DNA from: Paenibacillus sp. IHBB 10380
Lineage (GTDB): Bacteria > Bacillota > Bacilli > Paenibacillales > Paenibacillaceae
Direction of reading: 5' to 3'
Assembly (NCBI RefSeq): GCF_000949425.1
Contig: NZ_CP010976.1
Location: 5,270,001-5,334,000, forward strand
DNA length: 64,000 nucleotides
Position numbers and translations under genes: made by a program. This document shows positions 1 to 64,000 of this stretch, piece by piece. Position 1 is the first letter of the stretch. Each line of letters begins with the position of its first letter. The notes beneath the pieces are model-generated. The model worked only from the letters and a program-made list of their open reading frames with translations. It was not told where the DNA came from and searched no databases.

Positions 1-441
1 TAGATCGGCGATGCTTTGGATGTCGCTCCCACTTTTCACTAGAAGAGACTGGCCTGCTTTGAAATAAACATTACTGAAATCAACTTGTTCTTTACGTTCT
101 TCTGTAATAGTCATCGTAGCGATAATGAGGTCTATGTCGCCATTCTGGAGAAGGGGGATACGAGTCTTAGAAGTAACTTCTTTAAGTTCTATTTTTGTTT
201 CATCACCCAGAATTTTTTTAGCGAGTGCTTTAGCGATATCAATATCAAAGCCTTCCACATTTCCGGTTGCCGGATCTTTAAGTCCGAATAACTTGGTATC
301 ATATTTAACACCTACAACAATTTTCCCTCGTTCTTTAATCGCTCCGAGAGTGGTATCCTCCTTGGAACTACAACCTGTAAATATGAGGGCGGCAGCCATC
401 AGTACCATCAGAGACAAATGCCAATGTAAGTTACTCTTCAT
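1..441 (-). CDS. glnH: Glutamine-type ABC transporter substrate-binding lipoprotein, partial (3' end beyond the window)
   Basis: The first 147 residues of an extracytoplasmic amino-acid receptor are present; the gene continues past base 1. Translation starts with a basic, hydrophobic signal ending in a lipobox (LIFTGC), so it is probably a membrane-anchored lipoprotein. It then gives GAIKERGKIVVGVKYDTKLF and FDIDIAKALAKKILGD, typical of the SBP_bac_3 family that binds glutamine or another polar amino acid. It lies 33 bases downstream of glnQ in the same direction, so the two are co-transcribed, and permease genes presumably follow to the left. Family assignment is firm; the exact substrate is inferred from pairing with a GlnQ-like ATPase. 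Confidence 0.88.
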   Translation of the reverse strand, partial: MKSNLHWHLSLMVLMAAALIFTGCSSKEDTTLGAIKERGKIVVGVKYDTKLFGLKDPATGNVEGFDIDIAKALAKKILGDETKIELKEVTSKTRIPLLQNGDIDLIIATMTITEERKEQVDFSNVYFKAGQSLLVKSGSDIQSIADL

Positions 442-474
442 TCTTCAGTTCCCCTTTCGATTCCAAACGATCAT

Positions 475-1203
475 TTAATGATTAATCAAGCGACTAAGAA
501 ATGTGCGAGCGCGTTCTTCGTGCGGAGTGGTGAAGAAATCAGTGGATGTGGCTATCTCCAAAATATGGCCTTCATCCATAAATACGACTCGGTCAGCGAC
601 TTCGCGGGCGAAGCCCATCTCGTGTGTAACGATGACCATGGTCATGCCGTTATGGGCTAGTGAGCGTATAACGTCTAGTACTTCGCCAATCATTTCGGGA
701 TCAAGAGCGGATGTGGGTTCGTCAAATAGCATTATTTTTGGTTTCATTGCTAATCCGCGAGCAATCGCAACACGTTGCTGTTGTCCGCCGGATAGCTGGG
801 AGGGGAAGCTCTGCGCTTTGTCTTCGATACCGACTCGTGTGAGATAGGACATGGCTGTCTGTCTCGATTCTTCTTTAGAGAGTCGCTGAACTTTGATGGG
901 AGCTAGAATAATGTTATCGATGACTCTTTTATGTGGATAAAGATTAAAGTGCTGAAACACCATGCCGATGTCGCGGCGAAATTGATTAATATCAATCTTT
1001 TTTTTGTGTAGAGGGACTCCATTTACGATTAATTGGCCTGAGGAAATGCTCTCGAGCTTATTGATGCAGCGTATCAATGTACTTTTACCTGAACCCGATG
1101 GACCGATGATAACTACAACTTCCCCTTCTTCAATCTGAAGGTTGATGTTCTTCAATACATGGAATGAGCCGAAGTACTTGTTAACGTTGTGAAATTCAAT
1201 CAG
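475..1203 (-). CDS. glnQ: Glutamine-type ABC transporter ATP-binding protein, probable CTG start
   Basis: ATPase of a polar amino-acid importer. It shows Walker [10 protein letters not shown], the ABC signature LSGGQQQR, Walker [13 protein letters not shown] and the switch His in VIVTHEMG. The first in-frame ATG (at 1155) would cut off the beta-strand that always precedes Walker A. The reading frame stays open upstream and encodes [20 protein letters not shown], which matches the usual N-terminus of the family. Just before it are an AAGGGGGTG ribosome binding site, an in-frame TAA and the codons CTG-ATT, with no ATG, GTG or TTG. I therefore place the start at CTG 1203, giving 242 residues, the normal family length. 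Glutamine specificity is by family resemblance only. Confidence 0.9.
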
Positions 1204-1449
1204 TTAGAAACACCCCCTTATGGTAAGTATCCAAAGTTCGTTTTGGCATCATATTAAAGTGTAGTCTTCGTGAAAATATTATATGCGGATTGTTATAAAA
1301 CATATTATTTTGGTTATGATGTAATATATAAAGCCGAAGTTGCGTCTAAGTATGCGGTAGATTGAAATGAGTTCTTGAAATTAATGACAGAGCAGCTTGC
1401 GTTTGGTTTCGGCATATGATACACTGTGTTTAGTTAAGAAACGTTGATC

Positions 1450-1516
1450 CTTTTCACATATTGAAAAGCAGATTCAGAATCAAGAGAATACACTTTTCAA
1501 TGTGTGAAACTTTTTT
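1450..1516 (+). promoter_or_regulatory. Terminator-like hairpin in the cold-shock gene leader
   Basis: CTTTTCACATATTGAAAAG (1450-1468) and CTTTTCAATGTGTGAAAC (1493-1510) pair with each other as a stem of about 17 bp followed by TTTTTT. Each arm is also partly self-complementary (CTTTTCA/TGAAAAG and TTTCA/TGAAA), so two small hairpins compete with one long one. No plus-strand gene lies upstream, so it is not an ordinary gene-end terminator. It may be an attenuator or a temperature-sensitive leader for the cold-shock gene. The rest of 1204-1571 is AT-rich; I see no convincing promoter there. Confidence 0.5.
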
Positions 1517-1571
1517 ATATGTAAGTGTAAAAAATGATCAGCATTAAATCAAATTTTTGGAGGAATTACAA

Positions 1572-1772
1572 ATGCAAACAGGTACAGTAAAATGGTTTAA
1601 CGCAGACAAAGGTTTCGGTTTCATCGAAGTTGAAGGTGGAAGCGACGTATTCGTTCACTTCTCCGCTATCACTGGCGACGGATTCAAAACTTTGGACGAA
1701 GGCCAACGCGTTCAGTTCAACGTAGTTGAAGGAAACCGTGGACCACAAGCAGAAAACGTTGTAAAACTGTAA
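1572..1772 (+). CDS. cspB: Cold-shock protein, CspA/CspB family
   Basis: A 66-residue single-stranded nucleic-acid-binding OB-fold protein that melts RNA structure and acts as an RNA chaperone in the cytoplasm. RNP1 ([10 protein letters not shown]) and RNP2 (DVFVHFSAI) are intact, and the ends ([20 protein letters not shown]) are typical. The start is ATG 1572, seven bases after GGAGGAATT; an upstream in-frame ATG at 1557 would only add MEELQ and lies at the ribosome binding site. The leader carries a possible attenuator and the gene ends at a strong terminator, so it is monocistronic. Which csp paralogue it is cannot be told. Confidence 0.95.
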
Positions 1773-1782
1773 TTAAAACAAG

Positions 1783-1818
1783 ACTGCCCTTAACGTCTGT
1801 TAAGGGCAGTTTTTTTTC
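1783..1818 (+). terminator. Intrinsic terminator of the csp gene
   Basis: A perfect 11-bp stem, ACTGCCCTTAA / TTAAGGGCAGT, with a six-base loop is followed by eight T residues. It lies ten bases after the csp stop codon. Confidence 0.92.
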
Positions 1819-1927
1819 TATAATTACGAGCGTAAAGGTATTATTTTGTCTTACGGATGATTCTATTTTTATGCAAGGTGTCCGTCTATACTTGTTTCGT
1901 TCTTAAAGTCTATTGAGGGGGTTGAGT

Positions 1928-2158
1928 ATGAACTATCGCAAAAAATCGTTAGAGGAAATTCCGGAGGAAAGTACTTCGATTTGGTCCTGTACGAAAGAAG
2001 ACTGTAAGGGCTGGATGCGTGATAACTTTGCATTTGAGCATGAACCGACTTGTCGGTTGTGTGATTCTCCTATGGTTCGTGATTCGAAGATGCTTCCTAT
2101 ACTTAACAATTCGAATGGTGACTTGAAGGCAATCAAGAAGGGCGTTCAAATTGATTAA
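1928..2158 (+). CDS. ydjO: YdjO-like cold-inducible zinc-binding small protein
   Basis: A 76-residue protein with WSCTKEDCKGWMR near residue 20 and CRLCDSPM near residue 46, i.e. four cysteines likely to hold one zinc. This matches the YdjO family, called cold-inducible in Bacillus subtilis; its molecular role is unknown. ATG 1928 follows a GAGGGGGTTGAGT ribosome binding site. An in-frame ATG at 1913 has no spacing for one. Standing right after the cold-shock gene but behind its terminator, it probably has its own promoter within 1819-1920. Family assignment is by the cysteine pattern and overall resemblance. Confidence 0.8.
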   Translation: MNYRKKSLEEIPEESTSIWSCTKEDCKGWMRDNFAFEHEPTCRLCDSPMVRDSKMLPILNNSNGDLKAIKKGVQID

Positions 2159-2217
2159 GTAGTACATCTAAGGAGAACTTCCATTTGTGGATGTAACGCT
2201 TCTGATATGAACAAAAA

Positions 2218-2255
2218 ACAGACCGTAATCCTTTTGGATTACGGTCTGTTTTTTG
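2218..2255 (+). terminator. Intrinsic terminator after the ydjO-like gene
   Basis: A perfect 14-bp stem ACAGACCGTAATCC / GGATTACGGTCTGT with a TTTT loop and a following T run. The stretch 2256-2468 up to the convergent ankyrin gene holds no further gene that I can support. Confidence 0.93.
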
Positions 2256-2468
2256 TGTGTTGCCCAGCATGGTCGATATCTAAAGGATTTAGTTGACACA
2301 AAGATGGTGACTTCAAGACGATCTTTGCAACAACGTAAAGTAAGACTAGAGATACTATCGGGAAAAGGTTCAATTCCAATAGATGGAGATTAAGGAGCTC
2401 TGCAAGTAATCTAATACGATACTGGGAATATTGTGCACTGAGACACCATGCTGTCTATTGTACTCATA

Positions 2469-3455
2469 TTATGACTTTGAAATTAAGGATATAAAACCAG
2501 AAGGAATACTTTCGTTATTCTCATGCCTTTTTAACGTGTCGCTATAATTTTGTAAAAATAAGAACGTCATAAAATCTGCATAACGAGGTACCATTTGAAG
2601 GGGAGTTTTTCCTTCAGAATTAGTAAGGTTTGGATCACACCCGTAATTAAGAAGTAATTCAACCATTTGAAAATCAGATTTAGACGCAGCTAGAGAAAGC
2701 ATTGTGTTACCATCAACAAAACGATCTGGGTTTGCTTCACGTTGCAACAATTCTTTTACAACATCATAATAACTATTTTTAACTGCATAATAAAGAGGCG
2801 TGTAGCCTTCATCGTCTAGCGGATCAGAAAAAGAGCCTTTTTCCAATAAAATCAATGCAGCTTTTGGATATCTCTGCCTTAAAGATTCATGAAGTAATGT
2901 GCGTCCGTTAACCGTAAGTTGATCCACATCATAATGACCGGTATCGAGTAAAAGTGTTAGGATTTCTGAAGATCGTAAAATGTAATAGCGAGATAATAAA
3001 AAGGTCTGATCTTCTTCATATATTGAAAGATCTAAGTTAACATTGAGTAAAAGTTGAACCATCTCTATATTTTTAGATTTGCATGCATCCATTAACAAAT
3101 CATATTCTTGATTCTTAGCGTTATTTTGCTGCGGAAGTCCAAATCGAAGAAGAAGTGTAAGAAGGGAATAGTTTTTTTTTGTTATAATTTCGAGTATAAG
3201 CTCTCTGGGAAGAAGTTTAGTATCAGCTCCATGTGAAAGTAACAATGGGACAAGTTCCATTTGATTCTTTACAATTGCAAGATGAAGTGCTGATCTGTAT
3301 GTATCTGAAGTGCATAAAATATCACTGTTTTCCTGAAAAATAGTGTTGACGTTGATACCTTCATTTAGCAAGTGAATTACTTCTTCGTTTGATCCTTCAG
3401 AGACTGCAATTAAAAATTGAATGTTAAGTTCGTTTGATTCGGTATTTAATGACAT
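2469..3455 (-). CDS. Ankyrin-repeat protein
   Basis: A 328-residue protein made almost entirely of ankyrin repeats. Recognisable units include SALHLAIVKNQMELVPLLLS (near residue 54), LMDACKSKNIEMVQLLLN, TLLHESLRQRYPKAALILLE, TPLYYAVKNSYYDVVKELLQ and MLSLAASKSDFQMVELLLN, about seven to eight in total. There is no signal peptide or membrane segment, so it is a cytoplasmic protein-binding scaffold whose partner is unknown. The ATG follows GGAGATTATAGT. It is the last gene of the leftward P450/hydrolase/MFS unit, 100 bases behind the MFS gene, and could be co-transcribed or independent. Confidence 0.88.
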   Translation of the reverse strand: MSLNTESNELNIQFLIAVSEGSNEEVIHLLNEGINVNTIFQENSDILCTSDTYRSALHLAIVKNQMELVPLLLSHGADTKLLPRELILEIITKKNYSLLTLLLRFGLPQQNNAKNQEYDLLMDACKSKNIEMVQLLLNVNLDLSIYEEDQTFLLSRYYILRSSEILTLLLDTGHYDVDQLTVNGRTLLHESLRQRYPKAALILLEKGSFSDPLDDEGYTPLYYAVKNSYYDVVKELLQREANPDRFVDGNTMLSLAASKSDFQMVELLLNYGCDPNLTNSEGKTPLQMVPRYADFMTFLFLQNYSDTLKRHENNESIPSGFISLISKS

Positions 3456-3554
3456 ACTATAATCTCCATTCTATTATTTATTGGTAGAGAACAAACAATA
3501 ATTTGGCTAAGCTTGGTTTTTTATCAATTTTACAGGAGTGGTAGAGAAATAAAG

Positions 3555-4712
3555 TTATATCTTGAGCTCAATTGGCTTTGAAATGATTTGCCTTCGTAAT
3601 ACATAGCAGAGAAATATAGTTGGTATAGCGACTAAGGACATCCATAAAAACGGTAAACTAGGAGATATTTGATATAAATATCCAGATAATACTGTTAAAA
3701 GTCCAGTGCCAAGACTCATCGCTAATGATGCGTAAATGCCTTGTGCAGATGGTATCAACTCAGGCGGAACCTTTTCATTTACAAATCGAAAAAAGGCGTA
3801 ATGGGTCAATCCGAATGTTAGGGAGTGAAGAATTTGTGAAAATACAAATACAAGTATGTTGCTCTCGAAGTAAATTAACAACCACCTAGTCGCCGACCCC
3901 AGAGCTGCTATGAAAAACAAAGATGGAATTGAGAAGTTTTGGAACACTCGGTTAGAGATATAAAAAAAGAATATTTCACAGAAGACTGCCAGCGATAGAA
4001 TAATGCCAATTATGCTGTTTGCTGCTCCTAGATGCTGTAAATAGAGTACACCGTAGTTATAGTATGCTGCATGCGAACCCTGAAGTAGAGTGCAGATTGT
4101 GATACAAATCAAAAAGTCTTTTGACTTGAAAAGGTAAAATAAAGAAATTCGATTAGACTCAATTTTGATGTTTATTGGGTGTGGAACTCTAAAAGAAGCA
4201 GATAGTGACAATAAAAAACTACCAGCGATCATAATGTAAATAATTACTTGTTCACCATTGTTGGTGATAAACCATCCGACTAAAGTGAGTGCAAAGACGT
4301 ATCCAAAGGACCCTAAGGATCTACTTTTTCCATAATTAATTGTTTGAGCTTTGACTAGCAAGGAAGCGATCGTTTCGTTCATGGGCAATAGCATTGGATA
4401 GACTAAGCTGAATAAAACGGTTACTAAGACCAATATGTCAACACGGTGTAGCGGTATAAAGAGTAATAAAATTGTAGTAGTCAACCAGGAAACTAAAATC
4501 GATAACCTAGAAAGCCGAACAAATTTGCATAGCATTGGGAATAAATACAACGTAGAAACAGATCGTGTCACATATCCAATTGCAATTATTAGACCTACCG
4601 TCTGAACCGGAATTTCTTTTGAGGTTAACCATACTGTCCAATAAGGAAGAAATATACCCCAAGTAAAAAAAAACGAAAAAAATCGAAGTGACATCCATCG
4701 TTGATAAATCAT
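3555..4712 (-). CDS. MFS transporter (LacY/PPP-like family)
   Basis: A 385-residue polytopic membrane protein with about twelve hydrophobic segments, starting MIYQRWMSLRFFSFFFTWGI. GKSRSLGSFGYVFALTLVGW in the middle and the overall layout are characteristic of the MFS_1-like group that includes 3-phenylpropionate and nucleoside-type proton symporters. The substrate is not evident. Its ATG overlaps the stop of the hydrolase gene by four bases (ATGA), showing translational coupling with the P450-hydrolase pair. An exporter or importer for the product or substrate of those enzymes is a reasonable inference. Confidence 0.85.
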   Translation of the reverse strand: MIYQRWMSLRFFSFFFTWGIFLPYWTVWLTSKEIPVQTVGLIIAIGYVTRSVSTLYLFPMLCKFVRLSRLSILVSWLTTTILLLFIPLHRVDILVLVTVLFSLVYPMLLPMNETIASLLVKAQTINYGKSRSLGSFGYVFALTLVGWFITNNGEQVIIYIMIAGSFLLSLSASFRVPHPINIKIESNRISLFYLFKSKDFLICITICTLLQGSHAAYYNYGVLYLQHLGAANSIIGIILSLAVFCEIFFFYISNRVFQNFSIPSLFFIAALGSATRWLLIYFESNILVFVFSQILHSLTFGLTHYAFFRFVNEKVPPELIPSAQGIYASLAMSLGTGLLTVLSGYLYQISPSLPFLWMSLVAIPTIFLCYVLRRQIISKPIELKI

Positions 4713-5359
4713 AAATAAGCCGCCCTAACTTTTGCAACGATTTCGTGATCCAGACCCCCACGGATTATTTGAAACCATTCCACCATTTTTTGAAAAGCGA
4801 TTAAAGCCGACTCTTTGCGGTATTGAGTAGAGTACGGGTCACACCAACCATGTCGTCCAGCAAGCTGAAATATGGTAATTTTTCTATTTGTTTCTAACTC
4901 AGCTATAAGTTCTTTCGCTTGAAAGGCCGTTTCTCTTTCAGAATAAAAAAGTAACACTGGACATTTAGGCTGAATATCTAGATGGTCCCTTATTCGGGAA
5001 CCGTAATAACCAATTACTCCATCGCACAAATATTCATCTTCACAACATAACCAAGCACAAGTTGCCCCGACGCTATAACCAATTATCAACACAAACTCAT
5101 AGTTTGGGCGGATTTGCTGTAACAAATGTTTGATTTGAATTGTAGCGTCTTTAAATCCAACATATTCAGTGAAATTACGATAAGCTTCTTGCTCTTGGTC
5201 ATATCCATACGATGTATCGACACCTAGCAAGTTTGGGCAATATACATCGAACTGCAATTCAGAAAACTGTAAGCAGATATTTTGTATATGTTTATTGACA
5301 CCATATATTTCATGAACAACTATAACAGCATTGCGTGAGTCGTTGTTAAACATCAGCAT
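4709..5359 (-). CDS. Dienelactone-hydrolase-like alpha/beta hydrolase
   Basis: A 216-residue cytoplasmic alpha/beta hydrolase of the dienelactone hydrolase type. AVIVVHEIYGVNKHI at the N-terminus is the family's first strand and oxyanion region. The nucleophile elbow reads GYSVGA, with serine where classical dienelactone hydrolases carry cysteine, and GRHGWCDP near residue 170 supplies the histidine. An Asp or Glu for the triad is not certain. AGGAGG lies about 12 bases before ATG 5359; a second ATG two codons later (5353) is possible. It is 77 bases behind the P450 gene and overlaps the MFS gene by four bases, so it forms one unit with them. The substrate is unknown. Confidence 0.82.
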   Translation of the reverse strand: MLMFNNDSRNAVIVVHEIYGVNKHIQNICLQFSELQFDVYCPNLLGVDTSYGYDQEQEAYRNFTEYVGFKDATIQIKHLLQQIRPNYEFVLIIGYSVGATCAWLCCEDEYLCDGVIGYYGSRIRDHLDIQPKCPVLLFYSERETAFQAKELIAELETNRKITIFQLAGRHGWCDPYSTQYRKESALIAFQKMVEWFQIIRGGLDHEIVAKVRAAYL

Positions 5360-5436
5360 AAATTACATTTTCCTCCTTTAGTGAAAATTAGGTAAACCAA
5401 GAGGTTAAAAACTTCTTGATTTACCTAGTAAGTATT

Positions 5437-6696
5437 TTAGAATTTTACTGGCATCGTAGTAATTCCGTGAAATGTTGGATTCATCGTCCACGACGGCTTG
5501 TTCAAATCGTAAAGTGGAGAGATGTTCGGGAATTTCTCGATCACTTCTAGCATGATTTCCGTGATTTCTGCACGTGCAAACGATGCTGCTATGCAAGCGT
5601 GATAACCTCCACCAAATCCTAGATGCTTGCTATTTCGTTCGAGAATAAATGCTTCTGGATTTTCAAACTTTCTTTCGTCACGACCTGCTGAGCCAAGGAA
5701 GAAGAAAACAGAATCTCCTTCTTTTATCAACTGACCGTGAATTTCTATGTCATGTGCAGCATGACGTGTGATGTATTGGATAGGACCTTCCAAGCGCATA
5801 CACTCATCTTGTACTTTTGGTAACATAGACATGTCATTTTTTAACTCGTTAAACACTTTCGGGTTTTTGAATAATAAGTGTAAAGTGTTACTCAACATGA
5901 ATTGAGGGATTTTATGTCCGCCAAATATTAAATGAATAGTTTGTGCAATGATCTCATCATCACGCAACCCATCATTTTCTCCAGGATTATCGGAAATTAA
6001 CCGGCTCAACAGGTCATTTTTTTTCTCTCTTCTACGGTCTGCAATTGCTTCAGAGAGAAAGGCATACATTTCTTTTAAACTCTTTTTAATTTGTTCACTT
6101 ATTTCTTTATCTGGCACGAGTGCTACCACGAAATTCTGCATGAACATAGCAATATCATCCGACCATTTAATAAATCTCTCAATTTCTTGAACGGGTATCC
6201 CTAACATTTTACAAAGTACCATTGCAGGAATTGGATGAGCAATATCAACAACGAAATCAAAGCCATCAGGTTTGGTTTCAACAACTTTTTGGATAATTTG
6301 AGAGACAATATTTTTTATTTCTGGTTTGATTGCCTCGACCTCATTGGTCCAAAATGCACGATTCATATGGCTACGTAGCCTTGTATGGTCTGGACGATCG
6401 TTATAGATCATCCATGTGGAAATTATATCTACGATATCCTTAAAATGACGGTCTTCCCCTTCGGGCAGGCTATTCATTTTGTGAGTAATTAATGGACTTG
6501 TTATAAACGTCTCACCAATCAGATATTTCATAATGTCATCATAGCGGGTGATGAACCAGGATTTCATTTCTTCATGCCAAAAAATAGGTTTTTTTTCACG
6601 TAATTCCGTGTAGTGGTCATAACAGTTGTACAGATACTCCTCGTTGTTGACACTAAATTGTTTAACATTTTGATCTTCTTCGATTACATTCTTCAT
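5437..6696 (-). CDS. Cytochrome P450 with atypical I-helix motif
   Basis: A 419-residue soluble bacterial P450. The helix C motif HTRLRSHMNRAF, the ExxR motif ECMR (near residue 298) and the haem loop FGGGYHACIAA with thiolate Cys near residue 368 are all present. The I-helix, normally A/G-G-x-E/D-T-T, reads GGHKIP near residue 259, so the conserved acid and threonine that deliver protons to bound oxygen are missing. The Gly two residues after the haem Cys is also Ala. Start ATG 6696 follows GGGGGAATAGAA; an upstream in-frame ATG (6762) has no comparable site. It is the first gene of a unit with a hydrolase, an MFS permease and an ankyrin protein. Its substrate and redox partner are not encoded here. 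Confidence 0.93.
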   Translation of the reverse strand: MKNVIEEDQNVKQFSVNNEEYLYNCYDHYTELREKKPIFWHEEMKSWFITRYDDIMKYLIGETFITSPLITHKMNSLPEGEDRHFKDIVDIISTWMIYNDRPDHTRLRSHMNRAFWTNEVEAIKPEIKNIVSQIIQKVVETKPDGFDFVVDIAHPIPAMVLCKMLGIPVQEIERFIKWSDDIAMFMQNFVVALVPDKEISEQIKKSLKEMYAFLSEAIADRRREKKNDLLSRLISDNPGENDGLRDDEIIAQTIHLIFGGHKIPQFMLSNTLHLLFKNPKVFNELKNDMSMLPKVQDECMRLEGPIQYITRHAAHDIEIHGQLIKEGDSVFFFLGSAGRDERKFENPEAFILERNSKHLGFGGGYHACIAASFARAEITEIMLEVIEKFPNISPLYDLNKPSWTMNPTFHGITTMPVKF

Positions 6697-6715
6697 TTCT
6701 ATTCCCCCATGTTTG

Positions 6716-7262
6716 TTATTTATAGAAGACCAATTGGTCCTTCTGTTGTAAGGATATTGCAACTACTTCCCTATCTGATAAATGGAAAATCGTATCACAT
6801 ATCATTCTTGTTTTATGAGTATCACTCTGGGTCTCTTGTAACCATTGTTCAGAATCAATGAGAAGGTTTCTGAATGCCAATTTGGGTAATTTTCCTTCAA
6901 ACAGACAATCGAAAATTCGTTTAATATGATCGTGGGTCCTATTCTCATACTCAAGATCTAAGAACAAAATACGTTTTGTGCTATCTGCATGAGTATTGAC
7001 AGTTTCACCTGTTGAAGTTGAGTGATCTCAATTTTGCTAAGACAAGGTTGTAAATGATTTATTCTGAAATTTTCGAGTTAACGAAGTGCTTGTGTTATCA
7101 ATATCTTGAGATACAATAGCGATATATTCCACAATAGCTGATCGAACCTCTGTTGAACGAACCATGTTAGAGAATTTGTTTCGACGAAAAAACTTGACTA
7201 GACCTTTTAGATCATAGATAGCATTCTATGTCGTCTGCAATCTCAACTATTCTTATAAAGCA
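6716..7262 (-). pseudogene. Decayed dGTPase-like (HD-domain) gene remnant
   Basis: Three frames must be joined. From 7262 leftward one frame gives IRIVEIADDIECYL then a stop; an overlapping frame continues YDLKGLVKFFRRNK and SAIVEYIAIVSQDIDNT. A third frame, from about 7015, gives ILFLDLEYENRTHDHIKRIF and ends KTRMICDTIFHLSDREVVAI. The EIADDI-x5-YDL piece resembles the metal-binding HD-domain segment of deoxyguanosinetriphosphate triphosphohydrolases, and the last piece resembles their C-terminal (ICDYIAGMTDRYAL-type) segment. The N-terminal half is missing. The last 83-codon frame is open and ends 19 bases before the P450 start, so a shortened product cannot be excluded. Identification is by recalled family patterns. 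Confidence 0.55.
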
Positions 7263-7466
7263 TTTTTAAGACAACGATATAATATCACACAAAAAAGGAA
7301 TAATATGTCGAAAAATAAAATAAACAAAAAAATTTTTTGGAAAAAAATTAATGCGTTACTTGAGTTTGTAGAGCATTCATGGTTGGGATTTGGTTGTAAA
7401 GGCAAAAGTATATTTCTAATGGCGAGGCCAACGTGGGGGATAGTAATCTTTGATCAACGAATAGCA

Positions 7467-7511
7467 GAATCTAGATACACAAGACATGTGTGCTCTAGTG
7501 TATCTAGATTC
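7467..7511. repeat. 14-bp perfect inverted repeat in a gene-poor stretch
   Basis: GAATCTAGATACAC (7467-7480) and GTGTATCTAGATTC (7498-7511) are perfect inverse complements around a 17-base spacer. No T run follows, so it is not a standard terminator. The stretch 7263-7739 holds no gene I can support; a 77-codon open frame at 7305-7538 covers the repeat but has no recognisable domain. It could be an operator, a processing hairpin or a mobile-element scar. Confidence 0.6.
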
Positions 7512-7739
7512 CATAAAACAAGATGGGCATATCATTAATAAGACAGGCCTACTTGAGAAGACAAGTGACATCTGGGAAATATAGGAGTGAATATTAGTGA
7601 TCTACTGGTTTGAGGAGGTTGTTTAAGAGATAAAAAATCATGCGAAATATACCATAATGTACGTTGGTAAACAGAGATTGGGGGCTAATCACCCCCTCCT
7701 ACTTTATATGTGGGTTGTAGAGAAGCTACGGTTGGGAAG

Positions 7740-8435
7740 TTATTTTTTTTCGTTTTTAAGTGCCTTAAGTAAAGCTACAATCGATAAGAGGAAGGCTGCA
7801 ATAGATACAATCAATATAATAATATCCATAATTGAAGAGGAACTCGTTGAACTGGAAGTGTCCGATATGTTAGAAGGTTCTTGATCTGATTCAGATGGTG
7901 CAGGTGTTGTCGAGTCATGACCATGAGAATCGTTGTGGGATGCTTCATCGCTGGCTGGTGCTGTAGTGACTTGTGTCATCGAGTGAGGCAATTCGGACTT
8001 CTCATCGCCAGTCCATTCTACAATGCTTCCATCGTTATAATATTGAAATGCATCCCAGGCAATGACTTCATCTTCTTTAGGATTCTGGGCAACGAAATTA
8101 AATTGTTGAAATTCGCCTGCGGAGATACCATTACCTGTAGCGCTCCATGTAATGGACACTACTTTGCCGGTACTGTCTTTCTCAGTGCTTACTTCCCACT
8201 CGGGCACAGGTTGATATTGTTTGAAGTCGACCCCGGCTGGGATTTTGAGTGTAACCTTAGTCGTGGGAATATCCTTCTCGACTGGAATCTTGATGGAATA
8301 TGTTTCCCAAGCACCGGGGGCAGATGTAGCCGGTTTGACAGTTACGTGAGCGCTGGCAACACCGCTGAATAACAATAAACTTGCAGTAACAGTAACGAAT
8401 AAGGTGGATAATTTGGACTTTTTAATTTTAATCAA
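7740..8435 (-). CDS. ycnI: YcnI family copper-related exported, membrane-anchored protein
   Basis: A 231-residue exported protein of the YcnI (DUF1775) family. After a signal peptide ending ASA, mature AHVTVKPATSAPGAWETYSI starts with the N-terminal His that binds copper in this family. WSATGNGISAGEFQQFNF and the PHSMTQVTTAP tail of the domain follow. A His/Ser/Asp-rich linker (SHNDSHGHDS) and a C-terminal membrane segment (IIILIVSIAAFLLSIVALL) with KNEKK anchor it. TTG 8435 is chosen because GAGGAAATTATC precedes it and the protein then begins at the signal peptide; the earlier ATG would add a leader containing that site. It follows ycnJ in one operon and would bind or deliver copper outside the membrane. 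Confidence 0.9.
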   Translation of the reverse strand: MIKIKKSKLSTLFVTVTASLLLFSGVASAHVTVKPATSAPGAWETYSIKIPVEKDIPTTKVTLKIPAGVDFKQYQPVPEWEVSTEKDSTGKVVSITWSATGNGISAGEFQQFNFVAQNPKEDEVIAWDAFQYYNDGSIVEWTGDEKSELPHSMTQVTTAPASDEASHNDSHGHDSTTPAPSESDQEPSNISDTSSSTSSSSIMDIIILIVSIAAFLLSIVALLKALKNEKK

Positions 8436-8493
8436 GATAATTTCCTCTTTTCTGATGATTATTATTGAATATTTAAGCATGAAATGTAATGGG

Positions 8494-10167
8494 TTATTCC
8501 GTTCCTACTCGGAAGGTGAAGGTGGTATCCCAGGACTCCAATGAATGAGTTAATACATGAACTTGAGCATTCCATCTTCCCGCTATGCTTATAAGATCCT
8601 CTTTACGTAACGGTGTAGAAGGGGTGATCGGAATAATAATCTCATACTTGCCCATATCCATATCTAGCGAAGTAAGGGTAAGCTTAATCTGCTGAACATC
8701 TGTGAATTCTTGTCCTGCAGCATTGTGAATATTAACCTCGAAGGTGTTATTCCCTGTTATATTAGGGCTAACCCCGAGAGAGATTCTATACCCATTATCC
8801 AGCTTGTGACTTTGATGAATCGGACCGGGGGAACTTAGTCCTGTTGGTATGTTGCTTAGAACGGCTGATAGGACAAGAACAACAACACCTACACTGAGCT
8901 CTGACCATATACTTCGGTTTAGTTCCTTATTCATCTGTTTACCACGGAATAAGTTAAACGCGGCCAATCCAATCATAATAAGCAGTAACCCTGATTTCAT
9001 AAGCAAAATTTGACCGTATAAAGTGTGAAACAATGCATATACCGTAGGTACATGTTGAAAGCTTGCATAGATACCGCTCACAATCAGCAGTGCCACAAGT
9101 ATCGTTCCCCAGCGAGAGAACGTGCGTATGACCGAGAAATACACTTTCTTTCGATCTGGACGATAGGTGGGTAGAGAAGCTTCACCAGGTAGAATAGCAG
9201 CTAATGCCAATAATGAGCCTAACCAGATGGAAACAGCCGATAGATGGACGAAATCCATAAGAATGGATATTACTTGATGTTCTGTTGTGGGTGCATGACC
9301 TATGAATGCTTTAGATAAAAGGATACCGAATCCTAATAGCAAGGCTACGAAGGCACCATTTTTTCTGAAGCGTGAGCTTAAATGGTTACGATGAACAACA
9401 ATCAATGTTCCGCCAACTAGAATGATCAGTACCAATTGAACCATCCACACGGTACCAAAGCTTGTATGAATCATTTGACCTAACCACACTGTGCTCCATA
9501 CCTTGCTCCACCCGATCCTTGCGTCAATGGTCGTTTGTAATGGAAGACTTAGCAATATGCTCAGAGCAATGCCGAAATACGAAGTCCATAGCAGTCTGCG
9601 GCTACGCTGTGGTAAAAGGAAATTTCCTTTTGGGTTGGCCGGATACATGAACAAATAGAAGCTGAGAATGCCCATGAAGAAAGCGATGCTTAAATACAGT
9701 AACCAACGAATGGTGATTAAATCTAATCCAGGGAAGTAACTAGAAGTTGTTTTTGTAGAAGGAAGAGGATTCTCACTCTCGTTATTCCCCATCTGAAATT
9801 GAAGGGTTCCTTCTATAGGGTGACCATCCCCTGATACTGCCTTCCACACGATAACGTAATTTCCATCAGGTAAATCAGGCTTCACATTAACCTCTAATAC
9901 GGATGGACGATCTTCTGCTATATGAACATCGTCTAAATCTACACGATCTCCGGCTGAATTGATAACCTGTACGGAATGGAATGCCGGCTGAATAGATTCG
10001 TTAAATTGAAGTGTGACCTGAGCCGGAGATTTTGTTAATACTTCGTTATCGGAAGGACTTGATTGTTGAAGAAAAGCATGTGCATAGGTGGGAGTCGGAA
10101 GCAGTAATAGGCATATAGCAAACACCACCATAATTCCCATGCACAGTAGCCTTTGAATCTTATTCAT
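8494..10167 (-). CDS. ycnJ: YcnJ-like copper transport protein (CopC-CopD fusion)
   Basis: A 557-residue membrane protein. After the signal peptide, residues about 30-130 form a CopC-like domain starting at His (HAFLQQSSPSDNEVLTKSPA, with DGHPIEGTLQF at its end). A CopD-like membrane domain of about eight segments follows (HLSAVSIWLGSLLALAAILP, FSRWGTILVALLIVSGIYAS), then a C-terminal extracytoplasmic YtkA-like part (LTSLDMDMGKYEI). This order matches Bacillus subtilis YcnJ, involved in copper uptake. ATG 10167 follows AAGGTGTTGCAAT. It is the first gene of a ycnJ-ycnI pair 58 bases apart. The usual YcnK repressor is not adjacent, so control may differ; copper genes csoR-copZ-copA lie about 2.7 kb away. 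Confidence 0.93.
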   Translation of the reverse strand: MNKIQRLLCMGIMVVFAICLLLLPTPTYAHAFLQQSSPSDNEVLTKSPAQVTLQFNESIQPAFHSVQVINSAGDRVDLDDVHIAEDRPSVLEVNVKPDLPDGNYVIVWKAVSGDGHPIEGTLQFQMGNNESENPLPSTKTTSSYFPGLDLITIRWLLYLSIAFFMGILSFYLFMYPANPKGNFLLPQRSRRLLWTSYFGIALSILLSLPLQTTIDARIGWSKVWSTVWLGQMIHTSFGTVWMVQLVLIILVGGTLIVVHRNHLSSRFRKNGAFVALLLGFGILLSKAFIGHAPTTEHQVISILMDFVHLSAVSIWLGSLLALAAILPGEASLPTYRPDRKKVYFSVIRTFSRWGTILVALLIVSGIYASFQHVPTVYALFHTLYGQILLMKSGLLLIMIGLAAFNLFRGKQMNKELNRSIWSELSVGVVVLVLSAVLSNIPTGLSSPGPIHQSHKLDNGYRISLGVSPNITGNNTFEVNIHNAAGQEFTDVQQIKLTLTSLDMDMGKYEIIIPITPSTPLRKEDLISIAGRWNAQVHVLTHSLESWDTTFTFRVGTE

Positions 10168-10470
10168 ATTGCAACACCTTCTCATTAGTACTTAGGAGAT
10201 TATTTTATCTTGATTATGTGTAAATTGTAATGACTCTAATGGGCTATAGAGGGATACTGGAAGATATGACATTCATTTAGATGACGTAGTAAGTAAGAGT
10301 ATATGGGAGGATGTCTTTGACTCGGTAGGGTGAGTCCGGCTCTCATGTGCTCAGTCTGTTATATAGCAGGAGGGCAGCGCTTAGGTTGTTTTCACTATAA
10401 CTCCGTAACCTCTATAATTAGAGAAGAAGATATCGACCAAGTCAAAAACCAATCAGGAGTGATTAAGTTA

Positions 10471-10638
10471 ATGAACCAAGCGGTGTTGGAACGTCGTAGT
10501 GTAATCTTGAAAAAGAACATTCATGAAATGATTCTTCAGGATAATCAGAGTGGAATTAGCCACCAAAAGAGTAATTTGTTACAGCATATGATTAAAGAAC
10601 TTCACCAAACTTCGCATGAAATGAATGCGAGAAGGTAA
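10471..10638 (+). CDS. Small hypothetical protein, basic and helical
   Basis: Fifty-five codons from ATG 10471, ten bases after CAGGAGTG. The product is highly charged and helix-prone (RRSVILKKNIHEMILQ, NLLQHMIKELHQTSHEMN) and has no domain that I recognise. A TATAAT box at 10411-10416 lies ahead and a bidirectional terminator follows about 100 bases after the stop, which supports a real transcript. The same frame is open further upstream to 10330, so a longer form is possible. The stretch 10168-10470 otherwise holds only the presumed ycnJ promoter region. Confidence 0.45.
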   Translation: MNQAVLERRSVILKKNIHEMILQDNQSGISHQKSNLLQHMIKELHQTSHEMNARR

Positions 10639-10742
10639 GTGAAGCAATACCTAATTTTCAATGGCTCTTTATAACGAATATGATATGAATAAGGCTTCGA
10701 GTATCCGATTTTGCATTGATTGTCGACTCCTCTTCCCAGATT

Positions 10743-10797
10743 TAAATAAAAAAATGGCCTTTATTCGCATCATCTGCGAAAAGGCCGTTTTTATTTA
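10743..10797. terminator. Bidirectional terminator between converging genes
   Basis: AATGGCCTTTATTCGCA pairs with TGCGAAAAGGCCGTT around a short loop, with A-rich sequence before and T-rich sequence after on both strands. It can end both the small plus-strand gene and the leftward regulator operon. Confidence 0.85.
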
Positions 10798-10860
10798 AAG
10801 GTATCGCTCTAACAAAATACGTTTGTACGCTTATTGCCGTAATGCGCAGTTTTTGGGGTA

Positions 10861-12204
10861 CTACGGGGCCGTTACTTGTGGCCCTACGGAAGAGTCAGCT
10901 CCCGATTTTTGTTTGGAAGCTGTTACTTGTGGGCCTACGGAAGAGTCAGCTCTCGATTTTTGTTTGGAAGTTGTTACTTGTGGCCCTACGGAAGAGTCAG
11001 CTCTTGATTTCTGTTTGGAAGCTGTTGGTTCTAGCACTGCGGAAGAGTCCGCGTTCGATTTTTGTTTGGAAGCTGTTGGTTCTAGCTCTACAGAAGAGTT
11101 AGCGCTTGATTTATCTTTGGAGACTGTTGGTTCTAGCTCTACGGAAGAGTCTACACTCGAATTCTGTTCGGAGGCCGTTGTGCTCGGCAATTGTGTAGGT
11201 GTCTGACTGGCTTTGGGATCGGTTAAAGCGCAGCCACTTATGAAGACTAACGTTGCCATTCCAAGGAACGACCAACGATACGAATTTGATTTAAACTGTT
11301 TGATCATTTTAATTCTCCTTTGTAGTTGTATTTTGCTTCCTGTAATATTTACGTTTCCTGCAACTTGAACAGGCTGCGAGAAATTTTCCAACAATTTAAT
11401 GAGTGTATATCCATAATCATGTCTTTTGTCAGGAGTAAGGTAACTGAGTGCAAGAGCGTCGCTTGCGATTTCCTGGTCTTCCCGCATTCGACGATAAGCG
11501 TACCAAAGAACTGGATTAAACCAATGAATAATCAGTAAAACATTCATGAACCAATTAATCCCAATGTCGTTTCGTTTGCTGTGAGCCAGTTCATGTAAGA
11601 ACACATGCTGCAATTGGTCATCACTTAAGCTGTTTAGAATAGTGTGGGGCATAATCAATTGGGGTTTCACCACACCGAAAAGAGTTGGTGTTCCCAAATT
11701 ATAAGATTCGACAAGAGCAATGGGTTTATTTATCGACATCATTTTTTTACAATGATCGAAAAGCTGCAGTATTCTTACGTTTGTTATCGTAACGGTCTCT
11801 TTTTTCAGCTTTTGGGCAAATTTCCTATTGATATGGATTGTGTATGTCCCTAATAAACACACTCCAACTAGCCATATAAACAATACATATCGGTAAATAG
11901 ATTGTGCAGTAGTTTCCGGTGCAACAGCACTTGTAAGTAGTTCTTCCTGATTAACTTGTACAACCGATTGAACTGAGTCCGTATTACCGATCCAATTATA
12001 AATACTGAATTCGCTCTCTGGGCTCCATGGCAGAATTAATCGTACAATAACCAACAGCCACATTAAGTAATGCCATCTTGGTTTCAGACGATGCTTAAGC
12101 ATGTACTGCATCATTACAATCAGTACAACCAAAACACTTGCCATGGCCGAGACAGACCATACCCAATCAAAGAGATTAATCAGGTGTTCGGTTATTCTAG
12201 TCAC
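10861..12204 (-). CDS. BlaR1/MecR1-type M56 membrane protease with repeat tail, no penicillin-binding domain
   Basis: About 447 residues. Three hydrophobic segments span residues 10-130 and a gluzincin-type M56 protease domain follows with HELAH (FLHELAHSKRNDI) and a third-ligand region around REDQEIASDALAL. A final hydrophobic segment ends in a lipobox-like FISGC near residue 335. Classical BlaR1 and MecR1 continue into an external beta-lactam-binding domain of about 250 residues. Here there is only a low-complexity tail of six 17-residue repeats (e.g. ADSSVGPQVTASKQKSG), so the sensed signal is unlikely to be read by a penicillin-binding fold. Start GTG 12204 lies six bases after GGGAAGG; GTG 12210 is also possible. 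It follows blaI by 69 bases and should cleave or inactivate that repressor. Confidence 0.85.
   Translation of the reverse strand: MTRITEHLINLFDWVWSVSAMASVLVVLIVMMQYMLKHRLKPRWHYLMWLLVIVRLILPWSPESEFSIYNWIGNTDSVQSVVQVNQEELLTSAVAPETTAQSIYRYVLFIWLVGVCLLGTYTIHINRKFAQKLKKETVTITNVRILQLFDHCKKMMSINKPIALVESYNLGTPTLFGVVKPQLIMPHTILNSLSDDQLQHVFLHELAHSKRNDIGINWFMNVLLIIHWFNPVLWYAYRRMREDQEIASDALALSYLTPDKRHDYGYTLIKLLENFSQPVQVAGNVNITGSKIQLQRRIKMIKQFKSNSYRWSFLGMATLVFISGCALTDPKASQTPTQLPSTTASEQNSSVDSSVELEPTVSKDKSSANSSVELEPTASKQKSNADSSAVLEPTASKQKSRADSSVGPQVTTSKQKSRADSSVGPQVTASKQKSGADSSVGPQVTAP
10871..11176. repeat. Six tandem copies of a 51-bp coding repeat
   Basis: Six head-to-tail 51-base units, beginning GTTACTTGTGG in copies one to three (10871, 10922, 10973) and GTTGGTTCTAG in copies four to six (11024, 11075, 11126). 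They encode the 17-residue repeats at the C-terminus of the M56 protein. The first three are nearly identical and the others diverged, the pattern expected from recent expansion at the 3' end of the gene. Being a multiple of three, gain or loss of a unit keeps the frame. Confidence 0.93.
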
Positions 12205-12273
12205 ATTCACCCTTCCCTTTCCTTAATCGAGTCAAAGATTTAACGCCAACTACAATGCCAATCCGCAAATGAT

Positions 12274-12648
12274 TTATTCTGTTTTGTCGTCAAGGATGTT
12301 TTTTAATTCTTTAATATCTTCCGGAGATAGCTGTTCTTCTTTCAAAAAGTTAACAAGCAACGGCTTAAATGCGCCGCCGTAGATTCTTTTTAGGAAGGAC
12401 TTGGTCTCGGACTTTACACATTCGTCTTCGGATACTAACGGGAAATAAGCATATACCCTGTTTTTTTGTGAATAGGAAATGGCTTGTTTTTGAGCTAATC
12501 TGTTTAAAAGCGTTCTTATTGTATTAGGTTTCCAATCCGTTTGACCTTCTAAAGCCTCAATCACTTCGTTTGCCGTGCATGGTGTTTTTGCCCAGAGAAT
12601 TTTCATTACTTCCCATTCCGCATCGGATATATGGGGAACATTTTTCAC
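12274..12648 (-). CDS. BlaI/MecI/CopY family repressor
   Basis: A 124-residue winged-helix repressor. ISDAEWEVMKILWAKTPCTA and WKPNTIRTLLNRLAQKQAIS are the family's DNA-binding helices, and the C-terminal half (FLKEEQLSPEDIKELKNILD) is the dimerisation part. It sits directly before the BlaR1-like protease gene. Upstream are two TACANNTGTA operators overlapping its own promoter, so it should repress its operon until the membrane protease relieves it. No beta-lactamase or copY-type target gene is adjacent; the copper genes start about 200 bases away in the other direction but carry CsoR-type sites instead. Confidence 0.92.
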   Translation of the reverse strand: MKNVPHISDAEWEVMKILWAKTPCTANEVIEALEGQTDWKPNTIRTLLNRLAQKQAISYSQKNRVYAYFPLVSEDECVKSETKSFLKRIYGGAFKPLLVNFLKEEQLSPEDIKELKNILDDKTE

Positions 12649-12674
12649 TGGTTTACCTCCTAACCTTTATTGAC

Positions 12675-12713
12675 TACAAATGTAATACTACATGTGTAAT
12701 ACTCAGTTGTCAA
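12675..12713 (-). promoter_or_regulatory. Promoter of the blaI-like operon with two BlaI operators
   Basis: On the minus strand TTGACA (12713-12708), a 17-base spacer and TAGTAT (12690-12685) form a good housekeeping promoter. TACATGTGTA (12689-12698) and TACAAATGTA (12675-12684) fit the BlaI/MecI half-site palindrome TACANNTGTA; the first overlaps the -10 box. Autoregulation is the straightforward reading. Confidence 0.85.
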
Positions 12714-12844
12714 ATACATAATCAAATGATGAATCCTAAGCTGCTCTCTCCGTCAAAGGTGCTTTGAGCAATGAGGCTCTGAGTAGGGAGAATAAAAAAA
12801 CGACTCTGAAGAAAAATAATAAAATAAGTGGACAGTTAAAATAC

Positions 12845-12872
12845 TTGATATACCCATGGGGGGTATGATAAG
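12845..12872 (+). promoter_or_regulatory. csoR-copZ promoter with CsoR operator
   Basis: TTGATA (12845-12850) is followed by ATACCCATGGGGGGTAT (12850-12866), the G-tract inverted repeat bound by CsoR, and an AT-rich -10 region near 12867-12872. The operator fills the promoter spacer, so bound apo-CsoR would block transcription and copper would release it. Confidence 0.85.
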
Positions 12873-12918
12873 ATGAGGTTACATCCTAGGATGTGTAGAT
12901 GGAGCAGGAGGTATGTCC

Positions 12919-13281
12919 ATGGAAATGGGTAATGAAGGTAATACATCGGAACAGCCGAAGACTCCTGAAATTGAGGCCGATCATTGTCATACAGATGCTA
13001 CTGAGAGACATAGCCATCACTCAGATCAGACCAAGAGTAACCTCATAACTCGCTTAAATCGTATTGAGGGCCAAATTCGTGGTATTAAAGGAATGATTGA
13101 GAAGGATACGTATTGTGATGACGTGCTTAATCAGATTGCAGCCAGTCAAGCAGCATTAAATGGTGTAGGTAAATTATTGCTTGAAGGACATATGAAGAGT
13201 TGTGTCGTGGAGCGTATTGAAGCCGGCGATCATGATGTTATTGACGAACTACTGAAGACGGTAAACAAATTAATGAAATGA
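12919..13281 (+). CDS. csoR: CsoR-type copper-sensing repressor with His-rich N-terminal extension
   Basis: A 120-residue helical DNA-binding repressor. From residue about 40, NLITRLNRIEGQIRGIKGMI is the CsoR/FrmR core. The Cu(I) ligands are present as Cys in YCDDVL and His and Cys in GHMKSC (x-C-H-C pattern), separating it from nickel- and formaldehyde-sensing relatives. The first 40 residues are an extra acidic and His-rich arm (HCHTDATERHSHH) of a kind not needed for the core fold. ATG 12919 lies seven bases after AGGAGG; ATG 12913 directly abuts it. It is followed 19 bases later by copZ, and copA has its own CsoR site. Confidence 0.93.
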   Translation: MEMGNEGNTSEQPKTPEIEADHCHTDATERHSHHSDQTKSNLITRLNRIEGQIRGIKGMIEKDTYCDDVLNQIAASQAALNGVGKLLLEGHMKSCVVERIEAGDHDVIDELLKTVNKLMK

Positions 13282-13300
13282 ACATTAGGAGGAAATGAAT

Positions 13301-13501
13301 ATGCAACAAGCAACGTTAAAAGTGGAAGGTATGTCTTGTAACCATTGTTTGAACGCAGTAGAAGGAGCAGTTAAGAGTGTGGGTGCGGTTGGTAAGGTTA
13401 ACCTAGAACTCAAGAATGTGACTGTTGAATATGATGATACTAAAGTAAATTTGGACACGATCAAGGAAGCCATTGTTAATCAAGGGTATGATGTAGTTTA
13501 A
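13301..13501 (+). CDS. copZ: Copper chaperone CopZ
   Basis: A 66-residue HMA-fold metallochaperone that carries Cu(I) to the CopA ATPase in the cytoplasm. The metal site GMSCNHC is at residues 10-16. The start ATG 13301 is eight bases after AGGAGGA; an in-frame ATG at 13295 is too close to it. It is co-transcribed with csoR. Confidence 0.95.
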   Translation: MQQATLKVEGMSCNHCLNAVEGAVKSVGAVGKVNLELKNVTVEYDDTKVNLDTIKEAIVNQGYDVV

Positions 13502-13566
13502 TTCAATTAGAGGTGCGGGTAGAGGATTGTATAATTCCGATAACCGCGCATTTTTTTAATGTTATT

Positions 13567-13583
13567 ATACCCTATGGGGGTAT
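13567..13583 (+). promoter_or_regulatory. CsoR operator before copA
   Basis: ATACCCTATGGGGGTAT is a near-perfect copy of the site before csoR and is followed by the TATACTATAAA -10-like stretch. It lies about 45 bases before the copA start, so copA has its own copper-controlled promoter. Confidence 0.85.
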
Positions 13584-13625
13584 TATACTATAAATGGTGA
13601 ATCCTCAAAAAAGGGAGAGCGTGAG

Positions 13626-16061
13626 ATGACAAATTCTCAAAAGACGGGTGAAAAGCAAGTTTCGTTGCAAATTACGGGTATGACTTGCGCCGCATGTGCG
13701 ACCAGGATTGAAAAGGGCTTAAGTCGGATGGAAGGGATAGCGGGAGCTAACGTGAATTTGGCGTTAGAGCAGGCCTCGGTCACCTTTGATTCTAACCAAG
13801 TAGATATACAGACTATTGAGCAAAAAATTGAGTCTCTTGGCTATGGGACTTTAAAGGAAACGATGGATTTCGAGATTACGGGCATGACCTGTGCCGCATG
13901 TTCAACTCGGATTGAAAAAGGGCTTAACAGGATGGAAGGCATTACTCAAGCCAATGTGAATCTAGCTCTCGAAACGGCTCATGTTGAATTTGCTCCTGGG
14001 CAAATAACGGTTAAAGAAATAGTAAATAAGGTAGAGCAACTTGGCTATAAAGCTATTCCGAAGGAGGAAGCGAGCGATACAGCCGATCTGCGTCAACGAG
14101 AAATGAATCGGAAGAAATGGAAATGGATCATCTCCTCGTTGCTTTCATTACCTTTACTTTGGGCAATGGTAGGTCATTTCTCATTTACTTCATGGATTCC
14201 CGCTCCATCATTGTTCATGAATCCATGGTTCCAGCTTGTTCTGGCCACACCTGTACAGTTCATTATTGGCGGTCAATTCTACATTGGCGCTTACAAGGCA
14301 CTGCGTAATCGTAGCGCTAATATGGACGTATTAGTGGCCTTAGGGACATCGGCAGCTTATTTCTATAGTCTGTATCTCACGATAGATTCATTGAGTATGG
14401 CGATGAACCATCAAGTAGAGATGTACTATGAGACAAGCAGTGTCCTTATTACGTTGATCTTAGTGGGCAAGTGGTTCGAAGCTGTAGCGAAGGGGAGATC
14501 CTCGGAAGCGATTAAGAGCTTGATGGGATTACAGGCTAAGACGGCTTTAGTTGTTCGTAATGGGGAAGAGATCAGTATTTCTATGGAAGACGTTGTGGTT
14601 GGCGATATCATTATCGTGAAGCCAGGTGAGAAGATACCCGTCGATGGTAAGGTGATTGAGGGGATTTCTTCTATAGATGAATCTATGCTTACCGGTGAAA
14701 GTATACCTGTAGAGAAGAATATTGGCGATCCTGTGATTGGAGCTACACTGAACAAGAATGGTATGCTACGTATACAAGCGACTAAAGTCGGTAGAGAAAC
14801 AGCGCTTGCTCAGATTATAAAGGTCGTAGAAGAAGCGCAAGGATCGAAAGCGCCTATTCAGAGAATTGCTGATGTGATCTCAGGTATCTTCGTACCGATT
14901 GTAGTGGCGATAGCAGTCATTACGTTCCTTGTGTGGTATTTGGTTGTGGAGCAGGGACAATTCTCTAGTGCGCTAGAGAAAGCCATTGCGGTGCTCGTCA
15001 TTGCCTGTCCATGTGCGCTAGGTCTAGCAACACCAACTTCTATTATGGCTGGCTCGGGCAGAGCTGCGGAATATGGCATTCTTTTTAAAGGTGGAGAGCA
15101 TCTAGAATTGGCACAAGGAATTGAAGTCGTTGTACTGGATAAGACTGGCACAGTGACTCATGGTAAACCTGTCTTAACAGATGTCTTACCTGCGGACAGC
15201 ATGACAGAAAGTGCCCTTCTTCGGATGACTGCTGCTGTAGAGAAGCATTCTGAGCATCCACTAGCGGATGCTATCGTTCAGGGGGCTCTTCTTCGAAGTA
15301 ATGGCTTAGAACTTCCTGTGGCGAAGCAATTTGAGAATGTTCCTGGATATGGTGTGAAGGCTTTTGTTGATGGTCGTAAAATGCTAGTAGGCACACGTAA
15401 ACTAATGGCTGAGAATGGAATTGATCTAGGTACAGCAAGTGAAACGATGAATCAACTTGAAACGGATGGAAAGACAGCCATGCTCGTATCTATTGACGGT
15501 AAATATGCAGGAATTATAGCTGTGGCGGATACAATTAAGGAGACTTCTAAAGCGGCAGTGTCTAGGCTGCAAAGCATGGGCATTGAAGTCGTTATGATCA
15601 CGGGGGATAACAAACGAACAGCTAAGGCGATTGCTGATCAGGCTGGAATTAAGTCTGTGCTTGCAGAAGTTCTACCCGAAGGTAAGGCTGAGGAAGTGAA
15701 GAAGTTACAGCAGGGTGGGAAAGTCATTGCTATGGTAGGTGATGGGATTAATGACGCACCAGCCTTAGCGACTGCTGATGTTGGAATGGCGGTTGGTACA
15801 GGTACAGATGTAGCGATGGAAGCTGCTGATGTGACATTGATGCGTGGTGATCTGAACGCAGTAGCAGATGCTATTGTGATGAGCCGTAGAACGATGAGTA
15901 ACATTAAGCAGAATTTATTCTGGGCACTGGGATATAATGCAATAGGAATCCCAATAGCAGCTGCAGGATTTCTAGCACCGTGGCTTGCGGGGGCAGCTAT
16001 GGCATTCAGTTCAGTCTCCGTTGTTCTGAACGCTCTCCGTCTACAACGTGTGAAGTTGTGA
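13626..16061 (+). CDS. copA: Cu(I)-exporting P-type ATPase CopA
   Basis: An 811-residue P1B-type ATPase that pumps Cu(I) out of the cytoplasm. Two N-terminal HMA domains each carry GMTCAAC (near residues 18 and 88). Eight membrane segments follow, with the transport motif [10 protein letters not shown]. The phosphorylation site [11 protein letters not shown], the actuator motif LTGESIPV, the HP motif (SEHPLADAI) and [10 protein letters not shown] are all intact. The length is normal. GGGAGAG precedes the ATG. It receives copper from CopZ and is derepressed by CsoR. Confidence 0.97.
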
Positions 16062-16120
16062 GATTCTCCTTGTTCATTCTTAAGTAGTATTTAATTGAAA
16101 CAATCAGGAGTGATGGAGTT

Positions 16121-16873
16121 ATGAGCAATGATGTAAACGAAACTCTTGCTTTACTAATGAATCATCGGTCTATTCGCGCTTATAAAGATACCCCAGTCAG
16201 TCAAGGTCAGCTTGCATCGATTGTGGCTGCGGGTCAAATGGCTTCGACCTCAAGTAATGTACAGGCGTACTCCGTTATTGCTGTGACAGATCCAGAGCTC
16301 AAGAGCAAGCTTGCGAAATTAGCGGGTAATCAGGTCTATATTGAGCAATGCCCCGTGTTTCTTGTGTGGTGCGCGGATTTATATCGGTTAAAAAAGACGT
16401 CAGAACCGTATCTTGGAGATACATCCTTCGAGGACTCTACAGAGAATTTCATTGTTGCTACTGTAGATACAACCCTTGCTGCACAGAATGCCGCTGTCGC
16501 CGCTGAATCGTTGGGACTTGGCATCGTCTATATTGGTGGTATTCGTAATCAAATTGCGGAGGTGTCTGAATTGCTCGGGCTACCTGAGCTGGTATATCCT
16601 TTATTCGGCATGTGTATCGGATACCCTGAACAGGAGCCGGGATTGCGTCCAAGACTTCCGATGAAGGCAGTTCTGCATATGAATGGATATTCTAAAGAGC
16701 AGAGCGTGGAAGAGGCTAAGGCTTATGATGCTACCACAAAGCAATACTTATTAGAAAGAACCAACGGTCAGAATGATGCCACTTGGTCGCAAATGATGGC
16801 AAAGCGATTGGCAGAGCCAACTCGCATGCATATGAAAGACTTTTTAGATAGCAAGGGATTCATGCAACAATGA
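16121..16873 (+). CDS. nfrA: NfrA-type NADPH-dependent FMN nitroreductase
   Basis: A 250-residue flavoprotein of the oxygen-insensitive nitroreductase family. LLMNHRSIRAYKDTPVS is the FMN-phosphate loop, ASTSSNVQAYSVIAV is the dimer/flavin segment, and GLGIVYIGGIRNQ with FGMCIGYPEQEPGLRPRLP is the NfsA/NfrA signature. It would reduce nitro compounds, quinones or flavins with NADPH. ATG 16121 is preceded by CAGGAGTGATGGAGTT. It follows copA by 59 bases with no terminator that I can see, so it may be read through from copA and respond to copper. Confidence 0.92.
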   Translation: MSNDVNETLALLMNHRSIRAYKDTPVSQGQLASIVAAGQMASTSSNVQAYSVIAVTDPELKSKLAKLAGNQVYIEQCPVFLVWCADLYRLKKTSEPYLGDTSFEDSTENFIVATVDTTLAAQNAAVAAESLGLGIVYIGGIRNQIAEVSELLGLPELVYPLFGMCIGYPEQEPGLRPRLPMKAVLHMNGYSKEQSVEEAKAYDATTKQYLLERTNGQNDATWSQMMAKRLAEPTRMHMKDFLDSKGFMQQ

Positions 16874-16913
16874 CAGTTGGGGATACAAAAGGATAAAATA
16901 GACTAATCACCCC

Positions 16914-16942
16914 AAGCCATCCTTCAAAAGGGTGGCTTTTTA
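16914..16942. terminator. Terminator between nfrA and the convergent thi operon
   Basis: AAGCCATCC / GGGTGGCTT with a seven-base loop, followed by TTTTTAT on the plus strand. Confidence 0.8.
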
Positions 16943-16965
16943 TGTGTACGGTTATATGGACGAAT

Positions 16966-17796
16966 TTATAGCTTGTAGAATCGCCGTGTATTGTCATACA
17001 TCAATTTACGGGCTTTACTCACGGGCAGACCTTGTAATTGGCTCCATTTCTCGATAACCGTTGACACCATCTCCGGATGGGTCATTTGACCGCTAAAGGG
17101 ACCCTCGAAGGGCCAAGGTCCATCCGTCTCTGCCATGACTTGATCTTTGGGATATAGTCTGGCTAATTCTTGGATTTCTGGTTCGTAGACGATATCAGGG
17201 GTGAATGAAATATAATATCCGTTATGAATCATTCGCTCTACGGTGTTCGCAGATCCCTTGAACCAATGGAAGTGTGCACGAGTGACATTATACTGTTCTA
17301 ATAAGTTACAAGCAATATCAGCATCTTCATATACCGCGTGCAGTATAATAGGCTTCTTGTGAATGCTGGCAAAAGAAATAAAGCGCTCCAGAAGAGTTAC
17401 ATAGGCCGCATGATTAAAGGAGAGGCCTGCCTCCTGCGCTTCTAGTCTAGAATAATACGGTAGCCCGACTTCACCCACGGCGACCATCTGTTTCAAATGT
17501 TCCTCCATAAATGAGAACAACTGAAGGATCTCCTCTTCTAGTGGTAGTGGTTGTTCCGGATGGAAGCCGAAGGCTGGGTGAATAAGTGAGGGATACTTCT
17601 GAGCCAGCTTTAGATTATATTGACTCGATTGCTGATGCATGGAGACTGCAATTACAGCGGCAATGGAGGGACTTAAGCTTGTAAGTAGAGCATGTTGTTG
17701 CTCTTCCGTATAGGTATCAAGGTGAATATGGGCATCAATGAAGGGAGCGAGTGAGGCATCGTCTGCGATCCGTTGGTCATTATGATTGTTCATCAT
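16966..17796 (-). CDS. TatD-like metal-dependent hydrolase in the thiamine-precursor operon
   Basis: A 276-residue TIM-barrel amidohydrolase of the TatD group. FIDAHIHLD provides the first two metal histidines, GEVGLPYY the metal glutamate, ILHAVYEDA and ARAHFHWF further histidines, and MAETDGPWPF the aspartate. TatD enzymes are usually DNases or phosphoesterases. Here its ATG overlaps the stop of thiZ by four bases and it is the last gene of a TPP-riboswitch operon. That placement suggests hydrolysis of an imported pyrimidine precursor, a job done by YlmB in other bacilli; this is inference. ATG 17796 follows GAAGGGAATGCT; the upstream frame runs inside thiZ. Confidence 0.88.
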   Translation of the reverse strand: MMNNHNDQRIADDASLAPFIDAHIHLDTYTEEQQHALLTSLSPSIAAVIAVSMHQQSSQYNLKLAQKYPSLIHPAFGFHPEQPLPLEEEILQLFSFMEEHLKQMVAVGEVGLPYYSRLEAQEAGLSFNHAAYVTLLERFISFASIHKKPIILHAVYEDADIACNLLEQYNVTRAHFHWFKGSANTVERMIHNGYYISFTPDIVYEPEIQELARLYPKDQVMAETDGPWPFEGPFSGQMTHPEMVSTVIEKWSQLQGLPVSKARKLMYDNTRRFYKL

Positions 17797-18638
17797 AGCA
17801 TTCCCTTCAATCGTTGCATTTTTTGTTGCTCCTCCCGCATCCATTGAGAAAGCTCACGTTTTAGCTTGAGGAAGTTGGGATCATCGGTCATCTCTTCTTT
17901 ACGTGGACGTGAAAAAGGGACATCTACGGCATGTAGTACAGCAGCAGGTCTACTGGAGAATACGTATATACGGTTTGAGAGAAGGAGTGCCTCCTCAATA
18001 TTATGGGTGATGAATAGTACAGAGCGTCTACTTTCCTCCCAAATATCAAGTAGCCAACGTTGCATATCACTTCGAGTTAGGGCGTCTAACGCGCTGAAGG
18101 GCTCATCCAGACACATCAGTTCTTGAGGGCTAAGAAGTGCACGTAGAAAGGCTACTCGTTGCTGCATCCCCCCAGATAACATATGCGGATAGGCGTTCTC
18201 AAATCCAGTCAGTCCTACTTTGGAGATCCAATGACGTGCTTCTTCCCGAGCTTGATTCTTTGGAATTCCGTTTACTTCCTGAGCTAAGATGACGTTATCT
18301 TCAATGGTTCGCCAAGGAAATAGGGCAGGCTGTTGCGGCATGTAGCTGACAAGGCCCTTTTTACCTGTCACCTCGCGGCCGTTCATTCGTATCGTTCCCG
18401 TCTCCGGTTGAACGACACCGCCAATAATATGAAAAAGGGTACTCTTCCCACACCCCGATGGACCAATAATGGATACGAACTCGCCAGGGGCAACGGTTAG
18501 AGAAATCTTATCTAGCACGGGGAGGTTCTGTTTACGTCCGCTGAACCCCTTGATAATATTGTGAACTTCTAAGGCTGGTGGCGTAGCGGGTAGATCTTGG
18601 TGTTGAATACTGTTTATTTGCTGTATTTGCTGTTCCAT
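17793..18638 (-). CDS. thiZ: Thiamine-precursor ABC transporter ATP-binding protein
   Basis: A 281-residue ATPase of the nitrate/taurine/pyrimidine ABC group. Walker A is GPSGCGKST, the signature LSGGMQQRVAFLRALL, Walker B LMCLDEPFSALD and the switch VLFITHN. It energises the ThiX permease. I use ATG 18638; GTG 18650 directly abuts the AAAGGAG site and would add HLV. Its position downstream of the thiX gene in an operon led by a TPP riboswitch assigns the substrate class. Confidence 0.92.
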   Translation of the reverse strand: MEQQIQQINSIQHQDLPATPPALEVHNIIKGFSGRKQNLPVLDKISLTVAPGEFVSIIGPSGCGKSTLFHIIGGVVQPETGTIRMNGREVTGKKGLVSYMPQQPALFPWRTIEDNVILAQEVNGIPKNQAREEARHWISKVGLTGFENAYPHMLSGGMQQRVAFLRALLSPQELMCLDEPFSALDALTRSDMQRWLLDIWEESRRSVLFITHNIEEALLLSNRIYVFSSRPAAVLHAVDVPFSRPRKEEMTDDPNFLKLKRELSQWMREEQQKMQRLKGML

Positions 18639-18696
18639 GACTAGGTGCACACTCCTTTCGCGAATTAAGATGCGAGTTCTTTTTATCCTAAGTTCA

Positions 18697-19458
18697 CTAA
18701 CGATCTTGACGTGGACTCCAGCGTACGAGTCCTTTCTCTAATAGGACAATGGCTGTATGCATAAATAGGCTGAGAATAACGATAATGGAAATACTTAAGA
18801 ACATACGATCGGTACGGTAGCTAGCTTTTTGAAGCATCATATAGTAGCCAATACCTTTGTCAGAGCCAACCCACTCGGCAATGACTGCGCCCATAACACT
18901 GTACGTTGCCGCGATACGTATCCCTGAGAACATAGAAGGAAGGGCATGTGGAAGCTCTAGCTTGGTAAATATTTGACCTTTGGTAGCCCCGATCATTCGC
19001 ATATATTCCAGCATCGTTCGATCTGCTTGTCTGAGCCCATCCATTGCAGCGACAGCTACAGGAAAGAAGCAAACGAGTGTAATGAGAATAAACTTAGGAA
19101 GTAGGCCAAAACCGAACCAAATCATAAGTAGTGGGGCAAGGGCGATGGTAGGGATATTTTGACTCAATATGAGAAGTGGATAAAGGGCAGAATGAAGAAA
19201 AGGAATTCTATGTAACACGAAGGCGATCACAAGCCCCACGGTTGTTCCAATAGCAAATCCACCTAAGGTGAGTTTTACTGTAGCTAGAGCGTGTTCCCAT
19301 AATCTTGCGGATTCAGCGGAAGCCTCATGTGCAATATCTGATGGAGCTGGGAGAATCCAATCTTCGATGTTAAAGAGTGAAGTACTGAGCTGCCATGCCG
19401 TCAAAAAGATAAGGACCGCCACTAAGGGCGGCCACACTTTGTTCCATATCAAGCTCAT
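18697..19458 (-). CDS. thiX: Thiamine-precursor ABC transporter permease
   Basis: A 253-residue inner-membrane permease with six hydrophobic segments and the EAA loop around GLRQADRTMLEYMRMIGATK. AEWVGSDKGIGYYMM marks the SsuC/TauC/ThiX group. Its start overlaps the stop of the small DUF77 gene by four bases. Together with ThiY and ThiZ it would import formylaminopyrimidine or hydroxymethylpyrimidine; the exact form is not visible in sequence. Confidence 0.92.
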   Translation of the reverse strand: MSLIWNKVWPPLVAVLIFLTAWQLSTSLFNIEDWILPAPSDIAHEASAESARLWEHALATVKLTLGGFAIGTTVGLVIAFVLHRIPFLHSALYPLLILSQNIPTIALAPLLMIWFGFGLLPKFILITLVCFFPVAVAAMDGLRQADRTMLEYMRMIGATKGQIFTKLELPHALPSMFSGIRIAATYSVMGAVIAEWVGSDKGIGYYMMLQKASYRTDRMFLSISIIVILSLFMHTAIVLLEKGLVRWSPRQDR

Positions 19459-19748
19459 GGACGATATTTCTCCGTTAATTTACCCATGCTTATACCTTTT
19501 GGATTGTGGGCTATTTTAATTTGAGAGATGACACTAGGGCTACCTGCGGCTATAAGCGCTTCATGCATATTCTTAACAATACTCAGCAACTCATCCAGCT
19601 CGCCTTCCATAGTGGTCTCTAGAGGATGAACCTCATGCTTAATACCGGATTGTTGTATGACTTCAATGGCGCGATCTACATAAGGAATAGAATCTTCATT
19701 ATTGGGTGTCTTAGGGATTACTTGAATGCTTAGTAAAGTATTAGCCAT
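19455..19748 (-). CDS. MTH1187/YqgV (DUF77) family thiamine-binding protein
   Basis: A 97-residue ferredoxin-fold protein. LLSIQVIPKTPNNEDSIPYV at the start and IKHEVHPLETTMEGELDEL in the middle are the family hallmarks; related YkoF proteins bind thiamine or its pyrimidine moiety. It sits between thiY (37 bases upstream) and thiX (4-base overlap), so it probably buffers or senses the imported ligand. That role is inferred from family and context. Confidence 0.88.
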   Translation of the reverse strand: MANTLLSIQVIPKTPNNEDSIPYVDRAIEVIQQSGIKHEVHPLETTMEGELDELLSIVKNMHEALIAAGSPSVISQIKIAHNPKGISMGKLTEKYRP

Positions 19749-19785
19749 GGTGATATCATCCTTTCAAAGTGAGGGTGTAGTCTTA

Positions 19786-20823
19786 TTATTTTGCCTGAGG
19801 TAGAAAGTCATTCGTATAAGCACTTTCTATCTCTAATGGTTTATCCAGAAGCTTATGTTTGTACATCCAAGCGGAATATCCTTGCCATATTTCGGCTTTC
19901 TGTTCTCCCCAATTCTCAGCATCGTCTTTATAGAGTGGACTGAGCCATTTCTGACTAGCGAGTACTAGCTCTTTGTCCAGATCGGGTACAGAACTACTAA
20001 GAATTGCAGCAGCAGCTTCAGGTTTATCAATCGCATACTGATACCCTTTGGACGTTGCACGCATGAAAGCTTTTACGAGTTCGGGGTCATCTGTAATCTG
20101 TTTCTCATTCGTCACAATGACGGGTGTGTAATAATCAAGCTCCTTAGCGTAGTCTTTCACATACAACATATCAAGCGGCTCTCCACGAAGCTCCGCTTCA
20201 ACTCCTGTCCATGCATAGAAGATCCATGCGAAATCAATATCACGCTTCACAGCTGTAAAGTAATCAGCCTCGCCCATATTCACTATTTTAACCTTCTTAA
20301 CATCGCCTTTATCATTCTCCATGATAGAGTTCATTACAGCCTCTTCTACTGGAGAACCCCATCCCCCGTAAGTCTTGCCTTCGAATGCCTTCGGAGTCTT
20401 AATATTGCGATCCACAGGTGCAGCAAATCCAGAAGTGTTATGTTGTATTACTGCCGCAATGGACACAAGGGGTACACCTTGGATGCGTGCCTGGGTGACT
20501 GCTTCTTGATAGCTAATGCCAAAAGGGATGGCTCCCGATGCCACCATCGTATCCGATCCTCCAGCACCAGGCTGAATGATCTCAACGTTTAATCCTTCTG
20601 CTTCATAATAGCCTTGATCCTTAGCTACATAGAGTCCAGTATGATTCGTATTAGGAGTCCAATCCAGAACAACTTTAACATCCTTTAATGTCTTAGGTGT
20701 GGATGGAGTCTCACCTGCTGGTGTCGCTGCTTGTTGATTCGTTTCGTTGTTGCGGGTTGCTCCGCATCCTGCTACGACTAGTATGAGCATACATACGAGA
20801 AGTAACGTTCCTAACTTTCTCAT
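19786..20823 (-). CDS. thiY: Thiamine-precursor ABC transporter substrate-binding lipoprotein
   Basis: A 345-residue lipoprotein: signal LLLVCMLILVVAGC with the lipobox Cys near residue 20, then a THI5/NMT1-like receptor. DVKVVLDWTPNTNHTGLYVA and PGAGGSDTMVASGAIPFGIS are hallmark segments of pyrimidine-binding ThiY proteins. It is the first gene after the TPP riboswitch and terminator, so it is repressed when thiamine diphosphate is plentiful. Confidence 0.95.
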   Translation of the reverse strand: MRKLGTLLLVCMLILVVAGCGATRNNETNQQAATPAGETPSTPKTLKDVKVVLDWTPNTNHTGLYVAKDQGYYEAEGLNVEIIQPGAGGSDTMVASGAIPFGISYQEAVTQARIQGVPLVSIAAVIQHNTSGFAAPVDRNIKTPKAFEGKTYGGWGSPVEEAVMNSIMENDKGDVKKVKIVNMGEADYFTAVKRDIDFAWIFYAWTGVEAELRGEPLDMLYVKDYAKELDYYTPVIVTNEKQITDDPELVKAFMRATSKGYQYAIDKPEAAAAILSSSVPDLDKELVLASQKWLSPLYKDDAENWGEQKAEIWQGYSAWMYKHKLLDKPLEIESAYTNDFLPQAK

Positions 20824-20866
20824 TTCTTTCTCTCCCCTTTTGTGAAATACACTGTGTTATTGTGCA

Positions 20867-20894
20867 ACAAAAAAAAGCGCCCCGTAATCGGGAC
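20867..20894 (-). terminator. Riboswitch-controlled terminator before thiY
   Basis: On the minus strand GCGTCCCG-ATTA-CGGGGCGC is followed by eight T residues, placed between the aptamer and thiY. It is the expected OFF-state terminator. Confidence 0.9.
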
Positions 20895-20926
20895 GCATAT
20901 GGGCGCAAGATAGATATATGGATGAA

Positions 20927-21028
20927 CCATATCGGCTAGTTCCTACGCTGGCATTATCCAGATCAGGTATAAGGGTCAGTGTCTTGTGGGACACACTCTC
21001 AGCCGGCCAATTCCAGCACCCCTGTACT
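20927..21028 (-). promoter_or_regulatory. TPP riboswitch (THI element)
   Basis: Read on the minus strand the conserved blocks appear in order: GGGGTGC, CCGGCTGAGAG, ACCCTTATACCTGATCTGGA and AATGCCAGCGTAGGAA. These are the pyrimidine- and pyrophosphate-sensing parts of the THI box. It lies between the promoter and the terminator of the thiY operon. Confidence 0.97.
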
Positions 21029-21054
21029 TATGAAATTAGATCATTTCAATGAGT

Positions 21055-21083
21055 ATTATAGTCTACAAAGGAAGAGGTGTCCA
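21055..21083 (-). promoter_or_regulatory. Promoter of the thi uptake operon
   Basis: Minus-strand TGGACA (21083-21078), a 17-base spacer and a perfect TATAAT (21060-21055) lie just upstream of the riboswitch. Confidence 0.8.
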
Positions 21084-21101
21084 GTAACTCTGACATGCTG
21101 A

Positions 21102-22298
21102 CTAATGATATCCCTGAACTGTCTGATCATATCTATGTTGAGCTCTAAATGCAGCTATACTGAGCAGGAACAGACCTACGGTGAACACAGCAAGCATACC
21201 AGCCGTTTGGTTAACCACTAGATGATCCATACACCAGCCAATGATTAAGGGAAGGACAGCACCACCTACACCTCCAGCGGCAATTAGAATGCTTGTGGTT
21301 GACTCCTCTGTACCGGGCATAAGCTTGTTAGCAAATACTAACGTTATGGAGAAAAGACCCGACATGAATAGACCCAGTAGTGTGATAACGGTAAAAGCAG
21401 ACCAGATCTGATTCGTGAATGGGAAAAGAGTAAGTAGGATGAGGGCGGATAGACTACTTATAAGTACATAGGAACGGTAGCGTATTTTCTCTGCTATATA
21501 TCCTGCAAATAGGCGACCGATTGACATTGCAATCCAAAAGAAGGTGACACTAAGTGCAGCCCCTGCTTTGTCCATACTCATCTTCTCTACAAGCATAGAT
21601 GGCATGAAGTTGGCTAAGCTCATTTCTACGCCAACATATAGAAAGAAGAAGACAACAAATATCGCTAGCGTTCGTTTTTGGCCCTTGTGATACACCGCTA
21701 CTTTGGGTTGCTTCGGCTGTTGAGGGCTTACGTTTCGTGCATTCAATATGGAGTCTAACGCTCCAAAAGAACCCTTAGCCCAGAATATAAATGTAATGAG
21801 GGCAAAGAGGGAGACGACAAGGAATGACCAGCGCCACCAGCCAAAGTAGATCATACCGCTAGCTAGGAGTGGCATAAGCATAGCACCTACGCCGAAGAAT
21901 ACTTCGAGCCTGCTCATGGCTACAGCGGTCTGATGGGTAACCCCTGTGATAATGATGGTTCCGATGACAGCCTCGATCATTCCGAACCCAAATCCTGCGA
22001 CAATTCCTGTGACATACATCCATTCCCAAGGCGGAAGGAGGGTGTATACGGATTCGGCAATAAAAAGTGCAACTAGGGCAAGAAGGAGACTACCCTTTTT
22101 GCCGAGACGGCGGTTTAACCATGGGGAGAGCATCACGCCACCTAAGAAACCGGCAAACTGAGCAAAGATCAGCTGTCCGCCTTCACTGTATTCACGATCA
22201 TAATGCTCCAGAATGACTGGGAGCACAGAACCAAGTACGACATGTGCCAAACCAATTAAGAAATAAGACAAACAACCAATCCAAATTAAGCGTTTCAT
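21102..22298 (-). CDS. MFS transporter
   Basis: About 398 residues with twelve hydrophobic segments. SYFLIGLAHVVLGSVLPVIL opens the first helix, RRLGKKGSLLLALV is the loop 2-3 motif, and SIGRLFAGYIAEKIRYRSYV is the repeat in the second half. ATG 22298 follows AAAAGGAGC at a slightly long distance; a frame from 22343 with RSIVLKRSLNSS in front is possible. It ends about 18 bases before the thi promoter and is in the same direction, but the thi riboswitch does not control it. The substrate is unknown. Confidence 0.87.
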   Translation of the reverse strand: MKRLIWIGCLSYFLIGLAHVVLGSVLPVILEHYDREYSEGGQLIFAQFAGFLGGVMLSPWLNRRLGKKGSLLLALVALFIAESVYTLLPPWEWMYVTGIVAGFGFGMIEAVIGTIIITGVTHQTAVAMSRLEVFFGVGAMLMPLLASGMIYFGWWRWSFLVVSLFALITFIFWAKGSFGALDSILNARNVSPQQPKQPKVAVYHKGQKRTLAIFVVFFFLYVGVEMSLANFMPSMLVEKMSMDKAGAALSVTFFWIAMSIGRLFAGYIAEKIRYRSYVLISSLSALILLTLFPFTNQIWSAFTVITLLGLFMSGLFSITLVFANKLMPGTEESTTSILIAAGGVGGAVLPLIIGWCMDHLVVNQTAGMLAVFTVGLFLLSIAAFRAQHRYDQTVQGYH

Positions 22299-22482
22299 AG
22301 ATGAATTTAAGCTCCTTTTCAAGACAATAGACCTATCCATCATACCCTAATATGAAGCTGTTCGTCATAGTAAAGTCACAACGTATGATAAAGAGGAGAT
22401 GGGTTGAAAATAGTAGAGATGGGTACATTACTCATACGTGTGTTTTATCACTCAAATAAGAAAAGGAAGAGGTTATGACATC

Positions 22483-22902
22483 ATGTTAGATAAAACTAGA
22501 ATAGAACAGGAAATTGTCAAAGCATTGGATCACAATAAAATTTGCTCGTTTGCTACGATAGAGGGGAATAAACCGAAACAAAGGTATATGGTATTGTTTA
22601 ATGAAGGGTTAAGCTTACACTTGGCTACGAACCGCCAAACACATAAAGTTGAAGAGTTAGAGGAAAATCCCCATGTGTCCTTGTTAGTGGGTTATGAAAT
22701 AGGTGGAAGTAAGGATGTTATAGAGATCGAAGGGATCTGTTCTATATGTACGGATGAAAGTCTACGAGAAAAGGTATGGAGTCCTGAACTTGAGAAATGG
22801 TTTACAGGACCCAATGATCCCAATTATGTCATTTTAGATATTAAACCGACTCGTATGGCGTATACAGGTCAAGATAATGATAAGCGTGAATGGATCGTAT
22901 AA
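22483..22902 (+). CDS. Pyridoxamine 5'-phosphate oxidase-fold protein (general stress protein 26-like)
   Basis: A 139-residue split-barrel flavin-binding protein. CSFATIEGNKPKQRYM near residue 20, LATNRQTHKVEELEENPHVS and the C-terminal YVILDIKPTRMAYTG match the YdaG/general-stress-26 group of the PNPOx superfamily. These bind FMN or F420 and have poorly known roles. The start ATG 22483 is ten bases after AAGAGG; a longer frame from 22438 lacks such a site. Stand-alone gene with its own terminator. Confidence 0.85.
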   Translation: MLDKTRIEQEIVKALDHNKICSFATIEGNKPKQRYMVLFNEGLSLHLATNRQTHKVEELEENPHVSLLVGYEIGGSKDVIEIEGICSICTDESLREKVWSPELEKWFTGPNDPNYVILDIKPTRMAYTGQDNDKREWIV

Positions 22903-22949
22903 ACCCCCTGTGAATTGAGATTTTATAGATGGTTCAAGAGTGCTAATGT

Positions 22950-22980
22950 AATGCCTGAGGCAGGGTCTCAGGCATTGTTT
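22950..22980 (+). terminator. Terminator after the PNPOx-like gene
   Basis: AATGCCTGAG / CTCAGGCATT, ten perfect pairs with a short loop, followed by GTTTGTTAT. Confidence 0.8.
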
Positions 22981-23076
22981 GTTATGCGAGATAAATATAT
23001 CTCTTTATTTTTAAGATGACTCGATATAAACTTAGGGGGGACTAAGTAATACATACTATTATTAAGGGGAGATACT

Positions 23077-25368
23077 ATGTTTAACTCGCACCACAAAACG
23101 CTGAAGGTTGTAGCATCAACTGCTGTTGCTTTCAATTTGTTAGCGCTTTCACTTTCTCCAATCCATGCAGCGGGAGATAGTGCAATTGCTAAGCTACGGA
23201 TTATGGAAACAACGGATTTGCACGTCAACGTCGTGAACTATGACTATTATGCTGATAAGGATACGGATCAGTATGGATTTGCCAAGACAGCTAGCTTAAT
23301 TAAGGCTGCAAGAAAGGAAGCTAAGAACAGTCTTCTTTTTGATAATGGAGATTTGATTCAAGGTAATCCTCTTGGAGACTACGTAGCAAAAGTAGACCCA
23401 CTGAAGAAGGGTGAAATCCATCCTGTTTACAAGGCTATGAATCTATTGGATTATGATGCTGGTAACCTCGGTAATCATGAATTTAACTTCGGTCTGGATT
23501 TCTTGAAGCAATCCTTAGAAGGTTCTAACTTCCCATACGTTAATGCGAATCTTTACATTGCAGATGGAGATAAAGATGAGAGCAATGATAAGAACTATTT
23601 TACTCCCTATCAAATTCTAGATAAGAAGATCACGGACGAGGCAGGGAAAGAGCATACCCTTAAAGTGGGTGTGATTGGGTTCGTTCCTCCACAAGTATCT
23701 CAATGGGACAAGGCTAATCTAGAAGGTAAGATTGTGGCTAAAGATATTGTAGAAACAGCTAAGAAATTTATTCCTCAAATGAAGAAGGAAGGCGCAGACA
23801 TCATTGTTGCTATTCCCCATTCTGGATTTGAAGAAATTCCACAGACGCCTTTAATGGAGAACTCCGTATTGTATTTAAGCCAAGTGGAGGGCATCGATGC
23901 TATCTTATTTGGACATGCACATAAAACCTTCCCAAGCGCTGATTTCAAAAATGCTAAAGGTGTAGATATTGAGAAGGGTACCATTAATGGTGTTCCATCT
24001 GTAGAACCAGGTTACTGGGGAGATCATCTTGGAATCATTGATCTTGATTTGAAGCAGATTGGAGGAAAGTGGACTGTCGTTGATTCAGCAGTTGAAGCGC
24101 GTCCGATCTATGACATTGCCAATAAGAAGTCCTTGGTGGAGGCGGACCAAGCCGTCGTAGATGCTGTGAAAGATGAGCACAAACAAACGTTAGACTATAT
24201 TCGGGGTCCAGTAGGTAAGACTAGTGCAGCAATTAACAGCTACTTTGCCCTAGTACAAGATGATCCATCCATTCAGATCGTGACCAATGCTCAGAAGTGG
24301 TATGTGAACAACAACTTACAAGGAACTGAGTATGAGAAATTGCCGGTATTATCTGCAGGTGCTCCATTCAAAGCAGGAGGCCGTGCAGGAGCTTCTTATT
24401 ATACGAATATTCCGGCAGGTACAATCGCGATTAAGAATGTGGCAGATCTTTACGTATATCCAAACACCGTTCATGCGGTATGGGTAACAGGTGCAGAATT
24501 GAAGGAATGGCTAGAATGGTCTGCTGGACAATTCAATCAGATTGACCCAACTAGCAAGGAAGAACAGAATTTGGTTAACTCAGAGTTCCCTACTTACAAC
24601 TACGATGTTATTGATGGAGTTAACTATCAGATCGATGTGACTCAGCCAGCTAAGTATGATGCTAAAGCTATCATTATTAATCCATCCTCTAGTCGTATCA
24701 AGAATTTGGAGTATCAAGGTAAAGCGATTGACCTAAAACAGAAATTTATTGTTGCAACGAATAACTATCGTGCTTCAAGCTCGAAGCTAGCCAATCCAGA
24801 TGGCAAACGAATCGTGATGGCAGCACCAGATGAGAATCGCCAAGTCATTATTGATTATATTCGTGAAGAAGGTACAATCAATCCTACAGCAGATGGTAAC
24901 TGGTCACTAGCTCCTATCAATGATACTGTGAATGTTACATTTGTATCTTCTCCAGATGCACAAGCTTTAGCGAAGAATAACAAAGCAATGTCATATATAA
25001 GCACAGGGGAAGATGGTTTTGCGAAATATAGCTTGAAAATGGTAGGTCAATCAGGCGAAGTTACAACTCCGGTGGCTCCAATTGAACCGTCGAAACCAGA
25101 GCCAACGAAACCAACACCAACCAAACCAACACCAACCAAACCAACACCAACCAAACCAACACCAACCAAACCAACACCAACCAAACCTGTAACACCTCCT
25201 GTTCAGGAGCCGGAAGCTTCAAAGGTTGTATATGTGATTAAAAAGGGTGATAATCTCTACCGTATCGGTCAAAAGTATGGCGTTGATTGGACGGTAATTG
25301 CTAAGTTCAATAAAATTGCGGATGTACATGCCTTGAAAGTCGGTCAAAAAATAACGATTCCTCAATAA
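23077..25368 (+). CDS. cpdB: Secreted 2',3'-cyclic-nucleotide 2'-phosphodiesterase/3'-nucleotidase with LysM
   Basis: A 763-residue secreted enzyme. A signal peptide ends near SPIHAAG. The metallophosphatase domain follows: METTDLHVNV, LLFDNGDLIQGNPLGD, GNLGNHEFNFGLD and FGHAHKTFPS carry the metal ligands. The 5'-nucleotidase C-terminal domain follows, with NTVHAVWVTGAELKEWLE. A Pro-Thr-Lys linker of perfect repeats (about residues 670-705) leads to one LysM domain (VYVIKKGDNLYRIGQKYG) at the end. It would scavenge nucleotides outside the cell while bound to peptidoglycan by LysM, where relatives such as YfkN use a sortase signal. GGGGAGA precedes ATG 23077. Confidence 0.95.
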   Translation: MFNSHHKTLKVVASTAVAFNLLALSLSPIHAAGDSAIAKLRIMETTDLHVNVVNYDYYADKDTDQYGFAKTASLIKAARKEAKNSLLFDNGDLIQGNPLGDYVAKVDPLKKGEIHPVYKAMNLLDYDAGNLGNHEFNFGLDFLKQSLEGSNFPYVNANLYIADGDKDESNDKNYFTPYQILDKKITDEAGKEHTLKVGVIGFVPPQVSQWDKANLEGKIVAKDIVETAKKFIPQMKKEGADIIVAIPHSGFEEIPQTPLMENSVLYLSQVEGIDAILFGHAHKTFPSADFKNAKGVDIEKGTINGVPSVEPGYWGDHLGIIDLDLKQIGGKWTVVDSAVEARPIYDIANKKSLVEADQAVVDAVKDEHKQTLDYIRGPVGKTSAAINSYFALVQDDPSIQIVTNAQKWYVNNNLQGTEYEKLPVLSAGAPFKAGGRAGASYYTNIPAGTIAIKNVADLYVYPNTVHAVWVTGAELKEWLEWSAGQFNQIDPTSKEEQNLVNSEFPTYNYDVIDGVNYQIDVTQPAKYDAKAIIINPSSSRIKNLEYQGKAIDLKQKFIVATNNYRASSSKLANPDGKRIVMAAPDENRQVIIDYIREEGTINPTADGNWSLAPINDTVNVTFVSSPDAQALAKNNKAMSYISTGEDGFAKYSLKMVGQSGEVTTPVAPIEPSKPEPTKPTPTKPTPTKPTPTKPTPTKPTPTKPVTPPVQEPEASKVVYVIKKGDNLYRIGQKYGVDWTVIAKFNKIADVHALKVGQKITIPQ
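25111..25185 (+). repeat. Five perfect 15-bp repeats in the wall-spanning linker
   Basis: Five identical CCAACACCAACCAAA units in tandem encode (PTPTK)n-type linker sequence between the nucleotidase and LysM domains. Exact identity at every position suggests recent slippage; the unit is a multiple of three, so copy-number change alters only linker length. Confidence 0.93.
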
Positions 25369-25374
25369 TACAAC

Positions 25375-25410
25375 AAACTGACAGTGTTTTATTGCTGTCA
25401 GTTTATTTAT
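25375..25410 (+). terminator. Terminator after the secreted nucleotidase gene
   Basis: AAACTGACAG / CTGTCAGTTT, ten perfect pairs with a ten-base loop, then ATTTAT. Confidence 0.8.
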
Positions 25411-25530
25411 ATCTCGGATGAATTACCCCTGATGAATTATAAATGAGAACAAAAGTATTCCCACAAAAATAACCATCATGTTATAATAACTACAGCGATT
25501 TTCGGCAAAATATGCCAAGGAGGAGTTCTA

Positions 25531-26565
25531 TTGATCTGCAGCGGCTGCGCTCCAATACAACCTATAGAAGACCAAGGTACGGTACGATTGAAACCCTTGA
25601 ATTTACAGTTAACGGCTGCAATTCAAGAAAAGGGACTCAGCATGGAAGTTTTCACGGAATTTGTAGCCATTTCATATAACAGCAAAGAGGAGATGTTATA
25701 TTTACTGCAATTAATACATAATTTACCAATAGAAGCTACAGATCAATTAACAATATCTATAACCGGAATTGAAAAAGATATCAAATTAAGTCCGTGGCTT
25801 ACCTTATCACAGATTGAGGCTACCTTAGAGCATCACGTTGTTGTTGACATCATTCGTCAAGAAAGATTCACGAATCATATGCAGCCAATTGTAGATATAA
25901 ATGAACAAATTGTCGGGTTTGAATTTCTGCTTCGCCCAGCCGTGGAAGGGGTATTTTTTCAGCCATCTAATCTTTTTGAGGTCGCTCGAGAGACGGGATT
26001 ACACTCATTTCTGGATCGGGCGGCGCGGATCTCGGCGATTGAGACGAGTGCGAAGTGGCTTCCGACAGGGTACAAGAGATTTATTAACTTCTTGCCTTCT
26101 TCCATTTATAATCCAGAATATTGTTTGACGCATACCTTTGAAACGATTGACCGTCTGAACTTGGACCCTAAAGATTTCGTATTTGAAGTGGTGGAGACGG
26201 AGAAGATTGATGACCTACCTCATCTACTAGATATTTTTAATGTATATCGAAGTAATGGGATGACCGTTGCACTTGATGATGTAGGTTCTGGATATTCTAC
26301 ACTAGAGTTGATGACCACCCTTGAGCCTGACTATGTCAAGATTGATCGTAGTCTCATTGATCTTTGTGACAAAGAACCAGTGAAACAGTGTGAGATTAGA
26401 AGAATCATTGAAGCAGCAGCCCAGTTCAACGGATTGGTACTTGCAGAGGGTATTGAGCGGTATGAAGAATTTGAATTCTGCAGAGATGCAGGTATCAAGT
26501 TTGCTCAAGGGTATTTCTTCGGAAAGCCTGCAGGTCGTCCTCCACACGGTATTCATATTAACTGA
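25531..26565 (+). CDS. EAL-domain cyclic-di-GMP phosphodiesterase-like protein
   Basis: A 344-residue soluble protein with a TTG start nine bases after AAGGAGGAG. Residues about 110-340 are an EAL domain: GFEFLLRP in place of the EAL motif, INFLP (metal Asn), FEVVETE (Glu), LDDVGSGYS (Asp pair), DYVKID (Lys), LAEGIE (Glu) and FAQGYFFGKP (Gln). All expected metal and catalytic positions appear kept, so it is likely to hydrolyse cyclic-di-GMP to pGpG. The N-terminal 110 residues begin MICSGC, a CxxC that may bind metal or sense redox, followed by a small alpha/beta domain that I do not recognise. No GGDEF partner is nearby. Confidence 0.88.
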   Translation: MICSGCAPIQPIEDQGTVRLKPLNLQLTAAIQEKGLSMEVFTEFVAISYNSKEEMLYLLQLIHNLPIEATDQLTISITGIEKDIKLSPWLTLSQIEATLEHHVVVDIIRQERFTNHMQPIVDINEQIVGFEFLLRPAVEGVFFQPSNLFEVARETGLHSFLDRAARISAIETSAKWLPTGYKRFINFLPSSIYNPEYCLTHTFETIDRLNLDPKDFVFEVVETEKIDDLPHLLDIFNVYRSNGMTVALDDVGSGYSTLELMTTLEPDYVKIDRSLIDLCDKEPVKQCEIRRIIEAAAQFNGLVLAEGIERYEEFEFCRDAGIKFAQGYFFGKPAGRPPHGIHIN

Positions 26566-26642
26566 TAGATGATCCTATAGGGCCGTTTTTATTGCGTCTT
26601 TTCATCTAAAGTTATAGAAGATAACCAAACCAACTAAATTCG

Positions 26643-26697
26643 TATAACGTAACAACCCCCACGGCAGTCTGATGGCTGTGGGGGTTGTTACGTTATA
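26643..26697. terminator. Strong bidirectional hairpin between the EAL gene and maltose phosphorylase
   Basis: TATAACGTAACAACCCCCAC and GTGGGGGTTGTTACGTTATA are perfect inverse complements, extended by GC/GC around a short loop. It separates two converging genes. There is no pure T run, but both arms end in T/A-rich sequence. Confidence 0.75.
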
Positions 26698-26717
26698 TGA
26701 ACTGCTTTCTTATTGTG

Positions 26718-29021
26718 TTACAGGTCTACTTGAATGGTGGACAATCCAGTAACCGTATATTCACTACCATGTACATTAACTTGTACTTGGGTATCTGTTT
26801 CATTACTTACTGTAACATCATGTTCTGACACCGTTACTTTAAGGCGCGATGTGCGGAACATGACTTTGAAAGAGAAGGACTTCCAATAGCCAGGATTGAA
26901 TGGGCTTAGGTGGAGTTGACCATCCTTTATACGGAGTCCTCCGAAGCCGTGAACTACAGACATCCAAGTTCCTGCCATGCTTGTCGTGTGGCAGCCATCC
27001 TCGGTATCATTATTGTAATTATCAAGATCAAGACGAGAGGTGCGCATATACATTTCGTAAGCTTTTTCCTTATATCCTAACTCACATGCCAAGATGGAGT
27101 GCACACATGGAGATAAGGATGATTCGTGAACGGTAAGTGGCTCGTAGAAATCGAAATTCCGTTTGACTGTATCTAGGTCGAAGCGATCTCTTAGGGTGAA
27201 TATGCCTTGCAAGACATCCGCCTGCTTAATATAGCAGGAGCGAAGAATACGATCCCATGACCACTTTTGGTTGAGTGGTAGGTTGCTAGGATCAAGCTCA
27301 CTGACAGGAGTAAGATCCTTATCTAGGAATCCATCTTGCTGAAGGAATACGTTCAGTTCAGTATCGTAAGGATAATACATTTTGGCTATAATATCCTGCC
27401 ATTTAGACGTTTCTTCTTCTTTTAATTGCATTTTATCCATGAGTTCTTTATAGATGAGAGGTTCATTTTGTTGTAAATGAGTTAGTACCTCAAGTGTGTA
27501 TTCCATCGTCCATGCTGCCATATGGTTTGTATACCAGTTGTTATTGACGTTATTCTCGTATTCATTTGGTCCTGTGACCCCAAGAATCATATATTGATCT
27601 TTGGCAGGTACATAGTTGACGCGTTCTTCCCAGAAACGTGAAATCTCTGTGAGTACTTCTAGACCATATTGTCCTAGATAAGCTGTGTCTCCAGTATAAT
27701 TTACATAGTTATAAATAGCATAGGCGATTGCGCCATTACGATGGATTTCTTCAAAAGTGATTTCCCATTCATTGTGGCATTCTTCCCCATTCATCGTAAC
27801 CATGGGATATAAAGCCCCTTTGCTGAACCCTAACTTTTTGGCATTTTCCTTTGCTTTTTCTAGATGCTTGTAACGATAGACTAGAAGGTTGCGCGCAATG
27901 GATGCATCTGCTGTACTGAGGTAGAACGGTAAGCAGTAGGCTTCTGTATCCCAGTAAGTACTACCACCATATTTCTCACCTGTAAATCCTTTAGGACCGA
28001 TATTTAGTCGATCATCTTCACCATTGTAGGTCTGGTTAAGTTGATAAATATTGAAGCGGATTGCTTGTTGTGCAGCAATATCGCCCTCAATCACAATGTC
28101 GCTCTCGCGCCATTTACTATCCCAACTACTTATTTGTTCTTGGAGTAGCTCTTCAAATCCTAGTTGCATGGCTTCTTGCAGTAATGCTCGTGCTGTACTA
28201 ATCAATTGACCCAGACCATGGTCACGTGAAGTCACATTAGCAACATATTTATAGAGTACAATTTGCTCCTGCTCTTGTACATCCATTACTAAATGGTGAG
28301 CCACATATTTCTCTTGTTGTACGGATTCGGGCGTAACCGTTAGGGGTTGCCCATTCTTACTTAGCGTGTAGGACATGACAGAAGTGACGTGAAAGTCTAG
28401 TTTCTTAGTCTTGATTGTGAGTACGGCATCATCAACACCAGCCTCTTTGAACACTTCCATCCAGAATTTCTCGTCATAATTAGAATCTTTATTCTTAATA
28501 TCGCCATCAAGGTATGGGGTGAAGGAGATTTGCCCACTAAAGTTAAGAGGAGTCAGTGCATATCGAATGGCTCCAATTTCGCGGTGGCTAACACTGATGA
28601 AGCGAATCGCTTCCACTTTAACTTCTTTTCCATCAGGAAGCTCAGCAATGAAGCTACGAGAGAGAGTTCCTTCTCTCATATTTAATACGCGGATGAAATC
28701 CTTCACGTTACACGTAGCCAGATCAAGAGGCTGGCCTTCGATATTTACGTGAATTCCAATCCAGTTGGTGCAGTTAAGAACTTTCGCGAAATATTCCGGA
28801 TACCCGTTCTTCCACCAACCAACACGAGTTTTGTCAGGATAATAGACTCCAGCCATATAGCTACCTTGCAGTGTGCTACCGCTATAATCTTCTTCGAAGT
28901 TAGCACGTTGACCCATGTATCCATTACCAATGCTAAAAACACTTTCTGAGATTTCATGGTTATGGGGATCAAATCCTTCTTCGATAATATTCCATGGGTC
29001 CAACTTCAAATATTGTTTCAC
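26718..29021 (-). CDS. mapA: Maltose phosphorylase, glycoside hydrolase family 65
   Basis: A 767-residue cytoplasmic enzyme that splits maltose with phosphate into glucose and beta-glucose-1-phosphate. GH65 features are clear: SIGNGYMGQRANFEEDYSG near the start, KYGGSTYWDTEAYCLPFYL, the catalytic-acid region GVTGPNEYENNVNNNWYTN, and the HTTSMAGTWMSVVHGFGGLR phosphate-loop segment near residue 690. The length matches maltose phosphorylases. GAAGGAGACG precedes the start. It lies 89 bases after pgmB, whose product consumes the beta-glucose-1-phosphate. A kojibiose or trehalose phosphorylase is possible by fold, but the malEFG context favours maltose. Confidence 0.92.
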   Translation of the reverse strand: MKQYLKLDPWNIIEEGFDPHNHEISESVFSIGNGYMGQRANFEEDYSGSTLQGSYMAGVYYPDKTRVGWWKNGYPEYFAKVLNCTNWIGIHVNIEGQPLDLATCNVKDFIRVLNMREGTLSRSFIAELPDGKEVKVEAIRFISVSHREIGAIRYALTPLNFSGQISFTPYLDGDIKNKDSNYDEKFWMEVFKEAGVDDAVLTIKTKKLDFHVTSVMSYTLSKNGQPLTVTPESVQQEKYVAHHLVMDVQEQEQIVLYKYVANVTSRDHGLGQLISTARALLQEAMQLGFEELLQEQISSWDSKWRESDIVIEGDIAAQQAIRFNIYQLNQTYNGEDDRLNIGPKGFTGEKYGGSTYWDTEAYCLPFYLSTADASIARNLLVYRYKHLEKAKENAKKLGFSKGALYPMVTMNGEECHNEWEITFEEIHRNGAIAYAIYNYVNYTGDTAYLGQYGLEVLTEISRFWEERVNYVPAKDQYMILGVTGPNEYENNVNNNWYTNHMAAWTMEYTLEVLTHLQQNEPLIYKELMDKMQLKEEETSKWQDIIAKMYYPYDTELNVFLQQDGFLDKDLTPVSELDPSNLPLNQKWSWDRILRSCYIKQADVLQGIFTLRDRFDLDTVKRNFDFYEPLTVHESSLSPCVHSILACELGYKEKAYEMYMRTSRLDLDNYNNDTEDGCHTTSMAGTWMSVVHGFGGLRIKDGQLHLSPFNPGYWKSFSFKVMFRTSRLKVTVSEHDVTVSNETDTQVQVNVHGSEYTVTGLSTIQVDL

Positions 29022-29110
29022 ATAAATCGTCTCCTTCAGAGGTTATGATATCGTATAGTGTCGCTTATTCTTACATTTCTATGAATGAAGATAGAATGGG
29101 TGCGGCTGAT

Positions 29111-29785
29111 TTATTTTGTGGACATGATACGTTGTAATTTCTCAACAGACATTTCTTCAAGTGAAGATACGACATATTCTGCTTGGGTGAGGGTATTGGT
29201 TGATCCAATACCTATACTACGCATTCCTGCACGTAGCGCTGCCTCAATACCAGCTTCGGCATCTTCGAAGACAACGCAATGCTCTGGAGACACTTGAACT
29301 GCCTCTGCTCCGAGTATGAAGACTTCAGGATCTGGCTTAGCATATGAAGTTTTGGTTCCATCAATAATGGCATCGAAATAAGGAACCAAGTGGGCATTGT
29401 TTAATATGGTCATGGCATTTTTGCTGGCAGAGCCTAGGGCTACTTTAATCCCATATTGTTTCAACTCTTGGAGAAAGGTGAGTGCACCGGGTAAGATTTC
29501 GGACTCATCCATAGTTGAAATGTATTCTACATACCAGTTATTTTTCTTCTCTGCGAGCGCGATCTTGGTCGCATCATCGAGTTGAACATTACCGACCTCA
29601 AGCAAGATATCTAAGGAAGCCATACGGCTTACGCCTTTTAATCTTTCATTATCATTTTCAGTAAACTCAAAACCAAGTTCATCCGCGAGTCTTTTCCAAG
29701 CTAAAAAGTGATATTTTGCAGTGTCAACAAGCACGCCGTCAAGGTCGAATAAACAAGCTTGAATAGGGGTATTCGTAGTGTTCAT
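29111..29785 (-). CDS. pgmB: Beta-phosphoglucomutase
   Basis: A 224-residue HAD-superfamily mutase converting beta-glucose-1-phosphate to glucose-6-phosphate. The nucleophile motif is FDLDGVLVDTAKYHFLAWKR; ERLKGVSRMASLDILLE is the cap; ALGSASKNA, SYAKPDPEVF and VFEDAEAGIEAA complete the active site. ATG 29785 follows AAGGAGG exactly where the family starts; the longer frame from 29857 includes the operator and is rejected. Upstream is a GCAAACGTTTG operator. Confidence 0.94.
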   Translation of the reverse strand: MNTTNTPIQACLFDLDGVLVDTAKYHFLAWKRLADELGFEFTENDNERLKGVSRMASLDILLEVGNVQLDDATKIALAEKKNNWYVEYISTMDESEILPGALTFLQELKQYGIKVALGSASKNAMTILNNAHLVPYFDAIIDGTKTSYAKPDPEVFILGAEAVQVSPEHCVVFEDAEAGIEAALRAGMRSIGIGSTNTLTQAEYVVSSLEEMSVEKLQRIMSTK

Positions 29786-29804
29786 TATTAGTTCCTCCTT
29801 ATTT

Positions 29805-29820
29805 GTGCAAACGTTTGTAC
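29805..29820 (-). promoter_or_regulatory. LacI-family/CcpA-type operator before pgmB
   Basis: GTGCAAACGTTTGTAC is a perfect 16-base palindrome centred on CG, the form bound by LacI-family regulators and close to a catabolite-response element. It lies 20 bases before the pgmB start. Confidence 0.75.
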
Positions 29821-29928
29821 TACTTTTAAAAATATATGAAGCAAATGATTGCTTCACATGTTCTAATATTTAAGCAAAGACTATATGGAGTTCATAAAGT
29901 CGATGTGGAAAGGTAATTATGTCTAGAT

Positions 29929-30969
29929 TTAATGGGTTGGATCAGCTGCCGAAATCATAGAAGATTCCCTTACGACGAGCCGATGTGGGATAATATGCCT
30001 TTTTTGAAATTGTTTTTCTCCATCATGCTGGATCGATTGAATTAATGCTTGTGAAGCAGTATAACCCAGATTATAAATACCAATATCGATGCTACTTATG
30101 GGTGGGGTTGAAAGTTCCGCAATGGATATATTATTAAAGCTGACAATACTTAGATCATCAGGAACTTTATATCCAAGTTCATGTAAACCACGTAGTACAC
30201 CGAAAGATACAAGGTCGTCCACGACAACTAAGGCTGTAGGTCGCTCTGGTAAATTCATGAAGAATGACATGGCTCGGTATCCACTTTCTTGTAGAAACTC
30301 ACCTTCAACAATCCAGTCCTTGCGCATTTCAAGTCCACTTTCTTCAAGAGCTTCTTGGTATCCTTTAAGCCGATCTAGTGAAACGACATGATTGGGGGGA
30401 CCACTGACAAATCCAATTCGTTTATGACCGAAGGAAATCAAGTGCTTGGTAGCATCATAAGCGGCTTGAACATTATTATTATCTACAGATAAAAGATTAG
30501 GATATTTATCGCTACGCCCAATTAAGACGAAGGGGTGATTGTTACTTTGCAAAAATTCAACAACAGGATCATCTTTACGCGAATAGAGCAGGATAGCGCC
30601 GTCGACCCTTTTCCCATTAATTAAACGGGATACAACGTCAATTTCCTCTTGCTCGCTTCCTCCCGAACTAAGCACAACATCATAGCCGGAACGATTAGCT
30701 TGTGTCACAATACCACGAACTAATTCCATGAAAAATGAATTCAAGAATAACTCTTCAGCAGACTTAGGCAGAATAACGCAAATGCTGTTCGTTGTCTTAG
30801 ACACGAGGCTCTGAGCCATGATATTGGGATGGTATTCCATCTCCTCTAGAATGATCTTTACTTTACGAGAAGTTTCACGGCTAATTCTTGGGTGATTTGA
30901 TAGCACACGGGACACCGTGGAGGGTGATACGCCAGCTTTTTTAGCAACATCTTTAATCGTTACAGACAT
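29929..30969 (-). CDS. LacI family transcriptional regulator of the maltodextrin cluster
   Basis: A 346-residue repressor. The helix-turn-helix TIKDVAKKAGVSPSTVSRVL and hinge HPNIMAQSLVSKTTNSICVI are textbook. The sugar-binding domain follows (FGHKRIGFVSGPPNHVVSLD, YKVPDDLSIVSFNN). It sits between pgmB and the divergent malEFG genes and is probably the maltodextrin-responsive regulator (MalR/YvdE-like). A GCAAACG site lies before its own start and others before pgmB and malE. Confidence 0.92.
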   Translation of the reverse strand: MSVTIKDVAKKAGVSPSTVSRVLSNHPRISRETSRKVKIILEEMEYHPNIMAQSLVSKTTNSICVILPKSAEELFLNSFFMELVRGIVTQANRSGYDVVLSSGGSEQEEIDVVSRLINGKRVDGAILLYSRKDDPVVEFLQSNNHPFVLIGRSDKYPNLLSVDNNNVQAAYDATKHLISFGHKRIGFVSGPPNHVVSLDRLKGYQEALEESGLEMRKDWIVEGEFLQESGYRAMSFFMNLPERPTALVVVDDLVSFGVLRGLHELGYKVPDDLSIVSFNNISIAELSTPPISSIDIGIYNLGYTASQALIQSIQHDGEKQFQKRHIIPHRLVVRESSMISAADPTH

Positions 30970-30984
30970 AATGACCTCCCAGTG

Positions 30985-30997
30985 ATACCGTTTGCGT
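30985..30997 (-). promoter_or_regulatory. Operator before the lacI-type gene
   Basis: Minus-strand TACGCAAACGGTA shares the GCAAACG core of the pgmB and malE sites and lies 16 bases before the regulator start, fitting autoregulation. Confidence 0.6.
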
Positions 30998-31503
30998 AAA
31001 TCGTTAAATCAAACAAACGAGATATTCGTTTTTACAATTGATATCTTAATCTAATGTCTACTGCTTGTAAATAACAAACCTTGCATAATGATAATAATCA
31101 TACCACAAATAAGAATAAATTAGATGAAAGTAGAGGGAAACGGAGAAATAAGAAGCCTATACCCCATATTATCTTCTCGAAATCAATGAATTATACGGAA
31201 TATAGGAGTACTAACGTTTTGACTAAAAAGATTGTCCACTATGATGACACCCATAAAAAATCACAAGAAGTAAACAAAGGGATATTAGTGTGATAAATAT
31301 TAAATCGCCCTCGGATTCATGGGGGTGATCTGCTAGGAACGCTATTGGTAGGCTGTAAATATAAAGCAATGCTAAAAGTAAGTACTGCCCTATATTCCAC
31401 AGAGATAAAGAAGTAAATCATTGTAATAAGGAGTTATTATGTGCAAAAGAAAGATATAGGGACATATTGTAAATAAAATGGTTGAATATAGGTGGAATGA
31501 TCA

Positions 31504-31648
31504 TGTGCAAACGTTTTTACAAAACAACTTCTGTTGTGTATGATTAAGTCGTTAATAAAGCGCTTACCTCAAACAAAATAGATATAAATACAGATATTAA
31601 AGTATGTAAGCGGGTTGATTTAATGGATTTATGAAATCGTTTGCGCAT
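31504..31648 (+). promoter_or_regulatory. malE: malE upstream control region with two GCAAACG operators and a cre-like site
   Basis: Within the 737-base gap 30970-31706 I see TGTGCAAACGTTTTTAC (31504-31520), AAAGCGCTTAC (31557-31567, cre-like) and ATGAAATCGTTTGCGCAT (31631-31648, minus-strand core GCAAACG). They would combine maltodextrin induction and glucose repression of malEFG. The remainder of the gap, 31000-31500, is AT-rich; a 70-codon frame there looks non-coding. Confidence 0.6.
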
Positions 31649-31706
31649 ATTGTCAGGCTTTTAAGAAGTGCAAGGTATAACCATTAGAGAGGGGTTTGAA
31701 TTTGAA

Positions 31707-33017
31707 ATGAAAATGAAAAAAATGTTGATGTTGTGTGCTACCGTTACTTTGGCTTTCTCCATTACAGCTTGTGGATCCAACGAAGTAAAGAACAATGCTA
31801 CACCAGAAGCATCCAACACAACAACCGAGACAGCTGCACCGGAAGAAGTTATTGCTGACGGGGCGCTTCAACCCGAAGAGGGCGCTACTCTGACTGTTTG
31901 GGAAAGTAAGGAAGAGAGAACATTCACAGATGAAATGGCGAAGCAATTTGAAGAGAAATATGGCATTCCTGTTAAAGTTGAAGAAGTGCAAGCAACAGAT
32001 CAAGTTACGAAATTAACTCAAGATGGCCCTTCAGGATTAGCTGCTGATATTGTAATGTTCCCACATGATAACTTGGGTAGAGCGGCAGAGGCGGGTTTAC
32101 TACTAACAAATGAAGCGCTAGCTAAAGAAACAATAGCTAACAATACACCAGCATCCATTCAAGGGGTAACTTTTAATGGTGAGCTGTACGGTTACCCAAG
32201 AGCAGCTGAAACCTATGCACTCTTTTATAATAAAGAACTTGTAAAGGAAGCTCCGAAATCATTCGATGATGTTATCGAATTCAGCAAAACGTTCACGGAT
32301 AAATCGAAGAACAGATACGGGATTATGTGGGAACCGGGTAATCTGTATTTTAACTATCCGTTTATTGCTACCGGTGGTGGATATATTTTCGGTGACAATG
32401 GTACGAACAAAGAAGACATTGGAATCAATTCGGCTGGAGCCCTTGTAGGATTACAAACGTATGTGAAACTAAAAGCAGCACTCCCTATTAAGAGCGCTGA
32501 TATTACGTCAGATATTAAACGTAGCTTATTCAACGCGGGTGATGTAGCCATGGATATTACGGGTCCTTGGGAACTTGCAGGTTATAAAGAAGCACTAGGA
32601 GATAAGCTTGGAATTGCACCTATTCCAACGATTGATGGCAAACCTGCCATTTCGTTGTCTGGTATTAAAGCTTGGTACGTTAACTCTTTTACACAGTATC
32701 CTAATGCTGCACAATTGTTCGCTGAGTTCGCATCCACTAAGGAAGCACAGCTTCTTCTGAATGAAAAAGTGGGTTCTATCCCGACAAATAATGAGGCATT
32801 AGCATCTGATCAGATTAAGAGTGATCCGTTTGTGTCAGGTTTCGCTCAACAAGTTATCAATTCTCAACCTATGCCTACCATTCCTGAAATGGGGAATATA
32901 TGGAGTCCTGTAAATGCAGCTTTCCCGGAAATTTGGGATAACGGTAAAGATCCCAAAGAAGCGATGGACAAGGCAGTACAACAAATTAAAGACTTAAATG
33001 GCGGTGCAACGAAGTAA
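31707..33017 (+). CDS. malE: Maltodextrin ABC transporter substrate-binding lipoprotein
   Basis: A 436-residue extracellular receptor. MKMKKMLMLCATVTLAFSIT then ACGSN gives a clear lipobox. The SBP_bac_1 fold follows: GATLTVWESKEERTFTDEMA, SGLAADIVMFPHDNLGRAAE, YGYPRAAETYALFYNKEL and DVAMDITGPWELAGY, as in MalE/MdxE. ATG 31707 is used (AGAGGGG upstream); an earlier in-frame start at 31668 precedes that site. First gene of malEFG. Confidence 0.93.
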   Translation: MKMKKMLMLCATVTLAFSITACGSNEVKNNATPEASNTTTETAAPEEVIADGALQPEEGATLTVWESKEERTFTDEMAKQFEEKYGIPVKVEEVQATDQVTKLTQDGPSGLAADIVMFPHDNLGRAAEAGLLLTNEALAKETIANNTPASIQGVTFNGELYGYPRAAETYALFYNKELVKEAPKSFDDVIEFSKTFTDKSKNRYGIMWEPGNLYFNYPFIATGGGYIFGDNGTNKEDIGINSAGALVGLQTYVKLKAALPIKSADITSDIKRSLFNAGDVAMDITGPWELAGYKEALGDKLGIAPIPTIDGKPAISLSGIKAWYVNSFTQYPNAAQLFAEFASTKEAQLLLNEKVGSIPTNNEALASDQIKSDPFVSGFAQQVINSQPMPTIPEMGNIWSPVNAAFPEIWDNGKDPKEAMDKAVQQIKDLNGGATK

Positions 33018-33111
33018 TCAGGATGGACTGCACGAGGAATAACAATTTGAAGTACCCGTCGCATCATGCGGGGGGTAATTCCTTGGGTTTTCTAGGGAGA
33101 GGAGAAGGCTC

Positions 33112-34413
33112 GTGGACCGATATCGCAACAAAGCCACAATACTGTCGCTTATAAGCATGGGACTGGGACAAATATATAACCGCCAGTTTATAAAAGGCTT
33201 CGTATACCTGCTAATTGAGGCGTATGCGATCATTTATTTCAGCAGTAATCTGGGTAGATCTTTGTGGGGCATTGTAACACTTGGAGATACGCCAAGAATG
33301 AGAGTCAATGGTAAGTGGATCGATGGGGATCACTCGATCTTTATTCTAATCCAAAGTTTGATAACCATTTTACTTTTGATTATTTTTGTCATTATTTATA
33401 TCATGAATGTAAGAGACGCACGTAAAACTGCGGAGAAAAGAGAAAATGGAATCCAACCGAACAGTTTCAAACAATCCATTCGGTATGTTCTGGATTATAA
33501 ATTCGCGCAAGCCTTTTTGACTTTACCGGCAATAGGTATTCTATTCTTCACGGTTATGCCCATCATCTTCATGGTTATGCTGGCATTTACAAATTACTCT
33601 GCACCTAACCACATCCCACCAGCTAAGCTGATCGATTGGGTAGGATTTGATACATTTAGAGATTTGATTTCACTCAAAACGTGGAGTCACACGTTCTACG
33701 GAGTTCTGACCTGGACCATTATTTGGGCCGTTCTATCCACGGTAACTACTTATTTTGGAGGCCTGCTCGTTGCGTTACTTATTAACCAAAAGGGTATCAA
33801 ATTTAAGGGTTTGTGGAGAACGATTTTAATTATTCCTTATGCTATTCCGCAGCTTATTTCGCTGCTTGTGATGAGAAATATGTTTAACGGTCAATTCGGA
33901 CCGGTTAATCAGTATCTCGGATATTTCGGATTTGGACAACTTCCTTGGCTGACTGATCCATTCTGGGCTAAGGTAACGGTTATTGTTGTAAACATGTGGG
34001 TTGGTATTCCGGTCTCAATGATATTAATTATGGGTGTATTGACAACGATTCCACGTGATATGTATGAAGCAGCTGAGGTAGATGGGGCAAGTAATTATCA
34101 GAAGTTTCGGATCGTTACTCTGCCCATGATACTCTTCACAACAGCGCCAACACTCATTGCACAATTTGCTGGAAATATCAATAATTTTAACGCGATCTTC
34201 CTGCTAACAAGTGGAAATCCTGTAGTGGGCGATTACCAATATGCAGGAGCGACTGACCTGCTCGTCACTTGGTTGTACAAGTTAACGCTAGATCAGAATA
34301 AATACAATATGGCTTCTGCTGTGGGGATCATTATTTTCCTAATTATCGCCTCGTTCTCAATCTATAACTACCGCCGAACGAAGTCTTTCAAAGAGGAGGA
34401 TATGATCCAATGA
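33112..34413 (+). CDS. malF: Maltodextrin ABC transporter permease MalF
   Basis: A 433-residue inner-membrane permease with a GTG start after GAGAGGAGAAGG. The N-terminal extra segments (LGQIYNRQFIKGFVYLLIEA) and a large loop precede the binding-protein-dependent permease domain. The EAA motif is EAAEVDGASNYQKFRIVTLP. The C-terminus overlaps malG by four bases. It pairs with MalG; the ATPase (an MsmX-type shared subunit) is not in the cluster, as is usual in Bacillales. Confidence 0.94.
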   Translation: MDRYRNKATILSLISMGLGQIYNRQFIKGFVYLLIEAYAIIYFSSNLGRSLWGIVTLGDTPRMRVNGKWIDGDHSIFILIQSLITILLLIIFVIIYIMNVRDARKTAEKRENGIQPNSFKQSIRYVLDYKFAQAFLTLPAIGILFFTVMPIIFMVMLAFTNYSAPNHIPPAKLIDWVGFDTFRDLISLKTWSHTFYGVLTWTIIWAVLSTVTTYFGGLLVALLINQKGIKFKGLWRTILIIPYAIPQLISLLVMRNMFNGQFGPVNQYLGYFGFGQLPWLTDPFWAKVTVIVVNMWVGIPVSMILIMGVLTTIPRDMYEAAEVDGASNYQKFRIVTLPMILFTTAPTLIAQFAGNINNFNAIFLLTSGNPVVGDYQYAGATDLLVTWLYKLTLDQNKYNMASAVGIIIFLIIASFSIYNYRRTKSFKEEDMIQ

Positions 34414-35255
34414 GTGGACGAAAAGTAAAAAAATCCTTGCGTTTGACCCTAAGTTATATCGTTCTCGTTATCATGGTGATCGGTTCCGTGTATCCAGCGT
34501 TGTGGGTCATATTGGGTTCCGTTCGACCTGGTAAATCTCTGTATAGTAAGTCATTGATTCCTAGTAGTTTTACACTGGAACACTATAGAGAGTTATTTAC
34601 ATCCAAAAGTTATATGTTTGGTAGCTGGTACATGAATACGTTGAAGATTTCGATTATTTCTATGTTGATTGGTATTGTTCTCACGCTGTTAACCAGCTAT
34701 GCTGTATCACGCTTTCGTTTCCGTGGACGGCAGACGGCGCTCTCTACGGTATTGATTCTGGGGATGTTCCCTGGATTTATGAGTATGATCGCCATTTATT
34801 TGCTTCTTAAAGAGTTTCATTTGCTTGATACACATCTTGCATTAATTATTGTATATGCAGCAGGTGCTCCTCTTGGGGGAACCTTTATAGCTAAAGGGTT
34901 CTTGGATACGATTCCAAGATCATTGGACGAAGCGGCCAGAATCGATGGGGCAAGTAATTTTACGATCTTCACACGAATCATTCTTCCGCTTTCTCGGCCC
35001 ATGCTCACTTATATGGCGCTAACGCAATTTGTTGGTCCGTGGGTTGATTTTATCTTTGCGAAGATGGTACTACGGTCTAAGGAGAAATGGACAGTGGCTG
35101 TGGGGCTGTATGATATGGTGAGTTCGAACACGAATTCAAATTTCACACTGTTCGCAGCGGGCGCAGTTCTGATCGCACTTCCAATTACCATTCTGTTCAT
35201 GTTCCTTCAACGCCTTCTTGTGGAAGGTTTAACATCCGGAGCGAGTAAGGGATAG
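34410..35255 (+). CDS. malG: Maltodextrin ABC transporter permease MalG
   Basis: A 281-residue permease with six hydrophobic segments. The EAA loop is LDEAARIDGASNFTIFTRII. VYPALWVILGSVRPGKSLYS and FVGPWVDFIFAKMVLRSKEK are typical of MalG. Its ATG overlaps the malF stop (ATGA). A terminator follows about 100 bases later. Confidence 0.94.
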   Translation: MSGRKVKKSLRLTLSYIVLVIMVIGSVYPALWVILGSVRPGKSLYSKSLIPSSFTLEHYRELFTSKSYMFGSWYMNTLKISIISMLIGIVLTLLTSYAVSRFRFRGRQTALSTVLILGMFPGFMSMIAIYLLLKEFHLLDTHLALIIVYAAGAPLGGTFIAKGFLDTIPRSLDEAARIDGASNFTIFTRIILPLSRPMLTYMALTQFVGPWVDFIFAKMVLRSKEKWTVAVGLYDMVSSNTNSNFTLFAAGAVLIALPITILFMFLQRLLVEGLTSGASKG

Positions 35256-35350
35256 AGCTCATCTAAAGGGGCTAGGTTATATAGGTGTGATAAAAAGGTG
35301 TAGACCCTACGTTGAATCGATAGCTTCATAATTACAATCCGTCATATATA

Positions 35351-35405
35351 AAAACAGGCATCTTCGCATAAATAGATTGTGCAAAAGATGCCTGTTTAAT
35401 TTTTT
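35351..35405. terminator. Bidirectional terminator after malG
   Basis: AAACAGGCATCTT and AAGATGCCTGTTT pair, with GCA/TGC below the loop and T runs on both sides. Confidence 0.85.
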
Positions 35406-35486
35406 GGATTTTTCAGTGGCCTCAAATAATTGACGCGTTTTTTGTTAAAAAGATGTCTATACACTATTTCAGGCCTTATATCGACT

Positions 35487-36776
35487 TCAAAAGGGCAGTG
35501 TCTCCCCAGGACAGAGCGAATGAAGCATGTGATGGCCTTCATGCCGTAGCACAGTGAGCAAACGGTCAGTGCGCGTCTTGGAGGCATGTGCAAGAACTGT
35601 CGCTCTGCTCGGCACCCACTCAAGCATGTTTCGAACATCGGGCAAACCTTGATGAACCTTATACCGGACATGGTGTACCTGAGCGCCAATGCTATTTTTC
35701 CTCAGCAGCAACTCGCCATAGGAGCCAGCAGCCAAATGACCCGTCATAAGGATAGTATTATACGTTGAGTTGGCTAGTCGCTTATAGTACCATTGCGCGG
35801 TTTCAGATTGCATCATACCGTCATCGGTGAAAATAATCGCCCCTTCTGATCGGGAAAGCGCCTGTTCGCGTTCCCCTTCTTCAGCAACAATGTGCAGCCT
35901 GCCGCAGGCAAGCAGCGCTTCGATACGTGCAAGCGCATTGTCATGCAGCCAGTCTGGCATAGCCGCAAGCTGATGAAGCTGCTCCATCAGTACTTGCTCC
36001 ACAATAAGATCTGCTTCAGGGAAGATCTCGCTCGCCCACACCAGTAGCTCCTGGCCCCGACCATAGGTAGGGACGGGATAGAGCACAGTACCGTTATGCC
36101 GCAGTGTCTCTCTGGTTACTTTTTCAAGCTCCATTAGTCCGACGGCCTGAGAATCTGGGTCAGCGCCATAAGCTGCATCAATAATTGCCAAATCTGCGTA
36201 GGCTTGCTGCTGCGCCCCCTGCAAAAGCACAGGACGATCAGCAGCAAGCAAGCCGGACTCCTCTGTGTAATCCCCCGAAAAGTAGATCAGTTTGCCAGCC
36301 CAGTTTAGTACAAACCACACCGAGCCGGGAAGATGGCCACTGCGGCCCCATTTCATCCTCAAGCCGGGGAACACCTCGATCCAATCTCCCGCAGCAGATT
36401 TATCCTCCAGAAACACGTAATCAATAGCATCAATATGCCGGTCATCATAAGGCAGATCGATTGATTGAGAACGGGCATAGCGATTCCATGTTTGAAAATA
36501 CAACGGGAGTTGTTGTGCTGTTGCGCGGGTTGTCCATACCTGTCCCTTAAATCCATGTTTATATAATAATGGGATGGCCATCGAATGATCCTCATGGGCA
36601 TGGGACAGAAACACCGCCTTAAGGTGAGGTAGCACCTCTTCACCTATGAGCGGATACTGGCCCCCGCGCTCTTTTTTTCCTCCGCAATCCAGTAATAAGG
36701 CCTGATCTTCATGCTGTAATAAATAACTGGAGCGGCCGTGTTCTCCGGCCCCTCCCCAAATGGTTAAATGCGTCAT
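35487..36776 (-). CDS. Beta-CASP-like metallo-beta-lactamase-fold hydrolase linked to an ABC transporter
   Basis: A 429-residue cytoplasmic enzyme. MBL motifs are IWGGAGEHGRSSYLL, LSHAHEDH (metal His/Asp), SGHLPGS (His) and YFSGDYTEES (Asp). Past residue 200 it carries beta-CASP-like elements (VPTYGRGQE, IFTDDGMM, LMTGHLAAG, VLAHASKT), as in RNase J/CPSF-type nucleases and relatives. It lies three bases after the permease gene at the end of a four-gene ABC operon, which is odd for an RNA nuclease. A small-molecule phosphoester hydrolase acting on the imported compound is a fair alternative. Base composition is G+C-richer than the mal genes. Confidence 0.82.
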   Translation of the reverse strand: MTHLTIWGGAGEHGRSSYLLQHEDQALLLDCGGKKERGGQYPLIGEEVLPHLKAVFLSHAHEDHSMAIPLLYKHGFKGQVWTTRATAQQLPLYFQTWNRYARSQSIDLPYDDRHIDAIDYVFLEDKSAAGDWIEVFPGLRMKWGRSGHLPGSVWFVLNWAGKLIYFSGDYTEESGLLAADRPVLLQGAQQQAYADLAIIDAAYGADPDSQAVGLMELEKVTRETLRHNGTVLYPVPTYGRGQELLVWASEIFPEADLIVEQVLMEQLHQLAAMPDWLHDNALARIEALLACGRLHIVAEEGEREQALSRSEGAIIFTDDGMMQSETAQWYYKRLANSTYNTILMTGHLAAGSYGELLLRKNSIGAQVHHVRYKVHQGLPDVRNMLEWVPSRATVLAHASKTRTDRLLTVLRHEGHHMLHSLCPGETLPF

Positions 36777-36779
36777 AAG

Positions 36780-38450
36780 CTATTCCACTTTCTGTTTAGA
36801 ACTAATATAAGACATTGCAAGTAGCAGTGCGGTCGTTATTCCGACGGAAATAACCGCCATAGCCATTCCCATGGATACTGCACCCTGTTCAAATTGGGCG
36901 AAGATATATGTCGCTGAGGTCTTCATCCCGGGTGGTAAAATTAGCAAGGATGCCACCAGCTCGCGATTAGATATCGTAAAGGTCATCATCCATCCTGCCA
37001 GCATTCCTGGCAGCAAAAGCGGAAGTAAAATTCTCCTTAGCACATATAGCTTGCGTCCGCCGAATACATGGCCCGCTTGCAGTAGCATAGGATCGATTTG
37101 TCCATAGCTGGATTTTACGTATTGAACGGTATAGGGAAGGAATAGAATGACATAGGTCAGCACCACCATGCCGTACGTATTATACAGCGGAATAGGCATC
37201 CATTTGGCATTCCACAGCAGAATCAATCCCACGACAATGACGATGCCGGGTACTGTATTAGGCAACAAGCTGAACAGGTCAACCAGCTTCTGTCCCGGCG
37301 TGCGGGAGCGCTGTACGGTCAGCGCCAACCAGGTACCTAGCACAACTGCAATTGTGGATGCAACGATCGACAAGCCAAAGCTGTTCAACAGTGCATTCAG
37401 GCTTTCCGACCCCGGAGCCAGTAAATCAGCGTAATGCTGCAGCGTAAGATTGCCCCAAGCGAGCCCTTCGCCGCGTAGCTTGAGTAGCGAGGCTGTAATA
37501 ATTGAGAAATACGGAACTCCAATCGAAGCCAACAGTAGCAGGCCGATATAGAACCAGCATACGAAACCTCTCCAATTCTTAACGGAAGCGTATTTGCTGA
37601 CCGTACCCTTGCCACCGACTAGACGATACGAATAACGGCTACTGATAACGCTCTGGATATACCACATGACCAAACAAGAGGCGAGTAGAACAGAAGCAAG
37701 CGAGGTTGCCTTGCCGAAGTCAATCGGCCAACTTGAAATGTATTTATGAATTTCCGACGTCATGACATAAAAGCCGATTTTGCGGCCAAAGGTTGCGGGC
37801 GTACCGAATTCCGCAATCGTCTTGACGAAGATTAACAAGGCGCCCATGACATAGCTCGACAGAAGCAAAGGCAGAATGATTCGTCTAATACGGTAAAAAA
37901 ATCCCCCACCATGCACAGCTGCCGCTTCCTCCATGTTCCCGCTAATTTGGAGAAGCGAATTGCGAAGCAACAAATACAGGAAAGGAAACAGATGTAGGCT
38001 CATAATGGTAACCATCCCCCAGAAGCTGAAGAACGCAGGGGTCAGAGCCGAAGCAGCTGGGATGAATTGTTCCATATAACCATTGGTCTGCATAAAAAGC
38101 ATCCATCCCATTGAACCAATGTAGGGAGGAGTCATGAACGGAATGAGTAGCACAATATCGAGCCACTTATGACGGCGCAGTTCCGTCTTCGCCATAATCC
38201 AGGCCAGCGGAAACGCAAGTACTGTTGTGGCCGCAATGACACACAGCCCCAGCCAGATGGAATTGAACAGTACCTGACTTACCTCACTCTGCATAATATT
38301 GCGCAGCGGCGCCTGCAAATCAAAATTCTGGTCAGGATACAGGCTCGTCCAAAAAATCATCATCAGTGGTGCCAGCACCAGCATGCCAAGTAGCAGCAGT
38401 GCCAGCACTAGCCAGATCCATGTATACGATCTGAAAGAATTGGTTTGCAT
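36780..38450 (-). CDS. ABC transporter permease, iron(III)/aminoethylphosphonate type (fused two-domain)
   Basis: A 556-residue membrane protein with two tandem permease domains of about six segments each, as in FbpB, ThiP and PhnU/V fusions. EAA loops are NMEEAAAVHGGGFFYRIRRI and QAGHVFGGRKLYVLRRILLP. ATG 38450 follows GGGTGG at a good distance; ATG 38463-38465 upstream has none. It lies 43 bases after the substrate-binding gene. The substrate is not certain; iron, phosphonate and thiamine receptors all use this permease type. Confidence 0.9.
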   Translation of the reverse strand: MQTNSFRSYTWIWLVLALLLLGMLVLAPLMMIFWTSLYPDQNFDLQAPLRNIMQSEVSQVLFNSIWLGLCVIAATTVLAFPLAWIMAKTELRRHKWLDIVLLIPFMTPPYIGSMGWMLFMQTNGYMEQFIPAASALTPAFFSFWGMVTIMSLHLFPFLYLLLRNSLLQISGNMEEAAAVHGGGFFYRIRRIILPLLLSSYVMGALLIFVKTIAEFGTPATFGRKIGFYVMTSEIHKYISSWPIDFGKATSLASVLLASCLVMWYIQSVISSRYSYRLVGGKGTVSKYASVKNWRGFVCWFYIGLLLLASIGVPYFSIITASLLKLRGEGLAWGNLTLQHYADLLAPGSESLNALLNSFGLSIVASTIAVVLGTWLALTVQRSRTPGQKLVDLFSLLPNTVPGIVIVVGLILLWNAKWMPIPLYNTYGMVVLTYVILFLPYTVQYVKSSYGQIDPMLLQAGHVFGGRKLYVLRRILLPLLLPGMLAGWMMTFTISNRELVASLLILPPGMKTSATYIFAQFEQGAVSMGMAMAVISVGITTALLLAMSYISSKQKVE

Positions 38451-38493
38451 TGTCGTACCACCCATCTAAGCCCGAACCGCCGGGCGGCTCGTC

Positions 38494-39564
38494 TTACTTG
38501 AACAATTGTGTGAATTTCGTTGTAACACTGTCGCTATTTTCATTCATCCACTGCCAGTTCACATTGAATGTGGCTATCTCACTGGTATTAGCGCGATCCT
38601 TCGCCTCAACATCTGAGCGACCGGGTAGTAAGTATGCGTCAGCCACCAGCTTTTGCGCCTCATCTGAAATGAGGTAATCAATAAATGCTTTGGCATTGTC
38701 GCTGTTTTTGCTCGTCTTCATAATAGCTGCTGGGCGCGGGCTGATAACACTCCCTTCCTTCGGGTAAACAATATCAATAGGCTCTCCTGCGGCCTTCGCT
38801 TTATAAGCCATATAGTCGACACCAGCCGCGACAACGGATTTGGCACCTGTAATAACCGGGTCTAGTGCTTCCTGATTAGCGCCAGCCATCGCCACACCGT
38901 TCTGTTTATAGCTGTCAAAGAGTGTCCAGCCGTTCTCGCCTACATCGCTCAGATAACCTGAGATGAAATCCAGTGCGGAGCCGGACAAGGATGGATCAGG
39001 GATGTTCACTTTCCCCTTCCATTCTGGCTTGGCTAAATCCTCCCACGAAGTAGGGGGAGTCTGAACGAGCTTTGTATTATAGACAATGCCAAGTGCAGAC
39101 GCGCTATAGCTGAAATAATGTCCGTCTTTATCAGACCAGTCCGTAATTAGCTTGTCCGCGTTGGCAGCCTCCGGGTAGCCTAAGAGCATGCCATCTTGAT
39201 TGAGACCTTGCATCGCCGGCAGTGAAGCAAGTACAACGACATCAACGGCTGGATTTGATTTCTCAGCCTCCATACGGGCGAGTATTTTTCCGGTTGTTCC
39301 CTGAAACATCTCTACTTTAACGCCTGTTTTGGCCTCGAAGCCCTCTTTGATCTTATTGGCTAAGCCTTCCGGTCCCGCGCTGTAGACGGCTAGAGTGCCG
39401 CTCAGTTTCTTATCGGTATCTTGCGGCTCCACGGGTGCTGATACTGAATTTGCTGGCGCTGTTTCTGCAGTTTTTGCATTGTTCCCCGCTGCTCCACAAC
39501 CGACTAAACCTATTCCCATACATACAGTTAAAGCAAGCATCATACCTTGTTTGGCTATTCTCAT
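38494..39564 (-). CDS. ABC transporter substrate-binding lipoprotein, iron/aminoethylphosphonate family
   Basis: A 356-residue lipoprotein with lipobox LVGCG near residue 22. LSGTLAVYSAGPEGLANKIK, TGVKVEMFQGTTGKILARME, ALGIVYNTK and WEDLAKPEWKGKVNIPDPSL match the SBP_bac_6/13 group of Fe(III) and 2-aminoethylphosphonate receptors. The paired tyrosines expected of an FbpA iron site are not obvious to me, so a phosphonate or other organic ligand is likelier. TAGGAGG precedes the ATG. Confidence 0.9.
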   Translation of the reverse strand: MRIAKQGMMLALTVCMGIGLVGCGAAGNNAKTAETAPANSVSAPVEPQDTDKKLSGTLAVYSAGPEGLANKIKEGFEAKTGVKVEMFQGTTGKILARMEAEKSNPAVDVVVLASLPAMQGLNQDGMLLGYPEAANADKLITDWSDKDGHYFSYSASALGIVYNTKLVQTPPTSWEDLAKPEWKGKVNIPDPSLSGSALDFISGYLSDVGENGWTLFDSYKQNGVAMAGANQEALDPVITGAKSVVAAGVDYMAYKAKAAGEPIDIVYPKEGSVISPRPAAIMKTSKNSDNAKAFIDYLISDEAQKLVADAYLLPGRSDVEAKDRANTSEIATFNVNWQWMNENSDSVTTKFTQLFK

Positions 39565-39642
39565 TTGTATTGCCTCCTATTCATAGTGTGCCGCCTGTTC
39601 AGGCTGGCGTGATTCAGAGCTTTCATTAACGAGTCGAATGGC

Positions 39643-40617
39643 TTATAACACAACATCATGTACATGCTGTGGAGATACATATACCTGCATCGTCTCACCG
39701 ATTGACAACCGGGAAGGAGAGTACGCTGTCCATATTCCAAGATCCTGATGCATGTCCAGCTCAACTTCGTAGCGGTCTCCCATATAGCTAGCATGGCGTA
39801 ATGTACCCTCAAAGCGATGATCAGCGGTGTTCTCCTCCCTCCAGCGGATATGCTCGGGTCGAACCATTTGTTTATCCTTCATCAGCCAATTCGATTTACC
39901 TATGAACTGGGCGACGAAGGGATGGGCTGGGGCGTTGTAGATACGCTCAGGCGTCCCACGCTGCAATATTTCTCCTTCTTTCAACACCACAACCTCATCT
40001 GACATGCTCATTGCTTCTGTCTGGTCATGTGTGACATAGAGCGCCGTAACACCAATCTCCTTGACTAAATGCAACAGCTCTGCCCGCATCTCATCACGCA
40101 GCATAGCATCAAGGGCGCTGAGCGGCTCATCGAACAGCACGAGCTGTGGCTTCATTATGATCGCTCTGGCAAATGCCACTCGCTGCTGCTGCCCACCAGA
40201 GAGCTGATGCGGGAACCGCTTTTCCATACCCTCCAGCCGCACGGTTTTCAGCGCATGAAGCACGGACTCCCTTAAGCCGTTTTTCTTTCTGGCTGCGCGC
40301 AGGCCAAAAGCGACATTTTCGAAAATCGTCATGTGCGGCCAGAGCGCAAAGTCCTGAAATACCATCCCGAAATGGCGCTGGTGAGCCGGCTTATTGATTC
40401 GCTGCGCCTTCGAATAATAGCACTCTCCATCCACATGAATTTCGCCTGCGTCGGGTGTTTCAAGTCCAGCTAACATCCGAAGCAGCGTTGTCTTGCCACA
40501 ACCGGAAGGGCCGAGCAGCGTAGTGAAGCTACCTTTGGCAATCGTTAGGCTTGAAGGCCGCAGCGCCTGAACTGAACCAAAGGATTTTTCTAAAAGACGG
40601 ATAGTGATATCTCCCAT
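39643..40617 (-). CDS. ABC transporter ATP-binding protein (PotA/FbpC type, with TOBE-like tail)
   Basis: A 324-residue ATPase: Walker A GPSGCGKTT, signature [14 protein letters not shown], Walker B LVLFDEPLSALD and switch YVTHDQTEAMS. A C-terminal TOBE-like regulatory domain starts near residue 235 (MVRPEHIRW, SYMGDRYEVEL). First gene of the four-gene operon. The ATG overlaps GGGAG of its own coding sequence; a weak AGGTT lies upstream. A LysR gene diverges 180 bases away. Confidence 0.92.
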   Translation of the reverse strand: MGDITIRLLEKSFGSVQALRPSSLTIAKGSFTTLLGPSGCGKTTLLRMLAGLETPDAGEIHVDGECYYSKAQRINKPAHQRHFGMVFQDFALWPHMTIFENVAFGLRAARKKNGLRESVLHALKTVRLEGMEKRFPHQLSGGQQQRVAFARAIIMKPQLVLFDEPLSALDAMLRDEMRAELLHLVKEIGVTALYVTHDQTEAMSMSDEVVVLKEGEILQRGTPERIYNAPAHPFVAQFIGKSNWLMKDKQMVRPEHIRWREENTADHRFEGTLRHASYMGDRYEVELDMHQDLGIWTAYSPSRLSIGETMQVYVSPQHVHDVVL

Positions 40618-40699
40618 TTTTGTTAACCTGCCTATTCTTTAAGCTTGTTATCAGTCTTGCTTTCAGTATAGCGGTGAACTATTTGTCCTTTATTCGAGC

Positions 40700-40716
40700 A
40701 ATGTAAATGAAACATT
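40700..40716. promoter_or_regulatory. LysR-type T-N11-A operator in the divergent promoter region
   Basis: AATGT-N7-ACATT in the 180-base gap between the ABC operon and the LysR gene is a typical LysR recognition palindrome. Confidence 0.5.
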
Positions 40717-40797
40717 AACTTTTTAGTGGATTTGCTTTAACATTCATCGAATTTTTCTATGCTACAGTGGATAAAATGGAATTGGAGGCGTTAACGC

Positions 40798-41721
40798 ATG
40801 AATTTGCTGAAATTAAAAATCGTCGAGCTCCTGGAAAATCATAAGAAAATCACAGCTGTCGCAAACGTACTAGAGCTAAAGCAGCCGACCATCACCTATC
40901 ATATGAAAAAGCTGGAGCAGGATATGGGCGTCAAACTGTTTGAATCGCGTGGGGACAAGACTTTCTTGACCGCGCCAGGACGGGCTCTGCTCCATTACGC
41001 CTCCCGCATCAACAAGCTAGCGCAGGAGGCCGAGCGTGTTGTGAAGGAATATGGAAGCCTTGCCAGAGGGAATCTCACCATTGGAGCCAGCTATGTTCCA
41101 GCCACCTATGTGTTGCCGGAGGTACTGAGTGATTTCTCCAAAGCGAATCCCGGTATTGAATTATCGGTACTGGTCAAGCCGGCGCCTATTATTAAAGAGA
41201 AGCTTTGGAATCACGAGATCGACTTGGGGATTATCTCCTCTGAGCCCTTTGAGAAACCTTTCTTATCGACGCACAGCCTCTGCGAGGATGAGCTGGTTGT
41301 TATTTTTTCGCCTGATCATCATTTGGCTTCCTATGAGGTGCTCAATCCTGGCTTGATAGCGACGGCTAATTTTGTGCTTCATGGTAAAGACTCAAGTACG
41401 AGGGAAATGACGGCGAGGTGGTTGGATAATCACCGGGTGGGTCTGATTGGCCCCATTGAGTTGGATTCGATTGAAGCCATCAAGCAGACTGTGCAGCAGG
41501 GCGGACACATCGCCTTTATCTCAGGTCTGGCTGTTCAAGAAGAGGTCAGGCAGGGGCGCCTACTCATGCGACAAATACCGAATGCCAATTTCCATCGTTC
41601 CATCTATTGCTGTTATAACAAGGATCGCTTTGACTCCCGATTGACTGAGAAATTTATTGATACACTGCATAGAGACTTTAAAAATTCTCATCTCTCATCT
41701 ATTAATTATTGGTATAATTAA
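40798..41721 (+). CDS. LysR family transcriptional regulator
   Basis: A 307-residue regulator with N-terminal winged helix (ELLENHKKITAVANVLELKQ and ESRGDKTFLTAPGRALLHYA) and an effector domain (GNLTIGASYVPATYVLPEVL, HEIDLGIISSEP) resembling the CysL/CysB-like group. TTGGAGGC precedes the ATG. It is divergent to the ABC/MBL operon and most likely controls it in response to the imported compound. Confidence 0.93.
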   Translation: MNLLKLKIVELLENHKKITAVANVLELKQPTITYHMKKLEQDMGVKLFESRGDKTFLTAPGRALLHYASRINKLAQEAERVVKEYGSLARGNLTIGASYVPATYVLPEVLSDFSKANPGIELSVLVKPAPIIKEKLWNHEIDLGIISSEPFEKPFLSTHSLCEDELVVIFSPDHHLASYEVLNPGLIATANFVLHGKDSSTREMTARWLDNHRVGLIGPIELDSIEAIKQTVQQGGHIAFISGLAVQEEVRQGRLLMRQIPNANFHRSIYCCYNKDRFDSRLTEKFIDTLHRDFKNSHLSSINYWYN

Positions 41722-41809
41722 CTAAATCAGTTAGTTTGTTTGATCTCTTCATGACAATGGACCTCTAGAGTAGTACTTGTAATCCCATTCTTGAATAGGA
41801 GTTGAGAGC

Positions 41810-42673
41810 ATGAAGCATTGGTTGGCAAAAGCAAGTGCAGTGTTCCTGAGTGCGACGCTATTGGTATCAGTATTACAGGCAAGTGAGACGGTTCAGGCAA
41901 AGGGTCAGGAGGCTAACATGGTTCCATCCTACGAGGTCAAGTTACTGCTGGATTCTACGCAAGTATTGGATGGAAATCACTCATTGACTCCTGCTATCCA
42001 GTCCGAATTCAGTCTATCCAGTCCCAAGCAGGTTAATGTCGAGTACTTTGATACCAATAACCTGAATCTCGATGCACAGGGGTGGAATGTGCGTTTTCGA
42101 AAAAAAGAGAATAAAGACAACTACGAGCTAAACTACAAAAAGCGGTATGCGATTCAAAATGAGGATATCCAAGCGGCTCTGACTCTTGCGAATAGCGAAG
42201 GGTTTGATATTACGGATGATAATTATGAGGCTGAAGTAGATTGGGGATATGGCAAGCAAACCTTAAGCATATCACTAGACAAAAAGGTCAGCACTTCATT
42301 AAATGGCGCCTTAGGACTTCCGTCAGAAGCAGTTGCTCGTGGAATGCTGCTGGACAAGTTGCCCGGCAAGCTGAAAGACTGGAGCTCCAGCAATTGGGGG
42401 AAGACACAGCTCCAAAATTCTCGTGCTTACGGTCCTGTGCTTGCCAGTAAATACGAAGGTAGCTGGAACGGACTTGAGGTAGATGTGGAGATATGGCCTA
42501 TACGTGATGCAGCGGGAACAGGCGTTGAACGAATTGTAGAAATATCGTTCAAAACGGCGGATTATAACGACGCCAGCACTAACCGCACAGCACTCATTAA
42601 CAGCTTGAACGATAAGGGCTGGCTCGTTCCAGCAGATGGGTTGAAAACCCAATTGATGCTGAACCGCTATTAA
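41810..42673 (+). CDS. Secreted CYTH-domain protein
   Basis: A 287-residue protein with an N-terminal signal peptide (FLSATLLVSVLQASETVQAK). The rest resembles the CYTH/triphosphate-tunnel fold: YEVKLLLDS opens the domain, then VEYFDTNNLNLDAQGWNVRF and YELNYKKRY present alternating charged strands typical of the tunnel, and VDVEIWPIRD and VERIVEISFKT close it. CYTH enzymes (ThTPase, adenylate cyclase 2, inorganic triphosphatase) are normally cytoplasmic, so export is unusual. AGGAGTTGAGAGC precedes the ATG. The catalytic ExExK is only partly visible (Y-E-V-K), so activity is uncertain. Confidence 0.75.
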   Translation: MKHWLAKASAVFLSATLLVSVLQASETVQAKGQEANMVPSYEVKLLLDSTQVLDGNHSLTPAIQSEFSLSSPKQVNVEYFDTNNLNLDAQGWNVRFRKKENKDNYELNYKKRYAIQNEDIQAALTLANSEGFDITDDNYEAEVDWGYGKQTLSISLDKKVSTSLNGALGLPSEAVARGMLLDKLPGKLKDWSSSNWGKTQLQNSRAYGPVLASKYEGSWNGLEVDVEIWPIRDAAGTGVERIVEISFKTADYNDASTNRTALINSLNDKGWLVPADGLKTQLMLNRY

Positions 42674-42727
42674 ACCCAGCTCCATGGAAATGCTATTGAG
42701 TAAAATCAATCATTAGGTTAATACGAA

Positions 42728-42770
42728 GAGACGGGGGTTGTAGGGCGATTTCCCCTACAATCCCCGTCTC
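42728..42770. terminator. Strong hairpin after the CYTH gene
   Basis: GAGACGGGGGTTGTAGGG pairs with CCCTACAATCCCCGTCTC (one G.T pair), loop of about seven bases. It acts as terminator or transcript end stabiliser; no long T run. Confidence 0.7.
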
Positions 42771-42844
42771 GCGTAAGGCTCTGTGATTTCATACTCATAT
42801 CATCAGCTCACTAAGCAAAGTGAAGTGGACTGAACTGGTTAGGT

Positions 42845-42891
42845 GCCGATTACACTTCCGTGATGATAGGAAGTGTGATCGGCTTTTTTCA
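42845..42891 (+). terminator. Second terminator in the gap before the GH13 gene
   Basis: GCCGATTACACTTCC pairs with GGAAGTGTGATCGGC, then TTTTTT. It could serve the plus-strand CYTH transcript. Confidence 0.8.
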
Positions 42892-42938
42892 TTAGATTTC
42901 AGTCTCGCCTATTGATTGACGTCAGAACTCCGCGTGAA

Positions 42939-44693
42939 TCAGAATGTCTTTCCTTCGCTCCTAAGTATCAAGTATCCGTAAGGAGGCAGTTCAGCTTGGA
43001 GAGATCCATTCTGAGACGTTAATACTTCACCAGAGTAGATATTTTCCCACGTTGTTACTGTCACGGGTACTTCAATGGATTGTTCAGCATCACTATTATT
43101 CATGAGAATAATGATGTGATCTGTATCATCCTCACGTGAATAGCCTAATAGGGTACAGTCTGCCTCTGCAGACAGGAAACGGAATGTGCCTGTCCGTAAC
43201 GCGCTATAGCGTAGGCGGATCTGGATTAGATCTTGATAGAAGGTGAACAAATCCTGATTCTGCTTATCAGGTTCCCATTCCATACATTTCCGGCAGTCAG
43301 GATCATGTCCACCTGTAAGTCCTATTTCATCACCATAGTAAATACATGGTGTACCAGGAAAGGTGAATAGGAATACAACAGCTAGCTTCATTTTACGTAT
43401 ATCTTCATTGCACAGTGTAATTAGGCGAGCTGTATCATGGCTATCGAGTAAGTTAAAGGCGACTTCATTTGCTTGACGTGGGTAGCGGGATAACTGCTTT
43501 CCGATGGCGTGTGAGAAACCTTCAGCATCCGTAGAACCTTCTACGAAGAAATCAAGCGTAGCATGGGTAAAAGGATAATTCATGACGGCATCAAATTGAT
43601 CACCTTGCAGCCAACTTGAAGATTCATGCCATATTTCACCTAGAATATATGCATTGGGATTTGCTTTTTTAACAACTTGTCGGAATTCTCTCCAGAACTG
43701 ATGGTCTACCTCATTGGCTACATCTAGCCGCCACCCGTCGATGCCAACTTCCTTAATCCAATATTCCGCCACATGAAGAAGGTAGGCTTTGACCTCTGGA
43801 TTCTCGGTATTAAGCTTTGGCATCAATGGCTCAAAAGCGAAGGTATCATAACTTGGAATGCCATTCTCTACATGAATCGGGAATTTGGAAATATGGAACC
43901 AATCCTTGTAACGAGAGGATTCACCATTCTCCTGCACATCCACGAATGGGGCGAATGTTCTTCCGGAATGGTTGAATACGGCATCCATAAGTATGCGTAT
44001 TCCTCGTTCATGACAGAGGGCTACTAACTTCTTCAATAGGTCAACATCACCGAATTGGGGATCGACTTGAAGATAATCCTCAGTATCGTATTTATGGTTA
44101 GTCGTTGCGGTAAATAACGGTGTGAAATAGAGAGCATTGATACCAAGGTTACTAAGATAGTCGATGTGATCGATGACCCCTTGTAAATCACCGCCAAAGA
44201 AATTATCTCGTTGCGGCGTTCCTCCCCACGGAAGTGTGCCTTCAGGGTTAATGCTAGGATCACCATTGGCGAACCGTTCAGGAAAAATTTGATAGAATAT
44301 GGCATCCTTGACCCAATCAGGTGTCTTGAACACATCAATGGGGTTTATGTATGGGTATTCGAATAGTCGATCAGGGTTTGGGGGAGCATTATTCAGAAAT
44401 GTATATTCTGTCATCCAACATTTTTCTTCGTTCTTCTGTAGTACAAAACCATACTTTAATCGACGATAGGGTGGTGTAACCTCACATTCCCAGTAATCGA
44501 ACAATTCATCGGAAGTTAGAAGGGTCATAGGAAGGTATTCCATCGTATGATCCCAAGCATATTTATCCCCAGTCATGGCGGATACGGTAGAGACATCGTT
44601 CTTTTTGGTACGGATTCTGAGATGGATTGTGGTGCCATTATAGGCGTAACACCAATTTTGTTGTGGACGGTGATACACGGCTTCTAGAAACAT
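42939..44693 (-). CDS. Neopullulanase/cyclomaltodextrinase-type GH13 enzyme
   Basis: A 584-residue cytoplasmic alpha-glucosidase. The N-terminal 130 residues form a CBM34-like domain (FLEAVYHRPQQNWCYAYNGT). The barrel carries GGDLQGVIDHIDYLSNLGIN, DAVFNHSG (region I), GWRLDVANEVD (nucleophile Asp), ILGEIWHES (acid Glu) and LLDSHDTAR (third Asp). MPKLNTENPEV is the region V of neopullulanase/maltogenic amylase. It would trim imported maltodextrins to maltose and glucose. ATG 44693 follows AAGGAGGTCATAAT; the longer frame (44822) runs through the leader. It is separated from the rest of the mal cluster by the G+C-rich block. Confidence 0.93.
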   Translation of the reverse strand: MFLEAVYHRPQQNWCYAYNGTTIHLRIRTKKNDVSTVSAMTGDKYAWDHTMEYLPMTLLTSDELFDYWECEVTPPYRRLKYGFVLQKNEEKCWMTEYTFLNNAPPNPDRLFEYPYINPIDVFKTPDWVKDAIFYQIFPERFANGDPSINPEGTLPWGGTPQRDNFFGGDLQGVIDHIDYLSNLGINALYFTPLFTATTNHKYDTEDYLQVDPQFGDVDLLKKLVALCHERGIRILMDAVFNHSGRTFAPFVDVQENGESSRYKDWFHISKFPIHVENGIPSYDTFAFEPLMPKLNTENPEVKAYLLHVAEYWIKEVGIDGWRLDVANEVDHQFWREFRQVVKKANPNAYILGEIWHESSSWLQGDQFDAVMNYPFTHATLDFFVEGSTDAEGFSHAIGKQLSRYPRQANEVAFNLLDSHDTARLITLCNEDIRKMKLAVVFLFTFPGTPCIYYGDEIGLTGGHDPDCRKCMEWEPDKQNQDLFTFYQDLIQIRLRYSALRTGTFRFLSAEADCTLLGYSREDDTDHIIILMNNSDAEQSIEVPVTVTTWENIYSGEVLTSQNGSLQAELPPYGYLILRSEGKTF

Positions 44694-44874
44694 ATTATGA
44701 CCTCCTTGATGTGAAGAAAAAAAAGGGCACAACACAAGACTATAAATAGTCGAGGTTGTACCTTTCGTTAACGGTAACATTGCCTTTAAATTATAAATAA
44801 TGATCATTTGTAAATATACCATTTATTTCTTAAGTTTGACAACAAAATTAATCTAAGTTGCCAAGAGACTTAAC

Positions 44875-45831
44875 TTAATGATATACAGTTAATCCGTTGA
44901 TATTATCGCGGATAATGTCACAAGAAGTGTTGAACAAATAGGATTCCTCTTCGTTCAATTGCAACTCCACAATTTCCTGAATCCCTTCACTGCTAATAAT
45001 GGCTGGAACACCGATACATACATTAGACTGCCCATACTCTCCATCAAGTACAGCAGAAACCGCAATAATTTTATGATCATCGTTGAGAATGGATCTTGTA
45101 ATGAACGCAAGTGCGCTGCCAATTCCGAAATGGGTAGAACCTTTACGGGTGAAAATCTCCCAACCTGCATCTTTGGTTTTCTTGGCAATATCTACGAGGT
45201 CTAGATTCTGAAATCGTTCCCGGTGCTGAGCTAAAATATGCAGAATAGGCTTTCCGCCAATAGTAACGTGCGACCACGCTACGAATTGAGACTCGCCATG
45301 TTCCCCCATGGCATAGCCATTCACACTGCGGGGGTCGATGGAGAATACATCTGATAGTAGTGTCTTAAGACGTGAGGAATCAATGGAGGTTCCAGTACCA
45401 ATGACCTTGTGACGTGGGAATCCAGAAATTTTCCACACCATGTAAGATACAATATCTACGGGATTGGCAGCAATGACAAAAATGCCATCAAAGCCACTTT
45501 TTATAATAGGAGTAACAATTTCCTTCGTTATAATAGCAGCTTCATCTAGCAGGTCTAGCCGTGTCTGCCCTGGTTTCGGATTAGCTCCGGCTGCAATGAT
45601 AATAACATTCATGTCCCCACAGTCGACGTAGGTTCCGGCATATACCTTGGTACGGGTGTGTGTGAATTCCATGCAATGCGATAAATCCATGGCTTGGGCA
45701 AGAGCACGGTCATAGGTGCGATCAACCATCATGATCTCATCACATATGGACTGATTAATCATAGAATAAGCACAGCTTGAGCCAACCATGCCAGAACCTA
45801 TAATGGCAACTTTTCTAGATTTAGCCTTCAT
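44875..45831 (-). CDS. ldh: L-lactate dehydrogenase
   Basis: A 318-residue NAD-dependent dehydrogenase reducing pyruvate to L-lactate. Rossmann motif [30 protein letters not shown] (substrate Arg in QTRLD), [16 protein letters not shown], and the active-site segment [20 protein letters not shown] with catalytic His. GGAGGGATTGATGTAAA precedes the ATG. Monocistronic; no clear Rex operator is visible upstream. Confidence 0.95.
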
Positions 45832-46021
45832 TTTACATCAATCCCTCCATAAATTGAGTATTTACGTACGACATTTTTTGTATAAGGGATGGAAGACCGC
45901 TTATTGTGGTCTATTGGATAGGTGAAAACCTCGAAAGAGCGAAAGGTTGTATCGTCTTAGGTGTTATGGATGAATGGATAAGGGAATTGGCAGTAGTAGA
46001 AGCTTATTCAATCATGAGGCC

Positions 46022-46044
46022 CTACCTTGAGTGGATCAAGGTAG
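46022..46044. repeat. Perfect 9-bp hairpin in the ldh-ccdC gap
   Basis: CTACCTTGA-GTGGA-TCAAGGTAG. There is no T run directly after it. The gap 45832-46073 otherwise holds the ldh promoter region and an open frame (45906-46115) with no recognisable product. Confidence 0.5.
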
Positions 46045-46073
46045 AGTTGGTGATGAGAGTAGGAATGTTCATG

Positions 46074-46553
46074 TTAGTTACGGGTCAACTGCTTAAATTC
46101 TTTGTACATAAATAGACGCCACCGTAATATCATTCCAAAAGCTAATAAAAAGAACAGAGCTCCAGATTGTGCAATGGAAACGTGTTGTTCAATAACTTGA
46201 TGGAGTGCTGTACGAATAACGAGCAGGCCGAATAGTATCACTATGAAACTTCGAGAACGCTCCGCGTAGATCAAATCCTCAATTTTTTTAAAGTGAGTAC
46301 TACGAATAAGTGGGTAAGAGAATATAAACCAGCCCACTATGAATGAAACGAGAGCCCACCATAAGGGGATATGCGTCACAGGTACAACAAACATCAAGAA
46401 GCCTGTTGACATTCCTAGCGGGGGAATAATGATTTTCTTAATGGTCACAGGTTTGTTGCTAGCTTTTAGTCTAATGAATATAGTTAGCAGTGCGAGAACG
46501 ATAGCACCAATGGTACTACCTAGTTGAAGATATGAGGGACTAATGTTAGGCAA
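46074..46553 (-). CDS. ccdC: CcdC-like membrane protein
   Basis: A 159-residue integral membrane protein with about five hydrophobic segments. IKKIIIPPLGMSTGFLMFVV, IRSTHFKKIEDLIYAERSRS and ALFFLLAFGMILRWRLFMYK correspond to the CcdC family linked to cytochrome c biogenesis in Bacillus. Its biochemical role is not settled. The normal partner ccdA is not nearby. Confidence 0.85.
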   Translation of the reverse strand: MPNISPSYLQLGSTIGAIVLALLTIFIRLKASNKPVTIKKIIIPPLGMSTGFLMFVVPVTHIPLWWALVSFIVGWFIFSYPLIRSTHFKKIEDLIYAERSRSFIVILFGLLVIRTALHQVIEQHVSIAQSGALFFLLAFGMILRWRLFMYKEFKQLTRN

Positions 46554-46681
46554 GTTCTAAACCCCTCTCTATAATAATTTACAATTTGAAGTATATTTAT
46601 TATAACACACTGTTGAAGACATTCAATTGAAGACTGCTGTAACTCATTATTACCTCAATAGAAGGGGGTTATCCCTGTTCT

Positions 46682-47242
46682 CTAATGCTTCAGCCCTTGA
46701 AGAAAAGTATCGATCATATAGTGTAGACTTTCATCCCGGTCGATACTCATACGGAAGCCGTCGTTCTGCTCAAGTGAAGCGAATCCGTGCAGAAGACTTC
46801 GTAAACCACGGACACTATGAATAGTCTGAACTTCTCCCAATTGAAAAGGTTCTAATACACGTATAATCATTTCAACCAAAGCATTGCCTGCTTCTTCTAA
46901 GTCCGAACTAGTTATAGATTGAGGGCGATAAACAGCTTCATAAAGACCAGGATGGAGTCTGGCAAATTTAACATAGCTAATTGCGAGACTACGTGCCGCT
47001 TCATTACCTGATTTACCGATGACTGCATCAATCATCATGTGCCGAAGTTGTTGTAATCCATACACGGCAAGGTCGACTCGGAGTCCGGGTAAACCATCGA
47101 TGTGATTATATAACGAAGGGGAGCGTATACTTAGTTTCTCTGCGAGCGCGGAGAGTGTTAGGGTCTCTAAGCCGTGCTTATCGGCAAGCTCTGTTGCAGC
47201 AGCTAATATAATGTTGCGATCCAATCCCATTTTTTTTACCAT
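46682..47242 (-). CDS. TetR family regulator (WHG-domain type)
   Basis: A 186-residue repressor. Helix-turn-helix: ILAAATELADKHGLETLTLS and EKLSIRSPSLYNHIDGLPGL. The C-terminal part (YVKFARLHPGLYEAVYRP, VRGLRSLLHGFASLE) matches the WHG ligand-binding domain. The ATG overlaps the stop of the MBL gene by one base (TAATG) and follows GAAGGAGAAATC; the longer frame lies within the MBL gene. It presumably represses the pair through the operators at 47979-48015. Confidence 0.9.
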   Translation of the reverse strand: MVKKMGLDRNIILAAATELADKHGLETLTLSALAEKLSIRSPSLYNHIDGLPGLRVDLAVYGLQQLRHMMIDAVIGKSGNEAARSLAISYVKFARLHPGLYEAVYRPQSITSSDLEEAGNALVEMIIRVLEPFQLGEVQTIHSVRGLRSLLHGFASLEQNDGFRMSIDRDESLHYMIDTFLQGLKH

Positions 47243-47958
47243 TATGATTTCTCCTTCAGAGCAGCTTGTGCTTTCGTAATAGCTAGTTGTATAGCATGAG
47301 TAGGATTTTGTATAACGAGTCCATGGCCTACAGCAAGCCAAGTTGGTTCTAGTAGTGCTAGACGTCTAGCGCTTTCTAGTGCAATTGATTTATTCCATGT
47401 TGCGAGTGCTGGAAACGGAAATAGGGGATTCAGATGACCAGAGACCGCTAAGCCGCCGCGTGTCTGGAAGGCATCTCCGGCAATAAGTATATTACTGCGA
47501 GTATCCATGAATGCCATATGTCCAGGTGTATGGCCGGGGGAGGCAATAGCTTGTAATGAGCCTATGCGGTCATCGTCCCCTAGTAAAAAATCTGGTGTAG
47601 TCTTAATGTTGGTGGGTATATCTCCACGTATCTTAGTCTGTGGTTCATGAGCTTCAAGGTCCAAGTTTCCTGAGAGTAGGGCTTGATCACGCCGTGAAAT
47701 ATATACCTTCGAGTCAGGTAAAGCTGTCTTAAGAACATCAAGAGCCCCGACATGATCGCCATGAGCATGAGTTAGAACAATCCGGACAATCGGTTTACCT
47801 AGGTCAGACGCAGCTCTAAGTATTCCATTCTTACTAAAAGACATACCCGTATCAATCAGTGTTAACCCATCCTCTTCTTCTATAAGGTACACATTGATTG
47901 GAAATAGACGCGGAAGAAAGGAAATCTGATGTACTTTTCCTATCGATATTACTCGCAT
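47242..47958 (-). CDS. MBL-fold metallo-hydrolase
   Basis: A 238-residue enzyme with the full metal set: LTHAHGDHVGALD, ASPGHTPGHMAFMD, LIAGDAFQT and AVGHG. YLIEEEDGLTLIDTGM precedes it. This is the glyoxalase-II/YqgX-like quorum-quenching or hydroxyacyl-thioester hydrolase group; substrate unknown. It is coupled to a TetR gene, suggesting induction by a small toxic or signalling molecule that it removes. Confidence 0.88.
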   Translation of the reverse strand: MRVISIGKVHQISFLPRLFPINVYLIEEEDGLTLIDTGMSFSKNGILRAASDLGKPIVRIVLTHAHGDHVGALDVLKTALPDSKVYISRRDQALLSGNLDLEAHEPQTKIRGDIPTNIKTTPDFLLGDDDRIGSLQAIASPGHTPGHMAFMDTRSNILIAGDAFQTRGGLAVSGHLNPLFPFPALATWNKSIALESARRLALLEPTWLAVGHGLVIQNPTHAIQLAITKAQAALKEKS

Positions 47959-47978
47959 AGTAATCCTCCTAAATTTAA

Positions 47979-48015
47979 ACTAATGTAGTTAGTATAATAA
48001 CTAATGTTATTAGTT
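47979..48015 (-). promoter_or_regulatory. Tandem TetR-type operators before the MBL-tetR pair
   Basis: ACTAATGTAGTTAGT (47979-47993) and AACTAATGTTATTAGTT (47999-48015) are two imperfect palindromes 20 bases apart (start to start), upstream of the MBL start. Two helical turns of spacing suits a pair of TetR dimers. Confidence 0.7.
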
Positions 48016-48157
48016 TTGTCAATGAGGCTTGTGATTATAGTTAAGGACCTATCCTTCATAAGGACTCATTTTTGTAGGATATGAGGTTACATATCGTAAG
48101 TATACTTGACATAAAAAACTGTTATATATATATTTACAGATGAGAGGGAGCGATGTA

Positions 48158-48580
48158 ATGAATAGTGAATTTAATATTGCCGTCCATTGTTTAACCCTAC
48201 TTAGTTTAAAAAAAGACCATATGGCGAACAGTGATGATATTGCGAAAAGTGTCTGTACACATCCTGCTCGTATCCGTAAAGTACTTGGGTTGCTTCGCAA
48301 ACAAGGTTATGTCACGACAAAGGAAGGTGTTGGTGGAGGCTACTTGCTAAACATCAACAGTGATGAATTAACACTTGGCGATTTGTATCGATTGCTTGCG
48401 CGAGGTTCGCTACAACCGAATTGGTGTTCCGGTGGTGGAGAAGCCGCTTGTGTAGTATCTGAACACATCCAAGAGGTAATGGAACAAATCTATGATAGTG
48501 GAGAATTGGTGTTAGAACGTCATTACGATAGCATCACTTTAGCTGATGTAACTCGTGATATTCAAGCAGGTCCTAAATAA
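48158..48580 (+). CDS. Rrf2 family transcriptional regulator (YwnA-like)
   Basis: A 140-residue winged-helix regulator. NIAVHCLTLLSLKKDHMANS, CTHPARIRKVLGLLRKQGYV and TKEGVGGGYLLNI are the Rrf2 DNA-binding features. One Cys (NWCSGGGEAAC region) could be sensory, but the three-Cys iron-sulfur set of IscR/NsrR is absent. ATG 48158 follows GAGAGGGAG. Its target is unknown; a lactonase gene and a sulfate operon follow downstream, and sulfur regulator CymR is also an Rrf2 protein. Confidence 0.9.
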   Translation: MNSEFNIAVHCLTLLSLKKDHMANSDDIAKSVCTHPARIRKVLGLLRKQGYVTTKEGVGGGYLLNINSDELTLGDLYRLLARGSLQPNWCSGGGEAACVVSEHIQEVMEQIYDSGELVLERHYDSITLADVTRDIQAGPK

Positions 48581-48595
48581 GATGATGGTTCTCTT

Positions 48596-48621
48596 TAACC
48601 CGGTGAAAACCGGGTTATTTT
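48596..48621 (+). terminator. Terminator after the Rrf2 gene
   Basis: TAACCCGGT-GAAA-ACCGGGTTA followed by TTTT. Confidence 0.9.
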
Positions 48622-48777
48622 AGTTATACTGACATACGTTAATTGTCATTGTACATATATAATTAATGAATTATATTTAACGGTGAGGATAGGGGGGTAT
48701 GAAGTCGGTTTGATATGTGGATTCTTAAATGGGGTAATAAATAATTTAAATAACCAAATAATAGGAGTGATTTTAAT

Positions 48778-49824
48778 ATGAATATGCATAATGAGACATT
48801 ATTTTATACGGCTAATTCAACGTCGAGAGAAGAGAAAGGTATTTATGTGTGTGCTCTAAATGGAAATGACGGTTCTATGCGTATTGTAAGTACGATCGCT
48901 GGTATCGCAAGTTGCTCCTACCTGACTCTTAATTCAGCAGGGGATCGATTGTACGCAGTAAGTGAAGTGTCGGAGGGTGAAGTCCTAGTCTATTCGGTTG
49001 ATAAGAAGACGGGTGAACTTCATCAGATAGATCGTAAGCCAACAGAAGGAGCCGATCCTTGCTATATTAGCCTTTCTAAGGATGAAAAGTTTGTATTCGT
49101 TTCCAACTATTCAGGGGGGCAGGTTAATGTATTCCGTCTTGGGAACGACGGCACATTGGATGAAATGTCATCCCTAGTTGTACATACGGGATCAAGCATA
49201 GACCCGGAGCGACAGGAAGCGGCGCATCCTCATTCTGTTTTTGCAGATACTTCAGGTCAGTATGTTATGGTCTGTGACCTTGGATTAGATCAGATTGTAA
49301 TCTACCGCCTTGAAGATGGCATTCTAGTCACACATCATGAAGTGGATCTTCCGCCAGGATCAGGTCCTCGTCACTTTGATTTTCACCCTGATAAGAAATG
49401 GGGGTATGTTGTGAATGAGCTTAATAATACAATTACCGTATGTGCATATAACGAGACGTCCGCAGATTTGAGAATATTGCAAAGTATCTCTTCACTCCCA
49501 TCAGATTATCAAGGAATCAGTTATGTATCGGACATTCATATATCTGCTTGTGGTCGCTTCTTATATGTTTCGAATCGTGGATTTGACAGCATAGGTCTCT
49601 TTTTGATTGATCCTGATACAGGTGGACTTGAGGCTGTGGAATGGGTATCCACTCGTGGAGTAACACCACGGAATTTTGCGATTTCACCTTCCGGGCATAT
49701 TATTGTAGCTAATCAGAATAGTGCGAACGTGATATCGTTCTCAGTGGACTCCGATACAGGGTGTCTGACAGAGACGGGGTTCAACCTTCAAATACCTAAA
49801 CCAATGTGCATTCAACCTGTGTAA
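48778..49824 (+). CDS. 6-phosphogluconolactonase-type beta-propeller (lactonase family)
   Basis: A 348-residue seven-bladed propeller. LSKDEKFVFVSNYSGGQVNV, AHPHSVFADTSGQYVMVCDL, GSGPRHFDFHPDKKWGYVVN, IHISACGRFLYVSNRGFDSI and PRNFAISPSGHIIVANQNSA are the family's blade motifs. Such proteins (YkgB/Pgl) hydrolyse 6-phosphogluconolactone or related sugar lactones. AGGAGTGATTTTA precedes the ATG; another ATG lies two codons in. Own promoter, not linked to pentose-phosphate genes here. Confidence 0.9.
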   Translation: MNMHNETLFYTANSTSREEKGIYVCALNGNDGSMRIVSTIAGIASCSYLTLNSAGDRLYAVSEVSEGEVLVYSVDKKTGELHQIDRKPTEGADPCYISLSKDEKFVFVSNYSGGQVNVFRLGNDGTLDEMSSLVVHTGSSIDPERQEAAHPHSVFADTSGQYVMVCDLGLDQIVIYRLEDGILVTHHEVDLPPGSGPRHFDFHPDKKWGYVVNELNNTITVCAYNETSADLRILQSISSLPSDYQGISYVSDIHISACGRFLYVSNRGFDSIGLFLIDPDTGGLEAVEWVSTRGVTPRNFAISPSGHIIVANQNSANVISFSVDSDTGCLTETGFNLQIPKPMCIQPV

Positions 49825-49962
49825 TCTCAATAATCAAGCGAAAATGAAATCAATTTGAATCATGAATAAAAAAAGGTTTGACAGTTAAGCCAATGCTCAT
49901 TACAATAACGACATACCTAACTAAACAGGTAGGAATAATAAAATAATTGTTCTTACCGTACA

Positions 49963-50048
49963 GACGGAGGAATATCATCACTTGTAAGCTGCACACACGA
50001 ATCTCTTGGAGATCGGTGTGACAGCTGGAGTTGATGTATTCCTTCGTC
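49963..50048 (+). ncRNA. Long imperfect hairpin leader of the sulfate operon
   Basis: GACGGAGGAATA (49963) pairs with TATTCCTTCGTC (ending 50048), CATCA with TGATG, AGCTG with CAGCT, ACAC with GTGT and finally ATCTC with GAGAT near the tip. It is an 86-base, almost continuous stem-loop ending 54 bases before the binding-protein gene. It has no following T run and shows none of the S-box (SAM) motifs. CATACCTAACTAAACAGGTA before it (about 49911-49930) contains a TACCT/AGGTA palindrome that could be an operator. Confidence 0.55.
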
Positions 50049-50102
50049 TATTTGTTGTTCCCAGACTTGCAGGGTAGAGAAGAATGACTAGGGGTGAAGA
50101 GG

Positions 50103-51176
50103 ATGAAAAAGGGGATAAAACAAGGGGTTTTGATGGCTGTAGTACTACTGATGACTGCGGCGATGGCTGCATGCGGAAACAAGACAACAGAGACTAAGGT
50201 TACGGGAACTACGAATACAACAGGGACAGAACAACTGAAAGATGTAGAGTTACTAAATGTATCTTATGATCCGACACGGGAGCTTTACGAGCAATATAAT
50301 AAGGCGTTCACCGCTTATTGGCAGAAGGAAAAGGGACAGAAGGTTACGATTAAGCAATCTCACGGCGGTTCTGGCAAGCAGAGTAGATCCGTTATTGATG
50401 GGCTTGAAGCGGATGTAGTGACACTGGCACTTGGATATGATATTGATGCCCTTCAGGATAAAGGTCTCATTAGTGAGGGCTGGGAGAGCAAGTTCGAGTT
50501 GAATAGCTCACCCTACACATCGACTATTGTGTTCTTAGTCCGTAAGGGGAATCCCAAGAATATTAAGGACTGGTCGGATTTAATTAAAGACGGTGTGGAA
50601 GTCATCACGCCTAACCCTAAAACTTCAGGTGGAGCGCGTTGGAACTATCTTGCTGCATGGGGATATGCTCTGAAGCAGAACAACAATGATGAAGCGAAAG
50701 CTCAGGAATTTCTAAAGGCATTGTTCGCTCATGTTCCTGTTTTAGATACGGGTGCACGTGGATCTACGACGACTTTTGTTGAACGGGGAATCGGGGATGT
50801 GTTGATTGCATGGGAGAATGAAGCCATTCTATCTGTCAAAGAATTAGGTCCTGATAAATTTGATGTTGTATATCCTCCATTGAGTATATTGGCAGAACCT
50901 CCGGTAGCCATAGTAGATAAGGTGGTTGATAAACGGGGGACACGTGAGGTGTCTGAAGCTTATTTGAAGTATTTGTATAGTGAAGAAGGGCAGACCATTG
51001 CTGCTGATAATTTCTATCGTCCAACACTGGGTAGTATTAAAGAGAAATTTAAGGATTCCTTTCCTGACATTGAACTTTTCACGCTAAAAGATGTATTTGG
51101 AACCTGGAGAGAAACGCAAGAGAAGCATTTCAATGATGGTGGAGTGTTTGATCAGATTTACGTACCAGGAAACTAG
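50103..51176 (+). CDS. sbp: Sulfate/thiosulfate ABC transporter substrate-binding lipoprotein
   Basis: A 357-residue receptor with lipobox MAACGN near residue 24. [60 protein letters not shown] and [20 protein letters not shown] are the hallmark sulfate-binding segments. ATG 50103 lies ten bases after AGGGG; GTG 50094 is an alternative. First gene of a sulfate uptake operon with cysT and cysW. Confidence 0.95.
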
Positions 51177-51180
51177 AACG

Positions 51181-51216
51181 AGAATGATCTAAAGTCATCG
51201 CGCTTTAGATCATTCT
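51181..51216. repeat. Perfect 14-bp hairpin between sbp and cysT
   Basis: AGAATGATCTAAAG / CTTTAGATCATTCT with an eight-base loop, starting five bases after the sbp stop. There is no T run, so it may stabilise the sbp message relative to the permease part rather than end it. Confidence 0.75.
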
Positions 51217-51267
51217 ACATAGCTGATCGGTTCATTAAACCGAAGGCAAGGAGAGGATGAAAGGACC

Positions 51268-52101
51268 ATGAGTCAAGTCAAGAATATCCAGCGTAAAGTA
51301 ATTCCTGGGTTTGGGATTACGATGGGGTTTAGCGTCTTTTATTTAAGCTTGGTTGTATTGCTCCCCTTGACGGCGCTAATCTTCAATTCTACAGGACTTA
51401 CATGGGATAAATTCTGGCATGTGGCGACGGATCCTCGTGTGCTCGCATCTTATCGTGTTAGCTTCACAACTTCAGCGGTAGCCGCATTATTGGATACTGT
51501 GCTTGGACTCCTTCTAGCTTGGGTATTAGTACGATACAACTTTCCAGGAAAGGCGCTGTTTGATGCGTTGATTGATCTACCATTTGCATTACCTACTGCG
51601 GTAGCTGGTATATCACTAACTGCGTTATATGCACAGAATGGATGGATTGGCTCTATGTTAGAGCCACTTGGCATTAAGGTGGCATTCACACCGATTGGGA
51701 TTACAATTGCGTTGATGTTCATTGGCATACCGTTCGTTGTACGGACAGTACAGCCTGTACTACAGGATATGGAGAAGGATGCTGAGGAAGCCGCTGCTAT
51801 GCTGGGGGCCGGACGTTTTCGTACTTTTCGTAAAGTGCTGCTTCCTGAGCTAGTACCCCCATTGATCACAGGTTTTGCTCTAGCTTTTGCCCGGGGAATT
51901 GGAGAATATGGCTCTGTCGTATTTATCTCAGGTAATATGCCGATGAGAACAGAAATTGCGCCTTTGTTAATTATGGCGAAGCTAGAACAATATGATTACG
52001 CCGGTGCTACAGCCGTAGCGATGATTCTGCTCTTCATTTCATTCTTATTACTTCTCATGATTAACTCATTCCAAAGATGGACCCGCCGAGCCTCTCGCTA
52101 A
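51268..52101 (+). CDS. cysT: Sulfate ABC transporter permease CysT
   Basis: A 277-residue permease with six hydrophobic segments. [20 protein letters not shown] and the EAA loop [20 protein letters not shown], then [20 protein letters not shown], identify CysT/CysU. GGAGAGGATGAAAGGACC precedes the ATG. It pairs with CysW downstream. Confidence 0.95.
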
Positions 52102-52114
52102 TAAGGTAGACTAG

Positions 52115-52193
52115 ATAGAATGAACTAAAGACGAACCCTCATATTCATGATCTTTACTAGAATTTATAGAGTTTAAACTTTAGTTCAATCTAT
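52115..52193. repeat. Inverted repeat between cysT and cysW
   Basis: ATAGAATGAACTAAAG (52115-52130) and CTTTAGTTCAATCTAT (52178-52193) pair over 16 bases with one mismatch around a 47-base spacer. The left arm is part of CTAGATAGAATGAACTAA (52111-52128), which recurs exactly at 55099-55116 before the NAD(P)-binding gene. Confidence 0.65.
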
Positions 52194-52238
52194 ATAGATG
52201 ATTTGGATAATACACTTGAACAAAAAGGAGAATTTCAT

Positions 52239-53099
52239 ATGGCGGGTTCTGTACCTTTAATGATACCACCACGAAAGGCGACTTCCCCTTCGGCAACTAC
52301 AGAAGCGGTGTGGGTCAAATGGTTATTGATTGGATGTGCCATCTTAGTACTTCTCTGGTTAATTGTGCTACCGCTTGTCATTGTTATTACGGAGGCACTC
52401 AAACGAGGTTGGTCGGTATATGCGATGGCATTAACGGACCCCGATGCTTTATCTGCTTTGAAGCTAACCTTATGGGTTGCTTTAATTACGGTACCTCTTA
52501 ATACCGTATTCGGGGTGGCTGCAGCATGGGCAATTACGAAATTTAAATTCCGAGGTAAAGGACTATTCATGACTCTGATTGATCTTCCATTCGCAGTCTC
52601 GCCCGTTATTGGTGGATTGGTCTATGTACTGGTGTTTGGTGCACAGGGATGGCTCGGGCCATGGTTGTCTGACCATGATATCAAAATTATATTTGCTGTT
52701 CCTGGAATTATCTTGGCAACATTGTTCATCACTTTTCCTTTTGTAGCGAGAGAACTGATTCCTCTGATGGAGGATCAAGGGGTACAGGAAGAAGAGGCCG
52801 CGGTGACGCTAGGCGCACATGGTTGGCAGATCTTCTGGAAAGTTACTTTACCCAACATCAAGTGGGGCTTGCTCTACGGGATTATTCTGTGTAATGCAAG
52901 GGCCATGGGGGAGTTCGGGGCTGTCTCCGTTGTATCGGGACATATACGTGGAGAGACGAATACATTACCTTTACACGTGGAGATTCTTTATAACGAATAT
53001 CAGTTCTCTGCATCCTTTGCGGTGGCGTCATTATTACTATTGCTTGCGATGGTTACTTTATTGTTAAAAAGCTGGTTTTCACGGCAAAATGATCGTTGA
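52239..53099 (+). CDS. cysW: Sulfate ABC transporter permease CysW
   Basis: A 286-residue permease. [40 protein letters not shown] (EAA loop) and [20 protein letters not shown] are diagnostic. ATG 52239 is eight bases after AAAAAGGAG; the longer frame (52203) precedes that site. No cysA ATPase follows, so the energising subunit must be encoded elsewhere or shared. Confidence 0.95.
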
Positions 53100-53231
53100 C
53101 ATCTCTTTTAGGAGCATGATACATTTAATTCACACTAAATTAACTGGAAAAGAAGGAATATAAAGGGTTGTTGTAAAGGAAGTAGCAAAATCATGAAGGA
53201 ATTATGAATTGGGGAGAGGGAGGCGATCATC

Positions 53232-53456
53232 TTGGCAAAACCACTTAAGGTAGATGAGGTATGGATAGCGCGCATTACTGATCTTCTAAATAATATGGAA
53301 TTTGGCTCACTACAGATTGTGGTGCACGAAGGTCAAATTGTTCAAATGGAACGAACGGATCGCAAACGTTTTGAGAACACATCTTCTGGGTCTGTTAAGT
53401 CTAATGAAGTCTCGCGCATCGCATCCCCACATTTTAGGAAATCTAGTTCAAGGTAA
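53232..53456 (+). CDS. yezD: YezD-like small protein
   Basis: A 74-residue protein of the YezD (DUF2292) family. VDEVWIARITDLLNNMEFGS and LQIVVHEGQIVQMERTDRKR are its core; the Ser/Arg-rich tail is extra. TTG start eight bases after GGGAGAGGGAGG. YezD members cluster with sulfur-assimilation genes; their role is unknown. It lies 132 bases after cysW with no terminator between, so co-transcription is likely. Confidence 0.85.
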   Translation: MAKPLKVDEVWIARITDLLNNMEFGSLQIVVHEGQIVQMERTDRKRFENTSSGSVKSNEVSRIASPHFRKSSSR

Positions 53457-53471
53457 TTAGCGATGAATAAC

Positions 53472-53539
53472 AAATAGCCTCAGGTGTTCATGTGAAGCTC
53501 TCCTTTTGAGAAGAAGAGACAGGACACTCGAGGCTATTT
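53472..53539. terminator. Bidirectional terminator after yezD
   Basis: AAATAGCCTC pairs with GAGGCTATTT, with TGT/ACA inside and a smaller hairpin in the loop. It separates yezD from the convergent membrane-protein gene. Confidence 0.75.
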
Positions 53540-53585
53540 CTAATGACTACACGAAATGTGTAATATATTAAAGGAGCCTTTGATG

Positions 53586-54530
53586 TTATTCTGTGTTGTT
53601 TCGGTCATTCTTGGAACTAGAAAGGATGCGATCTGAACGTGAACCGGGAACAGATAGAGGATCTTCCTCTTGAATTAAAGGAGTTGCTTCCGTAAGTGAA
53701 AGATCACGACCTGCATAAGGTCTCTCTCGGCGGGAACGATTAGGGGTAAACCTAAAGCCTGCTAAATATAGGATGAGCTGAGCAGCTAGAATATAAGGGG
53801 CGATAAATAATCCTAGCATATGAAACAGCGCAACCGCAGAGATTAATATACATAATAGAGTATATATAACACGATAGGATGTGCGTTTAGTATCCCTCAA
53901 TGCAAGGTACAGTGAGAAGGTGGCTACAAGGCAAGAGACAAAGCGAACCCAAGCATGAATGGTTTCCCAGGGAAAAGAACCCGAGTTAACTGAGACCTTA
54001 AGAACTTGATACAGTTGAAAACTCCAGAGAAGAACGGCTATAGCTGTTGCGAAGGGTACGGCTGGCTTCAGTAATAGCCAGAAGCTTAGTCCCCAACTAG
54101 GATTATCTAGCTTTCGTAAAAGAGTACTTTGTTCCTCAATTCTACGATTGACCTCACGCTCTAATGATTTATATAGTAGTTGAAGCCGAGATTCATCTCG
54201 TTCTCTTATGTAAGCGTCGATCTGTTCTTGTAAATCACGTGTTAATAGAGGTGCTGCTTTACATTCCTGTAGTAGTGAAATTAGATGACTTAAATCGTCA
54301 GGGTCTAGAGTATTCTTAGTTGTTATTTCGCTGAGCGGACCCGTTACGCGGCTGTATAGTAGCAAAGATTGCTGAAGTCGTTCTAAACGCTCCTTGCTAG
54401 CTGTTCTCAGTTGCACAGCGGTGCGTATATACATCCATATAAACAGAACGACAGCGAAACCTATAACCATAACGCCTTCTATTGAGCTTATATATGTGGT
54501 GATAAGGGACAACCTCGATCCCTCCTTCAT
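53586..54530 (-). CDS. Uncharacterised multi-pass membrane protein with coiled-coil
   Basis: About 314 residues that I do not recognise. One N-terminal membrane segment (GVMVIGFAVVLFIWMYIRTA) is followed by a charged helical region of about 120 residues (SKERLERLQQSLLLYSRV, LQLLYKSLEREVNRRIEEQS). Four to five membrane segments follow, then a polar tail (EEDPLSVPGSRSDRILSSSK). ATG 54530 follows GGAGAAAGAAAA; TTG 54512 after AAGGAGG is equally plausible and would omit six residues. The layout resembles a regulated membrane sensor or scaffold, but nothing identifies a function. Confidence 0.7.
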   Translation of the reverse strand: MKEGSRLSLITTYISSIEGVMVIGFAVVLFIWMYIRTAVQLRTASKERLERLQQSLLLYSRVTGPLSEITTKNTLDPDDLSHLISLLQECKAAPLLTRDLQEQIDAYIRERDESRLQLLYKSLEREVNRRIEEQSTLLRKLDNPSWGLSFWLLLKPAVPFATAIAVLLWSFQLYQVLKVSVNSGSFPWETIHAWVRFVSCLVATFSLYLALRDTKRTSYRVIYTLLCILISAVALFHMLGLFIAPYILAAQLILYLAGFRFTPNRSRRERPYAGRDLSLTEATPLIQEEDPLSVPGSRSDRILSSSKNDRNNTE

Positions 54531-54615
54531 TTTTCTTTCTCCACTATTGCACAAGCAACGTGAATATTCAAGGCGGCGAAGGTTACAGAGATCGAGGTTG
54601 ATACGGATAGAGGGT

Positions 54616-54921
54616 CTAATACCTTGGTTTGCTTCGCAATGAAATAGCCTCAATGAGTAGCACTAGTGCTGTGATAGCATGCATAATCCAACCTATAACA
54701 GGAATAATGCCCACTAAGGAAGTTATGACACCGAGCCCATTACCAATGATGGAATGCCGATCTTTCAGGAGCGACACAATGGCGATCACATGGAGTATGA
54801 GCGCCGCAATGAGTGGCGTCCAGCCATATGACAGGATGAATCCTCCTCCAATCAGAGGGATGGCAAAGAACGCTTCGACAGCAAACGTGATCCATTTCAA
54901 TAGCCTAGACGTATTGGACAT
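54616..54921 (-). CDS. Small membrane protein, function unknown
   Basis: A 101-residue hydrophobic protein with about three membrane segments (WITFAVEAFFAIPLIGGGFI, LIAALILHVIAIVSLL, LGVITSLVGIIPVIGWIMHA) rich in Gly and Ile. AGGTAGGTG lies 11 bases before the ATG. It precedes the larger membrane protein in the same direction (about 86 bases). Not recognised beyond a resemblance to small Bacillales membrane proteins of the YqzE/YozV size class. Confidence 0.7.
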   Translation of the reverse strand: MSNTSRLLKWITFAVEAFFAIPLIGGGFILSYGWTPLIAALILHVIAIVSLLKDRHSIIGNGLGVITSLVGIIPVIGWIMHAITALVLLIEAISLRSKPRY

Positions 54922-54949
54922 TCGTGAACACCTACCTTTCTACTTGTTA

Positions 54950-55002
54950 TATACATATATGTATAACCCATTCTAAGGTGTTTATGAACATGTTAACATG
55001 TT
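54950..55002. promoter_or_regulatory. Two perfect 16-bp palindromes in a divergent promoter region
   Basis: TATACATATATGTATA (54950-54965) and AACATGTTAACATGTT (54987-55002) lie 37 bases apart in the 216-base gap between the leftward membrane-protein genes and the rightward NAD(P)-binding gene. Both are candidate operators. Confidence 0.5.
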
Positions 55003-55137
55003 ATATCGAAAAGAAAGTTTAGCATGAGGGTGTAACCACAGGCCTACGGTGGTAAAATAACTTGAACCATTAATAAATTTGGATAGAATGGATTGCATCT
55101 AGATAGAATGAACTAACTATGAAAAGAGGACTTAGAA

Positions 55138-55770
55138 TTGAAGATTGTATTGTTTGGAGCCAATGGGAACATTGGTCAGCGTATAGTACGTGAAGCACTG
55201 AATAGAAGGTTTGAAGTGACAGCTGTTGTACGTGATGCTAAGAAATGGACAGAACAACACGATAACTTGCGAGTGATCGAGGGGGATATTATGAATCCGG
55301 ATTCGGTTGCCTCTATCTCTGAAGGTCATGAAGCTGTTGTTAGTGCCTATGGACCTTCCTTTGGTGGAGAAGAAGAACTCTTGGAGGCCGCTAGATCCCT
55401 AGTAGAAGGCGTTCGCCGGGCTGGAGTACCACGACTGCTTGTTGTAGGTGGGGCAGGAAGCTTGGAAGTATCACCAGGACTTCAATTGATGGATACACCT
55501 GACTTCCCCGAGGAGTATCGGCCATTGGCTATCGCACATGCTGAAGCTCTGCGTATATATACCGAATCAGACTTGGATTGGACGTATCTTAGTCCAGCAG
55601 CAACGATAGAATCCGGACGTCGTACGGGGCAATTCCGCATTGGAACAGACAAGTTAGTGCTAGATGAAGCAGATAGAAGCTATATTTCAATTCAAGACTT
55701 TGCAGCTGCAATGATTGATGAAGTGGAAGATCCTTATTTCTCACGTACTCGATTTACGGTGGCTTATTAA
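55138..55770 (+). CDS. NAD(P)-binding oxidoreductase/NmrA-like protein
   Basis: A 210-residue Rossmann protein. KIVLFGANGNIGQRIVREAL is the dinucleotide loop (GxxGxxG), VIEGDIMNPDSVASISEGHE follows, and LLVVGGAGSLEVSPGLQLMD and DLDWTYLSPAATIESGRRTG match YwnB/YhfK-type epimerase-like proteins. TTG start eight bases after GAGG. Related genes are often induced by diamide or thiol stress under MarR/Spx control; no regulator is adjacent. Confidence 0.9.
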   Translation: MKIVLFGANGNIGQRIVREALNRRFEVTAVVRDAKKWTEQHDNLRVIEGDIMNPDSVASISEGHEAVVSAYGPSFGGEEELLEAARSLVEGVRRAGVPRLLVVGGAGSLEVSPGLQLMDTPDFPEEYRPLAIAHAEALRIYTESDLDWTYLSPAATIESGRRTGQFRIGTDKLVLDEADRSYISIQDFAAAMIDEVEDPYFSRTRFTVAY

Positions 55771-55847
55771 ATATTTAAGATGATAGCCAAATATCGGGAT
55801 TTTCTTTCGCAGGATGCCGCAACCGATCTCGCGTCATATAACCCTTC

Positions 55848-56297
55848 TTATAGTAATATCTGACCAAGTATAGGAATAAGCCATGCCATGAAGGGAGTCA
55901 GAAGAGATTCCCGAGGTATGGCTATTATGCCTGCGTAGAATATGAGGATGCAGCCTATTCCCATTACACCGCCGAACCATGGATTACCAACCTGATTTAT
56001 AAACAGGTAGAACCCTGTTAGAAATCCTAGTACCGTATATAGGACTGCCAGACTTATCTTCGATAAAGAAGAGAATCTGGCATATATAATGTCACCGAGG
56101 AAAGAAGCAATCATAATACATCCGTAGATCCAGTGTTCCGGAGAAAGGGGGAGAATGACTGGTTCTAGTACAAGTGCATGTAGAACGTTAAAGAATAGCA
56201 ACAACGTGAAGTAAGCAAGTCCTGCACAAGCTAGCTTATGCAATACATACCTTCCAATTTCTATTCGCCACATCATAGGGTATTGTTTAGCTCTCAT
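55848..56297 (-). CDS. Integral membrane protein, function unknown
   Basis: A 149-residue protein with four to five membrane segments (LACAGLAYFTLLLFFNVLHA, WIYGCIMIASFLGDIIYARF, ISLAVLYTVLGFLTGFYLFI, PFMAWLIPILGQILL). No domain is recognised. AAGGAGAGGC precedes the ATG. Stand-alone and convergent with the NAD(P)-binding gene. Confidence 0.75.
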   Translation of the reverse strand: MRAKQYPMMWRIEIGRYVLHKLACAGLAYFTLLLFFNVLHALVLEPVILPLSPEHWIYGCIMIASFLGDIIYARFSSLSKISLAVLYTVLGFLTGFYLFINQVGNPWFGGVMGIGCILIFYAGIIAIPRESLLTPFMAWLIPILGQILL

Positions 56298-56506
56298 TAT
56301 AAGCCTCTCCTTCTGATTGCAGGGGTCATGATATCAGCATAATCGAGCACCTAAGAAAAGGTTCCTCATGAATTGATTTCACGATAATGTCACAAGAATG
56401 ACACTGATATAGAGCGCTACACATTACCAAATGTTGTTAAATATGATATTATGAAAGCGTAACCAAAACTTGGCAGGCAAGACCTTGCTATATCCTTCAG
56501 TTCCTA

Positions 56507-56549
56507 CGGATGGATGATTGTTTGCAAGGTAGATGCTTGCAAACATCCG
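56507..56549 (+). promoter_or_regulatory. Hairpin ending at the ribosome binding site of the small gene
   Basis: GTTTGCAAG / CTTGCAAAC (56520-56544) is a perfect nine-pair stem, with CGGATG / CATCCG (56507-56512 and 56544-56549) as a lower helix sharing one base. It ends just before GAGGAGGG. A second self-complementary element, GGCAAGACCTTGC, lies about 30 bases upstream. The gap 56298-56564 holds no other feature. Confidence 0.5.
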
Positions 56550-56564
56550 AGGAGGGATAGCGTT

Positions 56565-56771
56565 ATGTATGAAGGATTTCTAGAAATGCAAAGAGTGGTC
56601 ACTCAAATTCAATATTCAAGCACCAAGTTTCAGGAAGATGGAGCATACCAAAGAATTGAGTATGGAACAGAACGAAATGTACATGCAACGGATATGATGG
56701 AAGAAATTGAAGAACTATCGAATGCAACGTCATTCGGAACACCGAAGGGTTTCAGATGGTGGAGACATTAA
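56565..56771 (+). CDS. Small hypothetical protein
   Basis: A 68-residue acidic protein, from ATG 56565 with a strong GAGGAGGG site 11 bases before. It begins MYEGFLEMQRVVTQIQYSST and ends GTPKGFRWWRH. A polar helical N-terminus and a WW-containing tail are all that can be said. It shares a terminator with the convergent serS. Codon use and ribosome binding site support a real gene. Confidence 0.65.
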   Translation: MYEGFLEMQRVVTQIQYSSTKFQEDGAYQRIEYGTERNVHATDMMEEIEELSNATSFGTPKGFRWWRH

Positions 56772-56852
56772 GCTGAATTTCGTAAGATTTCTAATATTAT
56801 TTAGAGATTGGATCATATGTACCTCTGAGATCTACTTTAAATGAAGAACTGA

Positions 56853-56895
56853 AAGACCCTTCACACCCACTGAATGAGTGGTTATGAAGGGTCTT
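56853..56895. terminator. Bidirectional terminator between the small gene and serS
   Basis: AAGACCCTTCA / TGAAGGGTCTT with an inner ACCCACT / AGTGGTT helix. Confidence 0.85.
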
Positions 56896-56923
56896 AATTA
56901 TGTTTAGTATTGTGGGGTCATGG

Positions 56924-58201
56924 TTACAGCTTAAGTTGTTCAATTCCGCCCATATAAGGACGAAGAGCTTTAGGGATATAAATGGATCCGTCTTCACGCT
57001 GATGGTTCTCGAGTAGAGGGATCAGGATACGCGGCGAAGCCACGGCAGTGTTGTTAAGTGTATGACAGAATTCTAGCTTGCCATTATCGTCTCTGTATCG
57101 AATATTAGACCTTCTCGCTTGGAAATCATGCACATTTGAAGATGAATGTGTCTCTCCATAGGCCTGACGGCTAGGCATCCATGTCTCTATATCATATTGT
57201 TTGTACGTTTTTTGCGACATGTCTCCGGTGCATACAGCCATTACCCGATAAGGAAGTTCTAGTAATGTAAGAATTTCTTCGGCATGGCTTGTGATTTCCT
57301 GTAAAATTTGCTCCGATAGGATAGGGTCATTGGGGCATAGGACAACCTGTTCTACCTTAGCGAATTGATGTACGCGATACAAGCCACGAACATCTCTTCC
57401 AGCCGATCCGATTTCTCTACGGAAGCATGTAGATACCCCTGCTAATTTAATCGGCTCTGTGACATCTACAATCTCGTCGCTATAGTATGATACGAGCGAT
57501 ACCTCAGAAGTACCCACTAGCCACTTATTCTCATCTACTAATTCATACGTCTGATCCTCCCCTATGGGGAAGAATCCTGTTCGTCTTAATGCTTCGGGTC
57601 TAACCATTACGGGTACATCCATGGGTGTGAATCCGTAAGATGTTAATAGATCTAGCGCTAAGCGTTGTACAGCTAGGTGAAGGAAAAGACCCGCACCTTT
57701 GAGAAAATAGTTCCGACTTCCTGCAGTCTTAACGCCACGGGGAATATCAATCAGATCATGTAATTCACCTAAAGTAACATGATCTTTGGCCTCAAAAGTA
57801 AATTCAGGTGGCACGCCGTAGCTTCGGATTTCCACATTATCTGAATCGTTCTTTCCAAGCGGTGTGTCGGGAGAAACAACGTTAGGTACAGCGAGCAGTA
57901 GTTCGTTACATCGACGGTCGGCGTCTGCCCATGCTATATCTGCGATGGTGAGTCGGTCGTTAATTATTTTTACTTGTTGTTTGATCGGTTCGGCGGCTTG
58001 AAGATCACCTTGTTGCATATGTGATGCAATGGTCTGCGTCAAGCGGTTACGATCTGCTCTTAACGTCTCTGTCTTCTGGAGAAGTTCACGTCGCTTGACG
58101 TCCCACTCCAATAACTCAGAGATCGAGATCTCCATGTGTTTGTGATGTACTGTTTCCTGTATTAACTCTGCATTTTCTCTAATGAACCGAATATCTAACA
58201 T
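56924..58201 (-). CDS. serS: Seryl-tRNA synthetase
   Basis: A 425-residue class II synthetase charging tRNA-Ser. The N-terminal coiled-coil arm (residues 1-110, e.g. ETLRADRNRLTQTIASHMQQ) is followed by motif 1 (AVQRLALDLLTSYGFTPMDV), motif 2 (STCFRREIGSAGRDVRGLYR) with VHQFAKVEQV, and motif 3 (CHTLNNTAVASPRILIPLLE). AAAGGAGC precedes the ATG. It is led by a T-box. Confidence 0.97.
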   Translation of the reverse strand: MLDIRFIRENAELIQETVHHKHMEISISELLEWDVKRRELLQKTETLRADRNRLTQTIASHMQQGDLQAAEPIKQQVKIINDRLTIADIAWADADRRCNELLLAVPNVVSPDTPLGKNDSDNVEIRSYGVPPEFTFEAKDHVTLGELHDLIDIPRGVKTAGSRNYFLKGAGLFLHLAVQRLALDLLTSYGFTPMDVPVMVRPEALRRTGFFPIGEDQTYELVDENKWLVGTSEVSLVSYYSDEIVDVTEPIKLAGVSTCFRREIGSAGRDVRGLYRVHQFAKVEQVVLCPNDPILSEQILQEITSHAEEILTLLELPYRVMAVCTGDMSQKTYKQYDIETWMPSRQAYGETHSSSNVHDFQARRSNIRYRDDNGKLEFCHTLNNTAVASPRILIPLLENHQREDGSIYIPKALRPYMGGIEQLKL

Positions 58202-58209
58202 GTCCGCAA

Positions 58210-58447
58210 GCTCCTTTGTCTATAAAAATACAAAAAACGCCCTCATCCTTTGGGACGAGGAGCGTCTGCTCGCGGTGCCACCCAACTTGATGAAATCTGA
58301 CATGATTGCCAAATTTCAATCCTCTTGGTTCCGTGATAACGGACGGATGCCGGTTAACTTAGAGAGCTTAGAGTCTTGCTCCGATCGCAAACGCCTCACA
58401 GTTGGATTCTGATCATAGGCGCAATAGCACTGTTCAATTCTGTGAGG
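58210..58447 (-). promoter_or_regulatory. Serine T-box leader with short Stem I and terminator
   Basis: On the minus strand the T-box AAGTTGGGTGGCACCGCG (58288-58271) contains TGGC, which pairs with a tRNA-Ser NCCA end (G discriminator). The terminator ACGCTCCTCGTCC...GGATGAGGGCGT (58264-58230) with TTTTTT follows. Stem I is CCTCACAG (58447-58440) with CTGTGAGG (58401-58394), only about 54 bases overall, with a UCC serine codon (58406-58404) in AGAATCCAA just inside its 3' side as likely specifier. Confidence 0.85.
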
Positions 58448-58449
58448 TT

Positions 58450-58478
58450 AGTATAGACTAAACAAAGGCAATTTACAA
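58450..58478 (-). promoter_or_regulatory. serS promoter
   Basis: Minus-strand TTGTAA (58478-58473), 17-base spacer, TATACT (58455-58450). Transcription would start at or just inside the base of the T-box Stem I. Confidence 0.7.
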
Positions 58479-58635
58479 GGGGGGATAATGTATATATAGG
58501 TGTTGACAATACTAAAAATGATTGATACCATAAATTAAACACAGTAAAATAGTCGGAATAGATATTAATGATAAAATGGCCAGATGGATGAGGCTTGGTT
58601 GAAACATATCATGATGTGATGAGGAGAATGGAATT

Positions 58636-59199
58636 ATGCCTAAAATCGTTGTAATTAATGGAAGTCCTACATTAACTTCCAGACTTAATGCAATCCTTGA
58701 ATATGTAGAGGGTCTTCTCAAGAATTCAGGATTTGAAGTAGAACGTATTGATGTAGTGAAATTGCCAGCAGAAGATCTTATTCATACCAAATTTGAAAGT
58801 GAACATATTGTAAAAGCTAATGGACTCGTTGCGGAAGCTGATGGCGTGATTATCGCAAGTCCAGTCTATAAAGCTTCCTATACAGGTGTACTTAAGACAT
58901 TTCTTGATCTTGTACCCGAGAAGGGATTAGCTGGTAAAATTACGTTGCCTTTATTTATTGGAGGAAGTTTAGCCCATTTGCTTGCTATTGATTATGCTCT
59001 GAAGCCTGTGTTATCTGCGCTTGGCGCACGCCACATTCTAGGTGGGGTATATACCGTGGACTCTCAAGTTGTTCGTACAGACGATGGAGGCACTGAAATT
59101 TCAGAAGAAATGCAGCTGCGTTTGCAGGCTGCCTTAGAAGAATTGGCTACAGAGACAAGATTCAAGGCAGATCGTAACGAAAGTGTATTGAAGCTATAA
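58636..59199 (+). CDS. ssuE: NADPH-dependent FMN reductase, SsuE-like
   Basis: A 187-residue flavodoxin-fold reductase supplying FMNH2. KIVVINGSPTLTSRLNAILE is the phosphate loop, ADGVIIASPVYKASYTGVLK the flavin segment and LFIGGSLAHLLAIDYALKPV the SsuE signature. GAGGAGAATGGAATT precedes the ATG. No ssuD monooxygenase or sulfonate transporter is next to it, so the partner is unknown. Confidence 0.9.
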   Translation: MPKIVVINGSPTLTSRLNAILEYVEGLLKNSGFEVERIDVVKLPAEDLIHTKFESEHIVKANGLVAEADGVIIASPVYKASYTGVLKTFLDLVPEKGLAGKITLPLFIGGSLAHLLAIDYALKPVLSALGARHILGGVYTVDSQVVRTDDGGTEISEEMQLRLQAALEELATETRFKADRNESVLKL

Positions 59200-59237
59200 G
59201 GAAAGAGTATATTTGATTGTGAAATAGATAAATAAAC

Positions 59238-59271
59238 AAAAAAGAGGTGACCCTAGGGTCACCTCTTTTTT
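59238..59271. terminator. Bidirectional terminator between the FMN reductase gene and nrdB
   Basis: AAAAAAGAGGTGACCC and GGGTCACCTCTTTTTT are perfect inverse complements around a two-base centre. Confidence 0.93.
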
Positions 59272-59351
59272 GTTAGTATACGACTCAATAATGAATGTAT
59301 ACTAACATATATTGTGATTAATAAGACGGATAGTTGTACTTCTTGCCCAAA

Positions 59352-60383
59352 TTATAGATCTCCGAACCCGTTATCATCGCCGACTTTACCATAGTTACGT
59401 GACTTCGCTTCAAAGAAATCTGTTTTTGTTGTATTTAGTGCGTCATCAGAGAATGGTTTAATCCAAGGCATACAGTTCACATCCACACCTTGATAAGCTT
59501 TCTCCATTCCCATCAAAGTAAGACGTTTATTAGCAGTGTATTTAATATAATCGGATAGTTCATCTAGATCAATTCCACGGACATTAGTAAGCGTATAATG
59601 CGCCCAATTGATTTCAAGCTCAACGGCTTGATCAATTGTAGTATACACATAATCCATGTTCTCTTTCGTATTCAATTCTGGGAAATCCTTCAGAAGTTGT
59701 TTGTATACCTCAGCGAAGAAATAGCAGTGTTGGTTCTCATCGCGCTGAATATACGAGATCATTTGGCTGGTTGCCATCATTTTCTGGTCACGTGCAAGAT
59801 TGTAGAAGAAAGCAAACGTACTATAGAAGAAAATACCTTCTAGAATCAAATCTGCAACCATAGACTGGAAGAAGGTCTGTGGATTCTGATTTTCACGGAA
59901 ATTCTGGTAAATATCCGCGATGAAACGATTGCGTTCCAACAATACAGGGTCTTTCTTCCAATATTCGAATATTTCCTTCTGCTCTTGATCAGACACGATG
60001 GAAGATAGAACATAAGAATAAGATTGGTTATGAACAACTTCCTGTTGACCGATAATCGCAGAGATCGCTTCAAGAGAAGAGTCTGTGAAATAACGTTTCA
60101 CATCTCCTACAAACATCGTTTGCATAGAATCCAGTACAGCAAGTAAAGATATATTAATTTTGAATACACGTTGTTCTTCAGGATCTAGCCCTGGAAATTG
60201 TTGAGCATCCTTGGACATTGGAATTTCATCTGCAATCCAGTGATTGAGGAGCAGTACCTTATATAATTTATACATATGTGGCATACGAATATCGTTCCAG
60301 TTTAGAATGCCGGAGCATTCCCCTTCAATAATTCGTGTTGATTGGTTAGGGGCTTCCGTATTAAAAATTTGCTGCATTTTCAT
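59352..60383 (-). CDS. nrdB: Class I ribonucleotide reductase beta subunit
   Basis: A 343-residue ferritin-like subunit that holds the radical cofactor. Metal ligands appear in ISLLAVLDSMQ (Asp), IGQQEVVHNQSYSYVLSSIV (Glu, His), ADLILEGIFFYS (Glu) and RDENQHCYFF (Glu, His). The Tyr four residues after the first His is kept, so a tyrosyl radical is expected. The C-terminus ends in an acidic tail (GDDNGFGDL) for docking on the alpha subunit. AAAGGAGTAG precedes the ATG. It follows nrdA by 68 bases. Confidence 0.95.
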   Translation of the reverse strand: MKMQQIFNTEAPNQSTRIIEGECSGILNWNDIRMPHMYKLYKVLLLNHWIADEIPMSKDAQQFPGLDPEEQRVFKINISLLAVLDSMQTMFVGDVKRYFTDSSLEAISAIIGQQEVVHNQSYSYVLSSIVSDQEQKEIFEYWKKDPVLLERNRFIADIYQNFRENQNPQTFFQSMVADLILEGIFFYSTFAFFYNLARDQKMMATSQMISYIQRDENQHCYFFAEVYKQLLKDFPELNTKENMDYVYTTIDQAVELEINWAHYTLTNVRGIDLDELSDYIKYTANKRLTLMGMEKAYQGVDVNCMPWIKPFSDDALNTTKTDFFEAKSRNYGKVGDDNGFGDL

Positions 60384-60451
60384 ACAAACTACTCCTTTAT
60401 TTATACTTGTGAACCCTCTCTTGAAAGGGAGGGGTTAGGTAGGATAGATTA

Positions 60452-62785
60452 TCAGCTCGAACATGATTCGCATTCTTCAATCGTTAGTGCACGACTACGT
60501 ACATAGTAAGTGGACTTCATACCCGCTTTCCAAGCATGGATGTGTAGATCCAAGAAGTCGGTAGCCTTTATGTCAGGACGCACATAGAAGTTGAAGCTCT
60601 GACCTTGGTCGACATGACGTTGACGGGCAGAGGCCATGTTAATGGACCAATGCTGGTCGATATTGAAGGCCGTCTTATAATACCAGATCGTTTTGTCTGA
60701 TAAGTCTGGTGCTGGATTAGCGATTTTATATGTTGTCTTCTCTTCATAGGATAATAGATCATACAGTGGATCTATACTTGCAGTGGAACCGGCAATAATA
60801 GAAGTTGAACCGTTAGGGGCAATGGCGAACATCCATGCATTACGTACACCCGTTTGTTGAACTTCTTGTTGAAGTTCCTTCCACTCTGCAGTAGTTACGA
60901 ATTTCCCTTCATGCTGACCATCGGTATAACCGCGATGATTGAAGTATGCACCACTTTCCCAATCAGAGCCATGGAATTTAGGATAATAGCCTTTTTCCTT
61001 AGCCAGCTCCATGCTGGAGCGAACGAGAAGATAGTTAATTCTTTCATACAGATTATCATTATATGCTACAGCTTCGTCAGACTCCCAGCGAATGCCCTCA
61101 AGTGCAAGTAAATGATGCAGTCCGAAAGTACCGAGTCCGACAGCACGATATTGGCTGTTGGTATATTGAGCTTGAAGAACTTCAATATTATTAATATCAA
61201 TAACATTATCTAACATACGAACTTGAATCGGCACTAGACGATCTAGTACACCTGCAGGTACAGCACGCGCGAGATGGATAGAGTTCAAGTTACATACGAC
61301 GAAATCACCAGGGATTTTGGAAATAACAATGCGAGTCTGTCCATCTTTAGTCACTAACTCTTCGTGTTCTACGACAGTCGCAGATTGGTTCTGCATAATC
61401 TCTGTACATAAGTTAGAAGAATAGACCATTCCATGTGCGCTGTTCGGATTGGCGCGGTTTACGGTATCACGATAGAACATATATGGTGTTCCCGTCTCAA
61501 GCTGAGACTTCATAATCCGTTTCATAATATCAATCGCTGGGACTGTAATACGTGATAGCAGAGGATGAGCAACAGCTTCTGCATATTTATCACGGAATGC
61601 TCCTTGACCTAGCGTTTCATCATAGAAATCTTCAAGTCCAAGTGGACGTCCGTTCGTATCTTTCCATCCCATCACTTTCTTAACTTCATGAGGACAGAAC
61701 AAATTGAACTCACCACGAGCTTCCACTGCTTCCATAAACGTGTCAGAAATGCATACGCCGTGGAATACATCATGGGCTCTCATGCGCTCGTCACCATTGT
61801 TTAATTTCAGATCAAGGAAAGCCAGAATGTCCTTGTGGAATACATCTAAGTAAACGGCAATGGCACCTTTACGCGTTCCTAATTGGTCTACGCTAACTGC
61901 GGTATTGTTCAATTGGCGAATCCAAGGAATGACCCCTGAGCTTGTGTTCTTATGACCCCGAATATCTGAACCGCGTGCGCGTACTTTACCAAGATAAACA
62001 CCGATTCCGCCACCCATTTTGCTTAAGCGAGCAATATCTGTATTGGAGTCGAATATGCCTTCTAGGGAGTCATCCACAGTGTCAATGAAGCAACTGGAGA
62101 GCTGACCAGCGACTTTTTTACCTGCATTAGACATCGTAGGAGTAGCAGCTGTCATATAAAGGTTACTCATTGCCCAGTATGATTCTTTGACAAGTTCCAT
62201 ACGTTTCTCAACAGGTTCCTTGTGCATGAGGTACATAGCAATGACCATATAACGCTCTTGTGGTAATTCCATAACATGTCCGTCGAAATCAGTCGTTAGG
62301 TAACGTTCTGTTAGTGTTAAAAGACCGATGTAGTCAAATAGAAGATCACGACGGTAGTCGATAGTCTGGGCAAGTTCTTCAATTTGATCCTTCGTATAGT
62401 ATTCCAAAAGCTCCTCACGATAAATTCCTTTTTTGACTAAGTCTGAGATAAGCGGAAATAGTGCACCATAAGGTTCATCTGGGTATGATTTATATCTGCG
62501 ATAATAAGCAGCTTTTTTATATAGGGTAGTAAGCAGAGAGCGTGCTGCTGCAAATTTCCAATTGGGTTCTTCTATGCTAACCAGCTCAAGAGCTGCCATT
62601 GTGAAGGCGTTGCTGATCTCCTCACTCGTTACTTCCTCACGGCGGAGCTTACTAATTACACTTCGGATTAGACGTTCTTTATTAAGTGTCTCTAGTCCTT
62701 CTAGTAGGCGATCAGAATAAACGGAGAGACGAGTTTCATCAAAAGCGAGCTGACGATTGTTCGGTTTTGTTACAAATTGGGGCAT
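60452..62785 (-). CDS. nrdA: Class I ribonucleotide reductase alpha subunit
   Basis: A 777-residue catalytic subunit. The N-terminal ATP-cone-like part covers residues 1-90 (QFVTKPNNRQLAFDETRLSV). The barrel carries ATPTMSNAGKKVAGQLSSCF (first redox Cys), SKMGGGIGVYLGKVRARGSD, SSNLCTEIMQN (radical Cys and Glu) and VVCNLNSIHLAR (second Cys). The C-terminal ECESC is the reducing pair. ATG 62785 follows AAAGGAAG; the frame to 62812 extends beyond it. No nrdI or nrdH is nearby. Confidence 0.96.
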   Translation of the reverse strand: MPQFVTKPNNRQLAFDETRLSVYSDRLLEGLETLNKERLIRSVISKLRREEVTSEEISNAFTMAALELVSIEEPNWKFAAARSLLTTLYKKAAYYRRYKSYPDEPYGALFPLISDLVKKGIYREELLEYYTKDQIEELAQTIDYRRDLLFDYIGLLTLTERYLTTDFDGHVMELPQERYMVIAMYLMHKEPVEKRMELVKESYWAMSNLYMTAATPTMSNAGKKVAGQLSSCFIDTVDDSLEGIFDSNTDIARLSKMGGGIGVYLGKVRARGSDIRGHKNTSSGVIPWIRQLNNTAVSVDQLGTRKGAIAVYLDVFHKDILAFLDLKLNNGDERMRAHDVFHGVCISDTFMEAVEARGEFNLFCPHEVKKVMGWKDTNGRPLGLEDFYDETLGQGAFRDKYAEAVAHPLLSRITVPAIDIMKRIMKSQLETGTPYMFYRDTVNRANPNSAHGMVYSSNLCTEIMQNQSATVVEHEELVTKDGQTRIVISKIPGDFVVCNLNSIHLARAVPAGVLDRLVPIQVRMLDNVIDINNIEVLQAQYTNSQYRAVGLGTFGLHHLLALEGIRWESDEAVAYNDNLYERINYLLVRSSMELAKEKGYYPKFHGSDWESGAYFNHRGYTDGQHEGKFVTTAEWKELQQEVQQTGVRNAWMFAIAPNGSTSIIAGSTASIDPLYDLLSYEEKTTYKIANPAPDLSDKTIWYYKTAFNIDQHWSINMASARQRHVDQGQSFNFYVRPDIKATDFLDLHIHAWKAGMKSTYYVRSRALTIEECESCSS

Positions 62786-62814
62786 GGGTTTCTTCCTTTC
62801 AATATTTATCATCT

Positions 62815-63975
62815 CATATTGGAGATTATAATTTCTATAGAACGATCTTGGAGTTTCGAGACTTGCCTGAATATCAATAATACGCTGATTTGTACTTCCG
62901 CGAAAGGGAAGAATAATACGACAGGTATGTGAAAAGAATTGGTGTAATATTCACGGTCGGTTACACCCGAAATAGAGCCGAACTTCTCGTGGTTTTTCAT
63001 CGTAAATTCGCCAGAGATAGACCTTCAGCTAATGTCAACGGAATCATCAGGATGGTGTAGAAGTTCACCACCTTCCTAGACAGCTTCATGCATCATGAGA
63101 TATGAGGCTGAGGGGGTTGACGTTTCTGCATTGTAAAACGGTGTAATAGACTCTTCAATGCAATATCAAGGCAAGGTTGAAGATGAGGTGTACAGCCTTC
63201 CTCATCAGGCCTGTCCATTCCATTGACTACACCGTATGTAATACCTAATTTCACGAGGTTAATCGTGTTGAAAGACAGATCTCCTTTGCCGGATAAGTGG
63301 TTTCGTCCATGACGGTAAGATAGAACCCGTGTAAGACAACCCATCGTGGTGAATTCCGTGTTAGAATCTGCTGGATCGTAACATTGTAGATTGAATGGTG
63401 CATCTAAGTTGGACAAATTTGAATGGAATCTGACCACCAGCGCGGCTAGACATGGTGTTTAAGTTATGAATCAAGCTTTCTACCGCTTGTAGACATTCTG
63501 TTTGTACCTCTTGCATTGCAAGAGAGAACGAACGGGGATGAGAGTTAGCTAATGTTAAGTTACCTAGAGTAACTTCTTGATCTTCCGAAGGGTATCTCAC
63601 TAAAGTAGTTTAACCCTATTTTCAATTTCTTCGCAAATGACTTAGCGACATAAGGAACAAGGTCATGATCGATCTTGCTTCCAGAAACTCCACCATACTG
63701 TGAGTTTTGCTGGCATTGAAATATAATTGCAACGAGTGTCATGACGGTGGGTCAAACAGTGCCAGAATATAAACGTTGCAGAGTAACACTTTCTAGTTCC
63801 TCGTAGGATCGCCTTGGGTGGTAAATCAGTAGCTAGAGTCCTTAGAGGCGCTATGGGCGTGTCCATGTCGGGGTTACCCTGTATTTCTATGAAGTCTCGG
63901 GTATTTTTCCTAATATCTTCTTTATTTGATTCCACTATATTTAGCGATCCGAAAGTGGTTTAATCAATATATCAT
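62815..63975 (-). pseudogene. nrdD: Decayed anaerobic (class III) ribonucleoside-triphosphate reductase gene
   Basis: Pieces of NrdD occur in order but in different minus-strand frames: IVESNKEDIRKNTRDFIE (near 63940), LVAIIFQCQQNSQYGG (about 63730, the QANQNxQHGG segment), SLIHNLNTMSSRAGGQIPF (about 63470), FTTMGCLTRVLSYR then GKGDLSFNTINLVKLGI (about 63350-63240), and FGSISGVTDREYYTNSFH (about 62980). At least four frameshifts or stops and a large internal deletion leave about 1.1 kb of an expected 2 kb or more, including loss of the glycyl-radical region. The activase gene nrdG is not seen. It lies just upstream of intact nrdAB. Confidence 0.85.
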
Positions 63976-64000
63976 CAATATATAGTATAGGCAACTATTG

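What the first reader, a model, noticed from the sequence alone, without database searches (positions are those of the whole stretch)
2469..6696. P450-hydrolase-MFS-ankyrin unit with an atypical P450
The P450 keeps ExxR and the haem Cys but its I-helix reads GGHKIP where A/GGxE/DTT is expected, so the usual oxygen-activating acid-alcohol pair is absent. P450s like this often do not perform ordinary monooxygenation (for example peroxide-driven or coupling chemistry). It is transcribed with a Ser-type dienelactone-hydrolase relative and a translationally coupled MFS permease, so the unit looks like a small dedicated pathway. I do not recognise it as a described system. The ankyrin protein at the end could be a scaffold or chance neighbour.
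Basis: partly seen in the sequence, partly recalled or inferred. Interest (0 to 1): 0.7.

Follow-up and report, generated by a model that had tools for sequence, protein, structure and literature searches.

The report
Odd P450 in conserved nucleotide mini-cluster
A small bacterial gene set built around an unusual oxidising enzyme (a cytochrome P450 with a lysine where the usual oxygen-activating acid sits) recurs in distantly related bacteria beside genes that look able to break down DNA building blocks, which suggests an undescribed pathway that makes and exports a small molecule; in this genome one gene of the set is broken.

Summary
The P450 (5437-6696, minus) has GGHKIPQ where AGxETT is expected, keeps ExxR and the haem Cys, and is followed by a Ser-type DLH hydrolase and an MFS permease overlapping it by ATGA. 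GGHK marks a discrete family: 71 homologues besides the window's own protein carry it (about 40-75% identity), and the next relatives are 23-28% identical without it.

The ankyrin gene was found in none of 14 related loci. The conserved fourth gene lies upstream: a dGTPase-like HD phosphohydrolase, present in 13 of 14. In the window it is a broken remnant (about 6725-7225). Two actinobacterial loci add a purine nucleoside phosphorylase.

I propose a horizontally moving mini-pathway: a purine (deoxy)nucleotide is dephosphorylated, the nucleoside, base or a derivative is oxidised by this P450, processed by the hydrolase and exported. The product is unknown and no activity was tested. Peroxide-driven chemistry is possible but disfavoured, because the haem loop is of the ordinary kind. 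My literature searches, in an incomplete library, found no description. New variant of a known kind; the window's own copy is incomplete.

The parts
5437..6696 (-). Cytochrome P450 of the GGHKxPQ family, 419 aa
   Evidence: Pfam p450 7.8e-30; carries every one of the 41 columns invariant in the 43-row family alignment, being one of its rows; AlphaFold2 model pLDDT 88.1, P450 fold
5902..5922 (-). Codons of GGHKIPQ (residues 259-265), replacing the I-helix AGxETT
   Evidence: sequence; 43 of 43 rows keep G259, G260, H261, K262, P264 and Q265
4709..5359 (-). Ser-type dienelactone-hydrolase-family protein, 216 aa
   Evidence: Pfam DLH 80.5 bits, cutoff 21; Ser96 and His170 invariant in 7 aligned sequences
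3555..4712 (-). MFS permease (MFS_1_like), 385 aa, overlapping the DLH gene by ATGA (4709-4712)
   Evidence: Pfam MFS_1_like 160.9 bits, cutoff 25.2; sequence
6725..7225 (-). Broken remnant of the dGTPase-like HD gene: C-terminal part only, with stops; the catalytic HD half is not there
   Evidence: tblastn E 1.5e-7, 3.8e-6 and 5.0e-6 with the HD proteins of L018, L016 and L017; no hit at E<=1 with those of L019, L020 and L022; frames printed. The whole-genome search with the L017 protein did not report it

Best explanation
A horizontally spread mini-pathway, HD - P450 - DLH - MFS, which in two actinobacterial loci is preceded by a purine nucleoside phosphorylase (PNP). Shown: the gene order, the invariant GGHK-P-Q P450 family, intact catalytic motifs of the HD enzyme in relatives, a PNP in two loci, and loss of the HD gene's catalytic half in the window. 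Inferred: the HD enzyme strips triphosphate from a purine deoxynucleotide (dGTP-like); PNP, dedicated or housekeeping, may release the base; the P450 oxidises the nucleoside, base or a close derivative; the DLH hydrolyses an ester or lactone; the MFS protein exports the product. Lys262 replaces the proton-relay acid and probably anchors a polar or anionic group of the substrate over the haem, so that the substrate helps oxygen activation. Electrons more likely come from redox partners than from peroxide. In this genome the HD step is lost, so the unit either leans on a housekeeping dGTPase, has been repurposed, or was recently inactivated.
For: HD gene beside the P450 in 13 of 14 related loci, DLH in 12 of 13 testable, an MFS gene or fragment in 13 of 13 testable; 14 control loci of ordinary P450s with 1.5 kb flanks gave HD 0, DLH 0, window-type MFS 0, one other MFS. 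Ten contig lengths are shared between the family-P450 list and the HD list. HD motif residues H64, H103-D104, H112, E115, D203 invariant in 11 of 11; TIGR01353 dGTP_triPase above cutoff for L016 and L017. PNP directly before HD in Nocardia and Amycolatopsis, NF006054 above cutoff (246 and 226 bits, cutoff 218), each an extra copy beside one other PNP in its genome. Fixed polar residues in the P450 (Q187, H261, K262, Q265) suggest a shared polar substrate (inference).
Against: No activity tested and no product known. PNP is in only 2 of 14 loci. Genomes without a cluster PNP can also hold two PNPs (G000, G061, G089), so an extra copy is weaker evidence than it seems. HD proteins of L019, L020 and L022 score below the dGTPase cutoff (116, 74 and 84 bits against 152). 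The Ralstonia-type P450 branch has no neighbourhood data here. The window's HD gene is broken, so the local unit may not work. Neighbouring MFS genes are not all of one type.
Confidence: 0.45

Rival explanations
1. The P450 is a peroxygenase: Lys262 holds an acidic substrate as Arg does in CYP152 and H2O2 drives the oxidation.
For: A basic residue sits where CYP152 has Arg, and the alcohol is absent; the review describes Arg-Pro replacing Asp-Thr in CYP152 (PMC5818669, passages).
Against: CYP152 has Arg-Pro, here Lys-Ile-Pro. The review says the Cys loop of peroxygenases differs; here Phe or Tyr seven residues before Cys is kept in 43 of 43 rows. P450s lacking only the alcohol but driven by redox partners are known (EryF, recalled).
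Confidence: 0.2
2. The unit salvages or detoxifies modified deoxynucleotides or a foreign compound: HD and PNP break them down, P450 and DLH degrade the rest, MFS imports or expels.
For: HD, PNP and DLH are degradative families; the window MFS is related to import-type families (Nuc_H_symport, 3-phenylpropionate).
Against: Patchy distribution (see Tried and rejected), swapped MFS types related to drug efflux families in L017 and L019, and a kinase-like gene in L017 look more like a product pathway (inference).
Confidence: 0.2
3. A tailoring P450 for a fatty-acyl or polyketide substrate; HD and PNP act on something else or are accidental.
For: Best solved relatives by profile are PksS and P450BioI; a source names a Ralstonia member after RhiH of rhizoxin biosynthesis (label not tested).
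Against: No carrier-protein, PKS or NRPS family came up among the neighbours that I ran through Pfam or NCBIfam; other flanking ORFs were only glanced at. The HD gene is too constant (13 of 14) to be accidental.
Confidence: 0.15
4. A defence unit: the dGTPase-like enzyme depletes dNTPs during phage infection and the other genes assist.
For: HD proteins of L016 and L017 match the PADLOC dGTPase model (191 and 196 bits) and, below cutoff, the anti-phage dGTPase model.
Against: P450, DLH and MFS gave no PADLOC match; a P450, hydrolase and exporter are not expected parts of dNTP-depletion defence (recalled).
Confidence: 0.05

Closest known systems
CYP152 fatty-acid peroxygenases (P450BSbeta, OleT)
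   Same: Basic residue in the I-helix in place of the acid, no alcohol, a proline next to it or nearby
   Different: Lys-Ile-Pro instead of Arg-Pro; ordinary haem loop; different neighbours; substrate unknown
P450EryF (CYP107A1)
   Different: EryF keeps the acid (recalled); here the acid is replaced by Lys
Anti-phage and housekeeping dGTP triphosphohydrolases
   Same: HD motif and GGFExNAQ-like stretch; TIGR01353 above cutoff in two loci
   Different: A separate, shorter clade tied to the P450; other dGTPase-like genes exist in 7 of 8 carrier genomes
Small nucleoside clusters with an HD phosphohydrolase (oxetanocin OxsA/OxsB, cordycepin Cns1/Cns2; recalled)
   Same: HD phosphohydrolase beside a redox enzyme in a small nucleoside pathway
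   Different: There the redox enzyme is a radical-SAM or an oxidoreductase; here a P450 with DLH and MFS

Membership tests
Cytochrome P450 superfamily | Pfam p450 match, ExxR and haem Cys | tested here: met
   104.5 bits, cutoff 22.8; E298, R301 and C368 in 43 of 43 rows
Cytochrome P450 superfamily | Usual I-helix acid-alcohol pair | tested here: not met
   Lys262-Ile/Val263 in 43 of 43 rows; not required for membership
CYP152 peroxygenases | Arg-Pro in place of acid-alcohol | tested here: not met
   Lys-Ile/Val-Pro; feature from PMC5818669 passages
CYP152 peroxygenases | Altered Cys loop without the Phe seven residues before Cys | tested here: not met
   Phe in 37, Tyr in 6 of 43 rows; feature
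CYP152 peroxygenases | H2O2-driven turnover of fatty acids | not testable with these tools
   needs an assay
dGTP triphosphohydrolase (HD partner in relatives) | TIGR01353 above its cutoff of 152.35 bits | tested here: inconclusive
   167.4 (L016) and 169.2 (L017) above; 115.6 (L019), 73.9 (L020) and 84.3 (L022) below; the other six HD proteins not scanned
dGTP triphosphohydrolase (HD partner in relatives) | Catalytic H, HD, H, E, D set (roles recalled) | tested here: met
   H64, H103-D104, H112, E115, D203 invariant in 11 of 11
dGTP triphosphohydrolase (window copy) | Intact HD catalytic half | tested here: not met
   only the C-terminal part, with stops
Purine nucleoside phosphorylase (L019, L020) | NF006054 above its cutoff of 218 bits | tested here: met
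   225.7 and 246.0 bits; the equivalog models TIGR01698 and TIGR01700 are below their cutoffs
Dienelactone hydrolase family | Pfam DLH above cutoff | tested here: met
   80.5 bits, cutoff 21
Dienelactone hydrolase family | Cys nucleophile of the classical enzyme (recalled) | tested here: not met
   Ser96 in 7 of 7 aligned sequences

The most novel reading that the evidence does not exclude
A previously undescribed P450 family dedicated to a purine (2'-deoxy)nucleoside or nucleobase drawn from the dNTP pool by a dedicated dGTPase-like enzyme (and PNP). A lysine anchors the substrate over the haem in place of the proton-relay acid, giving a four- to five-gene pathway to an exported nucleoside-type metabolite shared by horizontal transfer across several phyla.
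Probability: 0.28. Interest if true: 0.82.

Novelty: new variant of a known kind. Interest (0 to 1): 0.6.

Why it matters
If right, a minimal pathway diverts DNA precursors into an oxidised, exported metabolite, and a P450 family has replaced its proton-relay acid with lysine in every full-length member seen here. Both points can be tested directly with a few enzymes from non-pathogenic Bacillales. The repeated damage to the HD gene hints that the dNTP-consuming step is costly (inference).

Tried and rejected
Ankyrin as a scaffold: tblastn at 1e-3 matched only the window, none of the 14 related loci (some loci are short on one side). NCBIfam hits of the P450 (cyclodipeptide-associated, TxtE, CYP119) lie far below their cutoffs. 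The 3-phenylpropionate transporter label is just above cutoff in one model (272 against 259) and far below in its sister (214 against 699), so I take no substrate from it.

Mobile or viral carriers: no family P450 in plasmids at 1e-60; P0061 at 1e-30 gave 125 plasmid records, all under 60% identity, the 20 listed at 28-31%, which I take as ordinary P450s; none in phages; none in viral contigs.

Papers: ten searches, of which seven were aimed at the unit. I saw listings and abstract starts; several lists were cut (20 of 33, 20 of 42, 20 of 39). No listed title or abstract start describes the unit. Two papers were opened, found passages only: PMC5588734 (not used) and PMC5818669. One search, on a P450 for phosphorylated substrates, gave nothing useful. 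Most subscription papers are not in the library.

Surveys of the family P450, hits of genomes: 7 of 299 (starting genome included, six new), 1 of 369 (29), 1 of 296 (30), 1 of 343 (41), 1 of 99 (42), 2 of 104 (43), 1 of 297 (74); the hits were only genomes already known. In 60 relatives the window genome alone had it; the other matches were ordinary P450s (E<=0.001). The same genome can be drawn in more than one survey.

Promoter and terminator scan: 20 promoter-like sites against 21.7 expected, 2 terminator-like against 3.0, so no information. In one search the rows hk_L030 and hk_L032 were read in a wrong frame and are not used. The fold library offered no cellular predicted structures. I could not get neighbourhoods for the Ralstonia/Pseudosulfitobacter branch.
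Full report
Observation. The P450 I-helix reads G259 G H K262 I P Q265; in the five alignments to solved P450s that were shown, Lys262 falls on the acid and Ile263-Pro264 on the threonines. ExxR and the haem Cys are present. MFS and DLH overlap by ATGA. The segment 2469-7225 has GC 0.357 against 0.421 for the window, in line with acquisition from elsewhere.

The real neighbourhood. L049 and L050 are longer takes of L019 and L021, so there are 14 loci. An HD-domain gene is on the P450's upstream side in 13 of 14 (not found in L023, whose P450 is a fragment); in 11 of these 13 it ends within about 25 bases of the P450 or overlaps it, and in L016 and L043 transposase genes stand between. DLH follows in 12 of 13 testable loci (the L022 contig ends after the P450; L023 lacks it). 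An MFS gene or fragment is in 13 of 13 testable loci: of the window's type and downstream in nine (seven intact, pieces in L023 and L050), of other types in L017, L018 (fragment), L019 and L020. The ankyrin gene was found in none of the 14. Control: 14 loci of ordinary P450s (27-30% identical; 1.5 kb flanks, L010 cut by a contig end) gave HD 0, DLH 0, window-type MFS 0 and one other MFS. The protein lists share ten contig lengths between a family P450 and an HD protein (45889, 4286476, 7275, 51642, 24922, 262549, 445828, 474974, 7452, 17109); two of them are the contigs of L017 and L018.

The HD gene and its loss. In relatives it is dGTPase-like: TIGR01353 above cutoff for L016 and L017, below for L019, L020 and L022; PADLOC dGTPase for L016 and L017; H64, H103-D104, H112, E115 and D203 (L017 numbers) invariant in 11 of 11. 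Seven of eight carrier genomes hold another dGTPase-like gene elsewhere. The window's genome gave one match, of 59 bits, elsewhere, and that search did not report the remnant. tblastn against the window finds the C-terminal part at 7225-6725 with stops, using three of six HD queries; I saw no HD motif in the frames upstream of it. Damage recurs: P. thracensis keeps only the C-terminal part of HD with DLH and MFS in pieces; the P450 of P. planticolens has an internal stop; in L043 a transposase gene splits the HD match and the P450 reading frame starts late; Streptomyces ISL-43 has a P450 fragment and MFS pieces.

Purine link. In Nocardia and Amycolatopsis a purine nucleoside phosphorylase stands directly before HD (46% identical over the matched stretch; NF006054 above cutoff; nearest solved relatives are PNPs, 7zsq and 1g2o). 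Each of the two genomes has one further PNP elsewhere. Against this: the window genome, G061 and G089 also have two PNPs without one in the unit, and the other 12 loci show no PNP at tblastn 1e-3. PNP together with a dGTPase-like HD gene in one unit is my main reason for a purine deoxynucleoside route; it is an inference.

Mechanism. Inferred steps: nucleotide to nucleoside (HD), nucleoside to base where PNP takes part, oxidation (P450), hydrolysis (DLH), export (MFS). The review of P450 peroxygenases (PMC5818669, passages) says that CYP152 enzymes have Arg-Pro in place of the acid-alcohol pair, that the Arg binds the substrate carboxylate, and that their Cys loop differs from that of monooxygenases. 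Here Lys takes the Arg position, with Pro one residue further on, but Phe or Tyr seven residues before the Cys is kept in 43 of 43 rows. I therefore favour anchoring of the substrate by Lys262 with electrons from redox partners over peroxide use. Nothing of this was tested.

Verdict. I found no description of the system in the searches named above. It combines known kinds of parts in a new way, with unknown chemistry, and the local copy is incomplete.

Noticed in passing
window 10871-11179: Tandem array of a 51-base unit (6.1 copies, 84% matches) inside the 3' end of a BlaR1-type peptidase M56 gene (10861-12210, minus) next to a penicillinase-repressor-family gene (12274-12648).
   Followed up: partly
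window 7740-16061: Copper-related block beside the unit: DUF1775 protein, CopC-CopD fusion, and a metal-sensitive repressor gene, followed by a long ORF (13626-16061) that reads like a heavy-metal P-type ATPase (by eye).
   Followed up: partly
L044 11253-11678; L046 11150-11581 and matches in L045, L047, L048: A protein of about 143 aa overlapping the end of the MFS gene, 58-93% identical among five loci, without a Pfam match above cutoff in the two scanned.
   Followed up: partly
L020 10006-11282: In the Nocardia locus the DLH gene is followed by a GNAT-family gene and a haem-oxygenase-like iron enzyme gene (Haem_oxygenas_2; fol_rel_CADD below cutoff).
   Followed up: partly
L017 4457-6702: In P. 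marchantiophytorum an APH-family kinase gene and a Bcr/CflA-like MFS gene overlap by 4 bases and precede HD, a layout that resembles self-protection.
   Followed up: no
L055-L062: Eight viral contigs encode relatives of the cluster HD protein (29-42% identity in the best segment), while no family P450 was found in viral contigs.
   Followed up: no
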